The notes under the pieces are model-generated. The model ran no database searches. It saw nothing but the letters and a program-made list of their open reading frames with translations, and was not told the DNA's origin. A program made the position numbers and the translations under genes. A stretch of 64,000 bases of DNA from NCBI RefSeq assembly GCF_003260995.1, contig NZ_CP030040.1:602979-666978 (forward strand). Reading direction: 5' to 3'. This DNA is from Acetobacterium sp. KB-1. GTDB lineage: Bacteria; Bacillota; Clostridia; Eubacteriales; Eubacteriaceae. Position 1 is the first letter of the stretch. The number at the start of each line of letters is the position of its first letter. Positions 1 through 64,000 of this stretch are shown here, piece after piece.

Positions 1-373
1 TCAGGAAGGCATATACCAGTTCATCGTAATAAATTTGCCATTCCTCATCCGTATCGATTAGTCCTTCTTCTTTAATGGCATCCGTCCAGAAACCGACTAG
101 ACGATCGGCAATTTCACGCATGCTGTGTTCATAACCGAATTGGTTGGGAACACCTTTTCTTCTAAAGTATTTTGTTGCGATAATATTACAAGCATTTTGA
201 GAATAGTGTTCTGGAAATTCCAGATCTTTCATTTCATAAATGGTTTCACCAGTTTGATAGTTTTTTAACACAACGTCGACAGTTTGCCACTGAAACAGAT
301 CATAAACAGTTTTATTTGAATTTTCCAGTTCTTTCGTAAATACTCGTTTAAACAGCTGATTTATTTGATTCAA
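1..373 (-). CDS. nrdJ: Adenosylcobalamin-dependent ribonucleotide reductase, N-terminal part (cut by window edge)
   Basis: The first 124 codons of a class II (vitamin B12-dependent) ribonucleotide reductase, which makes deoxyribonucleotides without needing oxygen. The translation contains the N-terminal stretch IIATKYFRRKGVP followed by FGYEHSMREIADR and VGFWTDAIKEEGL, which I recognise from clostridial NrdJ. No catalytic cysteine lies in the visible part, so the call rests on this N-terminal similarity. The start is a TTG at 373, chosen because an AGGAGG Shine-Dalgarno site lies about 10 nt upstream and no in-frame ATG is nearby. The rest of the gene lies beyond base 1. Confidence 0.8.
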   Translation of the reverse strand, partial: MNQINQLFKRVFTKELENSNKTVYDLFQWQTVDVVLKNYQTGETIYEMKDLEFPEHYSQNACNIIATKYFRRKGVPNQFGYEHSMREIADRLVGFWTDAIKEEGLIDTDEEWQIYYDELVYAFL

Positions 374-503
374 TTTATTTCTTCCTCCTAAATTATATAC
401 ATGATATTGGGTTGCAACTCTAATTATAAACATAGATGTAGTGTTTAACAATGTATTTTTATGTTTTTAAAGATTGATTTTAAACGCTCGCTTTAAGCAA
501 GTA

Positions 504-527
504 AAAAGGCCCATCTCAGAGCCTTTT
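504..527 (-). terminator. Putative intrinsic terminator after plsY
   Basis: A 7-bp stem AAAAGGC/GCCTTTT with a 10-nt loop, followed on the minus strand by a short T-run. It lies about 30 bases past the plsY stop. The stem is short, so confidence is moderate. Confidence 0.55.
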
Positions 528-557
528 AAAATAGTAGTTAAATAGAGTGCTAAAAAG

Positions 558-1172
558 CTAATTTTTCATTTTAACTTTTTGTCCAATTTTGCTTTCTCGT
601 CCCTGGATGATCCGTCCAATATTTTTACGATGTTGAAAAATGCTAAACAGACATAATACAATCGCGAAAATAACTTCTGTAACAGTTCTTCCTAGAAGCA
701 GGGTAAAAACCGGTAGCATGGTCATGCCCACCATCGAGGTAAGGGAAACCATTTTCCATATTGCCAAAATGATTAGTCCAATCATAATGGCAATCAGAGC
801 TACTTCCCAATCATAGGTAAGAAAAACACCTAACGATGTTGCAGTACCTTTTCCGCCGCGAAATTGAAGAAAAGCTGGCCAGTTATGACCGGCGACAACG
901 GCAATCCCACCCAAAATTAGAAAGATCTCGTTTAGGCTTAAGGCATATCGACCAACAACGATCACCAGGCAGCCTTTTAATGCGTCGAGAAGAAACACCG
1001 GAATAGCCACATTTTTACCCATCACCCGAAGCACATTTGTTGTTCCTGCATTGCCACTGCCGTAGTTACGTACATCTTCATTTTTTAAAAATTTTACCAG
1101 AATATAAGCGAAATTTAGATTCCCGATTAAATAAGCTGCAACAATAAAAACAATTCCAATTACTATCGACAT
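558..1172 (-). CDS. plsY: Glycerol-3-phosphate acyltransferase PlsY
   Basis: A 204-residue integral membrane acyltransferase that moves an acyl group from acyl-phosphate to glycerol-3-phosphate, the first step of phospholipid synthesis. The three PlsY signatures are visible: the N-terminal GNLNFAY segment near residue 17, the GSGNAGTTN loop at 38-46 (phosphate binding), and GHNWPAFLQFRGGKG at 95-109. Hydrophobic segments fill the rest, as expected for a five-helix membrane protein, and the length is normal for the family. It seems to be a single-gene unit followed by a small terminator. PlsX is not in the window. Confidence 0.95.
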   Translation of the reverse strand: MSIVIGIVFIVAAYLIGNLNFAYILVKFLKNEDVRNYGSGNAGTTNVLRVMGKNVAIPVFLLDALKGCLVIVVGRYALSLNEIFLILGGIAVVAGHNWPAFLQFRGGKGTATSLGVFLTYDWEVALIAIMIGLIILAIWKMVSLTSMVGMTMLPVFTLLLGRTVTEVIFAIVLCLFSIFQHRKNIGRIIQGRESKIGQKVKMKN

Positions 1173-1192
1173 TTTTCTACCCCTTTAACCTA

Positions 1193-1480
1193 TTATATTT
1201 TTGTTGTTCTGAGTTGTTCAATTAGCAGCCCTAATTTCTCCAACACCGCATCATAATGCTCGCGATGATGTGGAAAGCTGCATTTACTACAGTTTTTAAT
1301 CCCCTTATCGGTATAACTAAAATGACCACCACAGTTGTTACCCAAGGCGTACAGCGGGCAATAACAAAACAGACAATTAAAATCCTCTAAATCATCAACC
1401 TTATGGCAAGGAAAGTACTCACAGGAGGTATGCTGAAAAAACTTATAATTCGAATCGTCTTTTTTCATTCTATACAGCAT
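1193..1480 (-). CDS. Small cysteine-rich protein
   Basis: A 95-residue protein with eight cysteines spread over about 50 residues (TSC, FPC, NCLFCYC, NNCGG, NCSKC), plus a His-rich PHHREH stretch. This matches the 'cysteine-rich small domain' family of unknown function and suggests bound metal, probably zinc or an Fe-S cluster. The gene overlaps the end of iorB by about 11 bases, so it is translationally coupled to the indolepyruvate oxidoreductase genes. Two starts are possible: ATG at 1480, or ATG at 1468, which gives MKKDD. Neither has a strong Shine-Dalgarno site of its own. A role with IorAB is inferred from position only. Confidence 0.75.
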   Translation of the reverse strand: MLYRMKKDDSNYKFFQHTSCEYFPCHKVDDLEDFNCLFCYCPLYALGNNCGGHFSYTDKGIKNCSKCSFPHHREHYDAVLEKLGLLIEQLRTTKI

Positions 1481-2042
1481 CCATCCCTGCGTGCAGGGCT
1501 TTGATATTAAGATCTTTAAACTGTTCTTTCACATTTTGAGCAATGATCGTCTCCCAATCAATATCGGTTAAACCCATCGATTTTATAATGGAACCAAGCA
1601 AAATCACATTCATTACCTTTGAATTACCGAGTTCTTCTGCCATTTTTGTTGCCGACATCACTCGTAAACTAACCTTTTTTTCTATTTCATTTAAAATATT
1701 GTCAGGATAAGTGTTCGCTCCAATGATGACAGAAAGCGGAAAGATCTCGGTGTCATTGACAATCATTTTGCCGGTCGGTTTGAGGTACTCCAGCGATCTC
1801 AGACCTTCCATTTTTTCAAAGGCAACGACGATATCGGCACTGCCGATTTCAATTACCGGAGATTGGACATCATCGCCATAACGAACCAATGAAGAAACCG
1901 AGCCGCCGCGCTGACTCATACCATGGATTTCACTCATCTTTACATCAAAACCGGCTTCCATTAATCCTGTTGTTAAAAGCTTAGCGGCTAAAATTGTTCC
2001 TTGACCGCCGACTCCCACTAATACGATATTTTTTGTTTCCAT
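1470..2042 (-). CDS. iorB: Indolepyruvate:ferredoxin oxidoreductase, beta (gamma-domain) subunit
   Basis: The small subunit (190 residues) of indolepyruvate ferredoxin oxidoreductase, which with IorA converts aryl-pyruvates plus CoA to arylacetyl-CoA and CO2 and reduces ferredoxin in the cytoplasm. The GVGGQGTILAAKLL motif at residues 10-23 is the signature of the 2-oxoacid oxidoreductase gamma domain. The start is the ATG at 2042, with AGGTGAG just upstream inside the end of iorA; a longer in-frame reading to 2093 has no ribosome site. The gene follows the iorA stop almost directly, so the two are co-translated at matching levels. Confidence 0.93.
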   Translation of the reverse strand: METKNIVLVGVGGQGTILAAKLLTTGLMEAGFDVKMSEIHGMSQRGGSVSSLVRYGDDVQSPVIEIGSADIVVAFEKMEGLRSLEYLKPTGKMIVNDTEIFPLSVIIGANTYPDNILNEIEKKVSLRVMSATKMAEELGNSKVMNVILLGSIIKSMGLTDIDWETIIAQNVKEQFKDLNIKALHAGMDAV

Positions 2043-2044
2043 CT

Positions 2045-3826
2045 CTATCTCACCTCTACTGTAATGGCTTGTTTGGGACAGATCTGTGCACAAACACCAC
2101 AGCCTACACAGCTTTCTTTTAGAATACCCGATTTTTTATTGGCTCGATCAAAAGCCAATGCCGGACAACCGGACTTCAGGCATTTTTTGCAGCCGATGCA
2201 TTTATCAACATCGACGGAACAAACTTTCTTAAAGGCCATTGGGAACTCTTCATTATCCTGGCCAGAGAATTTTTTCAGAACACAGGGCCAACGGGTAATA
2301 ATAACAGCAGGACCATCAGTATTTAGTCCCCATTCAATGGCTTCTTCAACAATCTGAAGATTATTGGGATCGATAGAGATCAGGTTTTTTACGCCACAGG
2401 CTTTTACCATCGCTTCAATGTCAATCATCGGTGCTGCTTCGCCCATTAAATCATAACCAGTTCCGGGATTCTGTTGGTGACCAGTCATACCGGTAATACG
2501 GTTATCGAGAATAATGGTTAGAGTATTACTTTTATTATAGGTGACATCCATCAAACTGGTTATTCCCGAATGGAAAAAGGTTGAATCACCAAGAATTGAT
2601 ACCACTTTTTTTGAATGATCGCCTTTGATGTCAAAGGCTTTTTGAACACCGTGACCAGCACTGATGCTGGCACCCATACAAATCATCGCATCAGTAGCAT
2701 TATAGGGGGCCATCAGTCCTAACGAGTAACAGCCAATATCGCTGAAGATCATTAGATCTTTTCGTCGGCCTAACTCATAAAAAACGCCGCGATGCGGACA
2801 TCCGGCGCACAGTGCCGGGGGTCGTGGTAATACCAATTCTGGATTGGGCTCAATAATTTGAACAGTCTCGTCTAAAAGGGCTTTACGGACGCGATCAGGA
2901 GTCAGCTCACCCATGACGGGCAATTTTTCTTTACCGATGCAGTCAATTCCGGCTGCTTTGATTTCTTTTTCCATGATCGGATCGTTTTCTTCAAATATAT
3001 AAAGGGTCTTTTTTCCTTTGGCGAAGGCCGCAATTTTTTCCATTGGTAGTGGATAACTAAAACCAATTTTTAAATATGAAACGGTATTCCCGAACACTTC
3101 TTTGGCATAACGATAGGCCACCCCGGATCCAATTACACCAATGTCAGAATGATTATCCTCACTGTAATTAAATGGCGTGGTATTAGAATAAGCTTCCAGA
3201 CGTTTGAAATTATCAGCCAGCTTAACCTGCATACCTCGGGCAAATGCTGGTAACGGGCAATATTTCCGGATATCCTTTTCATAAGGTTTATCCATCACTT
3301 CTTCCCGGTCGCTACAAGAAACAATTGACTTAGAGTGACAAACCCGGGTTGTCATTCTGAATAAGACCGGCATGTCATAAGTTTCGCTGACAGCATAAGC
3401 TTCTTTGAGCATATCTTTAGCTTCCTGACTATCAGAAGGCTCAAACATACAGACTTTTGCATGGCGAGCATAATTGCGGTTATCCTGTTCATTCTGAGAA
3501 GAATGCATCCCTGGTTCGTCAGCGGTAACGAGAACTGCTCCAGCATTAACCCCCAGATAAGCAAAAGTAAACAGGGGATCGGTGGCAACATTAACACCCA
3601 CGTGTTTCATGGCACATAAACTTCTGATGCCACCGATAGATGCACCGGCTGCTGCTTCCAGAGCGACCTTTTCATTGGGGGCCCATTCAGACACAATTTC
3701 CTTATAAGTAGCCACATTTTCTAATATTTCGGTACTTGGTGTTCCCGGATAGGCTGTGGCAAACTTTACCCCAGCCTCCCAGGCCCCTCTTGCGATGGCT
3801 TCATTTCCAGTTAATAATAGCTTCAT
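2045..3826 (-). CDS. iorA: Indolepyruvate:ferredoxin oxidoreductase, alpha subunit
   Basis: The large, thiamine-diphosphate-containing subunit (593 residues). It starts with the typical MKLLLTGNEAIARGAWEAG, continues with a pyrimidine-binding domain (AYPGTPSTEI), a PPALCAGCPHRG segment and a ThDP/Mg site (LGDSTFFHSG ... IILDN). It ends with two [4Fe-4S] ferredoxin motifs, CIGCKKCLKSGCP and CVGCGVCAQICP, which pass electrons to ferredoxin. The start at 3826 fits the family N-terminus and has GAGGAG about 13 nt upstream; a longer frame to 3865 would overlap the upstream gene. It lies between a phosphotransacylase gene and iorB, pointing to fermentation of aromatic amino acids. Confidence 0.95.
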   Translation of the reverse strand: MKLLLTGNEAIARGAWEAGVKFATAYPGTPSTEILENVATYKEIVSEWAPNEKVALEAAAGASIGGIRSLCAMKHVGVNVATDPLFTFAYLGVNAGAVLVTADEPGMHSSQNEQDNRNYARHAKVCMFEPSDSQEAKDMLKEAYAVSETYDMPVLFRMTTRVCHSKSIVSCSDREEVMDKPYEKDIRKYCPLPAFARGMQVKLADNFKRLEAYSNTTPFNYSEDNHSDIGVIGSGVAYRYAKEVFGNTVSYLKIGFSYPLPMEKIAAFAKGKKTLYIFEENDPIMEKEIKAAGIDCIGKEKLPVMGELTPDRVRKALLDETVQIIEPNPELVLPRPPALCAGCPHRGVFYELGRRKDLMIFSDIGCYSLGLMAPYNATDAMICMGASISAGHGVQKAFDIKGDHSKKVVSILGDSTFFHSGITSLMDVTYNKSNTLTIILDNRITGMTGHQQNPGTGYDLMGEAAPMIDIEAMVKACGVKNLISIDPNNLQIVEEAIEWGLNTDGPAVIITRWPCVLKKFSGQDNEEFPMAFKKVCSVDVDKCIGCKKCLKSGCPALAFDRANKKSGILKESCVGCGVCAQICPKQAITVEVR

Positions 3827-3845
3827 TTCTTTTTTAATGCTCCTC

Positions 3846-4772
3846 TCATATTTGGTGACAATCATCCATTTCCTGGGTTAAAAATGCCCCCAGAATAATG
3901 GAATTTAGTTTATTTTCATAAGAATCCGATCGGGACGTTAAAATAATGGGTGCACAGGCACCCATCACGATCCCTCCCAACTGGGCATTACCCAGATGAG
4001 TCATTACTTTTATGATTGCATTGCCAGTTTCAATGTCTGGCATAACAATAACATCCACATCTCCCGCCACTTCCGATACATAACCTTTTATCTGCGCAGC
4101 TTTTTTTGAGATCAACAAATCCATCGCGATGGGACCTTCAACCAGAACATCTTCACCAAAATAGTGGTGTAGAGATAACTCTTTTAATGCTGCACCATCG
4201 ACAGTAGCAGGCATTTTAGGATTAATCTTTTCTTTAGCTGCAAGGCAACCAACCTTGATGTGCTGCATACCCAGCAGTCTGGAAAAATCAACGGCGTTGG
4301 TGATGATCCCTTTTTTCTTATTTAAATCGGGGGCAATAATCATTCCACCATCAGATAAAACGAGAAACTTGTGATAGGAGGAAATTCTGATCATCATTAT
4401 ACTACTCAGGAGTCGTCCGGTCGTCAGACCACCGGTTTTACTAATGACAGCTTTTAAAAAAATGGATGTGTCGACAAGTCCCTTCATAATAAAATCAGCC
4501 TGTCCCTGACGCACCAAAGCCACCGATTTTTCACAAGCGGTCACACGATCTGGGACATCGATGATTTCCATATTTTTGACATCGATTCTTTCATTAATGC
4601 TAATTTCTTCAATCATTTTTTGATTGCCGACAAGAATTACCCGATTCAAATATAATTCGTTTGCTGTAGAAAGGGCTTTTAATAATTCGCCTTCTTCGGC
4701 AGCTGCGATGACAAGGGTATTCTTAACGCCGAGTTTTACTGATTCACCAATATCATTAAAATTATCGAACAT
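3846..4772 (-). CDS. ptb: Phosphate butyryltransferase-like phosphotransacylase
   Basis: A 308-residue member of the phosphate acetyl/butaryl transferase family, which exchanges CoA for phosphate on an acyl-CoA. Family-typical segments are ADFIMKGLVDTSIFLKAV, LSDGGMIIAPDL, EGPIAMDLLISKKAA and a glycine-rich C-terminal GGIVMGACAPIILTSRSDS. The start at 4772 (MFDNFNDI) matches family N-termini and has GAGGT upstream; a TATAAT at 4798-4803 would put transcription start just before it. It is the first gene of the run leading into iorA-iorB, so its substrate may be an aryl- or branched-chain acyl-CoA rather than butyryl-CoA; this is inference. No acyl kinase gene is next to it. Confidence 0.85.
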   Translation of the reverse strand: MFDNFNDIGESVKLGVKNTLVIAAAEEGELLKALSTANELYLNRVILVGNQKMIEEISINERIDVKNMEIIDVPDRVTACEKSVALVRQGQADFIMKGLVDTSIFLKAVISKTGGLTTGRLLSSIMMIRISSYHKFLVLSDGGMIIAPDLNKKKGIITNAVDFSRLLGMQHIKVGCLAAKEKINPKMPATVDGAALKELSLHHYFGEDVLVEGPIAMDLLISKKAAQIKGYVSEVAGDVDVIVMPDIETGNAIIKVMTHLGNAQLGGIVMGACAPIILTSRSDSYENKLNSIILGAFLTQEMDDCHQI

Positions 4773-4927
4773 CTTAACCTCATTTTTCATATGTAACATT
4801 ATACACTAATTTAAACACATAATAAAGAAACAATTTTGTTACAATTGCTTCACGAACGATCATTGAACGGTATTGTCAGAGCAAAATCCAACTTCCACTA
4901 GAAACGATGAAATAATAGAACGAATAC

Positions 4928-4968
4928 AAAAACTTCCTGATCTATTCTAGCATGAACAGATCAGGAAG
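4928..4968 (-). terminator. Intrinsic terminator of citrate synthase
   Basis: A perfect 10-bp inverted repeat, CTTCCTGATC/GATCAGGAAG, with a 16-nt loop, followed on the minus strand by TTTTT. It lies about 60 bases past the citrate synthase stop. Confidence 0.85.
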
Positions 4969-5030
4969 ACTATGAAAAACGCCTAGATATTTTTATACTC
5001 CGAAAAACGACGACTTTTTAATTAAGGAAT

Positions 5031-6395
5031 CTATTTTCGTTCGCCTAATGGTTCATAAGCACGACGTTCGCTAACATTCTTATATGCCGGTCGTATAATT
5101 TTACCAGCGTTAATGAGCTCTTCAAGTCGGTGAGCACTCCAACCAGCAATTCTGGCGATTGCAAAAATTGGAGTAAAGAGTTCAAGGGGTAATCCCAGCA
5201 TACTATAAACAAAGCCGCTATAAAAATCAACATTAGCACTAACACCTTTGTAAATTTTTCGCTCCTCACCAATAACTTCTGGAGCTAATCGTTCAACCAT
5301 TGAATAGAGTTCAAATTCATCATGTAGTCCCTTTTCCTCTGAAAGACTTCGAACATAGCCTTTGAATACATTTGCTCGCGGATCGGATACTGAATAGATG
5401 GCATGACCCATTCCGTAAATCAAACCGGCATTGTCAAAGGCTCGCTTATGAAGAAGATCCACCAGATATTGTCGTACTTGTTTTTCGTCGGTCCAATCAG
5501 CTAGTGTTTTTTTCATATCTTCAAACATTTCGACGACTTTGATATTGGCGCCACCATGTTTTGGGCCTTTTAACGAACCCAATGAAGCGGCAATAACCGA
5601 ATAGGTATCGGTGCCGGAGGAAGACACTACATGGGTGGTGAAGGTTGAGTTATTCCCCCCACCATGTTCGGCATGGAGTACCAAAGCAATATCAAGTATT
5701 CGTGCTTCGAGCTCAGTATACTTGCTGTCGGATCGAAGGATATAGAGAATATTTTCCGCTGTTGACAGCTCAGGCTGGGGCTGATGAATAAATAGACTCT
5801 GATCATCATGATAGTGTTTATAGGTTTGATATCCGTATACCGCCAACATGGGAAATAAGGCGATCAACTCCAGGGATTGTCTTAAAACGTTAGGAATAGA
5901 AACATCGCTGGCATTATCATCATAAGAGAAAAGTGTCAAAACACTTCTGGCTAGAGTGTTCATCATGTCTGAACTGGGGGCTTTCATGATAATATCGCGG
6001 ACAAAACTGGTTGGTAAGCTTCGATAATTACCAAGTACCTTGGTGAAATTTTTAAGTTCATTCTGATTCGGCTGATCGCCAAAAAGTAATAGATAGACAA
6101 TTTCTTCAAAACCAAAACGCTTTTCTTTAACAAAACCAGCTACAAGTTCTTCAACATCAACGCCGCGATAGAAAAGTTTTCCTTCAGTACCAATTTTCTT
6201 ACCATCTTCAAAAACATAGGCTTGAATTTCAGAGATTTCAGTTAATCCGGTTAAGACACCATTTCCATCTAAATCCCTCAAACCACGATTAACTTGATGT
6301 TTTTTATATAATGATGGTTCAATGTAACTATTTTTTACGCATAAATCGCTATATTCTATAATCTCAGGGGTAATTTCCGAAAAAATATGATTCAT
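5031..6395 (-). CDS. Citrate synthase (Si-type family)
   Basis: A 454-residue citrate synthase that condenses oxaloacetate and acetyl-CoA, feeding the oxidative branch toward 2-oxoglutarate and glutamate. The catalytic triad is visible: His280 in KGPKHGGAN, His331 in GMGHAIYSVSDPRA and Asp390 in VSANVDFYSG. An N-terminal extension of about 50 residues precedes the conserved domain, as in several clostridial homologues. The start has AAAGGAG seven bases upstream. It is a monocistronic unit with its own terminator and three 27-bp tandem repeats about 130 bases upstream. It is not the unrelated Re-citrate synthase. 2-Methylcitrate synthase activity cannot be excluded. Confidence 0.92.
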   Translation of the reverse strand: MNHIFSEITPEIIEYSDLCVKNSYIEPSLYKKHQVNRGLRDLDGNGVLTGLTEISEIQAYVFEDGKKIGTEGKLFYRGVDVEELVAGFVKEKRFGFEEIVYLLLFGDQPNQNELKNFTKVLGNYRSLPTSFVRDIIMKAPSSDMMNTLARSVLTLFSYDDNASDVSIPNVLRQSLELIALFPMLAVYGYQTYKHYHDDQSLFIHQPQPELSTAENILYILRSDSKYTELEARILDIALVLHAEHGGGNNSTFTTHVVSSSGTDTYSVIAASLGSLKGPKHGGANIKVVEMFEDMKKTLADWTDEKQVRQYLVDLLHKRAFDNAGLIYGMGHAIYSVSDPRANVFKGYVRSLSEEKGLHDEFELYSMVERLAPEVIGEERKIYKGVSANVDFYSGFVYSMLGLPLELFTPIFAIARIAGWSAHRLEELINAGKIIRPAYKNVSERRAYEPLGERK

Positions 6396-6523
6396 CTTCT
6401 ATCTCCTTTATCTCACTCATTTTATATAATTATACAATAAAATATGATTCAAATAAAGTTAATTAATTATTTTTTTATGTACTTTTGAAAGACTTTTTTT
6501 AATAACACCTTTTTTTATGCCTG

Positions 6524-6604
6524 AATACATAGATTGTACCAATATATACTAATACATAGATTGTACCAATATATACTAATACATAGATTGTACCAATATA
6601 TACT
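6524..6604. repeat. Three perfect 27-bp tandem repeats upstream of citrate synthase
   Basis: Three identical head-to-tail copies (6524-6550, 6551-6577, 6578-6604), each containing AATACATAGATTGTACC followed by AATATATACT. Each unit holds the small dyad ATTG-TAC-CAAT, so the array presents three evenly spaced candidate protein sites, 27 bp apart (about two and a half helix turns). It lies between the tRNA-Trp terminator and citrate synthase, about 130 bases before the latter's start. There are no variable spacers, so it is not a CRISPR. Function is unknown; an operator array for the citrate synthase promoter is inference. Confidence 0.9.
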
Positions 6605-6730
6605 AAAATATGAAAGATTTATTTTTCAACTTGCATTATTTATAGTATTTTAAAATTCAAATCTTCATTAATGATTGTTTGTTTTTTTGGTTTTTCGAAT
6701 AATGATTGAAACTTATCATTCGTCAAAAAG

Positions 6731-6765
6731 TAAAAACTCCGACTCATATGAGTCGGAGTTAAAAA
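6731..6765 (-). terminator. Intrinsic terminator after tRNA-Trp, probably bidirectional
   Basis: A perfect palindrome at 6735-6760 (AACTCCGACTCAT and its complement), flanked by A/T runs on both sides, just downstream of the tRNA-Trp 3' end. The T-run follows the stem on both strands. Confidence 0.88.
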
Positions 6766-6775
6766 TCAATAAATA

Positions 6776-6851
6776 TGGCAGGGGTATGAGGACTCGAACC
6801 TCAGGCACGTGGTTTTGGAGACCACTGCTCTACCAACTGAGCTATACCCCT
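6776..6851 (-). tRNA. tRNA-Trp (anticodon CCA)
   Basis: A 76-nt cloverleaf on the minus strand with the 7-bp acceptor pair AGGGGTA/TACCCCT, D-arm GCTCAGTTGGTAGAGC, anticodon loop CTCCAAA (anticodon CCA), T-arm TGAGG-TTCGAGT-CCTCA, and an encoded G-CCA end. It has its own consensus promoter and terminator, so it is a monocistronic tRNA gene. Confidence 0.98.
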
Positions 6852-6868
6852 ACAACAGCAACTACTAT

Positions 6869-6897
6869 ATTATAAATGCTGGTGGGATACTTGTCAA
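6869..6897 (-). promoter_or_regulatory. Consensus sigma-A promoter of tRNA-Trp
   Basis: On the minus strand TTGACA (6892-6897) is separated by exactly 17 bp from TATAAT (6869-6874), about 17 bases before the tRNA 5' end. Both hexamers match consensus, as expected for a strong stable-RNA promoter. Confidence 0.9.
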
Positions 6898-6913
6898 TAT
6901 ATTTATCAAATAT

Positions 6914-8347
6914 TTATACTTTTAAATCGATCTTATTTAAATCAAGCAATTCCTGATTGGTTCTCAAGATTGGGCTCACTTCTTCATTAATAAAGTCGTC
7001 TACCTGCTGAGGTGCTCTACCGACGTAAAGGATTGGGTCTAAAAGGGCATCAACATCTTCAGCTTTTAAATTAAACGACGGATCCTTCAGAATTCGTTCA
7101 ATTAAGTCATTGGCTTTTCCTTCGACTTTAACAGTATGACCTGCTTCCATCGAGAGGACTCTGATTTTTTCATGAAGTTCCTGTCGATCACCGCCTCGTT
7201 TTACACCTTCCATAATAATATTTTCGGTGACCATAAAAGGTAGTTCTGCATTGATGTGCTGAAGGATAACTTTGGGATAAACAACTAAATTTTCGGATAC
7301 ATTCATGGCAATCGTCAGAATAGCGTCGGTGGCTAAAAATCCTTCGGGGATACTGATTCGCTTATTGGCCGAATCATCCAAAGTCCGTTCAAACCATTGC
7401 GCCGAAGCAGTCAAAGCCGGATTAAGAGAATTCACGATAATATAGCGAGCTAGAGAACAGATCCGTTCTGACCGCATCGGGTTTCGTTTGTATGCCATTG
7501 CTGATGAACCGATCTGATTTTTTTCAAAGGGCTCTTCTACCTCTTTTAAATTCTGGAGCAGTCGGATATCTGTGGCAAATTTTGTCAGTGTCTGAGCAAT
7601 GCCGCTTAAGACATTTAGCACCTGCGAATCAAATTTTCGAGAATAGGTCTGACCGCTAACGGCAAAAGACTTTTTAAAACCCATTTTATCAGCGACCAAA
7701 TCGTCGAGCTTTTTAACTTTTTGATGATCATTATCAAAAAGCTCCATAAAACTTGCCTGAGTACCAGTAGTACCTTTAACCCCTAGCAGTTTAACATTAC
7801 TAATGATGTGATCAAGATCCGATAAGTCCATTAATAAATCCTGAATCCATAAACATGCCCGTTTACCGACCGTAGTTAATTGAGCAGGCTGAAAATGGGT
7901 AAAACCTAATGTTGGTAAATCTTTATGCTTAGCCGCAAAGACAGAAAGATGGTTGATCAGATTAAGCAGTTGTTTTCGAACATGCCGCAGTCCTTCGGTA
8001 TAAACAATGATGTCCGTATTATCGCCGACATAAGCGCTGGTCGCACCAAGATGGATGATTCCTTTTGCTTTAGGGCATTGGGCACCATAGGTGTGAACAT
8101 GCGCCATGACATCATGTCGCAGTTCTTTTTCCTTTTTAGCCGCGAGTTCATAATCAATGTTGGTGATATTGGACTTTAGCTCAGCAATCTGTTCTTCGGT
8201 AATATTAAGACCCAGATCGCGTTCTGCTTCTGCCAAAGCGACCCATAATTTCCTCCAGTTTTGAAACTTATTGTCAGCTGAGAAAATATGGAGGACTTCC
8301 TTTGACGAATAACGTTCAATTAACGGGTTTTCATAATATGCTTTCAT
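6914..8347 (-). CDS. purB: Adenylosuccinate lyase
   Basis: A 477-residue fumarase/aspartase-superfamily enzyme that releases fumarate from SAICAR and adenylosuccinate in purine synthesis. The superfamily signature is [15 protein letters not shown] in the middle of the protein, with the conserved [10 protein letters not shown] and GFTHFQPAQ(L)T segments before it. The start is taken as the ATG at 8347, which gives the family-like [22 protein letters not shown] at 8368 and an ATG at 8359 are also in frame, but the Shine-Dalgarno-like GGA spacing favours 8347. It stands apart from other purine genes. Confidence 0.95.
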
Positions 8348-8415
8348 AATAATTTCCATTCCTTTCAATTAGATCACAAATTCTACAAGAGCAAGAATTC
8401 GAAAGAATCCGTCTC

Positions 8416-9219
8416 TTACTTATCGGTCTTGTAGGTTTCATATAATCGCGTGATTTTACTCACCTTGTTTTCAATTTCATCGATTGCCAGGATAATTCCA
8501 TTGATTTGAACATTTCCAGTTGCGGTAACAAACCGGCTGGGTCTTTTAGTTAGCATCGTGTCAATTATAATCTGGCGATCAACGCCAATAACCCCATCAA
8601 TGGGTCCGGTCATGCCAATATCAGTGATATAGGCAGTTCCACCTTCTAGAATTCGTTCATCGGCGGTTTGAACATGGGTATGGGTTCCATACACCGCTGT
8701 TGCCCAGCTGTCCATAAAATAGCCAAAGGCAATTTTTTCTGAGGTTGCTTCCGCGTGAAAATCAATCAGGACCAGATCAGCGGAGCTTTTTAATGTTCCT
8801 ATTAAAGGCGCCATGGTATTAAAAGGGCAGTTAAGATTGGGCATAAAGATCTGTCCAGATAGATTGATAACACAGATTGTTTTAGAGCCACCATTTTTTA
8901 ATTCACAAGTGAAAAAATCATAACCTTTACCGGGGCACGGATCTGGATAATTCAGAGGCCGGATAATTTGTGGAAAATCAGCGATTGTTTCCAACAATTC
9001 TTTTTGCTGCCAGACATGATTACCCATGGTGATAACATCAATGGGTAAGCTTAACATTTCTTTGGCATTTTTTGTCGAGAGTCCATTTCCACCGGAAGCA
9101 TTTTCGCCATTGACAATGGTAAAATCAATCTGATGCTCCGTGATCAATTGGGGCAATTTTTCTTTTAAAATATTTCGTCCGGGTCTGCCGTAGACATCAC
9201 CGAGTATTAATATATTCAT
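8416..9219 (-). CDS. YmdB-family metallophosphoesterase (2',3'-cyclic nucleotide phosphodiesterase)
   Basis: A 267-residue metallophosphoesterase of the YmdB/TIGR00282 type. Metal-binding motifs appear in order: GDVYGRPGR at residue 7, NGENASGG near 39, MGNHVWQ near 65, FHAEATSEK near 153 and GTHTHVQTAD near 178. The B. subtilis homologue is a 2',3'-cAMP phosphodiesterase that affects biofilm and motility choice. The gene follows rny with a terminator between them, the same order as rny-ymdB in Bacillus. An N-terminal signal is absent, so the protein is cytoplasmic. Confidence 0.92.
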   Translation of the reverse strand: MNILILGDVYGRPGRNILKEKLPQLITEHQIDFTIVNGENASGGNGLSTKNAKEMLSLPIDVITMGNHVWQQKELLETIADFPQIIRPLNYPDPCPGKGYDFFTCELKNGGSKTICVINLSGQIFMPNLNCPFNTMAPLIGTLKSSADLVLIDFHAEATSEKIAFGYFMDSWATAVYGTHTHVQTADERILEGGTAYITDIGMTGPIDGVIGVDRQIIIDTMLTKRPSRFVTATGNVQINGIILAIDEIENKVSKITRLYETYKTDK

Positions 9220-9254
9220 AAATAATTCCTTCTCGCTGGTTAAGAAAACTGATT

Positions 9255-9283
9255 AAAAAAAGGGGAGATCATCTCCCCTTTTT
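9255..9283 (-). terminator. Intrinsic terminator after rny
   Basis: A G/C-rich stem AAAAAGGGGAGAT/ATCTCCCCTTTTT with a minimal loop, lying directly after the rny stop and before ymdB. It may only attenuate, because ymdB has no obvious promoter of its own. Confidence 0.88.
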
Positions 9284-9285
9284 GA

Positions 9286-10830
9286 CTATTTAGCGTAGTC
9301 GCTTGCTCTTGTTTCGCGAATTAGATTAACCTTAATGTTCCCGGGATATTCCATTTCTGCTTCAATTTTCTTAGCAATATCACGTGATAGTAAAATCATC
9401 TCGTCATCGTCAACTTCATTTGGTTTTACCATAATTCTTACTTCACGTCCAGCTTGAATAGCATATGACTTCTCAACGCCTTCAAATGACATGGCAATGG
9501 TTTCAAGCTCCTGTAATCTTTGGATATAAGAAACGAGTGTTTCTCTTCTTGCACCAGGACGTGCTGCTGAAATGGCGTCTGCGGACTGAACAAGAACTGC
9601 TTCCATTGTTCGTGCTTCAACATCACCATGATGAGCTTCTACAGCATGAATGACATTTTTATTTTCTTTGTATTTTTTTAATACATTGACTCCAATTTCA
9701 ACATGGGGTCCTTCGACCTCATGATCAATAGCTTTTCCAATATCGTGTAATAATCCTGCTCGTTTAGCGACCTTGATGTTACCATCCAATTCAGCCGCCA
9801 TAATGCCAGCCAAATGGGATACTTCAATGGAATGCTTTAATACATTTTGACCATAACTGGTTCTGTATTTTAGTCTTCCCAACAGTCTTACGATCTCAGG
9901 ATGCAGGCCATGAATTCCAGTATCAAAACAAGCTTGTTCCCCAACTTCTTTGATATGATTTTCTACTTCTTTTTGTGATTTCTTTACCATCTCTTCGATT
10001 CTGGCGGGATGAATTCGACCATCAATAATTAGTTTTTCTAAGGACAGTCTGGCAACTTCCCGGCGGATGGGATCAAAACCGGAAAGAATGACGGCTTCTG
10101 GGGTGTCATCAATGATCAGGTCAATTCCTGTTAGTGTTTCTAATGTTCGGATATTTCGACCTTCTCGACCAATAATACGGCCCTTCATCTCGTCATTTGG
10201 TAAGTTGACAACCGTTATGGTTTGTTCTGCCACATGATCTGCTGCACAACGTTGAATGGACTGTGAAATGAGTTCTTTCGCTTTTTTATCAGCAACAGCC
10301 TTTGATTCAACTTCGATTTGACGGATCATAATTGCAGCTTCTCGTCGTGTATCCTTACTGATATCTTCAAGCAGAATTTCTTTTGCTTCGTCATAAGTAA
10401 GACCGGATATACGTTCAAGTTCCTTAACCTGCTCATCATATAAGCTATCCACTTTTTCTTTTTTCTTTTCAATTTCTTTGCCTCTTTTGGTGAGGGCATC
10501 TTCATTGCGTTCTAAATTTGTTAGTTTTTTCTCAAGATTCTCTTCTTTTTGAATAAGTCGATTTTCAAGTTTCTGAAGCTCGGCTCTGCGTTCTCGGTTA
10601 TCTTTTTCAAGTGATTCTTTTAATTTTAAGGATTCTTCCTTAGCGTCAAAAAGAATTTCCTTTTTTAAAGTTTCTCCTTCTTTTACGGCATCATTCACAA
10701 TCGTTGTTGCGGTCAATTCAGCATTCCTTATCTTGCCTTCGGCAATATTCTTGCGCACAAAATAACCAACTCCAAACGCTGCGATAATACCAATGAATAA
10801 AATAATTGTTAGTATGTCTATAATTTTCAC
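9286..10830 (-). CDS. rny: Ribonuclease Y
   Basis: A 514-residue membrane-anchored endoribonuclease that starts bulk mRNA decay. It has an N-terminal transmembrane helix (residues 5-26), a long Lys/Glu-rich coiled coil to about residue 180, a KH RNA-binding domain with [11 protein letters not shown], and an HD domain with [15 protein letters not shown]. The reading frame can begin with GTG at 10830, but the AAGGAGG ribosome site runs into that codon. An ATT at 10824 lies five bases from the site, and no ATG is in reach. A TTGACA/TAAAAT promoter lies just upstream. A terminator separates it from ymdB. Confidence 0.95.
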
Positions 10831-10879
10831 CTCCTTATAAACTATTTGCTATGTTTCTAATCTACTCATCATGATCTAT

Positions 10880-10908
10880 ATTTTATACTCTTTTGAAAAT
10901 AGTGTCAA
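10880..10908 (-). promoter_or_regulatory. Sigma-A-type promoter of rny
   Basis: On the minus strand TTGACA (10903-10908), a 17-bp spacer and TAAAAT (10880-10885), about 50 bases before the rny start and just after the recA terminator. Confidence 0.75.
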
Positions 10909-10945
10909 GAAACAAAGGCCACTCAAAGGGGTTATTTTTAATAAT

Positions 10946-10980
10946 TCAAAAAAAGAACCTCGAAAAGGTTCTTTTTTGAA
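10946..10980 (-). terminator. Intrinsic terminator of recA
   Basis: An inverted repeat TTCAAAAAAGAACCT/AGGTTCTTTTTTTGAA with a small loop and a long T-run on the minus strand, 25 bases past the recA stop. Confidence 0.9.
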
Positions 10981-11005
10981 TGGTTTTCCTGATTAATTCA
11001 TTATT

Positions 11006-12088
11006 TTATTCAATATCGTCATTAGCCATCAAGTTTTCTTCGATGTCTTCAGGTTCAGCAACAATCTTACTAAGTGCATTTTTTTCACGTATTTCTTTTT
11101 CAATGGTATTAGCAACTTCAGGATTGGCCATTAGGTATTCTTTTGAATTATCACGGCCCTGTCCCAATCGTTGTTCATTATAAGAAAACCAGGATCCAGA
11201 CTTATCGACAATACCAAAGTCCACTCCTACATCCAAAAGATCACCTTCTTTTGAGATGCCTTTGCCATACATGATGTCAAATTCTGCCTGTTTAAACGGT
11301 GGCGCAATTTTGTTTTTTACAATTTTAGCCCGGGTCCGGTTACCAACAATTTCGGTGCCCTTTTTAAGGGATTCAATCCGGCGCACATCGATTCGTACCG
11401 AAGCATAAAATTTAAGCGCTTTTCCGCCAGTGGTTGTTTCCGGATTACCAAACATTACCCCAATTTTTTCACGTAACTGATTAATAAAAATCGTTGTCGT
11501 ATTTGATTTTTTTATCACACCGGTCAGTTTTCTTAAGGCTTGAGACATCAGTCGCGCCTGAAGCCCCATATGGGAATCCCCCATTTCACCATCGATTTCG
11601 GCTCGGGGTACCAAAGCCGCAACAGAGTCAATAACCACTACATCAATAGCGTTACTTCTTACCAGGGCTTCAACAATTTCCATAGCTTGTTCACCGGTAT
11701 CAGGCTGCGCAACTAGGAGATTATCAATATCAACCCCTAAAGCTTTTGCATAAGTGGGATCTAAAGCATGCTCCGCATCAACGAAAGCTGCATTTCCACC
11801 AGCTTTTTGCGCTTCTGCAATAATGTGCAACGCAATAGTCGTTTTACCTGAAGATTCAGGTCCATAGATTTCCACAACACGTCCCCGGGGAACGCCGCCG
11901 ACACCCAGTGCCATATCCAAACCGATAGATGATGTAGAAATCACTTCGACATTTAATTTGGCGGCATCATCGCCTAGACGCATCACAGCACCTTTGCCAA
12001 AACTTCTTTCAATGTTTTTTAACGCCGCATCCAACGCTTTTTGTTTATCTGTTAATTCTTCATTATTTGTTTTCGATTTTTCAGCCAT
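11006..12088 (-). CDS. recA: Recombinase RecA
   Basis: A 360-residue RecA, which forms filaments on single-stranded DNA, drives strand exchange and triggers LexA self-cleavage. Visible are the Walker [10 protein letters not shown] near residue 72, the VDAEHALDP segment, the Walker [11 protein letters not shown], and the ALKFYASVR segment. The ATG at 12088 (MAEKSK) is chosen because AGGATGG lies six bases upstream; a TTG two codons earlier is less likely. The gene has a perfect TTGACA-17-TATAAT promoter inside the end of cinA, and a LexA box sits at the transcription start, so SOS control is very likely. A terminator follows. Confidence 0.98.
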
Positions 12089-12112
12089 TTGCAACCATCC
12101 TATTCTTTATTA

Positions 12113-12124
12113 GAACATTCGTTC
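12113..12124 (-). promoter_or_regulatory. LexA (SOS) box in the recA promoter
   Basis: GAACATTCGTTC exactly fits the Gram-positive SOS core GAAC-N4-GTTC and lies just downstream of the recA -10 element, where bound LexA would block initiation. The outer bases (A...T) extend the symmetry by one pair. Confidence 0.85.
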
Positions 12125-12137
12125 TTGTTCTTTTTTT

Positions 12138-12166
12138 ATTATATCTATTTTATTTGGATTTGTCAA
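12138..12166 (-). promoter_or_regulatory. Consensus recA promoter inside the 3' end of cinA
   Basis: TTGACA (12161-12166), a 17-bp spacer and TATAAT (12138-12143) on the minus strand. The -35 hexamer encodes codons of the last five residues of CinA, so the two functions overlap in the same bases. Confidence 0.9.
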
Positions 12167-13391
12167 CTATGGTTTTTCTAATCAAGTGAAAGACTTTATT
12201 GGCAGTTTTTTGTTGGACTACTTTTCTTTCACCATTAAAGTGATAGTGATAGACATCGGTTAATTCATTAAAACACACCCCGATATATACAAGTCCTACC
12301 GGTTTTTTTTCGCTACCCCCTTCAGGGCCAGCAATGCCGGTAACCGAAACACTAAGCATCGATTGTGAAATCTTTTGTAAGTTTTCACACATTTCTCTTG
12401 CAGTTTCAGCACTAACCGCCCCATAGGTGTCTAGGGTTTCTTTTTTTACCCCTAGCAGATTAATTTTTGCTTCATTTGAATAGGTCACAAGTCCAGTTCC
12501 AAATACCATCGAAATACCTGGATACTCGGTAAGTTGGGAGGCAATTAAGCCGCCAGTACAGGATTCGGCCGTAGCCACGCTGATTCTTTTTTCCAATAAT
12601 AATTTGCATACTGTTTCCTGAAGAGATTCCTTTGAAAATGAAAAAATATTTTCTTTAAAACGAGAAAGCATAATCTCCTGATAATGATCAAGTAATGTAT
12701 TTACTTCATTTTCATCACGGCCATTTGCAGTAATGCGAACCAACACTTCGCCCATCTTGGCATAGGTGGCAATGGTTGGATTGACTTGGGCATCAATGAG
12801 ATCCAGCAGACGGTCTTCTGTCGCTGACTCCCCGATGTCTGATAAATTATAATAACGGGAGATCACCAACTGTTGATTGTCCTGTTTTAAAAGGGGTAAG
12901 ACAGCGTCTTCAAAAACCCGAGTCATTTCTCGTGGCGGTCCCGGTAGCATAATAATCACTCGGCCCTGTTCTTTTAAGAGGATCCCCGGAGCGGTTCCAC
13001 AGGGATTAAATAGAATCTCAGCGGTTTCCGGGATGAAAGTCTGCTTGAGATTATTAGGCGTCATGGTAAATTCACGATTTGCAAAATATTGCAGCAAATC
13101 TTCTTTGGTTTTTTCGTCCTGAATAAGCTCTCTTTTGAAGAGTTTAGCAATGACTTCTTTGGTTAAATCATCTTGGGTTGGTCCCAGTCCACCCGTTGTA
13201 ATGATCAGATCACTTCGGTTAAAAGCAATTCTTACCGCTTCCTCCAAACGATTTGGATTATCGCCAACAGTGGTATGAAAATAAACTCGGATACCCAAAA
13301 GGGACAGTTCTCGAGATAAGTATTGGACATTCGTATTAAGGGTATCACCAACTAAAAGCTCCGTACCGACAGAAATCAATTCACATTTCAT
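12150..13391 (-). CDS. cinA: CinA family protein (competence/damage-inducible; nicotinamide-nucleotide amidase)
   Basis: A 413-residue two-domain protein. The N-terminal molybdopterin-binding-like domain (TTGGLGPTQDDLTKEVI near residue 65, MLPGPPREM near 148) is linked in the family to pyrophosphatase activity on ADP-ribose-type substrates. The C-terminal domain (VATAESCTGGLIASQLT near 270) is the NMN amidohydrolase that recycles nicotinamide mononucleotide. It sits between pgsA and recA, the common Firmicutes order in which cinA and recA are linked. Its last codons hold the recA -35 element, so recA can be transcribed both by read-through and from its own promoter. Confidence 0.95.
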   Translation of the reverse strand: MKCELISVGTELLVGDTLNTNVQYLSRELSLLGIRVYFHTTVGDNPNRLEEAVRIAFNRSDLIITTGGLGPTQDDLTKEVIAKLFKRELIQDEKTKEDLLQYFANREFTMTPNNLKQTFIPETAEILFNPCGTAPGILLKEQGRVIIMLPGPPREMTRVFEDAVLPLLKQDNQQLVISRYYNLSDIGESATEDRLLDLIDAQVNPTIATYAKMGEVLVRITANGRDENEVNTLLDHYQEIMLSRFKENIFSFSKESLQETVCKLLLEKRISVATAESCTGGLIASQLTEYPGISMVFGTGLVTYSNEAKINLLGVKKETLDTYGAVSAETAREMCENLQKISQSMLSVSVTGIAGPEGGSEKKPVGLVYIGVCFNELTDVYHYHFNGERKVVQQKTANKVFHLIRKTIVDKSK

Positions 13392-13455
13392 TATTTGTTT
13401 CCTTTCAAAGCCATATCTTATTATTACATAGTAAAATTACTACAGGTTTCGTTTA

Positions 13456-13995
13456 TTACATTGAACGAAATACTTTTTTGTTTAGAATAAGGTAATCAAT
13501 GCCGGAATATAAGGTAAGAATGGTGGCAATATACATCATAATCGTAGCTGCCGGAATATTTATCAGCGAAAATGGCCAATTACCAAAAAGAATCAGGATG
13601 ATGGCAATCATTTGGGAAATCGTTTTAGCTTTCCCCCATTTACTGGCTGCAATGATAATTCCATCAGCCGCAGCCAAAGATCGTAAACCCGTGATGGCAA
13701 ACTCACGAGCAATGATAATAATCACCATCCAGGCTGGAACGGATCCCAACTGGACAAAACAAATCAGTGCTGAACAAACCAGCAATTTATCCGCCAGCGG
13801 GTCCATAAATTTCCCGAAATCAGTCACCAGGTTACGGCTTCTGGCAAGATAGCCATCCAGGCTGTCGGTTAACGCTGCAATAATAAATAAGGCGGCTGCA
13901 AGGGGCTGATGGTATGGAAATTCGATTAGTAACGCTGCGATGAAAAAAGGAATCATGGCCATTCTGACAACGGTAATCTTATTTGGTAAATTCAT
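13456..13995 (-). CDS. pgsA: CDP-diacylglycerol--glycerol-3-phosphate 3-phosphatidyltransferase
   Basis: A 179-residue membrane enzyme that makes phosphatidylglycerol phosphate. The CDP-alcohol phosphatidyltransferase signature is complete, DGYLAR ... GKFMDPLADK near residues 47-70, with all conserved Asp, Gly and Arg residues. Several hydrophobic helices follow. The ATG at 13995 is chosen because AGGAG lies nine bases upstream; the in-frame TTG at 14001 is less likely. It overlaps the rimO end by 17 bases, so the two are translationally coupled, as in other Firmicutes where rimO, pgsA and cinA are consecutive. Confidence 0.95.
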   Translation of the reverse strand: MNLPNKITVVRMAMIPFFIAALLIEFPYHQPLAAALFIIAALTDSLDGYLARSRNLVTDFGKFMDPLADKLLVCSALICFVQLGSVPAWMVIIIIAREFAITGLRSLAAADGIIIAASKWGKAKTISQMIAIILILFGNWPFSLINIPAATIMMYIATILTLYSGIDYLILNKKVFRSM

Positions 13996-15358
13996 TTTCA
14001 ATATCTCCTATCAAATCATATTCTAAAGCATTGACTATCTTAACGGAATAGAAATTTCCGATTGTTAAGGGAGTATTGTGACTGTCGACAAAAACAGTTC
14101 CATCTATTTCTGGAGCATCCCCATAAAAACGACCAAAGTAAGTATCCTCGTCCACCCCTTCGATCAATACTTTTAGGATTTTGCCAATAAAACGCTGCTT
14201 TTGGGCATGCGAAATAGACTGCTGAGTGATCATGATTTCATTATAGCGTTTTTCTTTTTCATCTTCAGGAATTTGATTTTCAAATTTCGCAGCCGGTGTA
14301 TTTTCTTCCTGTGAATATTTAAATACCCCTAAATGATCAAAAGGCAACATTTTTATTTTATTAATCAGCTCAGCATGCTGCTCAGAGGTCTCACCTGGAA
14401 AGCCAGTAATAATTGAGGTTCTCACGACAGCTTCTGGTAGTGTCTTGCGGATTTTACTAATCAAATCAGCTGTCTGTTCAAAGGTCATCTTTCTACCCAT
14501 TCGTTTTAAAACCATATCATTTAGATGCTGAAGTGGAATATCGAAATACGGGCTGATCGATGGATGTTGTTTGACAACAGCTAACAATTTATCAGTGATG
14601 CCTTCCGGGTAGAGATACATCATCCGAATCCAAGTAAACTCGAACTGACTGGCAATTTTTTTAAGTAGGTTTGGTAAGTCTAAATCTTCATCGAGATCTT
14701 TTCCGTATGGTGCAATGTCTTGTCCGATTAGAATTATCTCTTTGATGCCACGTTCCTGGAGGTATTGTAGTTCCTCAAAAATATTCAGGCTGCGACGACT
14801 GCGGTATTTACCTCTTATTTTAGGGATGACGCAATAGGTACAGCCATGGTCGCATCCCTCGCTGATGCGCACAAAAGTCGAAACTGTACCTTCCTTGATA
14901 TAACGCCGGGCTTCAATGATGTCTTTGTCAATATCACCAAAAAATTGCGTCTCAATTCTTTTTTCTTCATTACCGATCGGATCCAAATAATCAGGGTCTG
15001 ATGTGATTTCCAAATAAGTGATTAATTCCAGTATATTGTCAAAATGACCAACCCCTAAAAATCCGTCAATCTCAGGAATTTCTGCTGCAAGCTCTTCGTG
15101 GTAACGTTCTGCCATGCAGCCAGCAACAATTAGTCGTTGACACAAGCCCGAATTTTTATAATCGACATATTCCAGAATGTAATCAATCGATTGCTCCTTT
15201 GCCGATTGGATAAAACAACAGGTATTGACAATAATAATCTCAGCCTTTTTGGGATCAGTGACAATACTATATTTTTTTTCTTCAATTAAGCCTAGCATCA
15301 TTTCTGAGTCAATGGTATTTTTGTCACATCCCAAAGTCGTCATGTGAATAGTCTTCAT
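13979..15358 (-). CDS. rimO: Ribosomal protein S12 methylthiotransferase RimO
   Basis: A 459-residue radical-SAM enzyme that methylthiolates an aspartate of ribosomal protein S12. It has an N-terminal MTTase domain with cysteines for the second cluster (GCDKN, NTCCFI, AGCMAERY), the radical-SAM CX3CX2C motif in GCDHGCTYCVIPK near residue 155, and a C-terminal TRAM-type RNA-binding region. The spacing of motifs and the GCDKNTIDSE start identify RimO rather than MiaB. It follows ftsK by a few bases and overlaps pgsA, so it is part of an operon. Confidence 0.95.
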   Translation of the reverse strand: MKTIHMTTLGCDKNTIDSEMMLGLIEEKKYSIVTDPKKAEIIIVNTCCFIQSAKEQSIDYILEYVDYKNSGLCQRLIVAGCMAERYHEELAAEIPEIDGFLGVGHFDNILELITYLEITSDPDYLDPIGNEEKRIETQFFGDIDKDIIEARRYIKEGTVSTFVRISEGCDHGCTYCVIPKIRGKYRSRRSLNIFEELQYLQERGIKEIILIGQDIAPYGKDLDEDLDLPNLLKKIASQFEFTWIRMMYLYPEGITDKLLAVVKQHPSISPYFDIPLQHLNDMVLKRMGRKMTFEQTADLISKIRKTLPEAVVRTSIITGFPGETSEQHAELINKIKMLPFDHLGVFKYSQEENTPAAKFENQIPEDEKEKRYNEIMITQQSISHAQKQRFIGKILKVLIEGVDEDTYFGRFYGDAPEIDGTVFVDSHNTPLTIGNFYSVKIVNALEYDLIGDIENEFTK

Positions 15359-15364
15359 AGTTAC

Positions 15365-17842
15365 CTACTCTCTTTTTTTAAATTCATCTTCTGTAATTAG
15401 AATTTTCCGGGCTTTGCTACCATTGGGACCGGAAATGATTCCACGATCCTCAAGATCATCAATAATTCGACCTGCTCGGGCGTAACCAACCTGTAGTTTT
15501 CGCTGGAGCATCGAAGTGGACAATTGGTTGTATTCAAAGGCAATATTTAGGGCATCTTCCAGTAAGACGTCTCCTTCTCGGCTTTGTGTTTTTTCCTCAG
15601 GTTCCTGGGAAATAGCTTCCTCGATGGAGGTATCATACTGCAGTCCCTTTTTAATCTTGACAGTATCAATCACCGCGTTTATCTCAGAATCAGATACGTA
15701 GGTACATTGCACGCGGGTCGGCTTCGATTGGCCAACCGGAAAATAGAGCATATCCCCTTTACCAAGGAGCTTCTCAGCCCCACCGGTGTCAAGAATTGTC
15801 CGGGAATCCGTGTTTGATGCCACTGAAAAGGCAATCCGCGATGGAATATTGGCTTTAATCAAGCCGGTAATAACATCGACTGAAGGCCGTTGCGTTGCGA
15901 TGATCAGGTGAATACCGCAGGCTCTTGCTAATTGGGCAATCCGACAGATGGCATTTTCACATTCTTTTGGTGAGGTGATCATTAAGTCGGCCAACTCATC
16001 GATGACGATAACAATTCGAGGTAATTTTTTTTCTCCCGATTTGGTCATCAGCTCGTTATACCCTTCAATATCCCGAACTCCCGCTTCTTTGAAGAGCATA
16101 TAACGATCGGTCATTTCTTTTAATCCCCAATTGAGAGCATAGGATGCTTTTTTGGGATCTGTCACCACTGGAATCAGCAGATGGGGAATGCTGTTATACT
16201 GATTCAATTCCACCATTTTGGGATCGATCATTATAAATCGTAATTCTTCAGGCGATGACTTAAAGATCAGACTAACAATAATACTGTTAATACAGACACT
16301 TTTACCGGATCCTGTCGCTCCAGCAATTAGCATATGAGGCATTTTCCCAATATCACCGATAATGTTTTCGCCTGAAAGGGTTTTACCTAATGCGAAGGTT
16401 AACGGACTCTTGCTGTTAATAAACTGCGGTGTTTCAATAATTTCACGCAGGCCAACAATTTCAGAAACATCATTAGGCACTTCAATGCCAACAGCTGCTT
16501 TCCCGGGTATCGGCGCTTCAATACGAATATCTGAGGTGGCAAGGCTGAGGGCTAGATCACTGGACAGATTAACGAATTTATTGACTTTGACCCCTGGATC
16601 AAGTTGCAATTCAAAACGGGTAATACTTGGGCCTACATTGACCTCGACGATTTTAGCTTTGACCCCAAAATTTTTCAATGTTTCCTCGATGATTTTAGCT
16701 TTCTTAATAACATCGTCTTTTTTTGATTTCTTTTTAGCAGCTGGAGGGTTTAAAAGTGATAAAGAAGGAAAGGTATATTCCTCAGGTTCTGTTTCGAAAT
16801 TAACTGCTGATAAATCCAAAACTTTCGTTTCATCGTCAGCTTTTGTTTCTTTATTTAAATTTTTACTTGCATCTTTATTCAATTCATTTTTAGGGGGGCC
16901 AAAATCCTCAAAATTTGGTGGTTTCAAGAAATTTTCATGAATCTTCATTGGAGTTTCTTTTTCATCTGCATCTTCTTCAATAAAACCAAAAGGATCCTGT
17001 TTAGCTTTCTTTTTTGTAGGAGGTCCAGTTACCGGTTCAAACAATGGTTTCTCAGAGACCTGATGGAGCTGATTAGACTCATTGATCTGATAGGGTTCAA
17101 ACAACGGCGCATTGTCATCATAATCGCCCACCATTGGTATCAGTGTAGTTTCAGAAGTACGTTCCTTAGTGGCTTTAACCTCTTTTTTGATTCGTTGTTT
17201 GTCCCGGATTATATCAATCCGGTCTTTCAGGCGATCTTTGATCGGAGGAGAATTTTCTTTTTTATCCTTGATCAGGTTTAAATATTTTTTTAGACTGTTT
17301 CTGAAAATAAAAATTAATATAATTGCCGAGCTTATCATAACTAACAGCAGCGTACCTTTCACTGCAAATAATTTAACAAAAAGCATTGCCAGGAGAATAC
17401 CGATGATACCACCATATTGGCCATACAGGGCTAAACTAAACAGTTCCGGGATGCTATAGTCCATCAGATTCGGGGCATTAACAGTAAATCCGATCATAAA
17501 ATTCACAAGTAGCAAAAAGACTAAGACAAATGTGGTCCGCCATTCCTCAATTTTATTAAGACACAGCACAACCCCAAGGACAAAAATGAAGATCGACATA
17601 AAAATTGTGAGGGCCCCAAAACAATAACTGAAGGCCTGGCTGACAAAGTTACCAACCATCCCAGCATTAAAGTCGATATATGCATAAATAGAGAAAATAC
17701 CCAGTAGTATTAAAAAGATCCCGACTGCCATATTACTGATAGAAAAACGCTTCACCGTTTTTGCTGCTGGTTTCTTCTTTGTTTTACGTTTATTTGATTT
17801 GTTCTGATTCGTTTTTTTTGTGTTGTTTTTATTTATTGCCAT
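15365..17842 (-). CDS. ftsK: DNA translocase FtsK/SpoIIIE
   Basis: An 825-residue membrane-anchored DNA pump that moves chromosome ends through the closing septum. The N-terminus is Lys-rich, followed by four to five transmembrane helices up to about residue 190. Next come a charged linker, an ATPase motor with Walker A GATGSGKSVCIN and Walker B-like IVIVIDELADL, and a C-terminal winged-helix gamma domain (QLSTSMLQRKLQVGYARAG) that reads orienting DNA sequences. The start is the ATG at 17842 (MAINKNNTKK) with GAGGAG upstream; the open frame continues further but has no ribosome site. A terminator separates it from dut. Confidence 0.95.
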   Translation of the reverse strand: MAINKNNTKKTNQNKSNKRKTKKKPAAKTVKRFSISNMAVGIFLILLGIFSIYAYIDFNAGMVGNFVSQAFSYCFGALTIFMSIFIFVLGVVLCLNKIEEWRTTFVLVFLLLVNFMIGFTVNAPNLMDYSIPELFSLALYGQYGGIIGILLAMLFVKLFAVKGTLLLVMISSAIILIFIFRNSLKKYLNLIKDKKENSPPIKDRLKDRIDIIRDKQRIKKEVKATKERTSETTLIPMVGDYDDNAPLFEPYQINESNQLHQVSEKPLFEPVTGPPTKKKAKQDPFGFIEEDADEKETPMKIHENFLKPPNFEDFGPPKNELNKDASKNLNKETKADDETKVLDLSAVNFETEPEEYTFPSLSLLNPPAAKKKSKKDDVIKKAKIIEETLKNFGVKAKIVEVNVGPSITRFELQLDPGVKVNKFVNLSSDLALSLATSDIRIEAPIPGKAAVGIEVPNDVSEIVGLREIIETPQFINSKSPLTFALGKTLSGENIIGDIGKMPHMLIAGATGSGKSVCINSIIVSLIFKSSPEELRFIMIDPKMVELNQYNSIPHLLIPVVTDPKKASYALNWGLKEMTDRYMLFKEAGVRDIEGYNELMTKSGEKKLPRIVIVIDELADLMITSPKECENAICRIAQLARACGIHLIIATQRPSVDVITGLIKANIPSRIAFSVASNTDSRTILDTGGAEKLLGKGDMLYFPVGQSKPTRVQCTYVSDSEINAVIDTVKIKKGLQYDTSIEEAISQEPEEKTQSREGDVLLEDALNIAFEYNQLSTSMLQRKLQVGYARAGRIIDDLEDRGIISGPNGSKARKILITEDEFKKRE

Positions 17843-17878
17843 TGGTCTCCTCGAATTTATATTAAACGATATAATGAT

Positions 17879-17908
17879 AAAAAAGGTGCAGGTAAACCTG
17901 CACCTTTT
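17879..17908 (-). terminator. Intrinsic terminator between dut and ftsK
   Basis: A 12-bp perfect stem AAAAGGTGCAGG/CCTGCACCTTTT with a 4-nt loop and a T-run on the minus strand, about 90 bases past the dut stop. Confidence 0.92.
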
Positions 17909-17995
17909 GATTATGTTATAAGATAAGATTGGAAAGCGGTGCAGCAATCAATGAAGTTTCACGACTTTAGCTTATTTTAATGAGATCCGCAGCGT

Positions 17996-18448
17996 CTATT
18001 TTCCGGAATGTCCAAAACCACCATGACCACGCTCACTGGCGGCCAATTCTTCCGCACTGAAAACCTCAACAAAATCTGCCTTGACATACTCAGCGAAAAC
18101 CATTTGGGCAATTCGCTCTCCTGGTTCCAACTGATAAGGTTTATCAAGTAAGTTTATCAGAATTATCTTAATTTCGCCACGATAATCAGCATCAATGGTA
18201 CCGACGCCGTTGACCAGAGATAAACCATGTTTAAGCGACAAACCGCTTCTAGCACGAATCTGTGCTTCAACACCAATGGGCATTTCTAAAAAAATACCGG
18301 TTGGTATTTGATAAACCTTATGGGGCATGATAATCATTTTCGAATTAAGATTTGCCCTCAAATCGACTCCAGAAGAACCAACCGTTTGATATTCTGGTAA
18401 CGGATATTGAGATTGATTCAGTATTTTAATCGAATAATTCTTGATCAT
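17996..18448 (-). CDS. dut: dUTP diphosphatase
   Basis: A 150-residue trimeric dUTPase that hydrolyses dUTP to dUMP and keeps uracil out of DNA. All five family motifs can be read in order: GSSGVDLRA, RARSGLSLKHG, GVGTIDADYRGEI, GERIAQMV and RGHGGFGHSGK at the C-terminus. The length is normal. It begins two bases after the pnp stop, so it is co-transcribed with pnp, and its transcript ends at the hairpin near 17890. Confidence 0.95.
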   Translation of the reverse strand: MIKNYSIKILNQSQYPLPEYQTVGSSGVDLRANLNSKMIIMPHKVYQIPTGIFLEMPIGVEAQIRARSGLSLKHGLSLVNGVGTIDADYRGEIKIILINLLDKPYQLEPGERIAQMVFAEYVKADFVEVFSAEELAASERGHGGFGHSGK

Positions 18449-18450
18449 CT

Positions 18451-20529
18451 TTATTCCTTTGGCAGCATTGCTTTTCGTGAAAGGTTAATACGGCCCTGTC
18501 CGTCGATTTCCATAACCTTAACCGTCACTTCGTCGCCAATTTTCACAACATCTTCAACAGCGTTGACCCGTTCATTGGCTAATTTAGAAATATGAACTAA
18601 ACCGTCTTTACCACCTGGTAGAGATACAAAAGCACCAAAATTCATGATCCGGACAACTTTTCCGGTTAAAACTTCACCAACTTCAACTTCTCTGACGATG
18701 TTTTCAATAATTTCTTTGGCTCGATTACCAGATTCGGTATCTACTGAAGCAATGAAGATTCGGCCATCATCTTCGATATCAATTTTTACTCCGGTGTCAT
18801 CAATAATCTTGTTAATGACCTTGCCGCCAGAACCGATAACATCGCGGATTTTATCCGGTTTAATTTGGAAAATAATAATCCGTGGAGCATAGGGTGATAA
18901 ATCTTTGCGTGATTCGGCGATTTCTTCATTCATGATGCCAAGGATATGGAGTCGACCAATTCTAGCTTGTTCCAGGGCTTCAGTCAAAATTTGTTTGTTG
19001 ATGCCATCTATTTTAATATCCATTTGGATGGCTGTAATACCATCGGCTGTTCCGGCCACTTTAAAATCCATATCGCCAAGGAAGTCTTCCATTCCCTGAA
19101 TATCAGAAAGAATGGCTAATTTATCATCTTCTTTAACCAAACCCATCGCAATACCAGCAACGGGTGCTTTAAGCGGAACACCAGCAGCCATTAATGAAAG
19201 CGAACTGCCGCAAACACTAGCCTGGGAGGTTGAACCATTTGAACTTAGTACTTCAGAAACCACCCGAATAGCATATGGAAATTCATCTTCAGATGGCAGG
19301 ACCGGAATTAACGCCCGTTCAGCCAATGCACCATGCCCAATTTCACGACGGCCTGGGCCACGTGATGGTCGGGCTTCCCCAACACTGTATGATGGGAAGT
19401 TATAATGGTGGATATAACGCTTAGACTCTTCATTTGACAGGCCATCCAGTTTTTGCACATCACCAAGAACACCCAGAGTTACAACCGAAAGTACCTGAGT
19501 TTCACCTCGGGTAAATAATCCAGAACCATGGGGTCTTTCCAAAAAGTCTATCTTAGCTGTGATCTGGCGAATTTCATCCATTTTTCGATTATCTGGACGA
19601 ATACGGTCTTCAAGAATCATGCGACGAATTTCTTTTTTAACGAGTGAACTAATCACATCATCAATTTCGATCTTCTGATTAGGATAAATTTCTAAGAAAT
19701 GATCTTTTACAAGCTCTTTTATTTTTTCAATATTGTCAAGTCGTTCCATTTTGTCAGGTGTTTTAACAGCATCACTTAATTGATCACCAAGAAAAGCCAC
19801 AATTTCAGCTTTGATTTCTTCAGATGGTGCAAAAATTGGATAATCAGCCTTTGTCTTACCAACAGCCGCAATAATTTCTTCCTGAAAAGCAACAATTTTC
19901 TTTATTTCTTCATGAGCCAATAAAATGGCTTCAAGCATTGCTGTTTCAGAAATCTCATTAGATGATGACTCAACCATCATAATTGCATCTTTGGTTCCTG
20001 ATACAATCAGGTTAAGATCACTAATAGCCCGTTGTTCTTCATTTGGATTGACAATAAATTTTTCGTCAACAAGACCGATAGCAACCGAGCCAATTGGTCC
20101 ATTAAAGGGCAAATCAGAAATCGATAAAACGATGGAAGCTCCAATCATGGCCGCTATTTCTGGAGCATTATCCTGATCGACAGACATAACTGTCGCAATG
20201 ACCTGAACTTCATTTCTAAAGCCTTTAGGAAAGAGTGGACGGATCGGGCGATCCATCAGTCGACAATTTAAAATAGCTCTTTCTGTTGGGCGACCTTCAC
20301 GCTTTATAAAGCCGCCAGGAAATTTCCCGACAGAATATTGTTTTTCTTCATAGTCGCAACTTAATGGGAAAAAATCCATCCCTTCTCGGGGTTTTTTAGC
20401 CGCTGAAACAACAGCTAAAACTTCTGTTTTTCCATATCTAATCATAGCTGCACCTTTTGCAAGCAGTGCAACCTCGCCAATTTCCACGCGGAGTGGTCGT
20501 CCGGCAATTTCAGTTTCAAAAATATTCAT
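18451..20529 (-). CDS. pnp: Polyribonucleotide nucleotidyltransferase (PNPase)
   Basis: A 692-residue phosphorolytic 3'-5' exoribonuclease. Two RNase PH domains (residues about 10-230 and 310-540, the latter with the [14 protein letters not shown] and [17 protein letters not shown] active-site segments) flank a helical domain. KH ([15 protein letters not shown]) and S1 ([17 protein letters not shown]) domains close the protein. The ribosome site is weak (GCGAG), and a leader hairpin precedes the gene, which would fit the leader-based autoregulation known for pnp in other bacteria; that is inference. It follows rpsO after a terminator. Confidence 0.97.
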
Positions 20530-20571
20530 TTTTTTCTCGCTTTCTCTTATAATTCCCCAGAAGTGGTGCTT

Positions 20572-20589
20572 TTACACCCTCTGGTGTAA
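20572..20589 (-). other. Leader hairpin upstream of pnp
   Basis: TTACACC-AGAG-GGTGTAA forms a 7-bp stem with a 4-nt loop in the pnp 5' leader. An alternative pairing is possible between CCAGA...GGTG (from 20586 down) and CACC...TCTGG (20555-20570), so the leader could switch between two folds. Confidence 0.55.
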
Positions 20590-20641
20590 GGTGCAATCAT
20601 AAGGGTATCGGGATCCGCATTTGGATTGATAACCTTCAGGT

Positions 20642-20670
20642 AAAAAAAAAGGGCGGAATACTCCGCCCTA
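20642..20670 (-). terminator. Intrinsic terminator of rpsO
   Basis: An AGGGCGGA/TCCGCCCT stem with a 4-nt loop followed on the minus strand by nine T residues, immediately after the rpsO stop. It partly insulates rpsO from pnp. Confidence 0.95.
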
Positions 20671-20672
20671 AA

Positions 20673-20939
20673 TTATTTTCTTAAGCCTAATCTTTGGATT
20701 AGTTCTCGATATCGATTGATATCTTTGTTTTTAAGATAAGTTAATAATCGTCGTCGCTGTCCTACCAGTTTCAGTAGACCGCGTCGTGAGTGATGATCTT
20801 TTTTATGAATTTGAAGATGTCCATTAAGATCATTGATTCGTTCAGTTAATAGTGCAACTTGAACCTCTGGGGAACCAGTGTCACCTTCATGTGTCTTGTA
20901 GTCTTCGACGACCTGTGCTTTTAATTCTTTACTAATCAT
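20673..20939 (-). CDS. rpsO: 30S ribosomal protein S15
   Basis: An 88-residue S15, which binds the central domain of 16S rRNA. Conserved segments include [16 protein letters not shown] and [34 protein letters not shown] lies about eight bases before the ATG. It has its own TTTACA/TATACT promoter about 90 bases upstream and a strong terminator. The leader of about 80 bases could hold an S15 autoregulatory fold, but I cannot identify one by eye. Confidence 0.98.
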
Positions 20940-21026
20940 TTAAAATCTCCTTGTTTTTTAATTTAGCCGTAAACCGAGTATTTTGTAGGAGCTTCAAAAA
21001 ACTAAGTGAACGGTAATAACTTAATG

Positions 21027-21055
21027 AGTATATCATAAGTATTTATCGTTGTAAA
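21027..21055 (-). promoter_or_regulatory. Promoter of rpsO
   Basis: TTTACA (21050-21055), a 17-bp spacer and TATACT (21027-21032) with an upstream TG extension on the minus strand, located just after the ribF stop. Confidence 0.72.
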
Positions 21056-21059
21056 TATA

Positions 21060-21968
21060 TTATTCAATGAATCTTTTTCTGATCGTGTCAATATCCATTT
21101 TAATCTGCGTGATTAAATCATCAATCGATTCAAATTTTATTTCATCTCTAATTTTTTCCTTGAATTCAATGGTTATCACCTGATTATAGATGTCCTCATC
21201 AAAATCATAAATATAAGTTTCAATCGTAAATGGATGCTTTTCAAAGGTCGGATTAAACCCCAAGTTAGTTAACCCGTTTAAACATTTTCCTTTATAATAT
21301 ACCTGAGTATAGTAAACCCCAGTGCTCGGTAAAATTAATTTCTTACTGAGTTTTATATTTGCAGTTGGAATGCCAAATTGGTGGCCAAGCCCCTTCCCTT
21401 TTACAACGGTTCCGCTTAATGCATAATTTCGGCCCAGAAAGGTTTTAACCTCATCCACCTGACCACAGCTGATCAGTTCACGAATGAAGGTTGAACTTAC
21501 TGAATGGGTATTGATGACAAAGGGAGGAAGAATTTCAACTTCAAATCCATATTTTTTTCCTAACTCATTTAATGTCCGTGTTGTCCCTGCACCCTTATAA
21601 CCAAAATTATAATTGAAACCGACAACAATAACTTTGACATTATACTTTTTTAGCAAATAGTCAGTAATAAATTTCTCTGGGGTTAACTTCATCAGCGTTT
21701 CGGTGAAAGGATTCATAAAAACAAAATCAACACCATAATTCCGAATCATGGATTCTTTTTCTTCGTTAGATGTAATCAGCCAGGGCGTGTAATTAGGAAA
21801 AATTAATTCGAGGGGATGTTCTTTAAAGGTCATAACCCCAGTTTTAAAGCCGAATCGCTGACCTATTTTTTTAGTTTCTTCAAGCAATGCCCGGTGCCCT
21901 AGATGAACGCCGTCAAAAAAGCCCAGTGCTAAAACAATTTCTTCTCCATGATAAGTTTCTATCGTCAT
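21060..21968 (-). CDS. ribF: Bifunctional riboflavin kinase / FAD synthetase
   Basis: A 302-residue enzyme that phosphorylates riboflavin to FMN and adenylates FMN to FAD. The N-terminal nucleotidyltransferase domain has ALGFFDGVHLGHRALL near residue 15 and VVGFNYNFGYKGAGT near 115. The C-terminal riboflavin kinase domain carries GKGLGHQFGIPTANI near residue 195 and GVYYTQV after it. It begins nine bases past truB in the standard truB-ribF order, and is the last gene of the rimP-nusA-infB cluster. Confidence 0.95.
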   Translation of the reverse strand: MTIETYHGEEIVLALGFFDGVHLGHRALLEETKKIGQRFGFKTGVMTFKEHPLELIFPNYTPWLITSNEEKESMIRNYGVDFVFMNPFTETLMKLTPEKFITDYLLKKYNVKVIVVGFNYNFGYKGAGTTRTLNELGKKYGFEVEILPPFVINTHSVSSTFIRELISCGQVDEVKTFLGRNYALSGTVVKGKGLGHQFGIPTANIKLSKKLILPSTGVYYTQVYYKGKCLNGLTNLGFNPTFEKHPFTIETYIYDFDEDIYNQVITIEFKEKIRDEIKFESIDDLITQIKMDIDTIRKRFIE

Positions 21969-21976
21969 TATTTACC

Positions 21977-22897
21977 TCACAGTAGTTTTGTCGGTTTAAT
22001 ATAGTTTCCTTCTTCATTTACATGATATCTGCCCATACCGATAAGTTGGTCACCATCATATAAGCGCAGGGTTTCCCCAGGGTAAAAATCATCGAGAGCT
22101 TCATGAACATTCCATTGAAAAAGCTTATTTCCATTGAGTAGGAACTTACGACCTTGCTCCGTTGCCCGTACCAATTGATAACGTTCAAGAGAATACTCCA
22201 GCGGATAGAAAAAAAGTTCATTCTGATTTCGATTGTTTATTTCTTCTATTTCAGCCAAGGTTACCGCATCATTAATGCTGAAACGACCAACTCGATGACG
22301 AATCAGATTTCCCATACATCCCAAGGTCCCCAGAGCGCTCCCAATATCACGGCACAGGGAACGAATATAGGTACCCTTGGAACAGGTTACCATAATTCTG
22401 GCTTTTTGGGTATCAGCACTGAATTTGAGTAAACTGATCTTCGCAATATGAATGTCCCGTTCCGGTATTTCCACCGATTCGCCATTTCTGGCATAGTGAT
22501 ACAGTTTTTTTCCATTCACCCGAATAGCTGAATAGATAGGCGGTTTCTGGCGTATATCACCGATGAATTTGTTCAAAATACGCTCAAAATCATCGCGATT
22601 GATCCGTCGATGGTTTTCACTGATAACCGTCCCTGATAGATCACAGGTATCAGTTTCTATTCCCAAGATAACTTCCGCTTCATAAACCTTTTCATAATCG
22701 GTGATATATTCAACCATTTTGGTGGCTTGGCCGACACATAAAACAAGAACACCCTGGGCATCAGGATCCAGGGTTCCGGTATGACCGATTTTTTTAGTTT
22801 TTAAAATCTTGCGCGCTTTAAAGACTACATCATGAGAAGTCATCCCTTTTTCTTTGTAGACATTAAGATAGCCACTATAACTTTTAATTTTCTCCAT
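21977..22897 (-). CDS. truB: tRNA pseudouridine synthase B
   Basis: A 306-residue enzyme that makes pseudouridine 55 in the T-loop of tRNAs. The catalytic Asp lies in the family motif KIGHTGTLDPDAQGVLVLCVG near residue 37. The N-terminus GYLNVYKEKGMTSHDVV and the GTYIRSLCRDIG segment are typical. The ATG at 22897 is preferred; an in-frame ATG at 22909 adds four residues. The start overlaps the end of nrnA by about 14 bases, which indicates translational coupling. Confidence 0.95.
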   Translation of the reverse strand: MEKIKSYSGYLNVYKEKGMTSHDVVFKARKILKTKKIGHTGTLDPDAQGVLVLCVGQATKMVEYITDYEKVYEAEVILGIETDTCDLSGTVISENHRRINRDDFERILNKFIGDIRQKPPIYSAIRVNGKKLYHYARNGESVEIPERDIHIAKISLLKFSADTQKARIMVTCSKGTYIRSLCRDIGSALGTLGCMGNLIRHRVGRFSINDAVTLAEIEEINNRNQNELFFYPLEYSLERYQLVRATEQGRKFLLNGNKLFQWNVHEALDDFYPGETLRLYDGDQLIGMGRYHVNEEGNYIKPTKLL

Positions 22898-23843
22898 TTT
22901 GACTCTCATAAACTGCCATCAGATCATGCTTGAGTTCATTAATGTCACCACTAAAATTAAAGCCTGCTGCTCGTTCATGCCCTCCGCCACCGTATTTTAA
23001 AGCCACTTCATGAATATCATAGGGGTATTTAGCACGCAAAGAAACCCGATACTCGCCCAGATCAATTTCTTTTAAAAGTGCTGTTATTGAAACCCCAATC
23101 GTATTCTGCCCCAAATTAGCAACATCGTCAGTAATATTTATTGTACCGCCAAACTTCGAAATTGTATCATGATTTAAGATCATCATAGCAATGGGCATAC
23201 TATCCAAGATTTCTAATGAATGAATGGCAGCCCCGGTCATTTTCATCTGATCAATATTTTTCTGTGTATGAAGTCTTTTAGAAAGATGGGCATAATTATT
23301 TTTGATGCCATATAATTCACTGGCAATTAAATGGGTATCTACAGTTACATTGGAAAATTGAAAGCTTCCGGTATCTGTTGTAATGCCAGTAAAAACTGCA
23401 TCAGCCATTTCTTCATCAAATACCACATGTAAGCCCTTTAAAATTCGAAAAACAATTTCTGCGGTCGCTCCGGTAATTTCAACAAAGTTAAGATCACCAT
23501 AATGGGCATTACTCGTATGATGATCAATAACCAGTTTTGTTTTAGTAACCGGCATTTCAGCAGGCAAAAAGGCAAAACTAGGGCTGGAACAGTCTAAAAT
23601 TATTATGACATCATAACGATCTTGTAAGGACCGGTTAAAACACTGAACTTCGTCAAAGAAAACGAGTTTGTCTTCAAGAGGAAGCTCAATATAATAATCA
23701 ACGGTTTTATTTAGTTGCTTCAAGCCCTTTCCCATCGCGACTGCTGAGCCAATTGCATCGCCATCCGGTTTTTGGTGCAGCAGAATTAAAAAGGATTGAT
23801 TGTCCCGTAAGCAATTTAATATTTCATCAGGAATCTTCTTCAT
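22884..23843 (-). CDS. nrnA: DHH-family oligoribonuclease / pAp phosphatase NrnA
   Basis: A 319-residue DHH/DHHA1 phosphoesterase that degrades short RNAs (and pGpG) and dephosphorylates pAp. Metal-binding motifs read HQKPDGDAIGSA near residue 24, ILDCSSP near 82 and LVIDHHTSN near 107, and the C-terminal DHHA1 domain contains GGGGHERAAGF. NrnA-type enzymes finish degradation of the c-di-GMP product pGpG in some bacteria, which is of interest given the riboswitches at 49.7-49.9 kb. It overlaps rbfA and truB at its two ends. Confidence 0.93.
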   Translation of the reverse strand: MKKIPDEILNCLRDNQSFLILLHQKPDGDAIGSAVAMGKGLKQLNKTVDYYIELPLEDKLVFFDEVQCFNRSLQDRYDVIIILDCSSPSFAFLPAEMPVTKTKLVIDHHTSNAHYGDLNFVEITGATAEIVFRILKGLHVVFDEEMADAVFTGITTDTGSFQFSNVTVDTHLIASELYGIKNNYAHLSKRLHTQKNIDQMKMTGAAIHSLEILDSMPIAMMILNHDTISKFGGTINITDDVANLGQNTIGVSITALLKEIDLGEYRVSLRAKYPYDIHEVALKYGGGGHERAAGFNFSGDINELKHDLMAVYESQNGEN

Positions 23844-24210
23844 TCGAGTCCTTCGCTTCTTTATTGTCCTTCAAACTTTTTAAAATCGATTCAATATGCA
23901 TACCATATTCAATGGAGTTGTCAATTTCAAAGCTCAGGGAAGGTACGGAATGAACCGTAATTACCTGTCCCAAGCTCGATCTGAGAAAACTCCTGGCATT
24001 ATTTAGTAATTCGAGAACGATCTTTTTCTGAGCTTCATCTCCAAATATACTGACATAAACGGTTGCGGTCTTTAAGTCTGAGGCAGCTTTAACCCTGGTG
24101 ATGCTCACATTACTGTCTTTGATACGAGTGTCTTTCAATTTGTGTATAATGATCAAACTCAATTCTCTTTGAATTAAACCATTAATTTTTTCATTTCGAT
24201 GAGATGCCAT
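23827..24210 (-). CDS. rbfA: Ribosome-binding factor A
   Basis: A 127-residue RbfA, a KH-like 30S assembly factor acting at the 5' end of 16S rRNA. Family segments are LIQRELSLII, DTRIKDSNVSITRVKASDL-like sequence and VPSLSFEIDNSIEYG. The ATG at 24210 is preferred because AAGGAG lies nine bases before it; the open frame runs on to 24246 without a ribosome site. A Glu/Asp/Lys-rich tail ends the protein. It is in the conserved infB-rbfA-nrnA-truB order. Confidence 0.95.
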   Translation of the reverse strand: MASHRNEKINGLIQRELSLIIIHKLKDTRIKDSNVSITRVKAASDLKTATVYVSIFGDEAQKKIVLELLNNARSFLRSSLGQVITVHSVPSLSFEIDNSIEYGMHIESILKSLKDNKEAKDSNEEDS

Positions 24211-24246
24211 TATGTTTATCTCCTTCACGGAAAGATAGGCGTTCAC

Positions 24247-26463
24247 TTATCTTTCAATTTTTTCCATCGTAAATGCTTCAATGTTATCGCCAACTTTTAA
24301 ATCGTTGTATTTTTCGATACCAATTCCACATTCATATCCGGTGCTAACTTCCTTAACATCATCTTTAAATCGTTTTAATGAGGCGATTTTTCCCTCCAGG
24401 ACAACAATTCCATCGCGGATAATGCGGATTTCATCATTTCGGTTAATTTTTCCTTCGGTAATGTAACAGCCGGCAATAGTCCCAATGCTTGGGATTTTAA
24501 ATACTTCTCGTATTTCAGCATTCCCCATGACCTTTTCTCGGAATTCAGGAGCCAGCATGCCTTCCATAGCCTTTTTAATATCCTCAACGGCATCATAAAT
24601 AACTCGATAGAGGCGAATGTCCACTTCTTCTGTTTCAGCCAGTTTCACAGCATTTTTATCTGGTCTGACATTAAAGCCAATGACAATCGCGTTTGAGGTG
24701 GCCGCTAACATTACATCCGTTTCGTTGATAGCGCCGACAGCACCATGGATAATATTAATCCGAACCGCTTCATTATCCAGTTTTTCCAGTGATTGTTTAA
24801 TGGCTTCAATGGAACCCTGAACGTCGGCTTTAATAATAACATTAACATCCTGAATATTGCCGTCCTGAATCTGACTAAACAAATCGTCAAGAGAAATATT
24901 AGAACGTCGCTGGCGTTCGCCTTTTTGCATTTCTTTCCGCTTTTCAGCCAATTGACGGGCTTCTTTTTCATTCTCAAGCACGATAAAATCGTCCCCCGCC
25001 GCTGGAATATCAGAAAGGCCCGATATTTCTACTGGTGTGGATGGACCGGCTTTCTTTAGTCGCTTACCCTTATCATCAATCATTGTTCGGATCTTACCGT
25101 GAGTAGTTCCTGAGATAATAGAATCACCAACATGTAAGGTTCCCTGTTGAACAAGTAAGGTTGCAACCGAACCTTTTCCACGCTTTATCTGGGATTCAAT
25201 GACACTTCCTCTCGCTTCACGACCAGGATCTGCAGTCAATTCTTCCATTTCAGACATCATGATAATCATTTCTAACAAGGATTCTATACCTTCGCCGGTT
25301 TTTGCAGAAACGTTAACGGCTATGGTTTCGCCGCCCCATTCTTCAACAACAAGGTGGTATTTGGTCAATTCCTGTTTAACCCGCTCTGGATCAGCTCCAG
25401 GTTTGTCAATTTTATTGATGGCAACCAGGATGGGAACTCCAGCAGCCTTGGCATGGTTGATCGCTTCAACCGTTTGAGGCATAACGCCATCGTCGGCTGC
25501 TACGACCAGGACCGCGATATCTGTGATTTGCGCCCCTCGAGACCGCATTGCCGTAAATGCCTCATGTCCCGGCGTATCGATCACAGTAATGGCATGGTTT
25601 TTAATATTAACCGTGTAAGCACCGATGTGTTGAGTGATACCACCAGCTTCGCCGGCGATAACATTTGCTTTGCGGATTCGATCAAGAAGTGATGTTTTAC
25701 CGTGATCAACATGTCCCATGACGGTTACAACCGGTGGTCGAGGAATCAGATTATCACTTTCTTCTTCATCGTATTCTTCCAGAATTTTAGAAACGACATC
25801 TTCAATTTTAATCGCCTCAACTTCAAAACCTAACTCTGCTGCAACGATCGCAGCTGTTTCAAAATCAATTTCCTGATTAATGCTGACCATGGTACCTGCG
25901 AGCATTAAAGTTTTAATGACTTCGGTAGCACTTATTTCAAGAATATCGGCTAGCTCACCAACGGTTAAAATCTCAGGTATTTCAAATGTCTGATTTAACT
26001 GAACGGATTTCTTTTTTTCATCTTTAATTCGTTTGTAAACACTTCTAGCAGTCTTTTCTTTTTTACTATGGTCTCTGACCTTTGGTTGCTGACTCTGATT
26101 GCTTGAAACGGGTCTTTTTTTATCGTCTGTTCTTTTCGGCACATTGCCCCCTGTTTTTTGTTGGTTTTTTTGTGGTGGTTTTGTTGATTTAGGCTGTTTT
26201 TTTATATCCGTACTTGTTTTTGGGGTAACCTGACTCGTTTTTGCAGTCTCAGCAGTCTTGACCGATTCTTTTTTCTTCTCTGGTTCTCGCTCTGCTAGAT
26301 ACTTATCTTTATCGAATTTCTTTTCAAATTCAGTAATTTGTTGATCAGTCAGGGCGCTCATATGGTTTTTTACAGGAATATTGTGCTTATTTAAAATAGC
26401 TACGAAATCTTTACTGGGAATATTATATTTTTTTGCTAAATCGTATACTCTTAATTTTGACAT
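24247..26463 (-). CDS. infB: Translation initiation factor IF-2
   Basis: A 738-residue GTPase that brings fMet-tRNA to the 30S subunit and joins the subunits. An N-terminal IF2_N module ([18 protein letters not shown]) is followed by a Lys/Gln/Thr-rich linker (residues 60-160), a second IF2_N module, and the G domain with [24 protein letters not shown] and [11 protein letters not shown]. The C-terminal domains bind initiator tRNA. The length is short to typical for Firmicutes. It follows rnpM directly; the ribosomal-like ylxQ gene often found between them is missing. Confidence 0.97.
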
Positions 26464-26487
26464 ATTATTCCTCCCTTCAATATTTAA

Positions 26488-26760
26488 TTATTTCATTTGT
26501 TTTTTCTCTGACAGTTGCTGCCGAACAGTCTCGACAACATCACTTTCTACTTTTCTTTTAAATGCCCGTTCCAGGTAATTTTTGTTCAGGAATTGATCCA
26601 CACATGCTTCGGACTTGCACACATAGGCACCACGTCCATTTGCTTTACCAGTGGGATCAAAAAAAATTTCTCCAGATTTATCTGATACGATCCTAAATAA
26701 GTCGCGTTTATCAAATTTCAAATGGCAGATAACACAGGTTCTCTGTGGAATTTTTTTCAT
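26488..26760 (-). CDS. rnpM: RnpM (YlxR) family protein, RNase P modulator
   Basis: A 90-residue protein of the YlxR family, recognised by the N-terminal RTCVICHLKFDKRDLFRIV and the GRGAYVCKSEACVDQF segment. The B. subtilis homologue was renamed RnpM because it binds RNase P RNA and modulates tRNA processing. It lies between nusA and infB, its universal position. The basic C-terminal end fits RNA binding. A candidate extended -10 promoter lies just upstream. Confidence 0.93.
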   Translation of the reverse strand: MKKIPQRTCVICHLKFDKRDLFRIVSDKSGEIFFDPTGKANGRGAYVCKSEACVDQFLNKNYLERAFKRKVESDVVETVRQQLSEKKQMK

Positions 26761-26789
26761 TGTACCTCCCCGACATTGTTCATCTAAGT

Positions 26790-26798
26790 ATTATAGCA
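26790..26798 (-). promoter_or_regulatory. Candidate internal promoter (extended -10) before rnpM-infB
   Basis: TGCTATAAT on the minus strand matches the TGnTATAAT extended -10 form in the 66-bp gap between nusA and rnpM. No good -35 hexamer is visible 17 bp upstream. Confidence 0.4.
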
Positions 26799-26826
26799 TA
26801 AAAAAGCTATATTATTGATTAAACCT

Positions 26827-28017
26827 TTAGTTTTCAAGATCTGAAGTATCTTCAAGTATGGGCTCTTGATCTACAATTGATCCATCTAAAACTTCCAATT
26901 CTTCAGCAGATTCCAACTCTTCTTTTAGTTCTAGTAATATATCATCTAATTCTCGGTTTTCTTCTTGAGGAACTTTATGTTGATTCACATAATCGATTTT
27001 ACTCTTGATATCAATTTTCCAGCCGGTTAGTTTAGCTGCCAGTCGGACATTCTGTCCTTCTTTTCCAATAGCCAGCGATAACTGGTAATCATCGACAATA
27101 GCAATTGCTGTTTTATCTTCTTTATTTGCTATAATTTCGACCACTTTAGCGGGACTCAAGGCATTGGATAAATACTCTTCGATATTATCACTCCATTTAA
27201 TCACATCGATTTTCTCGCCCTGGAGCTCATTGATAATATTCTGCACCCGAACCCCTTTTTGCCCCACACAGGAACCAACCGGATCAATGCTTGGGTCATT
27301 AGCTTTGACCGCTACCTTTGTTCTGGAACCTGCTTCTCTGGAAATGGATACAATATCGACAATGCCGTCGAATATTTCAGGAACTTCAGATTCAAACAAG
27401 CGTTTCACCAAGCCCGGATGGGTCCGGGATACATTTACCTGTGGACCCTTGGTTGTTTTCTTGACCATCAGCAGGTAAACTTTTAGTCGCTGATTCAGTG
27501 TATATTTCTCTCCGGTTGTCTGCTCTGAAGGCAGCATCACCGCCTCAAGTTTTCCAACCTCAACATAAACGATACTCTTTTCAATCCGTTTGATAATGCC
27601 AGTTAGTACTTCATCTTGTCGCTTGAGATAATCATCATAGATGATATTGCGCTCAGCTTCTTTAATTCGTTGAATGATAAGTTGTTTAGCATTTTGAGCG
27701 GCAATTCGTCCAAAATCTCTGGGTCTGACTTCTTTTCTGAAAAAATCACCAACAGCATAGTTGCTGTCAACTTCACGGGCTTTTTCCAAAGAAATCTGAC
27801 TGTGATCATTTTCGGGAACTTCAACAATTTCTTTTAATGCAAATACCTGAATATCACCATTTTCCCGGTCAATATTAATCTCAACGTTATGGGAGTTACC
27901 ATAATTTTTTTTGTATGCTGTGGTAATGGCAGCTTCAATTGCTTGAATTAGTTCTTCTTTATCAATCGATTTTTCTTCTTGAATTACATCCAGAGCACGT
28001 ATAAACTCCTGATTCAT
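26827..28017 (-). CDS. nusA: Transcription termination/antitermination factor NusA
   Basis: A 396-residue NusA that binds RNA polymerase and nascent RNA. It has an N-terminal polymerase-binding domain (residues 1-130), an S1 domain ([16 protein letters not shown]), and KH1/KH2 domains with [14 protein letters not shown] and [16 protein letters not shown]. The acidic C-terminal tail (about 40 residues rich in Glu/Asp/Leu) is an addition to the short Firmicutes form. It follows rimP, the standard order, and likely shares its transcript. Confidence 0.97.
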
Positions 28018-28040
28018 ATTGATTTTCTCCGCCTTCCGTA

Positions 28041-28532
28041 TTATTCAGCTGATGGAAGAGGTTTGAAATTCAACTCATCCAACCGATTTGCTTTCGCGAT
28101 TTTACTATTGTCCAGTGTCAGCATTTCACCTGTTTCCAATTCAAGGGTTAATTGCTCATTATTATATGATTTTAAGATCCCCTCGATGTCTTTTTTTCCA
28201 TCTAGTGGGGCGAAAAGGTGGATGGCAATTTTCTTATTAAGATTTGCCAGAAAATGTTTTTCTTTTTTTAAAGGTCGATCCATACCTGGTGAAGATACTT
28301 CCAAAAAATAACTTTGTTCAATGGGATCCTTTTCGTCGAGCAATTCACTGATTTGTCGGCTGACTATTTCACAATCGTCTAATGAAATTCCATTTTCGGA
28401 ATCAATAAAAAGGGTTAGACACCAGTCTTTTCCCTTTTTATCAAAAGTCAGATCTGTTAATTCATAACCAAGCGATTCTACCGCTGGTGCAGTTAATTCT
28501 TCCAAGAAGAACTCTTTCGATACTTTTTTCAT
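28041..28532 (-). CDS. rimP: Ribosome maturation factor RimP
   Basis: A 163-residue 30S maturation factor. Typical segments are LGYELTDLTFDKKG, LTLFIDSENGISLDDCEIVSRQISELLD and YFLEVSSPGMDRPLK near residue 80. It is the first gene of the rimP-nusA-rnpM-infB-rbfA-nrnA-truB-ribF run, and the frr terminator lies about 90 bases upstream. I could not pick a convincing promoter in the AT-rich gap. AAAGGAA lies before the ATG. Confidence 0.95.
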   Translation of the reverse strand: MKKVSKEFFLEELTAPAVESLGYELTDLTFDKKGKDWCLTLFIDSENGISLDDCEIVSRQISELLDEKDPIEQSYFLEVSSPGMDRPLKKEKHFLANLNKKIAIHLFAPLDGKKDIEGILKSYNNEQLTLELETGEMLTLDNSKIAKANRLDELNFKPLPSAE

Positions 28533-28622
28533 ACTTATTCCTTTTCATTTATTTTTATTCTAAATCATTTAGGGACGATTTTTTATATTTTTAATCATTA
28601 TTGATGCCTACTCGAAAAATAG

Positions 28623-28648
28623 TTAAGAGTGGGTCTCCCCACTCTTAA
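28623..28648 (-). terminator. Intrinsic terminator after frr
   Basis: An 11-bp stem TTAAGAGTGGG/CCCACTCTTAA with a 3-4 nt loop on the minus strand, followed after a few bases by TTTTT. It closes the frr/pyrH transcript. Confidence 0.82.
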
Positions 28649-28702
28649 TGAAATACTATATAATTGAATAAACAATTAAATAAATCATATCCCGAAAAAC
28701 AC

Positions 28703-29260
28703 TTAAACTTCTAAAATTTCTGCTTCTTTTTCTTTTAGAATGGTTTCAATGTTTTTAATCTCGTCGTCCGTTACCTTCTGAATTTCTTTTTCACCTTGTT
28801 TTAAATCATCTTCGGTGATCAGTCCTTCTTTTTGACCGTCTTTCAATTCTTGAATGGCGTGTCTGCGGATATTTCGCATCGCAACCTTACACTCTTCACC
28901 GTATTTTTTTACCAGCTTAACAAGTTCTTTTCGCCGTTCTTCAGTTAATTGGGGAATTAGCAATCGAATGATCTTTCCATCATTTGAAGGATTAAAACCT
29001 AAATCTGACTTTAAAATACCTTTTTCAATAGCTGGGATAGCCGTAGCATCATAAGGTTGAACAACGATCATTCTCGCTTCAGGGGTACTTATATTTGCTA
29101 ATTGATTTAAACCCGTGGGCGAACCATAATAATCTACCATTACCTTATCAAGAATCCGCGGATTTGCCCGTCCTGCCCGTAAGCTGCCAAGACTCTCATT
29201 AAGGTTTTTTAGTGCCTTATCCATTTTTTCATTTGCTGTTGCTTTAATCTCATTTACCAT
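28703..29260 (-). CDS. frr: Ribosome-recycling factor
   Basis: A 185-residue RRF that splits post-termination ribosomes together with EF-G. Conserved features are [20 protein letters not shown] near residue 30, the IVVQPYD segment near 75 and [27 protein letters not shown] near 115. The length is exact for the family. It begins three bases after the pyrH stop, so the two are coupled, and it ends at a strong terminator. Confidence 0.97.
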
Positions 29261-29263
29261 CTT

Positions 29264-29974
29264 CTACACCTCCTGAATAATTGTTCCGATTTTTTCGCCC
29301 ATGATCGCACGTAAAATATTTTTCGGTTCATTTAAACCAAACACTAGAATAGGAATGTGATTATCCATACATAAGGAAGTTGCTGTCGAATCCATAACCT
29401 TCAGACCTTGATTAAGCACATCAATGTATGATAATTCAGAATAGCGTATTGCATCAGGGTTAACCAGCGGGTCAGAATCGTATACTGCATCTATGCTTTT
29501 CGCAAGAAGAATTATTTCAGCATCAATTTCAGCCGCTCTCAGTGCTGCGGTTGTGTCGGTTGTGAAAAAGGGATTTCCGGTGCCACAGGCAAAAATGACA
29601 ACTCTTCTTTTTTCGAGATGACGAACTGCTTTTCTGCGGATATAAGGCTCTGCAATTTGCTTCATTTCGATAGCTGTCTGAACACGCACAGGTACTTCCA
29701 TTTCTTCCAGAACATCTTGTAAACCAAGCGCATTAATGCAGGTGGCAAGCATTCCCATGTAGTCTGCGGTGGATTTATCCATACCTTCACCACTTCGTCC
29801 CCGCCAAAAATTACCGCCGCCCACAACAATGGCAATTTCAACTCCCAACTCAAAAACTTCTTTGATCTGGCAGCATATTGATTGTACCGTTGGAGTATCG
29901 ATACCATGACCAGCGTTGCCTGCTAATGCTTCACCGCTTAATTTTATGATGACACGTTTGTATTTCGGTTCCAA
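29264..29974 (-). CDS. pyrH: UMP kinase
   Basis: A 236-residue hexameric UMP kinase. Family motifs are [15 protein letters not shown] at the N-terminus, [10 protein letters not shown] near residue 50, and [18 protein letters not shown] near 125. The start is taken as the TTG at 29974 because GGGGGGAG lies five bases upstream and the resulting MEPKYKRV is the usual N-terminus. An ATG at 29992 exists, but the promoter at 30000-30028 would start transcription about there, leaving no ribosome site. It is followed directly by frr. Confidence 0.95.
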
Positions 29975-29999
29975 AAAGACTCCCCCCTTCATTTTCTAT

Positions 30000-30028
30000 A
30001 TTATATCGTAACTGTCTACAATTTACAA
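30000..30028 (-). promoter_or_regulatory. Promoter of pyrH-frr
   Basis: TTGTAA (30023-30028), a 17-bp spacer and TATAAT (30000-30005) on the minus strand, between the tsf terminator and pyrH. The predicted leader is only about 20 nt. Confidence 0.65.
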
Positions 30029-30041
30029 TCTTATCAACGGT

Positions 30042-30069
30042 AAAAAAAGAACACGAATGTGTTCTTTTT
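30042..30069 (-). terminator. Intrinsic terminator after tsf
   Basis: An AAAAAGAACAC/GTGTTCTTTTT stem with a 4-nt loop and a run of seven T on the minus strand, just past the tsf stop. It separates rpsB-tsf from pyrH-frr. Confidence 0.92.
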
Positions 30070-30075
30070 AAGCGT

Positions 30076-30720
30076 TTATGCGTTTAATTGCTTCGCTACT
30101 TCTTCGGCAAAATTTTCTTCTTTTTTCTCTAAACCTTCACCCATCTGGAATCGGGCAAATCGTCTGATTTTAACATTTTCGCCGATAGTCATGATTTGTT
30201 CCTTAACCAGATCTTCAATCGTCAGGTCCGGATTTTTAACAAAAGGTTGTTCCAAAAGACAGATTTCTTTATAATACTTACTGACACGACCTTCTACCAT
30301 TTTATCAACGATCTTTTCTGGTTTACCTTCATTTAAAGCTTGAGCGCGAAGAATTTCTTTTTCTTTTTCAATTTCATCGCTAGGCACTTCTTCTTTGGTC
30401 ACATATAGTGGGTTGGCAGCTGCAATGTGCATCGCTACGTCTTTAACAAAGGTTTTAAATCCTTCATTTTTTGCAACGAAATCAGTTTCGCAGTTCACTT
30501 CCACAAGAACGCCGATTTTTCCACCCATGTGAATATATGACTCAACGATACCTTCCGCGGCAACACGACCCGCTTTTTTGTTGGTTGCTGCCAGTCCTTT
30601 TTCTCTTAAAAAGATCATCGCGTCTTCGATATTTCCATCTGTTTCAACTAAGGCTTTTTTGCAGTCCATCATACCGGCACCGCTTTTAGCTCTTAATTCT
30701 TTTACTAATTTTGCGTCCAC
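30076..30720 (-). CDS. tsf: Elongation factor Ts
   Basis: A 214-residue nucleotide exchange factor for EF-Tu. Typical are [19 protein letters not shown] at residues 5-23, [21 protein letters not shown] near 65, and [17 protein letters not shown] with a C-terminal [14 protein letters not shown]. It is the short, Firmicutes/Thermus-like form. It follows rpsB by 27 bases with a good ribosome site, in the universal rpsB-tsf order. Confidence 0.97.
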
Positions 30721-30747
30721 TTTTTTCCTCCTGATCGTAATTATAAA

Positions 30748-31542
30748 TTATTCTACTTCGGTAACTACAGCAACTTCTTCAACAACTTCAACTTCGACGA
30801 CAACTTCTTCGACAACTGGAGCTGCTACTGGCGCTACAACAATTTCTTCTTCGACTTGCTCGCCCTGACGTCCTTCAATAATTGCATCTGAAATAACAGA
30901 AAGGATTAAAGCAACTGCGCGGATCGCATCATCATTACCAGGAATGATGTAGTCAATTTCATCAGGATCACAGTTTGTATCGACAATTCCAATAATTGGA
31001 ATACCTAGTTTTTTAGCTTCTGCGATAGCAATTCTTTCTTTTTTAGTATCAATAACAAAAATAGCTCCTGGAACACCCTTCATATCTTTGATGCCACCCA
31101 GGAATTTTTGTAATTTTTCACGTTGACGTTTTAGTTTAATAACTTCTTTTTTAGGTAGAAGTGCATAAGTACCATCTTCTTCCATTTGTTCGAGTTCATT
31201 TAATCGGTCAATTCGTTTGCTGATGGTACCAAAGTTTGTTAAGGTTCCACCTAACCACCGATGATTAACACAGTAGCTTCCACTGCGCTTTGCTTCTCGT
31301 TCAATACTGGTCTGAGCTTGTTTTTTTGTACCGACAAAAAGAATTTCTTCTCCGTTTTCAGCCAGCTCTTTGACAAAGTTATAAGCTTTTTCGATTCTCT
31401 TCACAGTTTGTTGTAAATCAATGATATAAATACCATTTCTTTCTGTGAAAATATACGGAGCCATTTTCGGATTCCATCGTCGTGTCTGGTGTCCAAAATG
31501 CACCCCTGCTTCTAATAATTGCTTCATTGAAACACATGCCAT
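30748..31542 (-). CDS. rpsB: 30S ribosomal protein S2
   Basis: A 264-residue S2. The conserved N-terminus [22 protein letters not shown] and [20 protein letters not shown] identify it. The last 35 residues are an acidic, Val/Glu/Ala-only tail (VEEEIVVAP..., EVVEEV repeats) beyond the normal S2 end; a tail of similar style is seen in some clostridial S2 proteins and is probably disordered. The promoter is at 31649-31677 and the leader is about 100 nt. Confidence 0.97.
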
Positions 31543-31648
31543 AATTTATTCCTCCTTGGTTTTTCCTCCATCCTCATCAATCAAGAACATCGACCTTAAA
31601 ACAGGCACCTGATGTCTCTCAGAGAATGTGTGTAATACATACCCAAAT

Positions 31649-31677
31649 ATAATAGCACAATCATTCAAATTGAGCAA
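31649..31677 (-). promoter_or_regulatory. Promoter of rpsB-tsf
   Basis: TTGCTC (31672-31677), a 17-bp spacer and TATTAT (31649-31654) on the minus strand. The leader between it and rpsB contains the near-palindrome CAGGTGCCTG flanked by GACATC and GATGTT, a possible stem-loop. Confidence 0.55.
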
Positions 31678-31703
31678 GTTTTATTTTGAGTAAGTTTTTT
31701 TAT

Positions 31704-33110
31704 TCAAAGTAAATATTTTTGGTAATTTTCCCGTTTGTCAGATATATTGAACACACTTTCAACATAGTTCATGTCAATTTTAAAATCGTCCTGTTCATAA
31801 TCTGAAGCATAGAAAGATATTTCTTCCAATAGTTTTTCCATAACCGTATGCAGTCGCCGGGCACCAATATTTTCATCATCTTCATTTTGAAGATAAGCAA
31901 TCTTGGCAATATGTTTAACTGCGTCCTCCTCAAAAATAAGATTGACATCCTCTGTTCGTATGAGTTCCTGATATTGCTTAATTACTGAATTTTCAGTATG
32001 GGTTAGAATCTGGATAAAGTCTTCTTCTGTCAAGCTGTCAAGATGGACACTAATGGGAAAACGACCCTGAAGCTCAGGAATCATGTCTGATATCTTTGAA
32101 ACATGAAAGGCCCCAGCCCCAATAAATAAAATAAAATCCGTTTTAATCGGACCATATTTTGTATTGACGGTGCTTCCCTCAACAATCGGTAGGATATCAC
32201 GCTGGACGCCTTCTCTTGAAACATCCGGTCCATGATTATTACTATTTCCGATAATTTTGTCAATTTCGTCAATAAATATGATGCCATTCTGTTCGGCATC
32301 CTTGACACCCAATTCATTAACCTGATCCATATCGATAAGTTTCTGGGCTTCCTGATTGATCAGTATTTTTCGGGCCTCGGAAATTTTCACGTTCTTCTTC
32401 TTTTTCTTCTGGGGCATAAAATCACCCAGGATATCATTCATATTAAAAGACATACTATCATTGTTCATGCCCTGCATAACACCAATGGTCTTCGATCCAT
32501 CGTCATCTACTTCAATTTCGATGATCTGGTCTTCTAACTGGCCCGCTTCTAATTCTTTTGACAAAGCTTCACGTTTTTCTTTTTTTGTTTTTTCCTTTTC
32601 GCCATCGACTTCCAATTCGGATTGTGTGGGTGCCGTAGATGGCGAAGGTTTCATAAAAATGTCAAAGGGTGTTTTTAAGGTTTCTTTAATTTTTTTTGAA
32701 GGAACCAGCGTATCAAGAATGATTTTATTGGCATTCTTTTGGGCTTCAGCATATACCTCTTTCATTTTTTCCTGTTGAACATTTCTGATCGATGTCGTGA
32801 CAAGATCGCGAACCATGGATTCGACATCGCGACCGACATAGCCGACTTCGGTAAATTTTGTAGCTTCAACCTTGATAAACGGCGCTTTTACCAGTTTTGC
32901 CATTCTTCTGGCAATTTCTGTTTTCCCCACCCCGGTAGGTCCGATTAAGATAATATTCTTGGGCGTAAATTCATCAATCAGATCCATCGGCAGAAGTGAT
33001 CGACGATAACGGTTTCTGATAGCTACTGCCACAGCTTTTTTAGCTGATTCCTGGCCAATAATATAGCGGTTTAATTCAGTAACAATTTTTTTAGGTGTTA
33101 ATTCTTTCAT
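31704..33110 (-). CDS. hslU: ATP-dependent protease ATPase subunit HslU (ClpY)
   Basis: A 468-residue AAA+ unfoldase that feeds substrates to HslV. It has Walker A LIGPTGVGKTEIARR near residue 55, an inserted I-domain (about residues 110-240, very charged), Walker B IIFIDEIDKI, and a C-terminal sensor-2 region with ENIGARRLHTVMEKLLEE. The start is the ATG at 33110 (MKELTPKKI); a longer frame lacks a ribosome site. It follows hslV closely. The codY gene that often follows in Bacillus is absent here. Confidence 0.95.
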   Translation of the reverse strand: MKELTPKKIVTELNRYIIGQESAKKAVAVAIRNRYRRSLLPMDLIDEFTPKNIILIGPTGVGKTEIARRMAKLVKAPFIKVEATKFTEVGYVGRDVESMVRDLVTTSIRNVQQEKMKEVYAEAQKNANKIILDTLVPSKKIKETLKTPFDIFMKPSPSTAPTQSELEVDGEKEKTKKEKREALSKELEAGQLEDQIIEIEVDDDGSKTIGVMQGMNNDSMSFNMNDILGDFMPQKKKKKNVKISEARKILINQEAQKLIDMDQVNELGVKDAEQNGIIFIDEIDKIIGNSNNHGPDVSREGVQRDILPIVEGSTVNTKYGPIKTDFILFIGAGAFHVSKISDMIPELQGRFPISVHLDSLTEEDFIQILTHTENSVIKQYQELIRTEDVNLIFEEDAVKHIAKIAYLQNEDDENIGARRLHTVMEKLLEEISFYASDYEQDDFKIDMNYVESVFNISDKRENYQKYLL

Positions 33111-33126
33111 AATCACTCTTCCGTTT

Positions 33127-33657
33127 CTATAATACTTCAACAGAAATATTATTATTTGTGAACACACATATTTCTGAGGCGATTTTCAGTGATTCATAAA
33201 CCATTTCTTCGGCACAAAGATTTGAATGGTTTTTTAGCGCTCGAGCTGCCGCAAGGGCATAAGATCCGCCAGAACCGATAGCGGCCACATCATCATCTGG
33301 CTCAATGACTTCCCCATTTCCTGATAAGACCAGGGTTTCTGTTTCGTCCATAACAATTAACAGTGCTTCAAGCTTTCTGAGAATTTTGTCCGAACGCCAT
33401 TCTTTTGCCAATTCTACTGCCGACCGTTTCAGATTGCCATTATACTGTTCGACCTTATGCTCAAATTTCTCACAGAGAGTGAATGCATCAGCAACTGAGC
33501 CGGCAAACCCCACTAAGATTTTATCATTGTAAATTCGTCTGATTTTTGTTGCTTTATTTTTCATAATTGTTTTTTCGCCCATGGTTACCTGACCATCTCC
33601 CGCAATGGCAACCTGACCGTTATGGCGTATTCCAACAATGGTTGTTGCATGAAACAT
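33127..33657 (-). CDS. hslV: ATP-dependent protease proteolytic subunit HslV (ClpQ)
   Basis: A 176-residue proteasome-like protease. The predicted N-terminal nucleophile is Thr5 after removal of MFHA (sequence [15 protein letters not shown]), with the conserved [11 protein letters not shown] and [14 protein letters not shown] segments. It assembles with HslU as two hexamers in the cytoplasm. It lies 37 bases after topA and 16 before hslU, in the dprA-topA-hslV-hslU order, lacking the trmFO and xerC genes often found between. Confidence 0.95.
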
Positions 33658-33694
33658 ATTATTTTCTCGCTTTCCTATTTAATCAAATCGGCTG

Positions 33695-35764
33695 CTATTG
33701 CCCCACTGGTGCTTTATACCCACAGTCTTTTTTATCGCAATAGATCGATTTTCGCTTACCCAAACCTTTTTGAAAAAGTGTTGATCCGCAAACCGGACAT
33801 TTGTCTGGGATTGGTAAATCCCAATTCATATAGTCACAGTCCGGATAATTGCTACAGGAATAAAAAGTTCGTCCAGTTTTGGAGGTTCGTTTGACAATAT
33901 CGCCTCCACAGACAGAACAAATGCCACCTGTTTTTTCGAAAAAAGGTTTCGTGTTTTTACATTCCGGAAAACCCGGACATGCTAGAAATCGCCCATATTT
34001 CCCTTTTTTTATAACCATCCGTCGTCCACATAATTCACAATCTTCATCAGATTCAGGGTCAGCGATTGTCACAGACTCGGCATTTTCCTGGGCGTTAGTC
34101 AGTTCCTTTTCAAAACTTTTATAAAAGTTTTTCAGGAGTTCAATCCAGTCTGTTTCCCCCTCCGAAACTAAATCAAGACGATCTTCCATTTCTGCCGTAA
34201 ATGAAATATTTACCACATCACTAAAGTATTCTTTCATCAAATGGGTAACCGTAATGCCGAGTTCTGTCGGCTTAAAATGCTTATCTTCAACTTCCACATA
34301 ATCACGATTTTTAATGGTAGCGATGGTAGGGGAATAGGTGCTAGGCCTACCAATTCCTTTTTCTTCTAATATTTTAACTAATGATGCCTCAGTGTAACGA
34401 GCTGGGGGCTTTGTAAATTTTTGTTCTCTAGAAGTCTTAAGTCGAATCAGGTCATCACCTGCGACTAATTCTGGCAAGATGCTATCATCATTCTTGCCAG
34501 CATTTTTACCAACCCGGGTAAATCCATCAAACTTTTGGGTTTCACCTTTTGTTTTAAAAATTAGATTACTACAGGCAACATCGACATCAGTCACATAATA
34601 CTGGGCATCAGCCATTTGACTACAGAGCAGTCGTTCCCATATGAGTTTATATAGTCGATATTGATCAGATTCTAATGAATTTCGAGCTTGTTCTGGCGTT
34701 AACATAACCGATGATGGACGTATGGCTTCATGTGCGTCTTGTACATTTTTCTTTTTACTGACTTTTTTTTCATTACCTAAATAATCATCACCAAAATGCT
34801 GTCTGACATATTCTTTAGTCTCAGAAATCGCTTCATCCGCTATTCGGGTTGAATCAGTTCGTAAATAGGTAATCAGACCTGTCAATCCGCTGCCTTTTAT
34901 GTCTACACCTTCATATAGTTGCTGAGCCAGACGCATGGTCCGTTGGGTTGTAAAACCAAGCACCTTGTATGCTTCCTGCTGAAGCGTACTGGTAGTAAAA
35001 GGCAGGGGTGGTTTTTGATAGCGCGTTCTCTTTTTGACGTTGCTAACTACACTTTCATTTTCTTCTACAACTTTTTCCAAACGGATAGCATCTTCGGCAT
35101 TGGTGATGGTCTTCTTCTTACCGTCTTCGGAGTAAAATTTTGAAACAAATGATTTGTCATCATCGTGTTTTTTTAAGAGCAGCTCCAGATTCCAGTATTC
35201 CTCCGGAATAAATGCAGCGATTTCCTCTTCCCGATCGACGATAATCCGGGTGACAACTGATTGAACGCGACCGCCACTCAATCCCTTCTTGACCTTTTTC
35301 CATAAAAATGGACTAAGTGAATAACCAACCAATCGATCAAGGATCCGTCGCGCTTGCTGCGAATTAACTAGATCAATATCAATCGTTCTTTTGTTTTCAA
35401 TGGCAGCATTGACAGCCTTCTTAGTAATTTCATGAAACTCAATCCGACATTTCGTATCTAAATCAATTTCAAGAAAATTAGCCATATGCCACGAAATAGC
35501 CTCCCCTTCACGATCAGGGTCAGTAGCAAGATAGACCAGATCTGCTTTTTTGGCAGCGGTTTTTAAACTTTTTAACAATTGGGCCTTGCCCCGTATTTTA
35601 ATATACTCTGGTTTAAAATCTTCTTCTATATTAATACCAATCCGACTTTTGGGCAGGTCGATTACATGTCCCATAGTAGCTTCAACTTCAAATCCTTTTG
35701 GTAAATATTTTTTAATCGTTTTAGCTTTTGCCGGTGACTCAACGATAACTAAGGTTTTACTCAT
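33695..35764 (-). CDS. topA: DNA topoisomerase I
   Basis: A 689-residue type IA topoisomerase that relaxes negative supercoils. The N-terminal Toprim domain reads VIVESPAKAKTIKKYLP with ATDPDREGEAISWH near residue 110. The active-site Tyr lies in GLITYLRTDSTRIADE near residue 300. Three C-terminal zinc ribbons follow: CELCGRR...CPGFPEC, CSVCGGD...CSNYPDC and CPVCGS...CDKKDC, each with four cysteines. It follows dprA and precedes hslV. Confidence 0.97.
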   Translation of the reverse strand: MSKTLVIVESPAKAKTIKKYLPKGFEVEATMGHVIDLPKSRIGINIEEDFKPEYIKIRGKAQLLKSLKTAAKKADLVYLATDPDREGEAISWHMANFLEIDLDTKCRIEFHEITKKAVNAAIENKRTIDIDLVNSQQARRILDRLVGYSLSPFLWKKVKKGLSGGRVQSVVTRIIVDREEEIAAFIPEEYWNLELLLKKHDDDKSFVSKFYSEDGKKKTITNAEDAIRLEKVVEENESVVSNVKKRTRYQKPPLPFTTSTLQQEAYKVLGFTTQRTMRLAQQLYEGVDIKGSGLTGLITYLRTDSTRIADEAISETKEYVRQHFGDDYLGNEKKVSKKKNVQDAHEAIRPSSVMLTPEQARNSLESDQYRLYKLIWERLLCSQMADAQYYVTDVDVACSNLIFKTKGETQKFDGFTRVGKNAGKNDDSILPELVAGDDLIRLKTSREQKFTKPPARYTEASLVKILEEKGIGRPSTYSPTIATIKNRDYVEVEDKHFKPTELGITVTHLMKEYFSDVVNISFTAEMEDRLDLVSEGETDWIELLKNFYKSFEKELTNAQENAESVTIADPESDEDCELCGRRMVIKKGKYGRFLACPGFPECKNTKPFFEKTGGICSVCGGDIVKRTSKTGRTFYSCSNYPDCDYMNWDLPIPDKCPVCGSTLFQKGLGKRKSIYCDKKDCGYKAPVGQ

Positions 35765-35877
35765 TGACTACCTCCTTCTTTCTTAATATTGTGATGTGTA
35801 TTCTCTAAAATAGCCATATTATAGCAAATAATTCTACTATATACAAAACCTATGCATTCGAATATAACCCATTGTCC

Positions 35878-36975
35878 TTAAATTAACACAATATTTCCAT
35901 ATTTTATCAGAATAATTTCTTCTATTTCCATCATCGTCAATACACTATTCACGCGGTTGACCGGTAAATCTGAACAAGCTACCAGCGCATCAATCGTCTG
36001 ATACCCTTTTTTAATAAGGTCTAGAATCAACTGCTCCTCAGGCGTTGCCATTGTTAATCCTGACGACTGGTTATTGAAATTGTTTTTTTTCTCGGCTTGA
36101 TCAAAAACAATGTAATCCTCGAGAATATCATTCGGCTCAGTAACGAGTTTTGCCCCCTCTTTGAGTAACTGATTTCCACCTGCCCAACTCGTTCCACAGA
36201 TCTCCCCTGGAATCACATAGATGTTTTTACCTTGCTCTAAAGCATGGTTGACTGTAATCAATGAGCCACTTTTCTTTCTGGCTTCAATCACCAGTATGCC
36301 CTGAGAAAGCCCGCTGATGATCCGATTGCGCTGCGGAAAATGGTAAGGTAGTGGCTTCTCGCCTAAATTAAACTCTGAAATAACGAGCGCTTTCTCTGCC
36401 ATTAGCTCAAAGAGTTTTTTGTTAACCCGAGGATAGCAGATATCGATACCAGTGCCTAATACCCCGATGGTGCTCCCCAGTTCATTGACACTGCTCCAAT
36501 GACTCTTACCATCAATACCAGTGGCTAAACCGCTGACGATTGTAACGCCACGGGATGAAAGCGACGAAGCGAATAATTTGGCGTATTTTTCACCTGCGAC
36601 AGTGGGATTCCGGGAGCCGATAATCCCAATCGATAATGGGGCATTCAATAAGGATAGATCGCCCCTGGCATACAGGCCTAAAGGTGGCATATAAAGATTC
36701 AACAGCGATTCCGGAAATCCCGGATGACAACGTGGAATTAGCACAATGTTGTTTTTCTTCATATATGACAAATCGTGCTTGGCTTTTTCGAGCGTTCTGA
36801 TCTGACAAAAATAATCTACCGTCTTCTGGTCCACGATTCGTGTCTTTAAAAGAATTTCAGGGCTTAATGAAAAAATTACTTCAGGAGATGTAAATTGTTC
36901 CAGTAGCATATTTTTTTGTTTGATAGACAGTTTTTCAACACCCATAAACCATAGCCAATAAATTAAATCTTCCAC
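35878..36975 (-). CDS. dprA: DNA-processing protein DprA
   Basis: A 365-residue protein that protects incoming single-stranded DNA and loads RecA during natural transformation. The Rossmann-like core has IGIIGSRNPTVAGEKYAK near residue 115, VSGLATGIDGKSH near 147 and PLPYHFPQRNRIISGLS near 200. A winged-helix-like domain ends the protein. Position before topA is the usual one. With recA and cinA nearby and the Tad pilus at 40-50 kb the strain may be competent, but comE-type genes are not in the window. Confidence 0.95.
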   Translation of the reverse strand: MEDLIYWLWFMGVEKLSIKQKNMLLEQFTSPEVIFSLSPEILLKTRIVDQKTVDYFCQIRTLEKAKHDLSYMKKNNIVLIPRCHPGFPESLLNLYMPPLGLYARGDLSLLNAPLSIGIIGSRNPTVAGEKYAKLFASSLSSRGVTIVSGLATGIDGKSHWSSVNELGSTIGVLGTGIDICYPRVNKKLFELMAEKALVISEFNLGEKPLPYHFPQRNRIISGLSQGILVIEARKKSGSLITVNHALEQGKNIYVIPGEICGTSWAGGNQLLKEGAKLVTEPNDILEDYIVFDQAEKKNNFNNQSSGLTMATPEEQLILDLIKKGYQTIDALVACSDLPVNRVNSVLTMMEIEEIILIKYGNIVLI

Positions 36976-37050
36976 GACTCACATTTCCCTTCAAATTAGT
37001 TATTCTTTATACTACCACAATTATGATGACAAATAAAACCCTTAACAAAC

Positions 37051-37083
37051 AAAAAACGGCACTGGAGATCAGATCTCAGCGCC
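37051..37083 (-). terminator. Intrinsic terminator of the amino-acid-binding protein gene
   Basis: A stem GGCGCTGAGATC/GATCTCCAGTGCC with one bulge, followed on the minus strand by TTTTTT, about 25 bases past the stop. Confidence 0.82.
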
Positions 37084-37108
37084 GGGTTCTAAAGTTTAAT
37101 TTTTTTGA

Positions 37109-37933
37109 TTACTCAATCACTTTTAAATTTGTATCAATGTTCTTAGTAACATCTTCTCCAAACCATTTCATTGATATCTCAGTTAGTTTTCCATTTTGTC
37201 TTAAGGTGTCTAAAGCTGTGTTTAATTGTTCGTTGAATGCAGTATCCGCTTTTCGAACAGTAATACCGATTGGTTCATTTGACAAAACATCAGAGGAAAT
37301 AGCGTAGATCTCAGGTTTTAAAGTGGTGTAAAACTGAGCAACACTAATATCTGTCATAATATTATCAATCTGTTTTCCTTCAAGAGCAGCGAAGGCATCA
37401 AGCATCGCATCATATTTATTCACAGTATATTCTACATTTTCCTGGGTTTTTAAAGCTTCGGCCGCATAATCGGCAGTGGTTTCAATTTGAACACCAACCG
37501 TTTTTCCGGCCAAATCTTTTGGCGTTTCAGCTGGGGTTGCATCCTTGCGTGATACAATTACAATCCCATTGGTAAGATAAGGGTCGGTCATATTAAATCC
37601 CGCTAGTCGTTCGTCAGTAATACTGGTCCCCGATAAAACAATGTCATACTGGTTTGCATTAAGACCATTGAAAATTCCATCCCATGCAGTTGGAATCCAC
37701 TCGATTTCGACCCCAAGTTCATCAGCTAAAGCTTGGCCCAGGTCAATATCGAAGCCGACAAGCTCATTATTTTCATCTCGGAACTCCAGGGGTAAATACA
37801 TATCGTTTGTTCCGGCGGTCAAAACCCCATCAGCCAATGGATCTTCAGTGTTGGCAGAGTTACTTCCACATCCCGATAAAAACAGTGAAATTCCTAATAC
37901 AATTGCAATCAGTACATAACTTTTTCTTTTCAT
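37109..37933 (-). CDS. Amino-acid ABC transporter substrate-binding lipoprotein
   Basis: A 274-residue periplasmic-binding-protein family 3 (GlnH/FliY-like) lipoprotein. The N-terminal signal ends in a lipobox LSGCGSN, so Cys22 is lipidated and the protein sits on the outer membrane face. The core is PLEFRDENNELVGFDIDLGQAL, GTSITDERLAGFNMTDPY and KWFGEDVTK, which bind a polar amino acid. No permease or ATPase gene is beside it, so the rest of the transporter must be encoded elsewhere or shared. It has a promoter and a terminator of its own. Confidence 0.9.
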   Translation of the reverse strand: MKRKSYVLIAIVLGISLFLSGCGSNSANTEDPLADGVLTAGTNDMYLPLEFRDENNELVGFDIDLGQALADELGVEIEWIPTAWDGIFNGLNANQYDIVLSGTSITDERLAGFNMTDPYLTNGIVIVSRKDATPAETPKDLAGKTVGVQIETTADYAAEALKTQENVEYTVNKYDAMLDAFAALEGKQIDNIMTDISVAQFYTTLKPEIYAISSDVLSNEPIGITVRKADTAFNEQLNTALDTLRQNGKLTEISMKWFGEDVTKNIDTNLKVIE

Positions 37934-37965
37934 TTATTCCTCCTGTAGTATAAACTTTGTCTTTC

Positions 37966-37994
37966 ATTATATTTGGCAACGTATGAAAATTCAA
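37966..37994 (-). promoter_or_regulatory. Promoter of the amino-acid-binding protein gene
   Basis: TTGAAT (37989-37994), a 17-bp spacer and TATAAT (37966-37971) on the minus strand; AGGAGGA precedes the ATG. Confidence 0.7.
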
Positions 37995-38086
37995 GTATTA
38001 TTTATTCAAACAAATTAACAGATGGATTCCTGTTTAGTGGATGAGCCCAACTGTTTATTCGTTTTGTTATTTTATTATCGCATTTA

Positions 38087-38950
38087 TCATTCCCGATTTC
38101 CTGGTATTAAAAGGACGGACGCTGAGGCGTGACGGACGATATTATGACTGACACTGCCTAAAAATATCTCTTTGATAAACCCCCGTCCCTGAGTTCCCAT
38201 AACGATCAAAGGAATTTTTTCTTCATTGAGTAGTTTAATGATTTCTGAAGTAGGGGATCCGAAACGTATTTGTATATCAACGCTAACGTTATTCAGCGTC
38301 AACAGCTCATCCTTAAGCTTTTGAAGACGATCATGATCAATTTCGTTAAACTCAACCAAGCGATGCAAAAGATAGGGGTTAATTTTCGATTCATCTTGGA
38401 TATGGAATATCGTTACTTTTTTAAGACCGTTTCTTACCATCTCCTTGACTTGTTCAAATGCGACATCGGCATTTTTAGAAAAATCTGTGGGAAACAAAAC
38501 ATGGCGTATCAGGTTAAAATTGTCCTCCGGTGTTTGCTTTCCATTATTATCACGAATGACCAAAATTGGCTTTACGGCACCATATAAAATATTATACGCA
38601 ATTCCCCCCAAAAACAGGGAACTGACAATTGAGTGCTTCTCGGCACCAACAACGATCAAAGAATATTGATCTTCCTCCGCAATCTGATTGATTTCATGCT
38701 TGATATTACCGGAAATAATCTGTGTTTTAACGGTAAATCCCTGTTCAATTAAAATCGCTGATTGTTGCTTTAGATTTTCATCAAAGATCGATCTTAAATA
38801 GGAATTAACACCGGCGTCAACATCCTGAGGGTTAAAACATTGTAAGAGCAAACATTCCTTTGCACCAAGAGACCTCAAACTTCGAATAAACTCCACCATT
38901 TCTGAAGATGCATTAGAAACCTCAGAAACAACAATTATTTTATCAAACAT
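38087..38950 (-). CDS. Universal stress protein with two UspA domains
   Basis: A 287-residue tandem UspA protein. The second domain has the ATP-binding pattern G-x2-G-x9-G-S in VMGTQGRGFIKEIFLGSVSHN, the first a similar but partly degenerate one (VVGAEKHSIVSSLFLGG). Such proteins bind ATP/AMP and respond to starvation or stress. GGAGGG lies before the ATG. It stands alone between the binding protein and the DegV gene, and nothing in the neighbours identifies its specific role. Confidence 0.88.
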   Translation of the reverse strand: MFDKIIVVSEVSNASSEMVEFIRSLRSLGAKECLLLQCFNPQDVDAGVNSYLRSIFDENLKQQSAILIEQGFTVKTQIISGNIKHEINQIAEEDQYSLIVVGAEKHSIVSSLFLGGIAYNILYGAVKPILVIRDNNGKQTPEDNFNLIRHVLFPTDFSKNADVAFEQVKEMVRNGLKKVTIFHIQDESKINPYLLHRLVEFNEIDHDRLQKLKDELLTLNNVSVDIQIRFGSPTSEIIKLLNEEKIPLIVMGTQGRGFIKEIFLGSVSHNIVRHASASVLLIPGNRE

Positions 38951-39068
38951 ATCAACCCTCCATAATTAAAAAATAATCCACCACGCAAATAACTTTATTA
39001 TCTTTATAACCTTTTTGGAGTTGGTTAAACGATTTTTTATATTTTGATCATTGAAAGCACTTTGATTG

Positions 39069-39096
39069 TAAAATAAAACCTGATGTAAACATCAGG
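39069..39096 (-). terminator. Intrinsic terminator of the DegV gene
   Basis: A CCTGATGT/ACATCAGG stem with a small loop, then TTTTATTTT on the minus strand, about 30 bases past the DegV stop. Confidence 0.82.
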
Positions 39097-39126
39097 CTGT
39101 TGGTTTGTTTCAATCGGTAAATGATC

Positions 39127-39996
39127 TTATCGTTCGGTACCAATAAAAAACAGGGCGACTGTCCCCGGGCCGCAATGGGCACCAATGACTGGTTCAATCA
39201 GGTGAACCAGAATATCTTCTGTACCAAATTTCTGTTTTATTTTATCAGCCAGATAGAGGGCATCTTCCAGACAATCCCCGTGAGAAATATAAATGGTCTG
39301 TCTTTTGGGATCAATGGCGGTTTTTTCCATCTGTTCCAAAAGCACACGAAGAGAATTCTTTCGGCCCCGTACCTTAGATATCGGAATCAAGCGACCATAA
39401 TCATCCATGTGCATGACCGGTTTAATGCTGAGCACCGTCCCCATGATTGCACTTGAGGCTGACACTCGTCCCCCACGCATCAAAAAAAATAAATCGTCCA
39501 CAGTAAACCAGTGACAAAGATGCAATCGGTTCTCAATGAGCCAATTATAAACCGAATCAATTGACTGTCCGTCTTCTCGAAGTTTTGCGGCATGGGTTAC
39601 TAACAGGCCCTCACCAAGGGATGCACCCAGGGTATCGACCGACAAAATTTTAGCATTCGGATACTCTTTTTTCATTTCCTCCAGCACCTGACTACCAGTT
39701 TGATAGGTTGCACTGAGGGCAGATGAAAACCCGATATAAAGAAGATCGCTACCTTGGCTGAGAATACGCTCAAATAAATCGCGACAGGTGCCTGAACTCA
39801 TGCAAGAGGTTGTGATGACTTCTTTATTTCTCATCCGTTTATAAAAATCCGTTAAGTCCGTTCGTTGCCCTTTAACGTAACTCTCATATTCTTCTTCACC
39901 GATTCGGTATAAAAGGGATAATATATGCAGGTTATATTGATTGATTAATTCATCTGGCAAATTAGCAGAAGAGTCCGTTACAATTTCAAAACTCAT
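39127..39996 (-). CDS. DegV family fatty-acid-binding protein
   Basis: A 289-residue DegV protein of the FakB type, which presents fatty acids to the FakA kinase. The N-terminal IVTDSSANLPDELINQY, TSCMSSGTCRDLFERIL near residue 80, and SVDTLGASLGEGLLVTHAA are typical, with the C-terminal GAHCGPGTVALFFIG. The ATG at 39996 has AAGGAG eight bases upstream. FakA is not next to it, so its partner must lie elsewhere. It is monocistronic with a terminator. Confidence 0.9.
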   Translation of the reverse strand: MSFEIVTDSSANLPDELINQYNLHILSLLYRIGEEEYESYVKGQRTDLTDFYKRMRNKEVITTSCMSSGTCRDLFERILSQGSDLLYIGFSSALSATYQTGSQVLEEMKKEYPNAKILSVDTLGASLGEGLLVTHAAKLREDGQSIDSVYNWLIENRLHLCHWFTVDDLFFLMRGGRVSASSAIMGTVLSIKPVMHMDDYGRLIPISKVRGRKNSLRVLLEQMEKTAIDPKRQTIYISHGDCLEDALYLADKIKQKFGTEDILVHLIEPVIGAHCGPGTVALFFIGTER

Positions 39997-40133
39997 TACT
40001 TCAACTCCTTTTTTTAGCGTTGACACCATACTAATACAGAATCAGCGACAAATCAAGCAGAAGCGGTTATTTATATTCCTAAATTTTAATTTGATTCTAT
40101 ACCAAGCAATTATTTAATCACACCTGTATATTT

Positions 40134-41027
40134 TTATTTTAGTACCTGATTATTCTCGTCTAGCATAAACTTATTAAGCGTTTCCAGATCATCTTCTTCA
40201 GCTTTGATCAGCTGCAATGAATTATTCATATTTAGTGTCAACTGAACGAGGTTTTCCCGGTGATTTTTTATAAATTCATTTGAATTTAATGCCTGAATTC
40301 TAGCTGCACATTTCTGACTGGCAGTTTTTATGTGCTCATTTAAAGCATCTACCGTATCAGCCAGTTTATTTTTCTCTGCTACTAAATGATTGTTTTCAGT
40401 CATTAGTACACTTCTCTCCCGAAGAATATCGTCGTACTGACTTTGTAAGATAGATTTAGCTTCCTGTTTTTGCTCAACAAAAGCGCTTCCCAAATCATTC
40501 CCAGTCAGATTTTCTTTTACATAAGTTTCAAGCTCATTATTCAACTCACGCACCATTGTTTTCAATTGATCTAATTGAGCCTTCATTTCCTGGCTTTCCT
40601 GTTCATAACTTAGGTATTCCTCAAGTTGCTTTTGTGATTCTCTGGGATCTGTATTGAAAGGTTCAGATTGCTGCGGGTTTTGATTGACGCTCAGTTCACT
40701 GATTAACTGACTCAATTCCACATTTTCTCTTTTTAGTTCGTCAATCTGATTTGACATTTCACTTTTTGAACTTTTGCAGAGATTATACATTTCGCCATAT
40801 TGATCACGCTCCTGTTTTAACATCGTTATCATGGCTGCATATTCTTCAAGCCGATTATTGAAGGATTCCTCAGCACTGCTTAAATTTTCACTTAAATTGT
40901 CAATATACTCCGTTACTTGCTTCTTATTGTATCCGCCCATTTCTTTTCCAAAAGATAATTTAGTTTTCGATTTTACGGACTTATCTCTGAGTTCATCTAA
41001 GGTTAGTTGTTCGGATTTTTTTGCCAT
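40134..41027 (-). CDS. DivIVA-like coiled-coil protein at the end of the Tad operon
   Basis: A 297-residue protein that is almost wholly predicted coiled coil. A DivIVA-like start is visible near residue 26 (FGKEMGGYNKKQVTEYIDNL), the membrane-curvature-sensing segment pattern of DivIVA/GpsB-type proteins. Glu/Gln/Lys-rich heptads follow up to the C-terminus. It begins 21 bases after the DUF192 gene and ends the Tad pilus run with no terminator in between, so it is probably co-transcribed. A role in placing the pilus at a pole or septum is inference. The family is broad, so the call is moderate. Confidence 0.65.
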   Translation of the reverse strand: MAKKSEQLTLDELRDKSVKSKTKLSFGKEMGGYNKKQVTEYIDNLSENLSSAEESFNNRLEEYAAMITMLKQERDQYGEMYNLCKSSKSEMSNQIDELKRENVELSQLISELSVNQNPQQSEPFNTDPRESQKQLEEYLSYEQESQEMKAQLDQLKTMVRELNNELETYVKENLTGNDLGSAFVEQKQEAKSILQSQYDDILRERSVLMTENNHLVAEKNKLADTVDALNEHIKTASQKCAARIQALNSNEFIKNHRENLVQLTLNMNNSLQLIKAEEDDLETLNKFMLDENNQVLK

Positions 41028-41048
41028 GATTCATCATACCTTTCTAAA

Positions 41049-41396
41049 TTACTGTTTGACAACGAGACGCTGATTGATTTCTAATGAATAGTGCTTACAG
41101 GAACCAGACTTCAGCTCCAAGATCCAATATGCTTTTTTGATATGGGGACTAACTTTTCCCGGGTTCATTTCCTGTTCCATATGCAGTATATCTCCGTCCT
41201 TTGACAGAAATATCACATCAATCGGAAATTTCATTCCAAAGGTATGAACCTGATTGCATTTTTTTAGTAGCAGTCCCTGGTTTTCAGCCAATCCCGCTGT
41301 TCTTAATAAACCGATCAATCGGGTAATAAAACGATCCGCTACTTTCACCTCATCACATAACACCTTATCATTATTTAAAATGCTACAATTTTTCAT
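41049..41396 (-). CDS. DUF192 protein
   Basis: A 115-residue protein with the DUF192 core: RFITRLIGLLRTAGLAENQGLLLKKCNQVHTFGMKFPIDVIFLS, where the family pattern is GLM...GMLF...W...PLDVIF. It starts 12 bases after the tadC stop and is clearly in the same transcript. DUF192 genes are found next to tad loci in other bacteria, but the biochemical function is not known to me. There is no signal peptide, so it is cytoplasmic. Confidence 0.85.
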   Translation of the reverse strand: MKNCSILNNDKVLCDEVKVADRFITRLIGLLRTAGLAENQGLLLKKCNQVHTFGMKFPIDVIFLSKDGDILHMEQEMNPGKVSPHIKKAYWILELKSGSCKHYSLEINQRLVVKQ

Positions 41397-41408
41397 CTAT
41401 TATACCCT

Positions 41409-42347
41409 TTAAGCAAACTGTTTAACAAGCTGTAAAATCGTAGGTCCCAAAAGAACGATAAACAAAACCGGGAGCACGAAAAATACCAGTGGAATCATCA
41501 TTTTTACCGGTGCTTTCATTGCTTTTTCTTCGGCGCGTTGCCTTCTTTTTATCCGCAATTCTTCCGACTGGGCCTTGAGTACATGATTAATCGGGATCCC
41601 TAATTGTTCAGCCTGAATAATTGAGCCCACAAAGGTCTTTAATTCTTCAACCGAATTACGATCAGCCAGACTCTTTAGCGCATCTTTTCGCGGCTTTCCA
41701 AAGTTGATTTCGGTATGGACAATATTTAACTCCACCACCAGTACCCCACTTAAACGTTCACCAATTTTAATTAAGGCTGAATCAAAACCCAGCCCAGCTT
41801 CCATGGTGACACATAAAATATCCATTATATCCGGTAATTCGTTAGAAATGGCACCTTGACGTTTCTTAATTTTGAGTTTTAAAAAAATCACCGGTAAAAC
41901 GACCCCTAACAGCATACTAACAAAAACAAATAACAATTCGTTTGCGATATTCCAGCGGGTAAATAAGGTCACAATAAACGCCCCAATAAAAAAGCCTCCA
42001 AAAACGACAATCCGAATGGCATTATATTCATTAACGGCAAGTTGCAAACCGGCAAGCTTCAGGTTTGTTTCCGTTTTTTTATTAGTTGCACCGCTTTTTT
42101 GGGGAAATAGTGATGATATTTTCTTGATTAGCGATTGATAGACCGGCAGAATAACCCGTTGAAAAAAAGGCTTCTCAAACTCATCATCGAAATCATTTTT
42201 AGTTCTTTTTTTAATCGAATTTAGTCTTTTCTTTTTGGTATCAGCGATGCTTGCTTTATTATAAAAAATAATCAGAATCAGCACAAAAAGCAGGGCCGAA
42301 ACGCTTATTGCTAAAAACATCATTGAATGCCACCTCATTTCAATCAT
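41409..42347 (-). CDS. tadC: Tad pilus inner-membrane platform protein TadC
   Basis: A 312-residue type II secretion F-domain protein. It has one N-terminal transmembrane helix, two in the middle and one at the C-terminus, with the conserved GLGFDSALIKIGERLSG and a VVELNIVHTEINFGKPRKDALKSLADRNSVEELKTFV segment near 205-245 (I give only the ends of this stretch as evidence: VELNIVHTEINFG and VEELKTFVGSI). It pairs with TadB as the platform on which TadA acts to extrude the pilus. It follows tadB by 23 bases. Confidence 0.92.
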   Translation of the reverse strand: MIEMRWHSMMFLAISVSALLFVLILIIFYNKASIADTKKKRLNSIKKRTKNDFDDEFEKPFFQRVILPVYQSLIKKISSLFPQKSGATNKKTETNLKLAGLQLAVNEYNAIRIVVFGGFFIGAFIVTLFTRWNIANELLFVFVSMLLGVVLPVIFLKLKIKKRQGAISNELPDIMDILCVTMEAGLGFDSALIKIGERLSGVLVVELNIVHTEINFGKPRKDALKSLADRNSVEELKTFVGSIIQAEQLGIPINHVLKAQSEELRIKRRQRAEEKAMKAPVKMMIPLVFFVLPVLFIVLLGPTILQLVKQFA

Positions 42348-42370
42348 AATTTTATCATTTGACTTAATGC

Positions 42371-43303
42371 TTAGAATTTGATATTGACAATTTTTCGGAT
42401 TAACAGGTACCCGATCAGCTCCAGAACCATGGCAACGATAACCATCGCGATACCAAGATTGGATTCAAAGAATATGGTCACATAATCAGGATTGAAAAGC
42501 ATAAAGACCAGAATAATCACCACCGGCATTAAGCCAACCACAAGACCGGAGGTTCTGGCTGTGGCAGTCAGTACTTTTATCTCATTTTTTATTTTAAACC
42601 GCTCCTTGATGGTACCCGAAATATTTGTCAAGATTTCCGAAAGATTACCCCCGGTTTGGCGCTGAATAAGAATCGCTGAAACAATCATCATAAAGTTCTG
42701 GCTGCCTATTTTATCTGACAGCCGGGTTAAAGCGGTTTCAATCGAGCTTCCCAACTTTAATTCCTTGACAACCCGGCCAAATTCTTCCGAAATCGGATTT
42801 GGCATTTCCGTTGAAATACTGACCAGGGCCTGTTGAAAAGTGAGTCCGGCCTTCAAACAACTGCTCATAATGCTGATGGCATCAATTAGCTGCTGTTCAA
42901 ACAATTCGACCCGTTTCGCTCTTTTTTTGTTGACATATAAGGGTGGGGCTAATAATCCAAAAACCAATACGATAATTACAAAAATGATATTAGCACCCAG
43001 CATAAACAGCAGGGTTGAGGGAACAACGGTCAAGACAAGCCAGAATAGCAGAAATTCTGATGGCCTGATCAGAATTCCCGACATCGACAAGTCGTTTCCC
43101 AGTTTTTTAAGAACCTTGTGTTTGGACTTGTCGCGATTTCTTTTAACTTTTTTCAAATTTTCTAAATCTGAATTTCCCTCGCTTGTCATTGCCTCAAATC
43201 GCTTTTGCATCTGACGCTGATCGGCAGATATGGCGTACAGTAACAGCAATACCAGAAAGAAAATTGTGATCATAATTAGCAAGGTGACTATTATCGCATT
43301 CAT
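42371..43303 (-). CDS. tadB: Tad pilus inner-membrane platform protein TadB
   Basis: A 310-residue type II secretion F-domain protein with an N-terminal membrane helix, a charged cytoplasmic stretch (residues 30-70), two helices near 80-125 and two more at the C-terminus. The cytoplasmic F domain (SSCLKAGLTFQQALVSIS, SDKIGSQNFMMIV, RQTGGNLSEILTNI) matches TadB. It pairs with TadC. It follows tadA by about 23 bases in the operon. Confidence 0.92.
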   Translation of the reverse strand: MNAIIVTLLIMITIFFLVLLLLYAISADQRQMQKRFEAMTSEGNSDLENLKKVKRNRDKSKHKVLKKLGNDLSMSGILIRPSEFLLFWLVLTVVPSTLLFMLGANIIFVIIVLVFGLLAPPLYVNKKRAKRVELFEQQLIDAISIMSSCLKAGLTFQQALVSISTEMPNPISEEFGRVVKELKLGSSIETALTRLSDKIGSQNFMMIVSAILIQRQTGGNLSEILTNISGTIKERFKIKNEIKVLTATARTSGLVVGLMPVVIILVFMLFNPDYVTIFFESNLGIAMVIVAMVLELIGYLLIRKIVNIKF

Positions 43304-43326
43304 TGTATTACCTCGTTAACGTTTCT

Positions 43327-44670
43327 TTATTCAATAAACCAGTCATCGTTGATCATGACACCATTGTGAGCAATTTTTTCTAAGCATCGGGGTTTTATTC
43401 CCATGCTCTTAAACCGGCCCTTAAATTTTCCATCGGTGTCCAATTGTCCTGTCATTTCATAGCTGAAAATGTCCTGCATGACAATTACATCCCCCTCTAA
43501 TCCAGTGACTTCGGTAATATTGACTACCTTTCGGGTTCCATCGCGGAGCCGCGATTGCTGGATAATGATGTCAATGGCCGAGGTTGTCTGATCCCGGATT
43601 GCCCGTAAGGGCAGATCCATTCCTGACATTAAAACCATGGTCTCAATACGCGACAGCGAATCCCGCGGGGTGTTCGCATGGATCGTGGTCAGGGAACCAT
43701 CATGCCCGGTGTTCATAGCCTGAAGCATATCAATTGTTTCCGCTGATCGGACTTCCCCAACAATGATTCGGTCCGGCCGCATTCGGAGGGCATTAACAAC
43801 CAATTCCCGAATCGATATCTTGCCTCTTCCTTCCAGGTTGGAGGGGCGGCTTTCTAGCGTGATGACATGATCCTGGATCAACCGCAGTTCAGCCGAGTCT
43901 TCAATGGTGATAATCCGTTCGTTATCAGGGATAAAACTGGATAGAACATTCAGCATCGTTGTTTTCCCGCTGCCGGTTCCGCCCGAAACAATGATATTCA
44001 GTTTGCCTTTGACACAGGCTTCCAAAAACGATAACATTTTTTTTGAGATCGAACCATAACCCAGCAATTGATCGGTGGTGATCGGTTTTTTTGAGAATTT
44101 TCGAATTGTGATGACTGGTCCCACCAACGAAAGCGGCGGAATCACCACATTTACCCGGGAACCGTCTTGCAGCCGGGCATCTACCATCGGGCTTGATTCA
44201 TCAATGTGCCGGCCCACCGACGAGACAATCCGGTCAATGACATTCATAACATGCTGATTGTCTTTAAAAACGACCTGAGAAAGCTGAATCTTACCATTTT
44301 TTTCAATGTACACCCGATTATATCCGTTAACCATAATTTCGGTAATGTCAGGATCATTTAAAAGAACCTCAAGCGGGCCATAACCAATAATCTCATTAAG
44401 TAATTCTTCCGTAATGCGGCTGCGATCGAGCCGGTTGACATTCTCCGCTTCAACGGTCATGACATTTTCCAGGATTCTTAATATTTCAATGGCATTTTCT
44501 TTGCCGACCTTTTCAACCTTGTTACTGTTGATTTCATTAATCACTTCCTGATGAACTCTGTTCTTCAGATCCTGATGAATGTCAACATGAAAAACTTCCT
44601 GTTTTCCTTCTTCCTGGGCCTTGTCTTTTTCTCCCAGCCGTTGTTGTTCCATTCTTTCCAAAAGTCCCAT
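43327..44670 (-). CDS. tadA: Tad pilus assembly ATPase TadA (CpaF)
   Basis: A 447-residue secretion ATPase. The Walker [12 protein letters not shown] spans residues 230-240, followed by an Asp box [12 protein letters not shown], a HEAD-like [13 protein letters not shown] and a Walker [13 protein letters not shown]. The N-terminal region (residues 80-190) has the [22 protein letters not shown] segment typical of CpaF. It hydrolyses ATP to polymerise pilin into the Flp fibre. It follows tadZ by 25 bases. Confidence 0.95.
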
Positions 44671-44695
44671 TTTTTACCTCATCTATTGATTCTTA

Positions 44696-45847
44696 TTAAC
44701 TGACCCGATGGTCAATGGTATTAACGACATAATTAGCAAGTTTTTTAAGATCTTTGCCGACTTCTGATTTTGGCGCGTCCAAAACAATCGGAATTCCCTT
44801 GTTATGAGCGGTCGTCGCCGTCTTAAAATCAAAAGTAATGGTATTTTTAACCGACTCATTTAAAACCCGTTGCATATCTTTTAAACTGATCAGTCCCTTT
44901 GTTAGACGGTTGATCACTAATTCTGTTTTTTCTTTCTGCTGCAGCGACTCAAGAATATTGAGGGTGATTTTGGTATTGCGCAAAGTTGAGATATCCTGAA
45001 CCGAAATCAATAGGATCAGGTTTGAATTCTCAAAAGCAGTCATGGTAATGTCACTAAACACCGGGGCTGTATCAATCAGAATATAATCATAAAAGGGTCG
45101 CATCGTGCTGATCATGGTTTCGATATTTTTTGGCGTCACATATTCGGCATACTCTGGACTCTTTGGTGCGCAGATAATGCTGACCCCCGAAAAATGCAAA
45201 GCCATCATCCGCTTAATGGCATCAATGTCCCCGGCATCATTACCCTGGGATAATTCAGAAATAGTATCCTTCGGGTCAATATCAAAATAAACATTGACAT
45301 CCCCAAATTGAAGATCGGCATCAATAATTGCTACTTTCTTGCCCATTTTTGCCAGTGAGACGGCTAAATTTACCGTGAGCGTCGTTCTGCCAATCCCGCC
45401 TTTCGCACCAAATACCGTGATGATCCGGGATTGCATGTTATTTGATGCGGCAATATCAGAATTTTCCATCCGGGATTTTTCCATGTAGTGGGCTAATTCA
45501 ATATTTTCTGCCAATGTCTCGGTATCAATCGGGAACTGCAGTACTTTTCTTATGCCAGCCAGCATGACTTTTTCAATCATACTCACATCAAAACTGTCAC
45601 ATAACAGGATTACTGCACAACCGGGAATTTTAATATAGATCTTTTCAGCCAAATTAATGGCCGCTTTGTAGTCGTTCTCGCACTGAATAATCATCACATG
45701 GGGTTTTAAACTAATAGATTTTTCCAGAGCATTTTCATCCAACTTTGAAAACCCGATAAATGCGAGCGTGTCGTTTCGTAGCAGGCTCTTAATTTCATAG
45801 ATCCGATTGTCATTGTTTCCGACAATCATTACTTTTATCTTTTCCAT
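44696..45847 (-). CDS. tadZ: Tad pilus localisation ATPase TadZ (CpaE-like)
   Basis: A 383-residue MinD/ParA-type ATPase. A receiver-like N-terminal domain (about 130 residues) precedes the deviant Walker A KGGIGRTT at 149-156 and a Walker A' IDADLQFGDVNVYFD. In other bacteria this protein places the Tad machine at a pole. The ATG at 45847 has GGGGTGA upstream; a longer frame to 45865 lacks it. With the DivIVA-like protein at the end of the operon it makes a plausible positioning pair, which is inference. Confidence 0.9.
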   Translation of the reverse strand: MEKIKVMIVGNNDNRIYEIKSLLRNDTLAFIGFSKLDENALEKSISLKPHVMIIQCENDYKAAINLAEKIYIKIPGCAVILLCDSFDVSMIEKVMLAGIRKVLQFPIDTETLAENIELAHYMEKSRMENSDIAASNNMQSRIITVFGAKGGIGRTTLTVNLAVSLAKMGKKVAIIDADLQFGDVNVYFDIDPKDTISELSQGNDAGDIDAIKRMMALHFSGVSIICAPKSPEYAEYVTPKNIETMISTMRPFYDYILIDTAPVFSDITMTAFENSNLILLISVQDISTLRNTKITLNILESLQQKEKTELVINRLTKGLISLKDMQRVLNESVKNTITFDFKTATTAHNKGIPIVLDAPKSEVGKDLKKLANYVVNTIDHRVS

Positions 45848-45907
45848 CGGTTCACCCCATTTCATTCTTTAACTATTTAGCAAGTTTTCGGTCGGTTTAT
45901 TAAAATG

Positions 45908-46579
45908 TTACGGTATAAAGGGTCGCGGGCCTAAAATTGTGTTGTCAACTGGGGATCTTAGAACCAGGAGATATTTAGGCGTTTGATCAATTGATAGCGC
46001 ATAGGTTATTTTTTCTACGTCGCTTGCCGGAACAGAAACCGTAACCGAGGTGTACTCCCCGCCGCTATCGCCTGCGCTGCTTGGTCCAATCTTCAAAATT
46101 TCAATGTTTTCGACGACATACTCAGAAACAATTGTTTTATCATTTTTTATCCAGATGGTAACAAGATCGACACGATCACCTTTTGTTAAATAACCACCCA
46201 CACCCTTTTCTTCATCAACCAGGATCGTTATTCCCCGATAATTTGGTTCAATGGAATAAGACAGATTATTGTTTTCCTGGTTGGTATCGCTTAACCGAGT
46301 TGTCAGAATCTGTTCATTGGCTTCAATGTTTTCTTTGGTAATCCGGCCTAAAACATCTTCCAGATTGGCAATTGCCAATTGATGCACCATTTCAACGGGA
46401 ATCTCTGCGGTTTTTAGCATTTCTTTTTCAATAACGGTGCCTTTGGGAATCGTCTTTATCGCTAAAACAACCGCTTGAGTTTCCTGGTTCTTTCCTTTTT
46501 CCAGCGAAGTAGCAAACTGAAAAACGGCAAATCCGGTAATCAATGATACAATCAAGGCGATTATGATGAGTTTTTTCAT
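45908..46579 (-). CDS. cpaB: Flp pilus assembly protein CpaB (RcpC)
   Basis: A 223-residue protein with one N-terminal membrane helix (KKLIIIALIVSLITGFAVF) and an exported SAF-like domain starting IPKGTVIEKEMLKTAEIP near residue 45. The RcpC/CpaB domain follows (NYRGITILVDEEKGVGGYLTKGD, where I read GVGGYLTKGDRVDLV as the core). The start at 46579 has GGAG eight bases upstream. In diderm bacteria it works with the secretin; here there is no secretin, as expected for one-membrane cells. Confidence 0.9.
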   Translation of the reverse strand: MKKLIIIALIVSLITGFAVFQFATSLEKGKNQETQAVVLAIKTIPKGTVIEKEMLKTAEIPVEMVHQLAIANLEDVLGRITKENIEANEQILTTRLSDTNQENNNLSYSIEPNYRGITILVDEEKGVGGYLTKGDRVDLVTIWIKNDKTIVSEYVVENIEILKIGPSSAGDSGGEYTSVTVSVPASDVEKITYALSIDQTPKYLLVLRSPVDNTILGPRPFIP

Positions 46580-46641
46580 AAATTTCTCCATTCGACTGAT
46601 TAATGGTTTATATTAATATATACCCATAATTTAATTAATAA

Positions 46642-47670
46642 TTATTCTGACAGGATCAAATTATATAATCCAAAATCTCCTTCTGTGCCTTCCCCGACAT
46701 TGCTTCCCGAAGAGGCGCCATTTGATACCATATTTAAGAATGATCCAGTAATATAACCATCATTCGTCTGGTTTTCCAGAAGAAATGCGGCAAAGCCCTC
46801 CACCACCACTGTTTTTTTATCGACGCCAAAGGAATAAACGGGAACCTTGACAATTCTCGGACAAGACGCCTCAAAGTTCTCTGTGGTACAGCCATCACCG
46901 CCACTGAGAGCTCCAAAATGGGTACAGGATGCATACCGTTCCTCAAAGCCCTGATAGGTGGGACCCACCATATTTCCACTTTCTTCCAACAGCACGTCAC
47001 CTACGCTGATTTCGCCAGCATAACCCTGGGTAATCCAGATTCGATAGTCGCTGGCTCCGCCCCCTTGTCCATCAAGATCCAGGGCACCAAAGAATGAGGT
47101 TGAGCCGCTTTGGATGCCATATTTTAAGGTAACATGAGTCAGGTTGTTGCTGGCAATTCGGGCATCCATTTCTTCTTTGGTCAAACCAATGGGGGCAACC
47201 CCACTGGTTCGGATGACCGGAGAAAGTTTTGCGACAGCACTTCTTGAAAGATCAAGATAGTCAATCCCAAATATTTTGGCAAAATACATGGGGACAGTGT
47301 TATCAACGGTTACCCGTATTTCCGTGTATTGGCCATTGCTGATTTTACCTAAAACAATATCGTCTTGCGTTAAATCTTCAAATCCATTCAGGCTGGTATA
47401 ATCAACGGCACTATTTTTTATCTGATTGACCTTTACCGTATTGCCGGTTTCAATGGGTAGCAACCGTCCCGCTGAATACACCGCCGCATCGGCCGCTTTT
47501 TGCTGTTCCCCGGTGCTTAAATAGGCCAATCCCAGATCGATCACCAATGCCAATATTCCAAATATAAAAACCATCGATACGGCTACAATAATCAATGCGT
47601 CGCCATGTTCTTCATTTTCTATCCTTTTAAAAGGTCGGTATTTATTGAAAACTTCGATTAATTTTTTCAT
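46642..47670 (-). CDS. tadG: TadG-like pilus-associated protein
   Basis: A 342-residue protein with a positively charged N-terminus and one membrane helix at about 27-50 (ALIIVAVSMVFIFGILALVIDLGLAYL) after the Glu-rich NEEHGD, the TadE/TadG-like layout. The rest is predicted to be outside the cell and has few cysteines (a CTTENFEASC pair and one in ASCTHFG), which may form disulfides. It begins at the base after the tadE stop. It is probably a minor pseudopilin or surface component of the Tad apparatus. Confidence 0.82.
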   Translation of the reverse strand: MKKLIEVFNKYRPFKRIENEEHGDALIIVAVSMVFIFGILALVIDLGLAYLSTGEQQKAADAAVYSAGRLLPIETGNTVKVNQIKNSAVDYTSLNGFEDLTQDDIVLGKISNGQYTEIRVTVDNTVPMYFAKIFGIDYLDLSRSAVAKLSPVIRTSGVAPIGLTKEEMDARIASNNLTHVTLKYGIQSGSTSFFGALDLDGQGGGASDYRIWITQGYAGEISVGDVLLEESGNMVGPTYQGFEERYASCTHFGALSGGDGCTTENFEASCPRIVKVPVYSFGVDKKTVVVEGFAAFLLENQTNDGYITGSFLNMVSNGASSGSNVGEGTEGDFGLYNLILSE

Positions 47671-48081
47671 TTACTCTACCTTCATGGTACAGGATGAAGA
47701 AAGATTCATGGTTTCACCCTGGACGAAAACACCGACAATTGGTGTTAGAATAGCAATATCATCGCTAATCTCAATTACCACATCTCCAAGACGAGGGTTT
47801 GAGACATTCGTAAAAGTAATGTCGATATCAACTGTACTGGCAATGTTCTCCGGAGCAATCGTCCGGATATGCTCTTCAATTGCTGTTTTACTGGTTGAAT
47901 TAACGATCGCATAGCGTGCACCCTCTCGGGAGGCATAATCAATACTATTCTGGTTCATAAACAACCAACCAAAATCGATGATTCCACACAAAATCATAAT
48001 CAAAATTGGCAAGGTTAATGCAAGCTCAACAATGGCCTGTCCGTCTTCTTTTTTTATTTTTTTGATTATGTTTGCAAACAT
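47671..48081 (-). CDS. tadE: TadE-like minor pseudopilin
   Basis: A 136-residue protein whose N-terminal KKIKKEDGQAIVELALTLPILIMILCGIIDFG segment (in short EDGQAIVELALTLP) is the TadE-like motif, with the G-Q-A-I-V-E-L pattern that prepilin peptidase recognises. The C-terminal half is a small exported domain. The ATG at 48081 (MFANIIKK) has GGGGAGGG upstream; a longer in-frame reading to 48138 lacks a site. It lies just after the large hairpin at 48163-48221. Confidence 0.88.
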   Translation of the reverse strand: MFANIIKKIKKEDGQAIVELALTLPILIMILCGIIDFGWLFMNQNSIDYASREGARYAIVNSTSKTAIEEHIRTIAPENIASTVDIDITFTNVSNPRLGDVVIEISDDIAILTPIVGVFVQGETMNLSSSCTMKVE

Positions 48082-48162
48082 TTTCCCTCCCCGATCATTT
48101 ATAAAAATGATCTTATTATTAAGTCCTTTTGAACCCAACCTATGTCAATTGTTGAATTCATT

Positions 48163-48221
48163 AAAAAAGGCATATTGATTACGTCTGACAGAAATCTCTA
48201 CTCTGACGTTGCCAATATGCC
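48163..48221 (-). terminator. Large hairpin with T-run between the pilin genes and tadE
   Basis: GGCATATTG...CAATATGCC (9-bp outer stem) encloses an inner ACGTC/GACGT stem, and TTTTTT follows on the minus strand. It is placed so that most transcripts could stop after the three pilins, leaving fewer transcripts for the assembly machine. Confidence 0.8.
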
Positions 48222-48262
48222 ACTAGTTTCTTCACCGCAAACGCAATAACTACCAATAGATT

Positions 48263-48430
48263 TTATAATGCTAATTGGGTTCCAATATCCGTAAAGAATT
48301 GGCCAATTTGTGGTCCTAATAACCAGATAGCAGCAATGGCTGCCAAGGCGATCCCGGCAATGATTAATCCATATTCAACCAAACCCTGTCCATCTTCTTC
48401 CCTCATCATGTTTGTAAACAAATTTTTCAT
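48263..48430 (-). CDS. flp: Flp pilin 1 (55 aa)
   Basis: A 55-residue prepilin. The short leader MKNLFTNMMREEDG is cut after Gly14 by prepilin peptidase, leaving QGLVEYGLII... with Glu5 and Tyr6 of the mature form in the Flp position. A hydrophobic stretch (IIAGIALAAIAAIWLLG) makes the pilus core. It is the third of three pilin genes in transcript order and differs from its neighbours mainly in the leader. The stop is TAA at 48263. It is too short to be found by common length cutoffs. Confidence 0.93.
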   Translation of the reverse strand: MKNLFTNMMREEDGQGLVEYGLIIAGIALAAIAAIWLLGPQIGQFFTDIGTQLAL

Positions 48431-48491
48431 TTTAGTTCTCCTTTTAATTTTTTTGTGTTCGTTTTGTCAGTTGTGTGCACTATTGCTTTTT

Positions 48492-48659
48492 CTAAAGTGC
48501 CAACTGAGTTCCAATATCCGTAAAGAATTGACCAATCTGTGGTCCTAACAACCAAATTGCGGCAATTGCGGCTAATGCGATCCCGGCAATGATTAATCCA
48601 TATTCAACCAAACCCTGTCCATCTTCTTCTTTCATCATTCGTACAAATACGCTTTTCAT
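48492..48659 (-). CDS. flp: Flp pilin 2 (55 aa)
   Basis: A 55-residue prepilin with leader MKSVFVRMMKEEDG and the same mature part as Flp pilin 1 (identical by my reading from EEDGQG to the C-terminal TDIGTQLAL). A GGAG ribosome site precedes the ATG. Identical mature parts with differing leaders mean the two copies give the same fibre subunit, so their main effect is gene dosage. Confidence 0.93.
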   Translation of the reverse strand: MKSVFVRMMKEEDGQGLVEYGLIIAGIALAAIAAIWLLGPQIGQFFTDIGTQLAL

Positions 48660-48710
48660 TTTATTTTCTCCTTTTAATATATTATTTATTAGTCTAACTA
48701 ATAAGTTCTG

Positions 48711-48878
48711 TCATGCTGCTAATTGAGTGCCGATGTCAGTAAACATTTGGCCGATTTGTGGTCCTAATAACCAGATGGCAGCAATAGCAGCTAGTGCGAT
48801 CCCCGTTATGATTAGTCCATATTCAACCAGCCCCTGTCCGTCCTCTGTTCTAATTATCCTTGACAATGCATTTTTCAT
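48711..48878 (-). CDS. flp: Flp pilin 3 (55 aa)
   Basis: A 55-residue prepilin, first in transcript order, with leader MKNALSRIIRTEDG. The mature part differs at a few positions: IITG for IIAG, GQMF for GQFF, and it ends QLAA. The ATG at 48878 is chosen by comparison with the other two pilins; the open frame extends to 48929. It follows the interrupted prepilin peptidase gene by about 65 bases. Confidence 0.93.
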   Translation of the reverse strand: MKNALSRIIRTEDGQGLVEYGLIITGIALAAIAAIWLLGPQIGQMFTDIGTQLAA

Positions 48879-48942
48879 TTCTTTTTTCTCCCTTAATAAT
48901 TGTTGATTAAATTTCGTAATCGTTAACATTTATTTTCAATCC

Positions 48943-49260
48943 TTAAAATAACATTCCAAATTCAAATAGATGATCGTTTGCATTTATAAGATTTATAACT
49001 AAAACTGAGACAAAACCGGATGCCATAAACGGTCCCAAGGCAACCTTTGATTTTAAATTACCTTTTCTTCTGATAATCAGATAAATTGTGTAGATCATCA
49101 AAAAGAATGTCATAATCATAATTGCCGATATAATGCCATATACCCCTAAACAAAAACCAACTGCCGCTGCATATTTTACGTCTCCCCAACCAGCACCCTT
49201 TCCGATCATTGCTGGTAAGAAGAAAATAATAAAACCAATCACTAAACCAAAAATATTCAT
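48943..49260 (-). CDS. tadV: Prepilin peptidase TadV, C-terminal half (split by an in-frame stop)
   Basis: A 105-residue open frame with the second catalytic motif of A24 prepilin peptidases, GKGAGWGDVK, Asp27 being the catalytic residue. It starts at ATG 49260 and is in the same frame as the upstream half, from which it is separated by only TAA at 49279-49281 plus six sense codons. There is no real ribosome site before this ATG (ATCGGG), so efficient separate translation is doubtful. As a whole, 48943-49623 gives a normal-length TadV if the TAA is ignored. Confidence 0.8.
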   Translation of the reverse strand: MNIFGLVIGFIIFFLPAMIGKGAGWGDVKYAAAVGFCLGVYGIISAIMIMTFFLMIYTIYLIIRRKGNLKSKVALGPFMASGFVSVLVINLINANDHLFEFGMLF

Positions 49261-49278
49261 CCCGATACTTGTAATGGG

Positions 49279-49623
49279 TTACCTTGTTATGACAAAGGCT
49301 CCACCGACGAAGATGGTCATTAATACCAGTTCGTTGGGGATTTTTTTTATGCTGATGTCTACTACCGAAAGAATGATACAGATTGAAAAGAGCATCATAT
49401 ATTCCAGTGTTTTTGCTTCAAGTCCATTCAGTTTTACAAAGACTAACCAAACAAATGCATTCATTATCGCCCAAAAGATTGTTTTTGAAACACTGCCTGA
49501 AAATTGAGGGTGCTTCAGAATATTAACTCTTTGCTTGATCAAGTATACAGAAGATTTTTCCATCAAAGCGCCAACGACAGCTCCGGTTAATAAAACCAGT
49601 ACAGTTATTGCAAATTGGTTCAT
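49279..49623 (-). CDS. tadV: Prepilin peptidase TadV, N-terminal half (split by an in-frame stop)
   Basis: A 114-residue open frame containing the first half of an A24 aspartyl prepilin peptidase. Hydrophobic helices are visible and the first catalytic Asp89 is in SVVDISIKKIPNEL. It lacks the N-terminal CxxC methylase part, as TadV-type enzymes do. The ATG at 49623 has a strong GGAGGTGA site. The frame stops at TAA 49281-49279 after GGAFVITR, before the second catalytic Asp, which lies in the same frame downstream. Either the gene is broken, or two chains come together, or read-through occurs. Confidence 0.82.
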   Translation of the reverse strand: MNQFAITVLVLLTGAVVGALMEKSSVYLIKQRVNILKHPQFSGSVSKTIFWAIMNAFVWLVFVKLNGLEAKTLEYMMLFSICIILSVVDISIKKIPNELVLMTIFVGGAFVITR

Positions 49624-49651
49624 CAGCTCACCTCCAGTAATTTTTGGTAAT

Positions 49652-49678
49652 AAAAAAGCAACGATTTACGCGTTGCAC
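49652..49678 (-). terminator. Terminator of the proximal c-di-GMP riboswitch
   Basis: A GCAACG/CGTTGC stem with a 7-nt loop and TTTTTT on the minus strand. Its 5' arm (TGCAAC) is complementary to the GTTGCA at the 3' end of the aptamer, so an antiterminator is possible. Confidence 0.88.
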
Positions 49679-49706
49679 TAAAGGCGAATTAAATACACCT
49701 AAAATC

Positions 49707-49785
49707 TGCAACTGGCTGTCATATAAAAAATTATTTAGACCCTATAGCTTTGCGTCCTCACCTTTCGGTAAGTTTGCCGAATATT
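49707..49785 (-). promoter_or_regulatory. c-di-GMP-I riboswitch (GEMM), proximal copy
   Basis: On the minus strand the GEMM-I core is visible: GCAAAC (49772-49777), the GAAA tetraloop (CCGAAAGG), GGACGCAAAGC (49747-49757), AGGGTCTA, and the GACAGCC tetraloop-receptor side, ending in AGTTGCA. It controls the Tad pilus operon directly downstream through the terminator at 49652-49678. Confidence 0.92.
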
Positions 49786-49812
49786 AAATTGTCCAACAGG
49801 AGAAAACTAGAA

Positions 49813-49840
49813 TAAAAAAACAACGCTCTGACACGTTGCA
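49813..49840 (-). terminator. Terminator of the distal c-di-GMP riboswitch
   Basis: A CAACG/CGTTG stem with an 8-nt loop and TTTTTTT on the minus strand; the 5' arm TGCAAC can pair with GTTGCA of the aptamer 3' end, exactly as in the proximal copy. Confidence 0.85.
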
Positions 49841-49868
49841 CTAAATACACCATATAATGATGTTATCT

Positions 49869-49949
49869 TGCAACTGGCTGTCATATAAAAAATTACTTAG
49901 ACCCTAAAGCTTTGCGTCCTTACCTTTCGATAAGTTTGCTAAATATTCT
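49869..49949 (-). promoter_or_regulatory. c-di-GMP-I riboswitch (GEMM), distal copy
   Basis: A second GEMM-I aptamer, first in transcript order, with GCAAAC (49934-49939), the GAAA tetraloop (TCGAAAGG), GGACGCAAAGC (49909-49919), AGGGTCTA and GACAGCC. It differs from the proximal copy mostly in the P2 stem and linker. The two copies lie about 160 bases apart in tandem. Confidence 0.92.
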
Positions 49950-49958
49950 ATTGAGATC

Positions 49959-49987
49959 ATGATAGTTCATTGTATTTGATATGTCAA
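49959..49987 (-). promoter_or_regulatory. Promoter of the Tad/Flp operon
   Basis: TTGACA (49982-49987), a 17-bp spacer and TATCAT (49959-49964) on the minus strand. Transcription would start near 49952, just before the distal riboswitch. Confidence 0.85.
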
Positions 49988-49989
49988 GA

Positions 49990-50338
49990 GAATTATTTGC
50001 TATATTTTAAATACCGAGCATATTAAAGAGTAATATTTTGCACATTATTTTTTATTTGTCATACTAAACATAAAGATACGAATTCATTATGTTCGTCGAT
50101 GTTTCTCAACATTCATTCGATTATCCTTAAATTATGTTGCATCTAATTGTTATATAGTTATCAATATTATCTTTTATTATGATAATCTAATATTATTGCC
50201 ATTCTTTAGAAATGTTAATTTTTAATGCTGCAAATACTTAAGCCATCGAAAAAAAAAACACGCTAACCTCAGAGATGATTTTATAGTTATAATTTTTACA
50301 TAAATACATTTGTTCGCCTTGTTGTATTCCCTCTAAAA
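49990..50338. other. AT-rich intergenic stretch, no gene seen
   Basis: About 350 bases between the divergent Tad operon promoter and the DUF2325 promoter. It is very AT-rich, with a poly-A run near 50250, and I see no open frame, RNA or repeat in it. Confidence 0.6.
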
Positions 50339-50363
50339 AATACTTAATAAATAATTAAGTATT
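50339..50363 (+). promoter_or_regulatory. Dyad at the -35 of the DUF2325 promoter
   Basis: AATACTTAAT-AAATA-ATTAAGTATT is a perfect 10-bp inverted repeat with a 5-bp spacer, ending at the first base of the TTGACA -35 hexamer. It is a plausible operator; the regulator is unknown. Confidence 0.6.
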
Positions 50364-50391
50364 TGACACAGAAAGCAGACTGTGTTACATT
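50363..50391 (+). promoter_or_regulatory. Promoter of the DUF2325-DUF3793 pair
   Basis: TTGACA (50363-50368), a 17-bp spacer and TACATT (50386-50391), about 50 bases before the DUF2325 start. Confidence 0.7.
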
Positions 50392-50397
50392 TTGATT

Positions 50398-50417
50398 ATG
50401 TTAGCAACATCTAACAT
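50398..50417 (+). promoter_or_regulatory. Dyad just after the -10 of the DUF2325 promoter
   Basis: ATGTTAG-CAACAT-CTAACAT, a perfect 7-bp inverted repeat with a 6-bp spacer at the predicted transcription start. It resembles metal-regulator (DtxR-type TTAG...CTAA) sites, but that match is loose. Confidence 0.55.
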
Positions 50418-50440
50418 ATATTTAAACTGGAGGTTATCTT

Positions 50441-50773
50441 ATGAGCATTGTTATCATTGGCGGAAATGATCGTATGATTTATCAATATAAAGACCTATGT
50501 AAAGAGTATAACTGCCGTGCCAAGGTATTCACTCAAATGCAGGGTGCCCTGAAAAAGAAAATCGGAGTTCCTGATCTAATCGTATTATTTACTGGAACCG
50601 TCTCTCATAAAATGGTTAACTGTGCGACCTTTGAAGCGAAAAGACTTAACTTGCCGCTCGCTCGATCGCATACAAGTAGCTTATCTGCATTACGTAGCAT
50701 TTTAGATGAGCACTGTTCTGTGTGCGAAAAACGGGACAAGTGCCATTTAAAAACGATATCCCGCGGAGTGTAA
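50441..50773 (+). CDS. DUF2325 protein
   Basis: A 110-residue protein of the DUF2325 family: MSIVIIGGNDRM at the start, then VPDLIVLFTGTVSHKMVNCA and LPLARSHTSSLSALRSIL, with cysteines CSVCEKRDKC near the end. The family has no established function; the GG-rich start looks like a nucleotide- or cofactor-binding loop. TGGAGG precedes the ATG. It is followed two bases later by the DUF3793 gene, and the pair shares one promoter with two dyads, so the two probably act together. A link to metal supply is a guess from the operator-like dyad only. Confidence 0.85.
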   Translation: MSIVIIGGNDRMIYQYKDLCKEYNCRAKVFTQMQGALKKKIGVPDLIVLFTGTVSHKMVNCATFEAKRLNLPLARSHTSSLSALRSILDEHCSVCEKRDKCHLKTISRGV

Positions 50774-50775
50774 CA

Positions 50776-51333
50776 ATGAGTACTTTTGAGGAAGAAATTA
50801 TCCGACACTGCTCTCCAACTCTAGCTGGAATCAAAACTGGGAATTTATTTAGCTATTCTTTCGATGATCACGATCAGTTGATTAATCAAATCACCAATTG
50901 GAACAATACTTTGAATGCTCGTGGAGTTTATTTTGAACGATTAAAAACCAATCGAAATCGTGTTCTTCTGTACGTCTACCGTAAAAATAGACTTAACCGT
51001 GACCTCTCATGTCCCAAAGTCGAACGTTTTTTAAACAAAATTGGCTATCCAACAGGGGATCTTGAATCGTGTTTGGCATTTTTATCAGAACGCATTCACG
51101 ACTCAGCAGATTTCCCCCATGAAATTGGCTTGTTCTTGAGCTATCCTTTTGAAGATGTAGAAGGCTTTATCCAAAACGAAGGAAAAAACTGTAAACATTG
51201 CGGTTACTGGAAAGTCTATTGTAATGCGAACGAAAAAATTAAACTTTTCAGCAAATATAAAAAATGCGCGACAAAATATTATCAATGCCTTCTCAAGGGA
51301 TCTTCGATCATACGTTTAACAGTAGCCGCGTAA
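50776..51333 (+). CDS. DUF3793 protein
   Basis: A 185-residue protein of the DUF3793 family. Segments seen are HCSPTLAGIKTGNLFSY near the N-terminus, RVLLYVYRKNRLNRDL, IGYPTGDLESCLAFLSERI, HEIGLFLSYPFEDVEGFI and a cysteine-containing CKHCGYWKVYCN. The start is the ATG at 50776, two bases after the DUF2325 stop; a longer in-frame reading from 50722 overlaps the upstream gene. Function unknown. Members are found in clostridia, often beside DUF2325. Confidence 0.85.
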   Translation: MSTFEEEIIRHCSPTLAGIKTGNLFSYSFDDHDQLINQITNWNNTLNARGVYFERLKTNRNRVLLYVYRKNRLNRDLSCPKVERFLNKIGYPTGDLESCLAFLSERIHDSADFPHEIGLFLSYPFEDVEGFIQNEGKNCKHCGYWKVYCNANEKIKLFSKYKKCATKYYQCLLKGSSIIRLTVAA

Positions 51334-51359
51334 GAATTTCTTAGACATTTTGACTTATT

Positions 51360-51503
51360 TTAGGCAATAGGTTTAAGTGATTTTTCTTCTTTATTGATTA
51401 CGACAGCTTCTTTGGGACTTAAGCATTTCTGAATACAATATTTCTTAATTAATTCATAATCAAAAATATAGTAATAGAGCGTATCTTCAATCAGCTCCCA
51501 CAA
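51360..51503 (-). pseudogene. Possible decayed coding fragment (C-terminal tail)
   Basis: On the minus strand an open frame of about 47 codons ends in TAA (51360-51362). It reads LWELIEDTLYYYIFDY, then ELIKKYCIQKCLSP and KEAVVINKEEK. It looks like a real protein tail but has no start with a ribosome site. It lies just downstream of the glyoxalase-like gene. I could not identify the family. It may be the remains of a deleted gene, or a small frame of no meaning. Confidence 0.35.
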
Positions 51504-51510
51504 TGATTAT

Positions 51511-51900
51511 TTAATTCCGAATAATCTCAATTTTATAACCATCCGGATCAGTTATAAAATAATAACGGGGTTTCCCATCGCCACTCAGTCCTTTTAGCGG
51601 TGTTGGCTTATAGCCCTTTGCTTCGTGAGTTGCAAAAGACGCCTCAAGATCATCAACGAGCACCGCTAAATGACCATAGGCCGTCCCCAAATCATAAGGG
51701 AGTGCTTGCCCATAGTTAAAGGTCAGTTCCAACTGATGGCTGTTAGAACGGCCATCCCCTAAAAACACCAAGGTGAATTCATAAGTTGGTTCGTCCCGTC
51801 GCTTCACTTCCTCAAATCCTAGTGCTTCTTTGTAAAACGCTAAAGATCGTTCCAAATCCAATACCCGAATCATCGTATGTGCCATTTTGTAATTTCCCAT
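51511..51900 (-). CDS. VOC-family lactoylglutathione lyase-like protein
   Basis: A 129-residue glyoxalase I-like protein. It has the N-terminal AHTMIRVLDLERSLAFY, the metal-ligand residues in AHTM, QLELTFNYG, GHLAVLVDDL and DGYKIEIIRN (His, Glu, His and Glu), the complete set for glyoxalase I, and the FITDPDGYK motif. It probably turns methylglyoxal-thiol adducts into lactoyl thioesters. It is monocistronic with a good GGAGAC site. The thiol used by this bacterium is unknown to me. Confidence 0.9.
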   Translation of the reverse strand: MGNYKMAHTMIRVLDLERSLAFYKEALGFEEVKRRDEPTYEFTLVFLGDGRSNSHQLELTFNYGQALPYDLGTAYGHLAVLVDDLEASFATHEAKGYKPTPLKGLSGDGKPRYYFITDPDGYKIEIIRN

Positions 51901-51928
51901 AATAGTCTCCTTATAACTTAATTTATTC

Positions 51929-52066
51929 CTATATCACTTTCTGTATCACTTTTTTTAATATTTCAGCTAAGCTCTCTACAACCTCTGGATCGTAGTGAGA
52001 TATCTGTCCATATCGTCATCCTTCTTCCGTTGCATTTAGACACTTTTCAGGCTCCAGAATCCCTTG
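51929..52066 (-). pseudogene. Possible decayed coding fragment upstream of the glyoxalase gene
   Basis: On the minus strand a frame reads QGILEPEKCLNATEEG, then one in-frame TGA, then RYGQISHYDPEVVESLAEI and LKKV before TAG at 51929. The HYDPEVVE stretch is reminiscent of the C-terminal end of HD-GYP or two-component receiver proteins, but this is a weak resemblance. One internal stop and no ribosome site suggest a remnant. Confidence 0.3.
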
Positions 52067-52090
52067 TCATAACATTTCTACGCTAAACAT

Positions 52091-52453
52091 TTAGTGGTGC
52101 TCACCGGCACATCCTTCGGTACCTTCGAAATTTCTAAGCAACGGCAAGGTCCGTTTCTTCATCAATTCCAGGACTTCCCAACCGGAATGACCGGCTCCAA
52201 GAAACCGGGTCAAGCAAGCGTCAGCCAAAAGATCAAAGGCCGATTGACTTTTGAAGTTACCAGTGATAATTCCTTCACAGTTCAAATCAATGATTCTTTG
52301 AGCCAGCTGCTCTGCTGTTAAATCCTCAATTTTTTCAATTGACTCGATCGCAGTCTCTGACCGTCGGACCACCAATAAATACTGGCTGGTATCAAATTCA
52401 GAAGCAACCGATGACTCCAGTTCTTTTCCATTCATAGTCATTGCAATTTTCAT
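52091..52453 (-). CDS. NifB/NifX-family dinitrogenase iron-molybdenum cofactor-binding protein
   Basis: A 120-residue protein of the NifX/NifB C-terminal/VnfX superfamily: MKIAMTMNGKELESSVASEFDTSQYLLVV, with a GIITGNFKSQSAFDLLADA motif (normal members have a GxGxxAxxxLxxxGI pattern), and a His/Cys tail GCAGEHH. No nitrogenase genes are in the window, so the protein probably belongs to the general metal-binding branch of the family. The ATG at 52453 has GGAG eight bases upstream. Confidence 0.82.
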   Translation of the reverse strand: MKIAMTMNGKELESSVASEFDTSQYLLVVRRSETAIESIEKIEDLTAEQLAQRIIDLNCEGIITGNFKSQSAFDLLADACLTRFLGAGHSGWEVLELMKKRTLPLLRNFEGTEGCAGEHH

Positions 52454-52491
52454 ATTTATCTCCAATCTTTTTAATTTGTTAACGTATTTTT

Positions 52492-53250
52492 TTAATTCAG
52501 AGGGGTGAGCATGGTTTTATAAAAGGCATAAGCTTTGGAAGATTTTCCAATGCAGTAACCGATATAATGATCCAACAGATCATTTATTTTTATCACCTCG
52601 ACGGTGCTTACTTCCCGATCTTTTAGCTGTTTGATCGGCTGTCCTAAAAAATCCCGGAGTAGTTTTAACATCGTGGGGCTCAGCTTATAGAGGTATCCCT
52701 CGGTTGGTTCCTGACAGTCACTGCAAATGACCCCATTGTTTTCAATGCTGAAGAGGCTTAAATCTTGATCATTCTGACACATCATACATGTTTTTAGACC
52801 TGGGCGGTAGCCTAAATAACTAACTAGTTTCATTTGAAAGGCGCCCACCAGAACCAGGTCGTTTTTTGCTGTTCCAGCTGATATATAAAACAATACGTGA
52901 AGGAGTAGTTTTAAAATTTCCGGGCTTTTCTGAAAAAATTCATAGGCATTATACATCAGATCCAGTAAATAAGAAGCCAAGGCCATTTTAGTCAGATCAT
53001 TCCGCAATGGATAAAAGGCCTCAATTAAATTGGACTGATTGATGATGCCAAAATTCTTACCGGGATAATAAACAAATTCACTATAGGCAAAGATCTGGGT
53101 GCTGGCCAGAAGGCCACTTTTCTGACGTCGGACACCACGGGCAATACATTGAATCTTACCATCATCTTCGGTGAAGATGGTCAGAATTTTATCCTGTTCT
53201 TTATAGGGCTGTTCTTTAATGACCAGTCCTTTTGTTTTAATCAGAGCCAT
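52492..53250 (-). CDS. recO: DNA repair protein RecO
   Basis: A 252-residue RecO that anneals SSB-coated DNA and helps load RecA with RecR. The N-terminal OB fold starts LIKTKGLVIKEQPYKEQDKILTIFT, the four zinc-ligand cysteines appear as CMMC and CSDC about 20 residues apart in the middle, and helices follow. It follows era with a 20-base gap, the conserved Firmicutes ybeY-dgkA-era-recO order. Confidence 0.95.
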   Translation of the reverse strand: MALIKTKGLVIKEQPYKEQDKILTIFTEDDGKIQCIARGVRRQKSGLLASTQIFAYSEFVYYPGKNFGIINQSNLIEAFYPLRNDLTKMALASYLLDLMYNAYEFFQKSPEILKLLLHVLFYISAGTAKNDLVLVGAFQMKLVSYLGYRPGLKTCMMCQNDQDLSLFSIENNGVICSDCQEPTEGYLYKLSPTMLKLLRDFLGQPIKQLKDREVSTVEVIKINDLLDHYIGYCIGKSSKAYAFYKTMLTPLN

Positions 53251-53270
53251 AATTCTCCCAACTAGAGGAT

Positions 53271-54167
53271 TTATTCAAAATAGCCTAAATCTTTCAAATC
53301 AAAATTCTTATCCCGCCAATCGGATCGCACCTTTACCCATAACTGTAGATTGATCTGCGATTTCAGAAAAAACTCAATATCTTTCCGGGCTTGAGTACCA
53401 ATTTTGGTCAGCATGGAGCCACCTTTGCCGATCAGGATGCCCTTGTGAGTTTTTCGCTCACAGAAAATGGTGGCTTCAATGTCAATGGTATCCTTTCCCT
53501 TACGGGGTTTCATGGTGGTAACTTCCACCGCAATGCCGTGGGGAACCTCATCATTTAAAAGGTTCAGAAGTTTTTCGCGGATCAATTCCTGAACAATCCA
53601 ACGCTCTGATTGGTCAATGATCATATCGGCCGGGAAAAACATCGGACCCGGACTAAGCAGTCCAGTAATAAGTTTCAAAAGCTCTTTAACCCCATCTCCC
53701 GAAACCGCGGAAATGGGAATGATTGCGTTGAGAAAATCATATTTTTGATAAGCCGCAATGGTGATTAAAACATCCTCTTTGGGAAGTAGATCAATTTTAT
53801 TGATCACTAAGATAACCGGTGTCTTACTGGCTTTTAGTTTTTCCAGAATATACTGATCCCCAGGTCCGATTTTTGTTTCCGGCTCGACCAGATATAAAAC
53901 CACATCCACATCGGATACAGTATTTTCCGCGGCTTTTTGCATGTAGTCACCTAACCGGTTTTTGGGTCGGTGCATCCCCGGGGTATCAATAAAAACCATC
54001 TGGGCCTGTTCATCGGTATAAATGCAACGGATAGCATTTCGGGTCGTTTGTGGTTTAGCTGAGGTAATCACCAGCTTTTCTCCCATTATATTATTAAGCA
54101 AGGTCGATTTCCCCACATTTGGGCGACCGACGATGCTGATAAATCCGGATTTAAAGTTTTCGTTCAT
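53271..54167 (-). CDS. era: GTPase Era
   Basis: A 298-residue essential GTPase that binds the 3' end of 16S rRNA during 30S assembly. G motifs are IVGRPNVGKSTLLNNI (G1, near residue 13), DTPGMHRP (G3) and VINKIDLL (G4). A C-terminal KH domain (IFCERKTHKGILIGKGGSMLTKIG) follows. Its length is normal. It begins about 20 bases after dgkA and precedes recO. Confidence 0.97.
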   Translation of the reverse strand: MNENFKSGFISIVGRPNVGKSTLLNNIMGEKLVITSAKPQTTRNAIRCIYTDEQAQMVFIDTPGMHRPKNRLGDYMQKAAENTVSDVDVVLYLVEPETKIGPGDQYILEKLKASKTPVILVINKIDLLPKEDVLITIAAYQKYDFLNAIIPISAVSGDGVKELLKLITGLLSPGPMFFPADMIIDQSERWIVQELIREKLLNLLNDEVPHGIAVEVTTMKPRKGKDTIDIEATIFCERKTHKGILIGKGGSMLTKIGTQARKDIEFFLKSQINLQLWVKVRSDWRDKNFDLKDLGYFE

Positions 54168-54187
54168 TGTTCACATTCTTTCTTTGG

Positions 54188-54589
54188 CTAAAAAAACCAA
54201 TTGATAATTTTTGGTAAAAAGATAATCAGCCCCACACAAACCGACATAATTGCGGCCACCATAACAGCCCCTGCAGCTGTATCCTTGGCAACTTTGGCCA
54301 GATGATGGTATTCCTCAGTATAAAGATCCACCAGGGTTTCGATAGCTGTATTGATGATCTCCAGGATAAAAACAAATCCAATCATAATCACTAATGACAG
54401 CCATTCATAGCTTTCAATTTGAAAAACAAAACCAAAGGCAATGGTGATAAATCCAACACCAAAGTGAATCCGCATGTTGGGCTGGGTTTTAAGGGTATAG
54501 AGAATACCTTCAACGGCAAAAGAAAAACTCTTTTTTAACTTTCTTCTAATCTCTCCCACCTCCTGATTTTTACTGTTTGGATAAAACAC
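54188..54589 (-). CDS. dgkA: Diacylglycerol/undecaprenol kinase DgkA
   Basis: A membrane kinase of the DgkA family, 133 residues if the GTG at 54589 is used. The signature is FILEIINTAIETLVDLY followed by HHLAKVAKDTAAGAVMVAA. Three hydrophobic helices are visible. The Firmicutes enzymes mostly phosphorylate undecaprenol. The GTG has no ribosome site, whereas an ATT at 54550 lies eight bases from a perfect AGGAGG and would give MRRKLKKSFSFAVEGI, a family-like N-terminus. I keep the longer frame here but flag this. It lies between ybeY and era. Confidence 0.9.
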   Translation of the reverse strand: MFYPNSKNQEVGEIRRKLKKSFSFAVEGILYTLKTQPNMRIHFGVGFITIAFGFVFQIESYEWLSLVIMIGFVFILEIINTAIETLVDLYTEEYHHLAKVAKDTAAGAVMVAAIMSVCVGLIIFLPKIINWFF

Positions 54590-54618
54590 GACGACACGTT
54601 TCAGGTTGGACGGGTAAT

Positions 54619-55086
54619 CTAGTCGTCACCCATAATTTCCTTTTCGATGCGTCTCATTTCGGATTTTTCGTCCTCCTCCATATGGTCATAGCCCAACAGG
54701 TGTAGAACACTATGCACCGATAAATAAGAAAGCTCCCGGGTTAGGCTGTTTCCGTACTCCTTGGCTTGAGCTTCGGCCTGCTGGATACAGATGACAATAT
54801 CTCCAAGCAGCAAAGGCAGAAAAGGATTATCCTTAATGATTGCTTCGCGATGAAGGATGAAATCCTCATGCATGGGAAAGGACAGCACATCGGTAATCGT
54901 ATCTTTGCCCCGATAGTCTCTGTTTAGATCCTTTATTTCGGTGGTATTGACAAATGAAAAACTCACTTCGCACTCTACTCCAATTTCTTGATCAAGGAGT
55001 GTCCGCATCATAGCGTCTTCAATTTCTTCCAGGATGATGTCTGTAATTTCAAACTCACTGCGATTATCATAAGCGACTACGAGCAT
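54619..55086 (-). CDS. ybeY: Endoribonuclease YbeY
   Basis: A 155-residue metallo-RNase involved in 16S rRNA 3'-end maturation and 70S quality control. The HSVLHLLGYDHMEED metal motif (three His: H-x3-H-x5-H) lies near residue 125, and RDYRGKDTITDVLSFPM near residue 55 is the other family mark. It precedes dgkA-era-recO in the normal order. The phoH gene that often lies upstream is absent. Confidence 0.95.
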   Translation of the reverse strand: MLVVAYDNRSEFEITDIILEEIEDAMMRTLLDQEIGVECEVSFSFVNTTEIKDLNRDYRGKDTITDVLSFPMHEDFILHREAIIKDNPFLPLLLGDIVICIQQAEAQAKEYGNSLTRELSYLSVHSVLHLLGYDHMEEDEKSEMRRIEKEIMGDD

Positions 55087-55104
55087 ATTATTTCCTCTCC
55101 GGTT

Positions 55105-55809
55105 TCATTTCTTTTTAGTGGCCGCTTTCGCTTTCGCTTCTTCTCTTGCAGCTGATCGCATGGCAGATTTTTTAGCATCTGTCAATGGCGTCTGGTCAGG
55201 GATCAACTCATCATAAGGTGGGGTTGTCATGTGAGAGAGCATACCGAAACCATGGTTAAAGTCAATTATCGTAATACTTCCTAATTTAATGTCAAAATGC
55301 CATTTACAGTCAAGCGGTAAATTTAGCATATTGGTGAGCATCCCGTGAATGGTTCCACCATGGGCAACCATTAAAACTGTTTCGCCTTCATTCAATTCTG
55401 CTAAAAATTCAGCGCAAAGATCATGATATTCCCGCTGGCTCTGACCCTCAGGGACAGCATAATCTATATAACTCGACATCCATTGATCCCATTCGGTCTG
55501 GAAGATTTCAATGCACTCATCCCGAGTTTTGCCTTCGAAAATGCCAAAGTTGAACTCCCGGAGACGATGATCCACCTGAATCTCCTTACCCGTGGATTGA
55601 CCTACTGCCTGAGCAATTTTCAAAGCCCGTGAGGTTGGACTAGCATAAATTTTGTCAAATGACAGTTTCTCATTCAGGGCGATCAGTTCTTCTACCAACA
55701 ATACCTTCATCGCCTCGCCCCGAGGAGTATAGTCTGATTCGGTGTGGCCGTTGAGGCGATGCTCCACGTTTCCATATGTTTCTACATGTCTTACCAGTAT
55801 AAGTTTCAT
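55105..55809 (-). CDS. Histidine phosphatase family protein
   Basis: A 234-residue phosphoglycerate-mutase-like phosphatase with the catalytic LVRHVETYGN motif at residues 5-14 (RHx[EG]), YASPTSRALKIAQAVG near 56 and VAHGGTIHGML near 147. The C-terminal 30 residues are Ala/Lys/Glu-rich and probably disordered. Substrate unknown; alpha-ribazole phosphatase or a general phosphatase are possible. It is transcribed away from the DMT transporter, which lies 130 bases upstream on the other strand. Confidence 0.85.
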   Translation of the reverse strand: MKLILVRHVETYGNVEHRLNGHTESDYTPRGEAMKVLLVEELIALNEKLSFDKIYASPTSRALKIAQAVGQSTGKEIQVDHRLREFNFGIFEGKTRDECIEIFQTEWDQWMSSYIDYAVPEGQSQREYHDLCAEFLAELNEGETVLMVAHGGTIHGMLTNMLNLPLDCKWHFDIKLGSITIIDFNHGFGMLSHMTTPPYDELIPDQTPLTDAKKSAMRSAAREEAKAKAATKKK

Positions 55810-55879
55810 TTTTTCTTCCTTATGTAATTTTAAACTTTTCTCTATTATAACTCATTTTAATCAGGGAAACCAAATTTTT

Positions 55880-55908
55880 TTGCCAAGCGCTATCTTTTTA
55901 GTTATAAT
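55880..55908 (+). promoter_or_regulatory. Promoter of the DMT transporter gene
   Basis: TTGCCA (55880-55885), a 17-bp spacer and TATAAT (55903-55908) on the plus strand, about 30 bases before the ATG. Confidence 0.75.
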
Positions 55909-55937
55909 TAATAAAGTACCTGAGAAAGGAAGTCACC

Positions 55938-56867
55938 ATGGAAAAAACTAAAAAAAAATCTCTTTTCGCTGATCTTAGTCTTGTGGCCGTGGCATTTGTT
56001 TGGGGCAGTGGTTTTGTCGCTTCGAAAAACGCCCTTGGTTCAATGTCACCGATAATGCTAATGGCGGTCAGGTTTACGGTAGCGGCCCTTCTATCCGGAT
56101 TTATCTTTCGAAAAAATTTGAGAAAAATCTCTAAAGAAACCATTAAGGCCGGTTGTATGATAGGCTTCTTTCTGTTCACCGCCTTTGCCGCCCAGATGAT
56201 TGGACTACAATATATGCTCGCCGGTAAGCAAGCTTTTCTGACGGCCACCAATGTCATCATGGTCCCCTTTATTTATTGGGCGGTAAAAAAACAACGGCCT
56301 GATTACTACAATTTTGTGGCAGCCTTTACGATGCTGATAGGTCTGGCCCTGCTGACGATGGATTTTTCTGTTGGTTTTTCTTTTAATCCCGGGGATGTTT
56401 TGACGTTGCTATGTGCCTTTTTATTTGCCTGTCACATTGTGGTGGTGGGCATTTACTCAAAACAGCATGACCCCATTGCCCTGACTGTGATTCAACTTTG
56501 CTTTGCTGCTGTGGTCTCTTTGGGTTACGTTTTTATTTCGGGCGAGTTTACCCTAGACATACCTGTGCCCGGTCTTTTAAATGGCTTGTATCTGGGGATA
56601 TTCTGTACCTTTCTGGCCTTTTTGGGACAAACGGTGGCTCAGAAATATACCAATTCCACTCATGCCGCTATTATCCTCAGTCTGGAAGCCGTTTTTGGAA
56701 GTATTCTATCAATTATTATCCTTGGAGATACGTTTACGTTGACGATGTTCTTAGGCTGCCTAGTGATTTTTTTGGGGATCCTTACCGCTGAAACCAAGTG
56801 GTCTTTTCTTAAGAAACTATTTCTTAAAACAAAACCTAAAAATCCAGAAAAACTGACTGAGATTTAG
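55938..56867 (+). CDS. DMT-superfamily (EamA) permease
   Basis: A 309-residue ten-helix transporter with two EamA repeats. The first half starts LVAVAFVWGSGFVASKNAL and continues MLMAVRFTVAALL; the second has FLAFLGQTVAQKYTNSTHAAIILSLEAVFGSIL. It exports an unknown metabolite, perhaps an amino acid or a nucleotide precursor. AAAGGAAG precedes the ATG. A Lys/Pro-rich tail ends the protein. Confidence 0.88.
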   Translation: MEKTKKKSLFADLSLVAVAFVWGSGFVASKNALGSMSPIMLMAVRFTVAALLSGFIFRKNLRKISKETIKAGCMIGFFLFTAFAAQMIGLQYMLAGKQAFLTATNVIMVPFIYWAVKKQRPDYYNFVAAFTMLIGLALLTMDFSVGFSFNPGDVLTLLCAFLFACHIVVVGIYSKQHDPIALTVIQLCFAAVVSLGYVFISGEFTLDIPVPGLLNGLYLGIFCTFLAFLGQTVAQKYTNSTHAAIILSLEAVFGSILSIIILGDTFTLTMFLGCLVIFLGILTAETKWSFLKKLFLKTKPKNPEKLTEI

Positions 56868-56874
56868 CTTTTTC

Positions 56875-56904
56875 TTTACAGATTAATTCCCGATATGCTA
56901 TGAT
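56875..56904 (+). promoter_or_regulatory. Possible promoter of the flavin oxidoreductase gene
   Basis: TTTACA (56875-56880), an 18-bp spacer and TATGAT (56899-56904) with an upstream TG extension. The match is fair only. Confidence 0.5.
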
Positions 56905-56943
56905 AACCTCCAATTGCAAGAAAAATTGCAGAGGAGGTTTTTT

Positions 56944-58017
56944 TTGAAAACTCAATTTAATATTGGAAATCTCGAATTTTCAAAGCCCATTGTCCAAGGT
57001 GGTATGGGGATTGGTATTTCCCTTTCCAAGTTGGCTGGATACGTCTCAAAATTTGGTGGCCTCGGGGTCGTCTCTGCTGTAGAAATGGGCAGTAATTACC
57101 CCAATTACCAGAAAAATCCTAAAGCGGCCAACCGACAGGCCATGGAGGACCACTTTAAACGTGCCAAAGAAATATCTGGCAATCGCCCCATTGGGATAAA
57201 TATTATGGTGGCTTTAACCCAATACGAGCAACTGGTTAAAGATGCTGTCCAAACTGGTTATGACATTGTTTTTGCCGGAGCGGGTCTACCTTTAACCCTT
57301 CCAGAACTGACCCGCGATTCCTTAACTAAAATTGCTCCAATTATTTCATCTAAACGGGTGGCCAAACTGATTTTAAAACACTGGTGGCGTCACTATGAAG
57401 TTGCTCCAGATGCCATTGTCCTGGAAGGCCCCTTGGCTGGTGGTCATTTAGGCTTTAAACCTGAAGATCTCGTCCCAGAACGACTGGCCCAACAGGCCTT
57501 GCCCTCGCTGATTCCCGGCGTGCTTGAAGAAATCAAACCTTATGAAGATTTGGTTGGGCGGCAAATCCCATTAATTGCCGGTGGCGGTATTACCTCAGCC
57601 ACTGATGTCCGGGATACCCTGGAAGCTGGTGCCGATGCCGCACAAATTGGTTCTCGATTCGTGGCGACTAAAGAATGTGATGCCTCCCCGGTTTTTAAAG
57701 AAGCGCTTGTCAAAGCCAAACAATCCGATATTGAAATCATCGTTAGTCCCGCCGGTTTGCCAGGCCGGGCAATTCATAACCACTTTCTGGAAGAGGTTAA
57801 AGCAGGGCTGCGACATCCTGTTAATTGTCCCATTAATTGCATAAAATCATGCGATTATAAAACGGCTCCCTACTGTATTGCCCTTGCTCTGATTGCCGGA
57901 AAACAGGGTGATCTGGAGAATGGCTATGTTTTTTCCGGGGCTAATGCATATAAAATCACTGAAATCACAACTGTGGAAGCCTTAATTGACGAATTGACAA
58001 AAGAATTAAGTCACTAA
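56944..58017 (+). CDS. NAD(P)H-dependent flavin oxidoreductase (nitronate monooxygenase-like) with a four-cysteine motif
   Basis: A 357-residue FMN enzyme of the nitronate monooxygenase/FabK superfamily, recognised by KPIVQGGMGIGISLSKLAG, INIMVALTQYEQLVKDA, LEGPLAGGHLGF and IPLIAGGGITSATDV. The C-terminal part has Cys295, Cys299, Cys303 and Cys311 (C-x3-C-x3-C-x7-C), which could hold an Fe-S cluster; FabK lacks this. The start is the TTG at 56944 with GAGGAGG six to seven bases upstream. It lies just before the fatty acid synthesis operon but has its own promoter; a role in fatty-acid or nitronate metabolism is inference. Confidence 0.85.
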   Translation: MKTQFNIGNLEFSKPIVQGGMGIGISLSKLAGYVSKFGGLGVVSAVEMGSNYPNYQKNPKAANRQAMEDHFKRAKEISGNRPIGINIMVALTQYEQLVKDAVQTGYDIVFAGAGLPLTLPELTRDSLTKIAPIISSKRVAKLILKHWWRHYEVAPDAIVLEGPLAGGHLGFKPEDLVPERLAQQALPSLIPGVLEEIKPYEDLVGRQIPLIAGGGITSATDVRDTLEAGADAAQIGSRFVATKECDASPVFKEALVKAKQSDIEIIVSPAGLPGRAIHNHFLEEVKAGLRHPVNCPINCIKSCDYKTAPYCIALALIAGKQGDLENGYVFSGANAYKITEITTVEALIDELTKELSH

Positions 58018-58095
58018 TCTGGTCTTTAGTCATTTTTTTAGCGATCTTATAAGTCTTAATATGCCCTAAGAAAAAAGTTAATATCTGAACTTTTC

Positions 58096-58123
58096 TTGAC
58101 AAATACTTTTTTAGCGCTATAAT
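58096..58123 (+). promoter_or_regulatory. Promoter of the fab operon
   Basis: TTGACA (58096-58101), a 16-bp spacer and TATAAT (58118-58123). The operator-like dyad directly follows. Confidence 0.85.
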
Positions 58124-58125
58124 TA

Positions 58126-58140
58126 GTTAGACAATCTAAC
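58126..58140 (+). promoter_or_regulatory. Operator-like dyad for the MarR-type regulator
   Basis: GTTAGA-CAA-TCTAAC is a perfect 6-bp inverted repeat at the predicted transcription start, three bases after the -10. Its position and symmetry suit a MarR-type dimer, probably the FabT-like protein encoded directly downstream. Confidence 0.65.
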
Positions 58141-58158
58141 GATAATGGAGGTGATCCC

Positions 58159-58641
58159 TTGGACTCTTTTTCTTCCCAACTCAACGCCGTTTTGGTCGAT
58201 ACATTCAATACTATTTTAAAATTTGAAGAAAATTTACTCAAGCAATCTACGAATATTGATTTATCAATCAATGAAATGCATCTGATTGAGCATGTGGGAA
58301 AAAACAAAAATGATGGAAAAACCATTAGTGATCTTGCCCAAAGTCTTAATATTACCCTCCCTTCTGTAACGGTGGCGATAAATAAATTGGTTAAAAAAGG
58401 GTATGTAAAGAAAGAAAAGAGTAATACCGATGGACGGGTTGTATACGTTCGACTTACCGATAAGGGTTTACGGATCGATAAAATCCATCAGTATTTTCAT
58501 GTAAAAATGGTGAAAGATATTTCTAGTGAAATGACTGTTGCCGAAAAAGAAGTATTAATTCACGGTATGGAAAAATTAAACGGTTTTTTCAAAAATAAAT
58601 TATCAAGATTATCTGACGAAAATGAAACGTCTGAGCCTTGA
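58159..58641 (+). CDS. fabT: MarR-family regulator of the fatty acid synthesis operon (FabT-like)
   Basis: A 160-residue winged-helix repressor of the MarR family. The DNA-binding helix reads TISDLAQSLNITLPSVTVAINKLVKKGYVKKE and is followed by the wing TDGRVVYVRLTDKG. It is the first gene of the fab operon, as FabT is in streptococci, and has an operator-like dyad on its promoter. In FabT systems acyl-ACP is the corepressor. The start is the TTG at 58159 with a perfect GGAGGTGATC site. The symbol is by position and family, not proven. Confidence 0.85.
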   Translation: MDSFSSQLNAVLVDTFNTILKFEENLLKQSTNIDLSINEMHLIEHVGKNKNDGKTISDLAQSLNITLPSVTVAINKLVKKGYVKKEKSNTDGRVVYVRLTDKGLRIDKIHQYFHVKMVKDISSEMTVAEKEVLIHGMEKLNGFFKNKLSRLSDENETSEP

Positions 58642-58656
58642 TGCTTGGAGGAACAA

Positions 58657-59631
58657 ATGTCCTTTACAATTATCGGAACCGGTTCTGCATTGCCAAGAAC
58701 AATTCAGACCAATGAAGACCTCGCCCAGTTTCTTAATACATCTAATGAATGGATCGTTTCAAGAACTGGCATCGAATCACGACACATTTGTGTGGCAGAA
58801 TCCATTTTAGACATCGCTCTGGAAGCCAGTGTGAATGCCCTGGATAATGCCCAAATCAAACCAGCAGAACTTGATCTAATTATCTGCCCCACCCTTGGCG
58901 GTGATACCGTCACCCCTTCCCTGGCCTGCTTGATTCAGGAAAAATTGGGTGCAACCTGCCCCAGCTTTGATCTCAATGCCGCTTGCTCCGGCTTTGTCTA
59001 TGGACTTGATGTGGCTGACGCTTATTTTTCCCGGAATAATGACCAAAAAATTCTGGTCATTGCGGTGGACGCCATGTCCAAGCTGGTGGACTGGCAAGAT
59101 CGGGCTACTGCTGTACTTTTCGGAGACGGTGCCGGTGCCGCTGTGCTGGCCAGCGGGAATAGCTTAAGAGCCATTCAGCTGACCGCCGTCGGAAATCAGC
59201 ATGCCTTAAGTATTCCCTGGCCTAAGGGTAATCATCCCCTGACCCAAAACCAGACCAACCCAGCCCCCTATCTGCTGATGGACGGGCCGGAAGTTTATCG
59301 CTTTGCGGTAGCTGCCATCTGCAGTGACTTACGCTCAGTGGCAAAAGCCGCCGGCATCGAACTGGCCGATCTGGATTACATCATTCCCCATCAAGCGAAC
59401 CTGCGGATTATCGAAGGAGCGGCCAAACGCCTAAAACTGCCAATGGATAAATTTGTTCTGCGAGTCAATGGTTGTGGTAATACCTCAGCCGCCAGCATCC
59501 CACTGGTGCTGGATGAACTTAACCGCAGTAACACCTTTAAACCCGGCACCCGGATTGCCTTAACCGCCTTCGGCGGAGGTCTGACAACCGGTGCCTGCGT
59601 TATCGAATGGGCTGATCATTATATGGCGTAG
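58657..59631 (+). CDS. fabH: Beta-ketoacyl-ACP synthase III
   Basis: A 324-residue condensing enzyme that starts fatty acid synthesis from acetyl-CoA and malonyl-ACP. The catalytic triad is Cys110 (LNAACSGFVYG), His in YIIPHQANLRI near 247 and Asn in NGCGNTSAAS near 277. The start at 58657 has TTGGAGG about six bases upstream; an upstream in-frame ATG at 58645 lacks a site. It follows fabT in the streptococcal order. Confidence 0.96.
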   Translation: MSFTIIGTGSALPRTIQTNEDLAQFLNTSNEWIVSRTGIESRHICVAESILDIALEASVNALDNAQIKPAELDLIICPTLGGDTVTPSLACLIQEKLGATCPSFDLNAACSGFVYGLDVADAYFSRNNDQKILVIAVDAMSKLVDWQDRATAVLFGDGAGAAVLASGNSLRAIQLTAVGNQHALSIPWPKGNHPLTQNQTNPAPYLLMDGPEVYRFAVAAICSDLRSVAKAAGIELADLDYIIPHQANLRIIEGAAKRLKLPMDKFVLRVNGCGNTSAASIPLVLDELNRSNTFKPGTRIALTAFGGGLTTGACVIEWADHYMA

Positions 59632-59785
59632 TATTGTTAGTAAAATTATAACTAAAAATGACTTCAGCTTAAATTCTTAAATAGTACCGGCAATTGTTAC
59701 ATCATGTTGTATGCGACAGATTAATAATTGGTCGGTACGGGATCTCAATCAAAAATTTATTTATAATCTTAGGAGGATTAATCAA

Positions 59786-60007
59786 ATGGTATTAGAAAAA
59801 GTAGTGGAAATTTTACGGAATTACAAAGATGAACAAGATTTAGCCGTTACAGTAGCTTCAACATTCGAAGAACTGGAACTGGATTCTCTGGATACCGTGG
59901 AGCTAGTCATGGAAATTGAAGAAGCCTTTGATACCAGCATTGAAATGGATGGCGAAATTAAGACCATTGGTGATGTGGTAACGCTGATTGAAAAAGCAAT
60001 CGTTTAG
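59786..60007 (+). CDS. acpP: Acyl carrier protein
   Basis: A 73-residue acidic carrier. The 4'-phosphopantetheine attachment site is Ser34 in ELDSLDTVELV, with the helix II MEIEEAFD following. The ATG at 59786 has AGGAGG eight bases upstream. A 155-base gap separates it from fabH and shows no clear terminator. Confidence 0.97.
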   Translation: MVLEKVVEILRNYKDEQDLAVTVASTFEELELDSLDTVELVMEIEEAFDTSIEMDGEIKTIGDVVTLIEKAIV

Positions 60008-60017
60008 GTGAAATAGT

Positions 60018-60965
60018 ATGATAAAAACACCACTCTGCGATCTTTTAAACATTGAATTTCCCATTCTTCAGGGAGGAATGGCGTGGATATCCGATGCTCA
60101 GCTTGCGGCTGCCGTGTCAAATGCAGGTGGTTTAGGGATTATTTCGTCAATGAACGCCGATGAGAATTGGCTACGCAGTGAAATTAAAAAGGCCAAAAGC
60201 CTGACTGATAAACCTTTTGGGGTCAATGTTATGCTGATGAATCCCCATGTGGATAAAATTGCACAGGTTCTGATTGACGAAAAGGTTCCGGTTGTCACAA
60301 CCGGTGCCGGAAATCCAGGTAAATTCATGAAGCTATGGATTGAAGCCGGTATCAAAGTTATTCCGGTGGTACCTTCCACCGGATTGGCCCGCTTTTCTGA
60401 ACGGGCTGGAGCCACAGCGGTCATTGCCGAAGGCGGCGAATCCGGTGGACACGTCGGCGAGATGTCTACCCTACCCTTAATTCCCCAGGTCTGTGACGTG
60501 GTTTCGATTCCGGTCATTGCTGCCGGCGGCATTGGCGATGGTCGGGGCATCGCCGCCGCGTTAATGCTGGGAGCATTAGGGGTTCAGTTGGGCACCCGTT
60601 TTTTAGTCGCCCACGAAACCAACATCCATGAAAATTATAAAGATAAAATTATTAAAGCCAAAGATATTGATACCACCCTTAGCGGCCGGTCATTGGGTCA
60701 TCCGGTTCGTTCTCTAAAAACAACCTTTTCTAAAGACTTCATTAAAGCGGAAAATGATCCTACGACGCCGCCAGAAGTTCTGGAAGAATACGGTCGGGGT
60801 GCGCTTCGCATTGCCGCTCAGGAAGGTGATTCTCTAAAAGGTTGCTTCATGGCTGGTCAGATTGCAGGAATGATTAAAGAAAAACAAAGCGTGAAGGAAA
60901 TCATTTTAACACTGGCTGATGAAACAGAAACAGTTTTAAAAGGAGGAACAAAATGGGTAAAATAG
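60018..60965 (+). CDS. fabK: Enoyl-ACP reductase II (FMN, FabK type)
   Basis: A 315-residue FMN-dependent enoyl-ACP reductase: IEFPILQGGMAWISDAQLAAAVSNAGGLGIIS at the start, then GVNVMLMNPHVDKIAQVLIDEKVPVVTTGAGNPGKFM, GGESGGHVGEM and AAGGIGDGRGIAAALMLGALGVQLGTRFL. It takes the place of FabI, which is not in the window, so this operon depends on FabK for the last step. It lies between acpP and fabD, as in streptococci. Confidence 0.95.
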   Translation: MIKTPLCDLLNIEFPILQGGMAWISDAQLAAAVSNAGGLGIISSMNADENWLRSEIKKAKSLTDKPFGVNVMLMNPHVDKIAQVLIDEKVPVVTTGAGNPGKFMKLWIEAGIKVIPVVPSTGLARFSERAGATAVIAEGGESGGHVGEMSTLPLIPQVCDVVSIPVIAAGGIGDGRGIAAALMLGALGVQLGTRFLVAHETNIHENYKDKIIKAKDIDTTLSGRSLGHPVRSLKTTFSKDFIKAENDPTTPPEVLEEYGRGALRIAAQEGDSLKGCFMAGQIAGMIKEKQSVKEIILTLADETETVLKGGTKWVK

Positions 60966-61894
60966 CACTGCTCTTCCCCGGTCAAGGTTCACAGTTTGTC
61001 GGAATGGGCAAACCCCTTTATGAACTTAGCCAATGCGCACGGGAAATTTTTGACCAGGTTGATGCCGTTCATCCGGGCACCTCGACACTTTGCTTTGAAG
61101 GGCCTGCGAAAGCGCTCAATCAAACCCTGAATACCCAGCCTTGTATTTTTGCAGTGGAGCTGGCGGCACTGACGGCTTTAAAATGTGTTGGGGTCGAAGT
61201 TCAGGGGATCGCTGGCTTCTCACTGGGAGAGGTAAGCGGTCTGGTAGCCTCCGGCGTCTTGTCTATGGCAGATGGATTAAAGTTTGTTAAAAAGCGTGGT
61301 CAAGCTATGGATGAAGCGTCTCAGATGACACCGGCGTCCATGGTGGCCGTTTTAAAACTTGATAATGCCACGGTGGAAGCACTCTGCAAAGAATTCAGCC
61401 AATGCTACCCGGTTAATTACAATTGCCCTGGGCAGCTGGTTGTCGCCATGCTTCGGGATGATCAGGAAGCGTTTTTAATCCGTGCGAAAGAACTGGGCGG
61501 TCGGGGTATCCCCTTGACTATATCTGGCGGTTTCCACTCCCCTTTTATGACCTATGCAACCAAGCTGCTGGAAAAAAAGATCTATGAATTGACATTTTCA
61601 GCGGGTTCCATTCCCCTTTATTCCAACGCTTATGCTAAACCCTATCCTGAATCTCCAGTGGAGATCCGTGATTATATTCTTCATCAAATCAATCATCCCG
61701 TATTGTGGGAACAAACGATGCGCAACATGATCGCAGACGGATTTACCACCTTTATTGAATGCGGTCCCGGCAAAACCCTGGGTGGATTCTTAAAAAAAAT
61801 TGACAAATCAGTCCTCTATTATCATGTTGAAACGGTACTAACCGATTATCTCGAAGCAAAGAATGCCGGAAAGGAATGGTCTTTTGTATGTTAA
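60953..61894 (+). CDS. fabD: Malonyl-CoA-ACP transacylase
   Basis: A 313-residue transacylase. The N-terminal LLFPGQGSQFVGMG, the serine nucleophile Ser90 in GFSLGEVSGL, and the catalytic His in GGFHSPFM near 199 are present. It overlaps the fabK end by 13 bases and the fabG start by a few bases, so the three are translationally coupled. Confidence 0.96.
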   Translation: MGKIALLFPGQGSQFVGMGKPLYELSQCAREIFDQVDAVHPGTSTLCFEGPAKALNQTLNTQPCIFAVELAALTALKCVGVEVQGIAGFSLGEVSGLVASGVLSMADGLKFVKKRGQAMDEASQMTPASMVAVLKLDNATVEALCKEFSQCYPVNYNCPGQLVVAMLRDDQEAFLIRAKELGGRGIPLTISGGFHSPFMTYATKLLEKKIYELTFSAGSIPLYSNAYAKPYPESPVEIRDYILHQINHPVLWEQTMRNMIADGFTTFIECGPGKTLGGFLKKIDKSVLYYHVETVLTDYLEAKNAGKEWSFVC

Positions 61895-62628
61895 CAGGAA
61901 AAACTGCACTCATTACAGGTGGTGCAAAAGGAATTGGACGGGCCATCGCCCTTAAAATTGCCCAGGCCCATGGAAATGTGGCCATTATGTACCGTGGTAG
62001 CCAAACTAATGCGCTACTGACCATCAATGAACTGCAGGCTTTGGGTGTGCAGGCCAAAAGCTATCAATGTGACGTGTCCGATTTTAACGCCACTAAAGAA
62101 CTGGTTGCCCAGGTTATTAAGGATTTTGATGGATTAGATATCCTGGTGAATAATGCTGGAATTACTAATGACAAGCTGTTAATCGCCATGAAGGAAACTG
62201 ATTTTGATAGTGTCATTAACACCAATTTAAAAGGTGCCTTCAACATGACCAAGCACGTCGGCACTTACCTGCTCAAGCAGCGCAAAGGTCGAATTATCAA
62301 TATCTCCTCAGTTTCAGGCTTAATGGGCAATGTGGGCCAATGCAATTACGCCGCTGCCAAAGCCGGTCTTATCGGTCTGACCAAGTCCACTGCTAAAGAA
62401 ATGGCCATGCGGGGAGTCACCTGTAATGCCATTGCTCCAGGTTTTATCGACACTGATATGACCAAAGAATTAAAACCCGAAATTAAAGAAGAGATTATTA
62501 AACAAATTCCCTTAAAACGTTTGGGACAGGCAGATGATATTGCCAATCTCTGCGTTTATTTAAGTAGCGATTTATCAGGCTATATTACAGGAGAAGTCAT
62601 TAAAGTTGATGGCGGTCTCTATATTTAG
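61888..62628 (+). CDS. fabG: 3-oxoacyl-ACP reductase
   Basis: A 246-residue short-chain dehydrogenase that uses NADPH to reduce 3-oxoacyl-ACP. The Rossmann motif is TGGAKGIGRAI at 10-20, with LVNNAGIT near 87, Ser in NISSVSG near 140 and Tyr/Lys in NYAAAKAG near 154-158. The ATG at 61888 has AAGGAATGG upstream and overlaps the fabD stop. Confidence 0.96.
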   Translation: MLTGKTALITGGAKGIGRAIALKIAQAHGNVAIMYRGSQTNALLTINELQALGVQAKSYQCDVSDFNATKELVAQVIKDFDGLDILVNNAGITNDKLLIAMKETDFDSVINTNLKGAFNMTKHVGTYLLKQRKGRIINISSVSGLMGNVGQCNYAAAKAGLIGLTKSTAKEMAMRGVTCNAIAPGFIDTDMTKELKPEIKEEIIKQIPLKRLGQADDIANLCVYLSSDLSGYITGEVIKVDGGLYI

Positions 62629-62637
62629 GAGTAATCA

Positions 62638-63888
62638 ATGAATCGACGAGTTGTTATAACAGGATGTGGTGCTGTTTCTCCAGTGGGTAGCACTGTAGAA
62701 CGTTTTTGGGAAAACCTTAAAAACGGAAGATGCGGCATTGACTTTATTAAGAAATTTGATACCACCGACCTAAAAGTGAAAATTGCAGGTGAGGTTCATG
62801 ATTTTGAACCCCTTGACTATATTAAAAAGAATGAAATCCGAAAAACTGACCTATTTACCCAATACGGCATTGGCGCAGCTGTCCAGGCAATGGAAGACAG
62901 TGGTGTCCAGGCGTATGTGGACCCCACCCGACTGGGTGTTTATATGGGTTCTGGCATCGGCGGTATTCACACCTTTATTGATGAATGCCATAAAATGGAT
63001 ACCAAAGGCCCTGGCCGGATTTCGCCTTTTTTCATCCCAATGATGATTTCAAATATCGCCGCGGGAACCATCGCCATTCGCTATAATGCCCAGGGACCCT
63101 GTCTACCGATTGTTACAGCTTGTGCCACGGGTACCCATTCCATTGGAGAAGCATTTCGAAGTATTAAGCACGGTTATGCCGATGCCATTATTGCCGGCGG
63201 CACTGAAGCCAGTATTTCTCCTTTGTCGGTGGCCGGCTTTACTAATTTAACGGCTTTGACTACCGTTAACGATCCCACCCGGGCCTCCATTCCCTTTGAC
63301 AAAAACCGTAGCGGTTTTGTTATGGGTGAAGGCGCTGGTGCACTGGTATTAGAAGATCTGGAATCCGCCCTGAACCGCGGCGCGAAAATTTACGGCGAAG
63401 TTGTCGGCTACGGGAATACCTGCGATGCCTATCACATTACTGCCCCCCATCCCGACGCCATCGGTGGCACCCGAGCCATCAGCCTGGCTATGGCGGAGGC
63501 GGTCAGTTCGGGCATTAAATTTGAGCAATCTCAGATTTATGTAAACGCTCATGGTACCAGCACCCCACTTAACGATAAATCAGAAACCATTGCCATTAAA
63601 AATGCCCTGGGTGAACATCTCAATCGAACGCTGGTCAGCTCCACCAAATCAATGACTGGCCATATGTTGGGGGCAGCGGGTGCCATTGAAGCGATCGCTT
63701 CAGTGATGGCCTTGAGAGATGGCATTATTCCCCCCACCATTGGTTATCAGGAAGCTGATCCAGATTGTGATCTGGATTATGTCAACAATGAAAAACGAGA
63801 CGTCCAGAGTGATATTGCTCTATCGATCTCCCTTGGTTTTGGTGGTCACAATGGTTGTCTGGCATTTGTTAGATATGCAGGAGAATAA
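62638..63888 (+). CDS. fabF: Beta-ketoacyl-ACP synthase II
   Basis: A 416-residue elongating condensing enzyme. The nucleophile is Cys162 in TACATGTHSIG, with His in NAHGTSTPLND near 302 and His in KSMTGHMLGAAGA near 338. The length is normal and the start is conventional (MNRRVVITG), with GGAG 6-9 bases upstream. It follows fabG by nine bases and precedes accB. Confidence 0.97.
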   Translation: MNRRVVITGCGAVSPVGSTVERFWENLKNGRCGIDFIKKFDTTDLKVKIAGEVHDFEPLDYIKKNEIRKTDLFTQYGIGAAVQAMEDSGVQAYVDPTRLGVYMGSGIGGIHTFIDECHKMDTKGPGRISPFFIPMMISNIAAGTIAIRYNAQGPCLPIVTACATGTHSIGEAFRSIKHGYADAIIAGGTEASISPLSVAGFTNLTALTTVNDPTRASIPFDKNRSGFVMGEGAGALVLEDLESALNRGAKIYGEVVGYGNTCDAYHITAPHPDAIGGTRAISLAMAEAVSSGIKFEQSQIYVNAHGTSTPLNDKSETIAIKNALGEHLNRTLVSSTKSMTGHMLGAAGAIEAIASVMALRDGIIPPTIGYQEADPDCDLDYVNNEKRDVQSDIALSISLGFGGHNGCLAFVRYAGE

Positions 63889-63891
63889 GAG

Positions 63892-64000
63892 ATGGAATTA
63901 AATATAGAAACACTTCAGGCGCTGGCAAGAATCATGTCTGAAGAAAAACTCACCAGTCTGGTCCTTGATCAGGGAAACCTGAAAATCGAAATAAAACGGG
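63892..64000 (+). CDS. accB: Biotin carboxyl carrier protein of acetyl-CoA carboxylase, N-terminal part (cut by window edge)
   Basis: The first 36 codons (MELNIETLQALARIMSEEK, then LTSLVLDQGNLKIEIKR) match the N-terminus of AccB. It starts three bases after fabF, in the streptococcal fabF-accB order, so fabZ, accC, accD and accA are expected to follow beyond the window. The biotin-attachment motif is not in view. Confidence 0.8.
   Translation, partial: MELNIETLQALARIMSEEKLTSLVLDQGNLKIEIKR

Follow-up and report, generated by a model that had tools for sequence, protein, structure and literature searches.

The leader of the Tad/Flp pilus operon of Acetobacterium sp. KB-1 carries two complete c-di-GMP-I (GEMM-I) riboswitches in series, and these two gates differ at the base that governs ligand specificity, which is A in the upstream gate 1 and G in the downstream gate 2. 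Tandem c-di-GMP-I riboswitches are known, with 347 doublets and 12 triplets counted in passages of PMC9481103 and an enrichment of c-di-GMP riboswitches in tandem described in part of PMC12452182. What is new is a pocket difference between the gates that has long been kept across the genus. Judged from the base at this position, the leader probably does not hold one gate in duplicate, and we favour, with moderate confidence, a pair of OFF gates of unequal c-di-GMP affinity. Among the matches listed for open-licence PubMed Central, we found neither such an arrangement nor a riboswitch ahead of an Acetobacterium tad operon.

Two riboswitch platforms ahead of a Tad/Flp operon

A cmscan search of the window, i.e. 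the whole stretch of 64,000 nucleotides analysed, against Rfam revealed two significant RF01051 matches on the minus strand, in agreement with the two GEMM-I aptamers proposed by the initial annotation (Table 1). Gate 1 scores 70.6 bits (E 8.1e-12) and gate 2 scores 74.4 bits (E 9.7e-13), both over the complete model (positions 1-87) and above the gathering score of 35; two full-model matches of this strength rule out a chance match for the tandem. Each aptamer is followed by its own terminator, the 5' arm of which carries the TGCAAC that had been read as complementary to the GTTGCA at the aptamer 3' end, and this holds for both copies. A scan of the leader found two terminators, compared to a mean of 0.4 in shuffled sequences. 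The leader is composed of two complete aptamer-plus-terminator units, the arrangement of a tandem multi-platform riboswitch, which supports the earlier picture of two gates in series on one leader ahead of tad.

The promoter that had been proposed is present and close to consensus, with TTGACA at 49987-49982, a spacer of 17 bases and TATCAT at 49964-49959 (11 of 12 consensus bases), in a scan where such sites show no excess over shuffles (three against a mean of 2.9). By eye, 12 of the 13 leaders of relatives also have TTGACA ahead of copy 1, the exception being genome G011.

Table 1. Features of the tad leader and operon in the window
Feature	Position	Strand	Basis or remark
Promoter-like site TTGACA-17-TATCAT	49959..49987	-	3' end 8 bases ahead of aptamer 1
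Gate 1 c-di-GMP-I aptamer	49866..49950	-	RF01051 full model
Gate 1 specificity base A	49940	-	sequence and alignment
Gate 1 antiterminator	49835..49874	-	GUUGCA 49874-49869 with UGCAAC 49840-49835, hairpin in between
Gate 1 terminator including U tract	49814..49839	-	stem 49839-49820; fold -7.7 kcal/mol
Gate 2 c-di-GMP-I aptamer	49704..49788	-	RF01051 full model
Gate 2 specificity base G	49778	-	sequence and alignment
Gate 2 antiterminator	49672..49712	-	GUUGCA 49712-49707 with UGCAAC 49677-49672
Gate 2 terminator including U tract	49652..49676	-	stem 49676-49658; fold -6.7 kcal/mol
tadV (prepilin peptidase), N-terminal half	49279..49623	-	without own Pfam match, identified via relatives; ends at in-frame TAA
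tadV, C-terminal half, same frame	48943..49260	-	Peptidase_A24 24.7 bits, cut-off 26.5
Flp pilin	48711..48929	-	Flp_Fap 25.1 bits, below cut-off 32.2
TadE-like pseudopilin	47671..48138	-	PF07811, 62.5 bits
TadG-like protein	46642..47670	-	PF13400 and PF09977
RcpC/CpaB	45908..46591	-	PF16976 and SAF
CpaE/TadZ-like ATPase	44696..45865	-	PF13614, AAA_31/ParA-type domain
CpaF/TadA-type secretion ATPase	43327..44670	-	PF00437, 207.1 bits
TadB-like membrane protein	42371..43303	-	PF00482
TadC-like membrane protein	41409..42347	-	PF00482

Pfam agrees with the assignment of the downstream genes to a Tad/Flp pilus operon, since the set contains a CpaF-type ATPase, two T2SSF-type proteins, RcpC/CpaB, TadE, Flp and a prepilin peptidase, with the Flp and peptidase matches lying below their cut-offs. 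We name the ParA-type ATPase CpaE; Pfam itself gives only the domain. In the window, an in-frame TAA (49281-49279, minus strand) splits tadV into halves of 114 and 105 residues; of the 13 other tad loci, 12 have the gene uninterrupted, with 214-244 residues, and the stop is either a real lesion of the strain or a sequence error.

A conserved difference at the specificity base

In the cmscan alignment, position 11 of the RF01051 model falls on the base just ahead of GCAAAC. Passages of PMC9262584 equate G11 of the Clostridioides difficile riboswitch Cd1 with G20 of Vc2 and describe it as contributing to selectivity among cyclic dinucleotides without being a hard filter. Likewise, in part of PMC9481103, one base in contact with the ligand is shown to be G in binders of c-di-GMP and A in binders of c-AMP-GMP; we take this base to be position 20. 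Gate 2 has the G typical of c-di-GMP-I aptamers, which PMC9262584 does not treat as strictly required, whereas gate 1 lacks it and alone has the A of c-AMP-GMP (GEMM-Ib) aptamers. Among the 10 RF01051 matches in this genome (G000), A20 occurs only in gate 1, the other nine having G. The c-AMP-GMP riboswitches of Geobacter have A at this base, as gate 1 does. The initial annotation had overlooked the difference between the two copies.

The A in gate 1 allows a tentative two-input reading, in which 3',3'-cGAMP or some other dinucleotide would be the ligand of gate 1 and c-di-GMP that of gate 2, so that the pilus would be made only when both are low, as in a NOR gate. In its favour, A at base 20 is the very change of the c-AMP-GMP riboswitches (PMC9481103, in part), and an aptamer with G20A appears in a table of PMC11352751 as a cGAMP sensor. 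By in-line probing, a natural variant with the c-AMP-GMP-type change bound c-AMP-GMP markedly better and c-di-GMP perhaps slightly worse, according to a passage of PMC9481103. The variant aptamer of Desulfobacca acetoxidans in the same source has, like gate 1, A at the specificity base, but it is paired with AdoCbl riboswitches and has no G20 c-di-GMP-I partner; according to passages of that survey, its Table 2 has no pair of a c-di-GMP-I and a c-AMP-GMP riboswitch. Against the two-input reading, A20 aptamers bind c-di-GMP as well (passages of PMC9262584 and PMC9481103), the former citing this for c-GAMP riboswitches.

Of the 19 genomes of the genus, 15 have a CpaE orthologue (59-100% identity) and four gave only distant matches. 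Fourteen leaders were readable; the fifteenth (G006) was left out, as its gene starts 2.3 kb from the contig end. Base 20 is A in the upstream copy of 13 of these 14 leaders and G in the downstream copy of 11. All 14 have two aptamers, the tandem layout that had been suggested for a search in Acetobacterium. Ten leaders are A/G (G000, G001, G003, G005, G009, G010, G012, G015, G016 and G018), three are A/A (G002, G004 and G014) and one is G/G (G011). A single change per copy explains this pattern on a tree built from the joined Tad protein sequences, with 14 rows (only 22% filled in two cases) and 4 of 11 inner branches open. By parsimony, the A/G difference would therefore predate the divergence of the sampled Acetobacterium species and would rarely have changed. 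The upstream A is kept in the 13 loci over a tree length of 3.4 changes per site, which again favours a second input. Five aptamer columns have opposite majorities between the copies, each of at least 9 of 14, and base 20 alone among them falls in the ligand pocket as we map it. Elsewhere in the genus, the motif script found A at base 20 in 14 of 86 other distinct aptamers, a set of non-independent sequences.

The leader of G011, the only one with G at the upstream base 20, precedes a decayed tad operon. In this locus (L046, C15:5500-12600) no Flp, TadE or TadG match was seen, tadV is broken and CpaE lies in two frames; with roughly 100 contigs and 85% completeness, the assembly may be in error here.

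So far, tandem c-di-GMP-I riboswitches have been explained as making one response more digital, in passages of PMC9481103, PMC12452182 and PMC4759541. Applied to the tad leader, this would mean two equivalent c-di-GMP gates that tighten control, with base 20 inconsequential. The triple tandem Bc3-5 of Bacillus thuringiensis CT-43 does show more digital control (PMC4759541, in part), the 2022 survey proposed the same for c-di-GMP-I doublets (PMC9481103, in part), and species with A/A and G/G leaders exist. Nevertheless, an A/G difference that appears ancestral in the genus and seldom altered, together with the decay behind the lone G-first leader, makes this explanation doubtful. As the whole story, equivalence of the copies was rejected on the tree and on the column comparison of base 20, and the suggestion that ordinary c-di-GMP-I gates are simply repeated for a sharper response does not fit copies that differ at the specificity base in an old and conserved manner. 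The old pocket difference argues that some doublets do otherwise, having either unequal thresholds or two inputs. The unequal pockets would not be indispensable, judging from three related species with A/A leaders and one with G/G.

Direction of switching

All 28 platforms of the 14 leaders share an aptamer 3' GUUGC, a GC(A/G)AC element, a terminator built on GC(A/G)ACG/CGUUG and a U tract, and in every one of them the GUUGC is able to pair with the GC(A/G)AC of the terminator 5' arm. By the usual numbering, this GUUGC includes the C that pairs with the ligand. The inner segment of the antiterminator differs from species to species and generally folds into a hairpin. Compared with shuffled inner segments, the forced antiterminator has a mean z of -1.7 in copy 1 and -2.3 in copy 2, and z is weaker than -1 in four of the 28 platforms, all of them copy 1. 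In the window, the antiterminator has a probability of 0.997 (gate 1) and 0.998 (gate 2) before the terminator 3' arm is synthesized, and of 0.976 and 0.983, respectively, in the full unbound transcript. Once GUUGC is made unavailable, which mimics a bound aptamer, the terminator forms with a probability of 0.98 in gate 1 and 0.97 in gate 2. In all 28 platforms, both gates are predicted to be OFF switches, in which the bound state is the terminated one; the direction, left open by the initial annotation, is now predictable for both gates.

Equilibrium folding across the relatives is less uniform than this prediction from anatomy. The antiterminator holds the majority in 17 of the 28 free platforms and the terminator in 10, and with GUUGC held the terminator holds the majority in 26. 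For the 10 platforms that favour the terminator without ligand, the OFF model needs co-transcriptional kinetics. A pilus switched off by c-di-GMP would run against the usual direction for adhesion.

In Cd1, ligand binding leads to termination and the antiterminator unfolds the pocket (PMC9262584, in part), as predicted for the window gates, where the antiterminators pair with an aptamer strand. Cd1 differs in that it serves a flagellar operon, has G at the selectivity base and is described, in the same passages, as a single gate, whereas the window has two gates ahead of tad. Bc3-5 resembles the window leader in having complete class-I units in series, each with its own platform, but it is ON and precedes csp genes (PMC4759541, in part), and the window leader has pockets unequal at base 20, serves tad and is predicted OFF. 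That both window gates are instead ON switches, with termination prevented by the ligand, we consider quite improbable. Such a direction was predicted and measured for Bc3-5 (PMC4759541, in part), and Geobacter pilM, with an aptamer homologous to that of the OFF switch Cd1, works in the reverse direction (PMC9262584, in part). However, the terminator of Bc4, one unit of Bc3-5, itself uses aptamer strands, which yields ON (PMC4759541, in part), whereas the window terminator is separate and its 5' arm pairs with the aptamer strand; likewise, the Cd1 antiterminator disrupts the pocket. Because the pairing geometry differs, the analogy with Bc3-5 was rejected as a ground for an ON direction.

Elsewhere in this genome, at L007 1501-1610 (G000:C1:225068), the 3' strand of a lone c-di-GMP-I aptamer continues directly into a hairpin with T residues after it. 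Such a layout would be appropriate for an ON switch, the reverse of the tad leader.

Ligands of the two gates and mixed arrays elsewhere

If A20 read cGAMP, some enzyme would have to make it. We read the GGDEF domains of three A20-bearing genomes with an HMM built from a single seed sequence. All family matches were fetched for G000 (46 distinct sequences from 50 matches) and G015 (62 from 69), and 66 of 76 for G003, the other ten being among the weakest; the 68 distinct sequences of G003 possibly include one domain cut twice. The signature motif is intact in 34 sequences of G000, 51 of G015 and 57 of G003, 142 in total, and 141 of these have D at the selectivity residue. The remaining one belongs to a domain that is divided between two frames; it is the latter piece, and the former has D. 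No intact-motif sequence with the S or T of Hypr GGDEF enzymes was found among these 142 from G000, G003 and G015, unlike Geobacter, which has a cGAMP-making Hypr GGDEF (PMC8835794, in part). L084 was considered as a cGAMP synthase for the S at its selectivity position, and was rejected for its degenerate EGDGF domain; by eye it has an EAL domain as well.

Across the genus, just 3 of the 19 genomes have SMODS-type synthases. The copy present here (G000:C1:3977214, outside the window) lies beside SAVED, ThiF and JAB genes in a CBASS-like operon (L208, G000:C1:3973500-3981500) and was set aside as a tad regulator for that reason. Both results weigh against a second input read by gate 1. Two c-di-GMP gates of unequal strength are the more economical reading, given that no cGAMP synthase was recognised for A20 among the domains read.

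We propose that, without ligand, the aptamer 3' GUUGC would pair with the GCAAC of the terminator 5' arm and transcription would read through, whereas with ligand bound the aptamer would retain its 3' strand, so that the terminator would fold and transcription stop. Gate 2, having the standard c-di-GMP pocket with G20, would set the threshold. Gate 1, the A20 pocket of which is of a kind that admits cGAMP in studied RNAs, would make silencing deeper when c-di-GMP is high and may in addition accept another dinucleotide. In this genus, c-di-GMP would be the main ligand of both gates, bound with different affinities; these affinities, the ligand of gate 1 and the OFF direction are inferred. In a simple model that multiplies the two gates, the fall from 90 to 10% spans a 40-fold range when the affinities are equal and a 75-fold range when they differ 100-fold, compared with 81-fold for one gate alone, which suggests that unequal gates deepen silencing rather than sharpen it. 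Two thresholds, the other idea of the initial annotation, are possible. A weaker c-di-GMP gate in series with a stronger one adds little in this model, and the long conservation of A20 is therefore harder to explain by c-di-GMP alone. The tad leader is a short and defined RNA for a bench test of unequal thresholds against two inputs, and Acetobacterium is marked as a place to seek cGAMP without Hypr GGDEF.

A further alternative is that c-di-GMP binding by gate 1 needs a protonated A20, giving an acid-dependent gate in an acid-producing bacterium. Acetobacterium species are acetogens, which fits such a gate. According to work cited in PMC9262584 (passages), c-GAMP riboswitches do bind c-di-GMP via a protonated adenine; since this protonation is described as stable, the gate should depend little on pH around neutrality, and we regard this alternative as very improbable.

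Mixed A/G arrays recur in other lineages, which also speaks for two inputs. We scanned a collection of genomes covering 84,980 species for the pattern of the tad leader, an A20 aptamer and then, at a similar spacing, a G20 aptamer. The scan returned 20 stretches: five Acetobacterium tad leaders, one other Acetobacterium stretch, seven from Monoglobus and seven others, namely Papillibacter, two Peptococcaceae, Syntrophomonadaceae and three Anaerolineales/Chloroflexi. As the scan covered that one order and one spacing range, and possibly excluded the record of the window itself, these counts are not frequencies. In a class sample of 12 arrays, the motif script could read nine with at least two members, being GG in three, CG in one, GA in two and AGG in three; the three AGG arrays are from Monoglobus, belong to one family and are already among the matches of the scan. 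An A in first place is no rule, and mixed arrays recur in both orders. Of 21 Acetobacterium arrays outside tad, hand-picked among those listed and largely orthologous to each other, nine are mixed and all end in G. It is unlikely, in our estimate, that the leader is a natural NOR gate for two dinucleotides, in which A20 would read cGAMP or the product of an unrecognised enzyme and G20 c-di-GMP. If it were, a recurring and so far unlisted dual-dinucleotide logic would also lie behind the mixed arrays of Monoglobus, Papillibacter, Peptococcaceae and Anaerolineales.

In two of the Acetobacterium arrays outside tad, L071 and L075, the A copy looks degenerate. Acetobacterium also has three-aptamer arrays, and runs of four c-di-GMP-I aptamers within a few hundred bases were seen at L053 (G016:C27), L056 (G008:C552) and L058 (G018:C10). 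The Monoglobus arrays L131, L133, L134, L137, L139, L141 and L142 consist of three aptamers each, AGG or AAG, and the next gene, among those listed, encodes an exported-looking protein.
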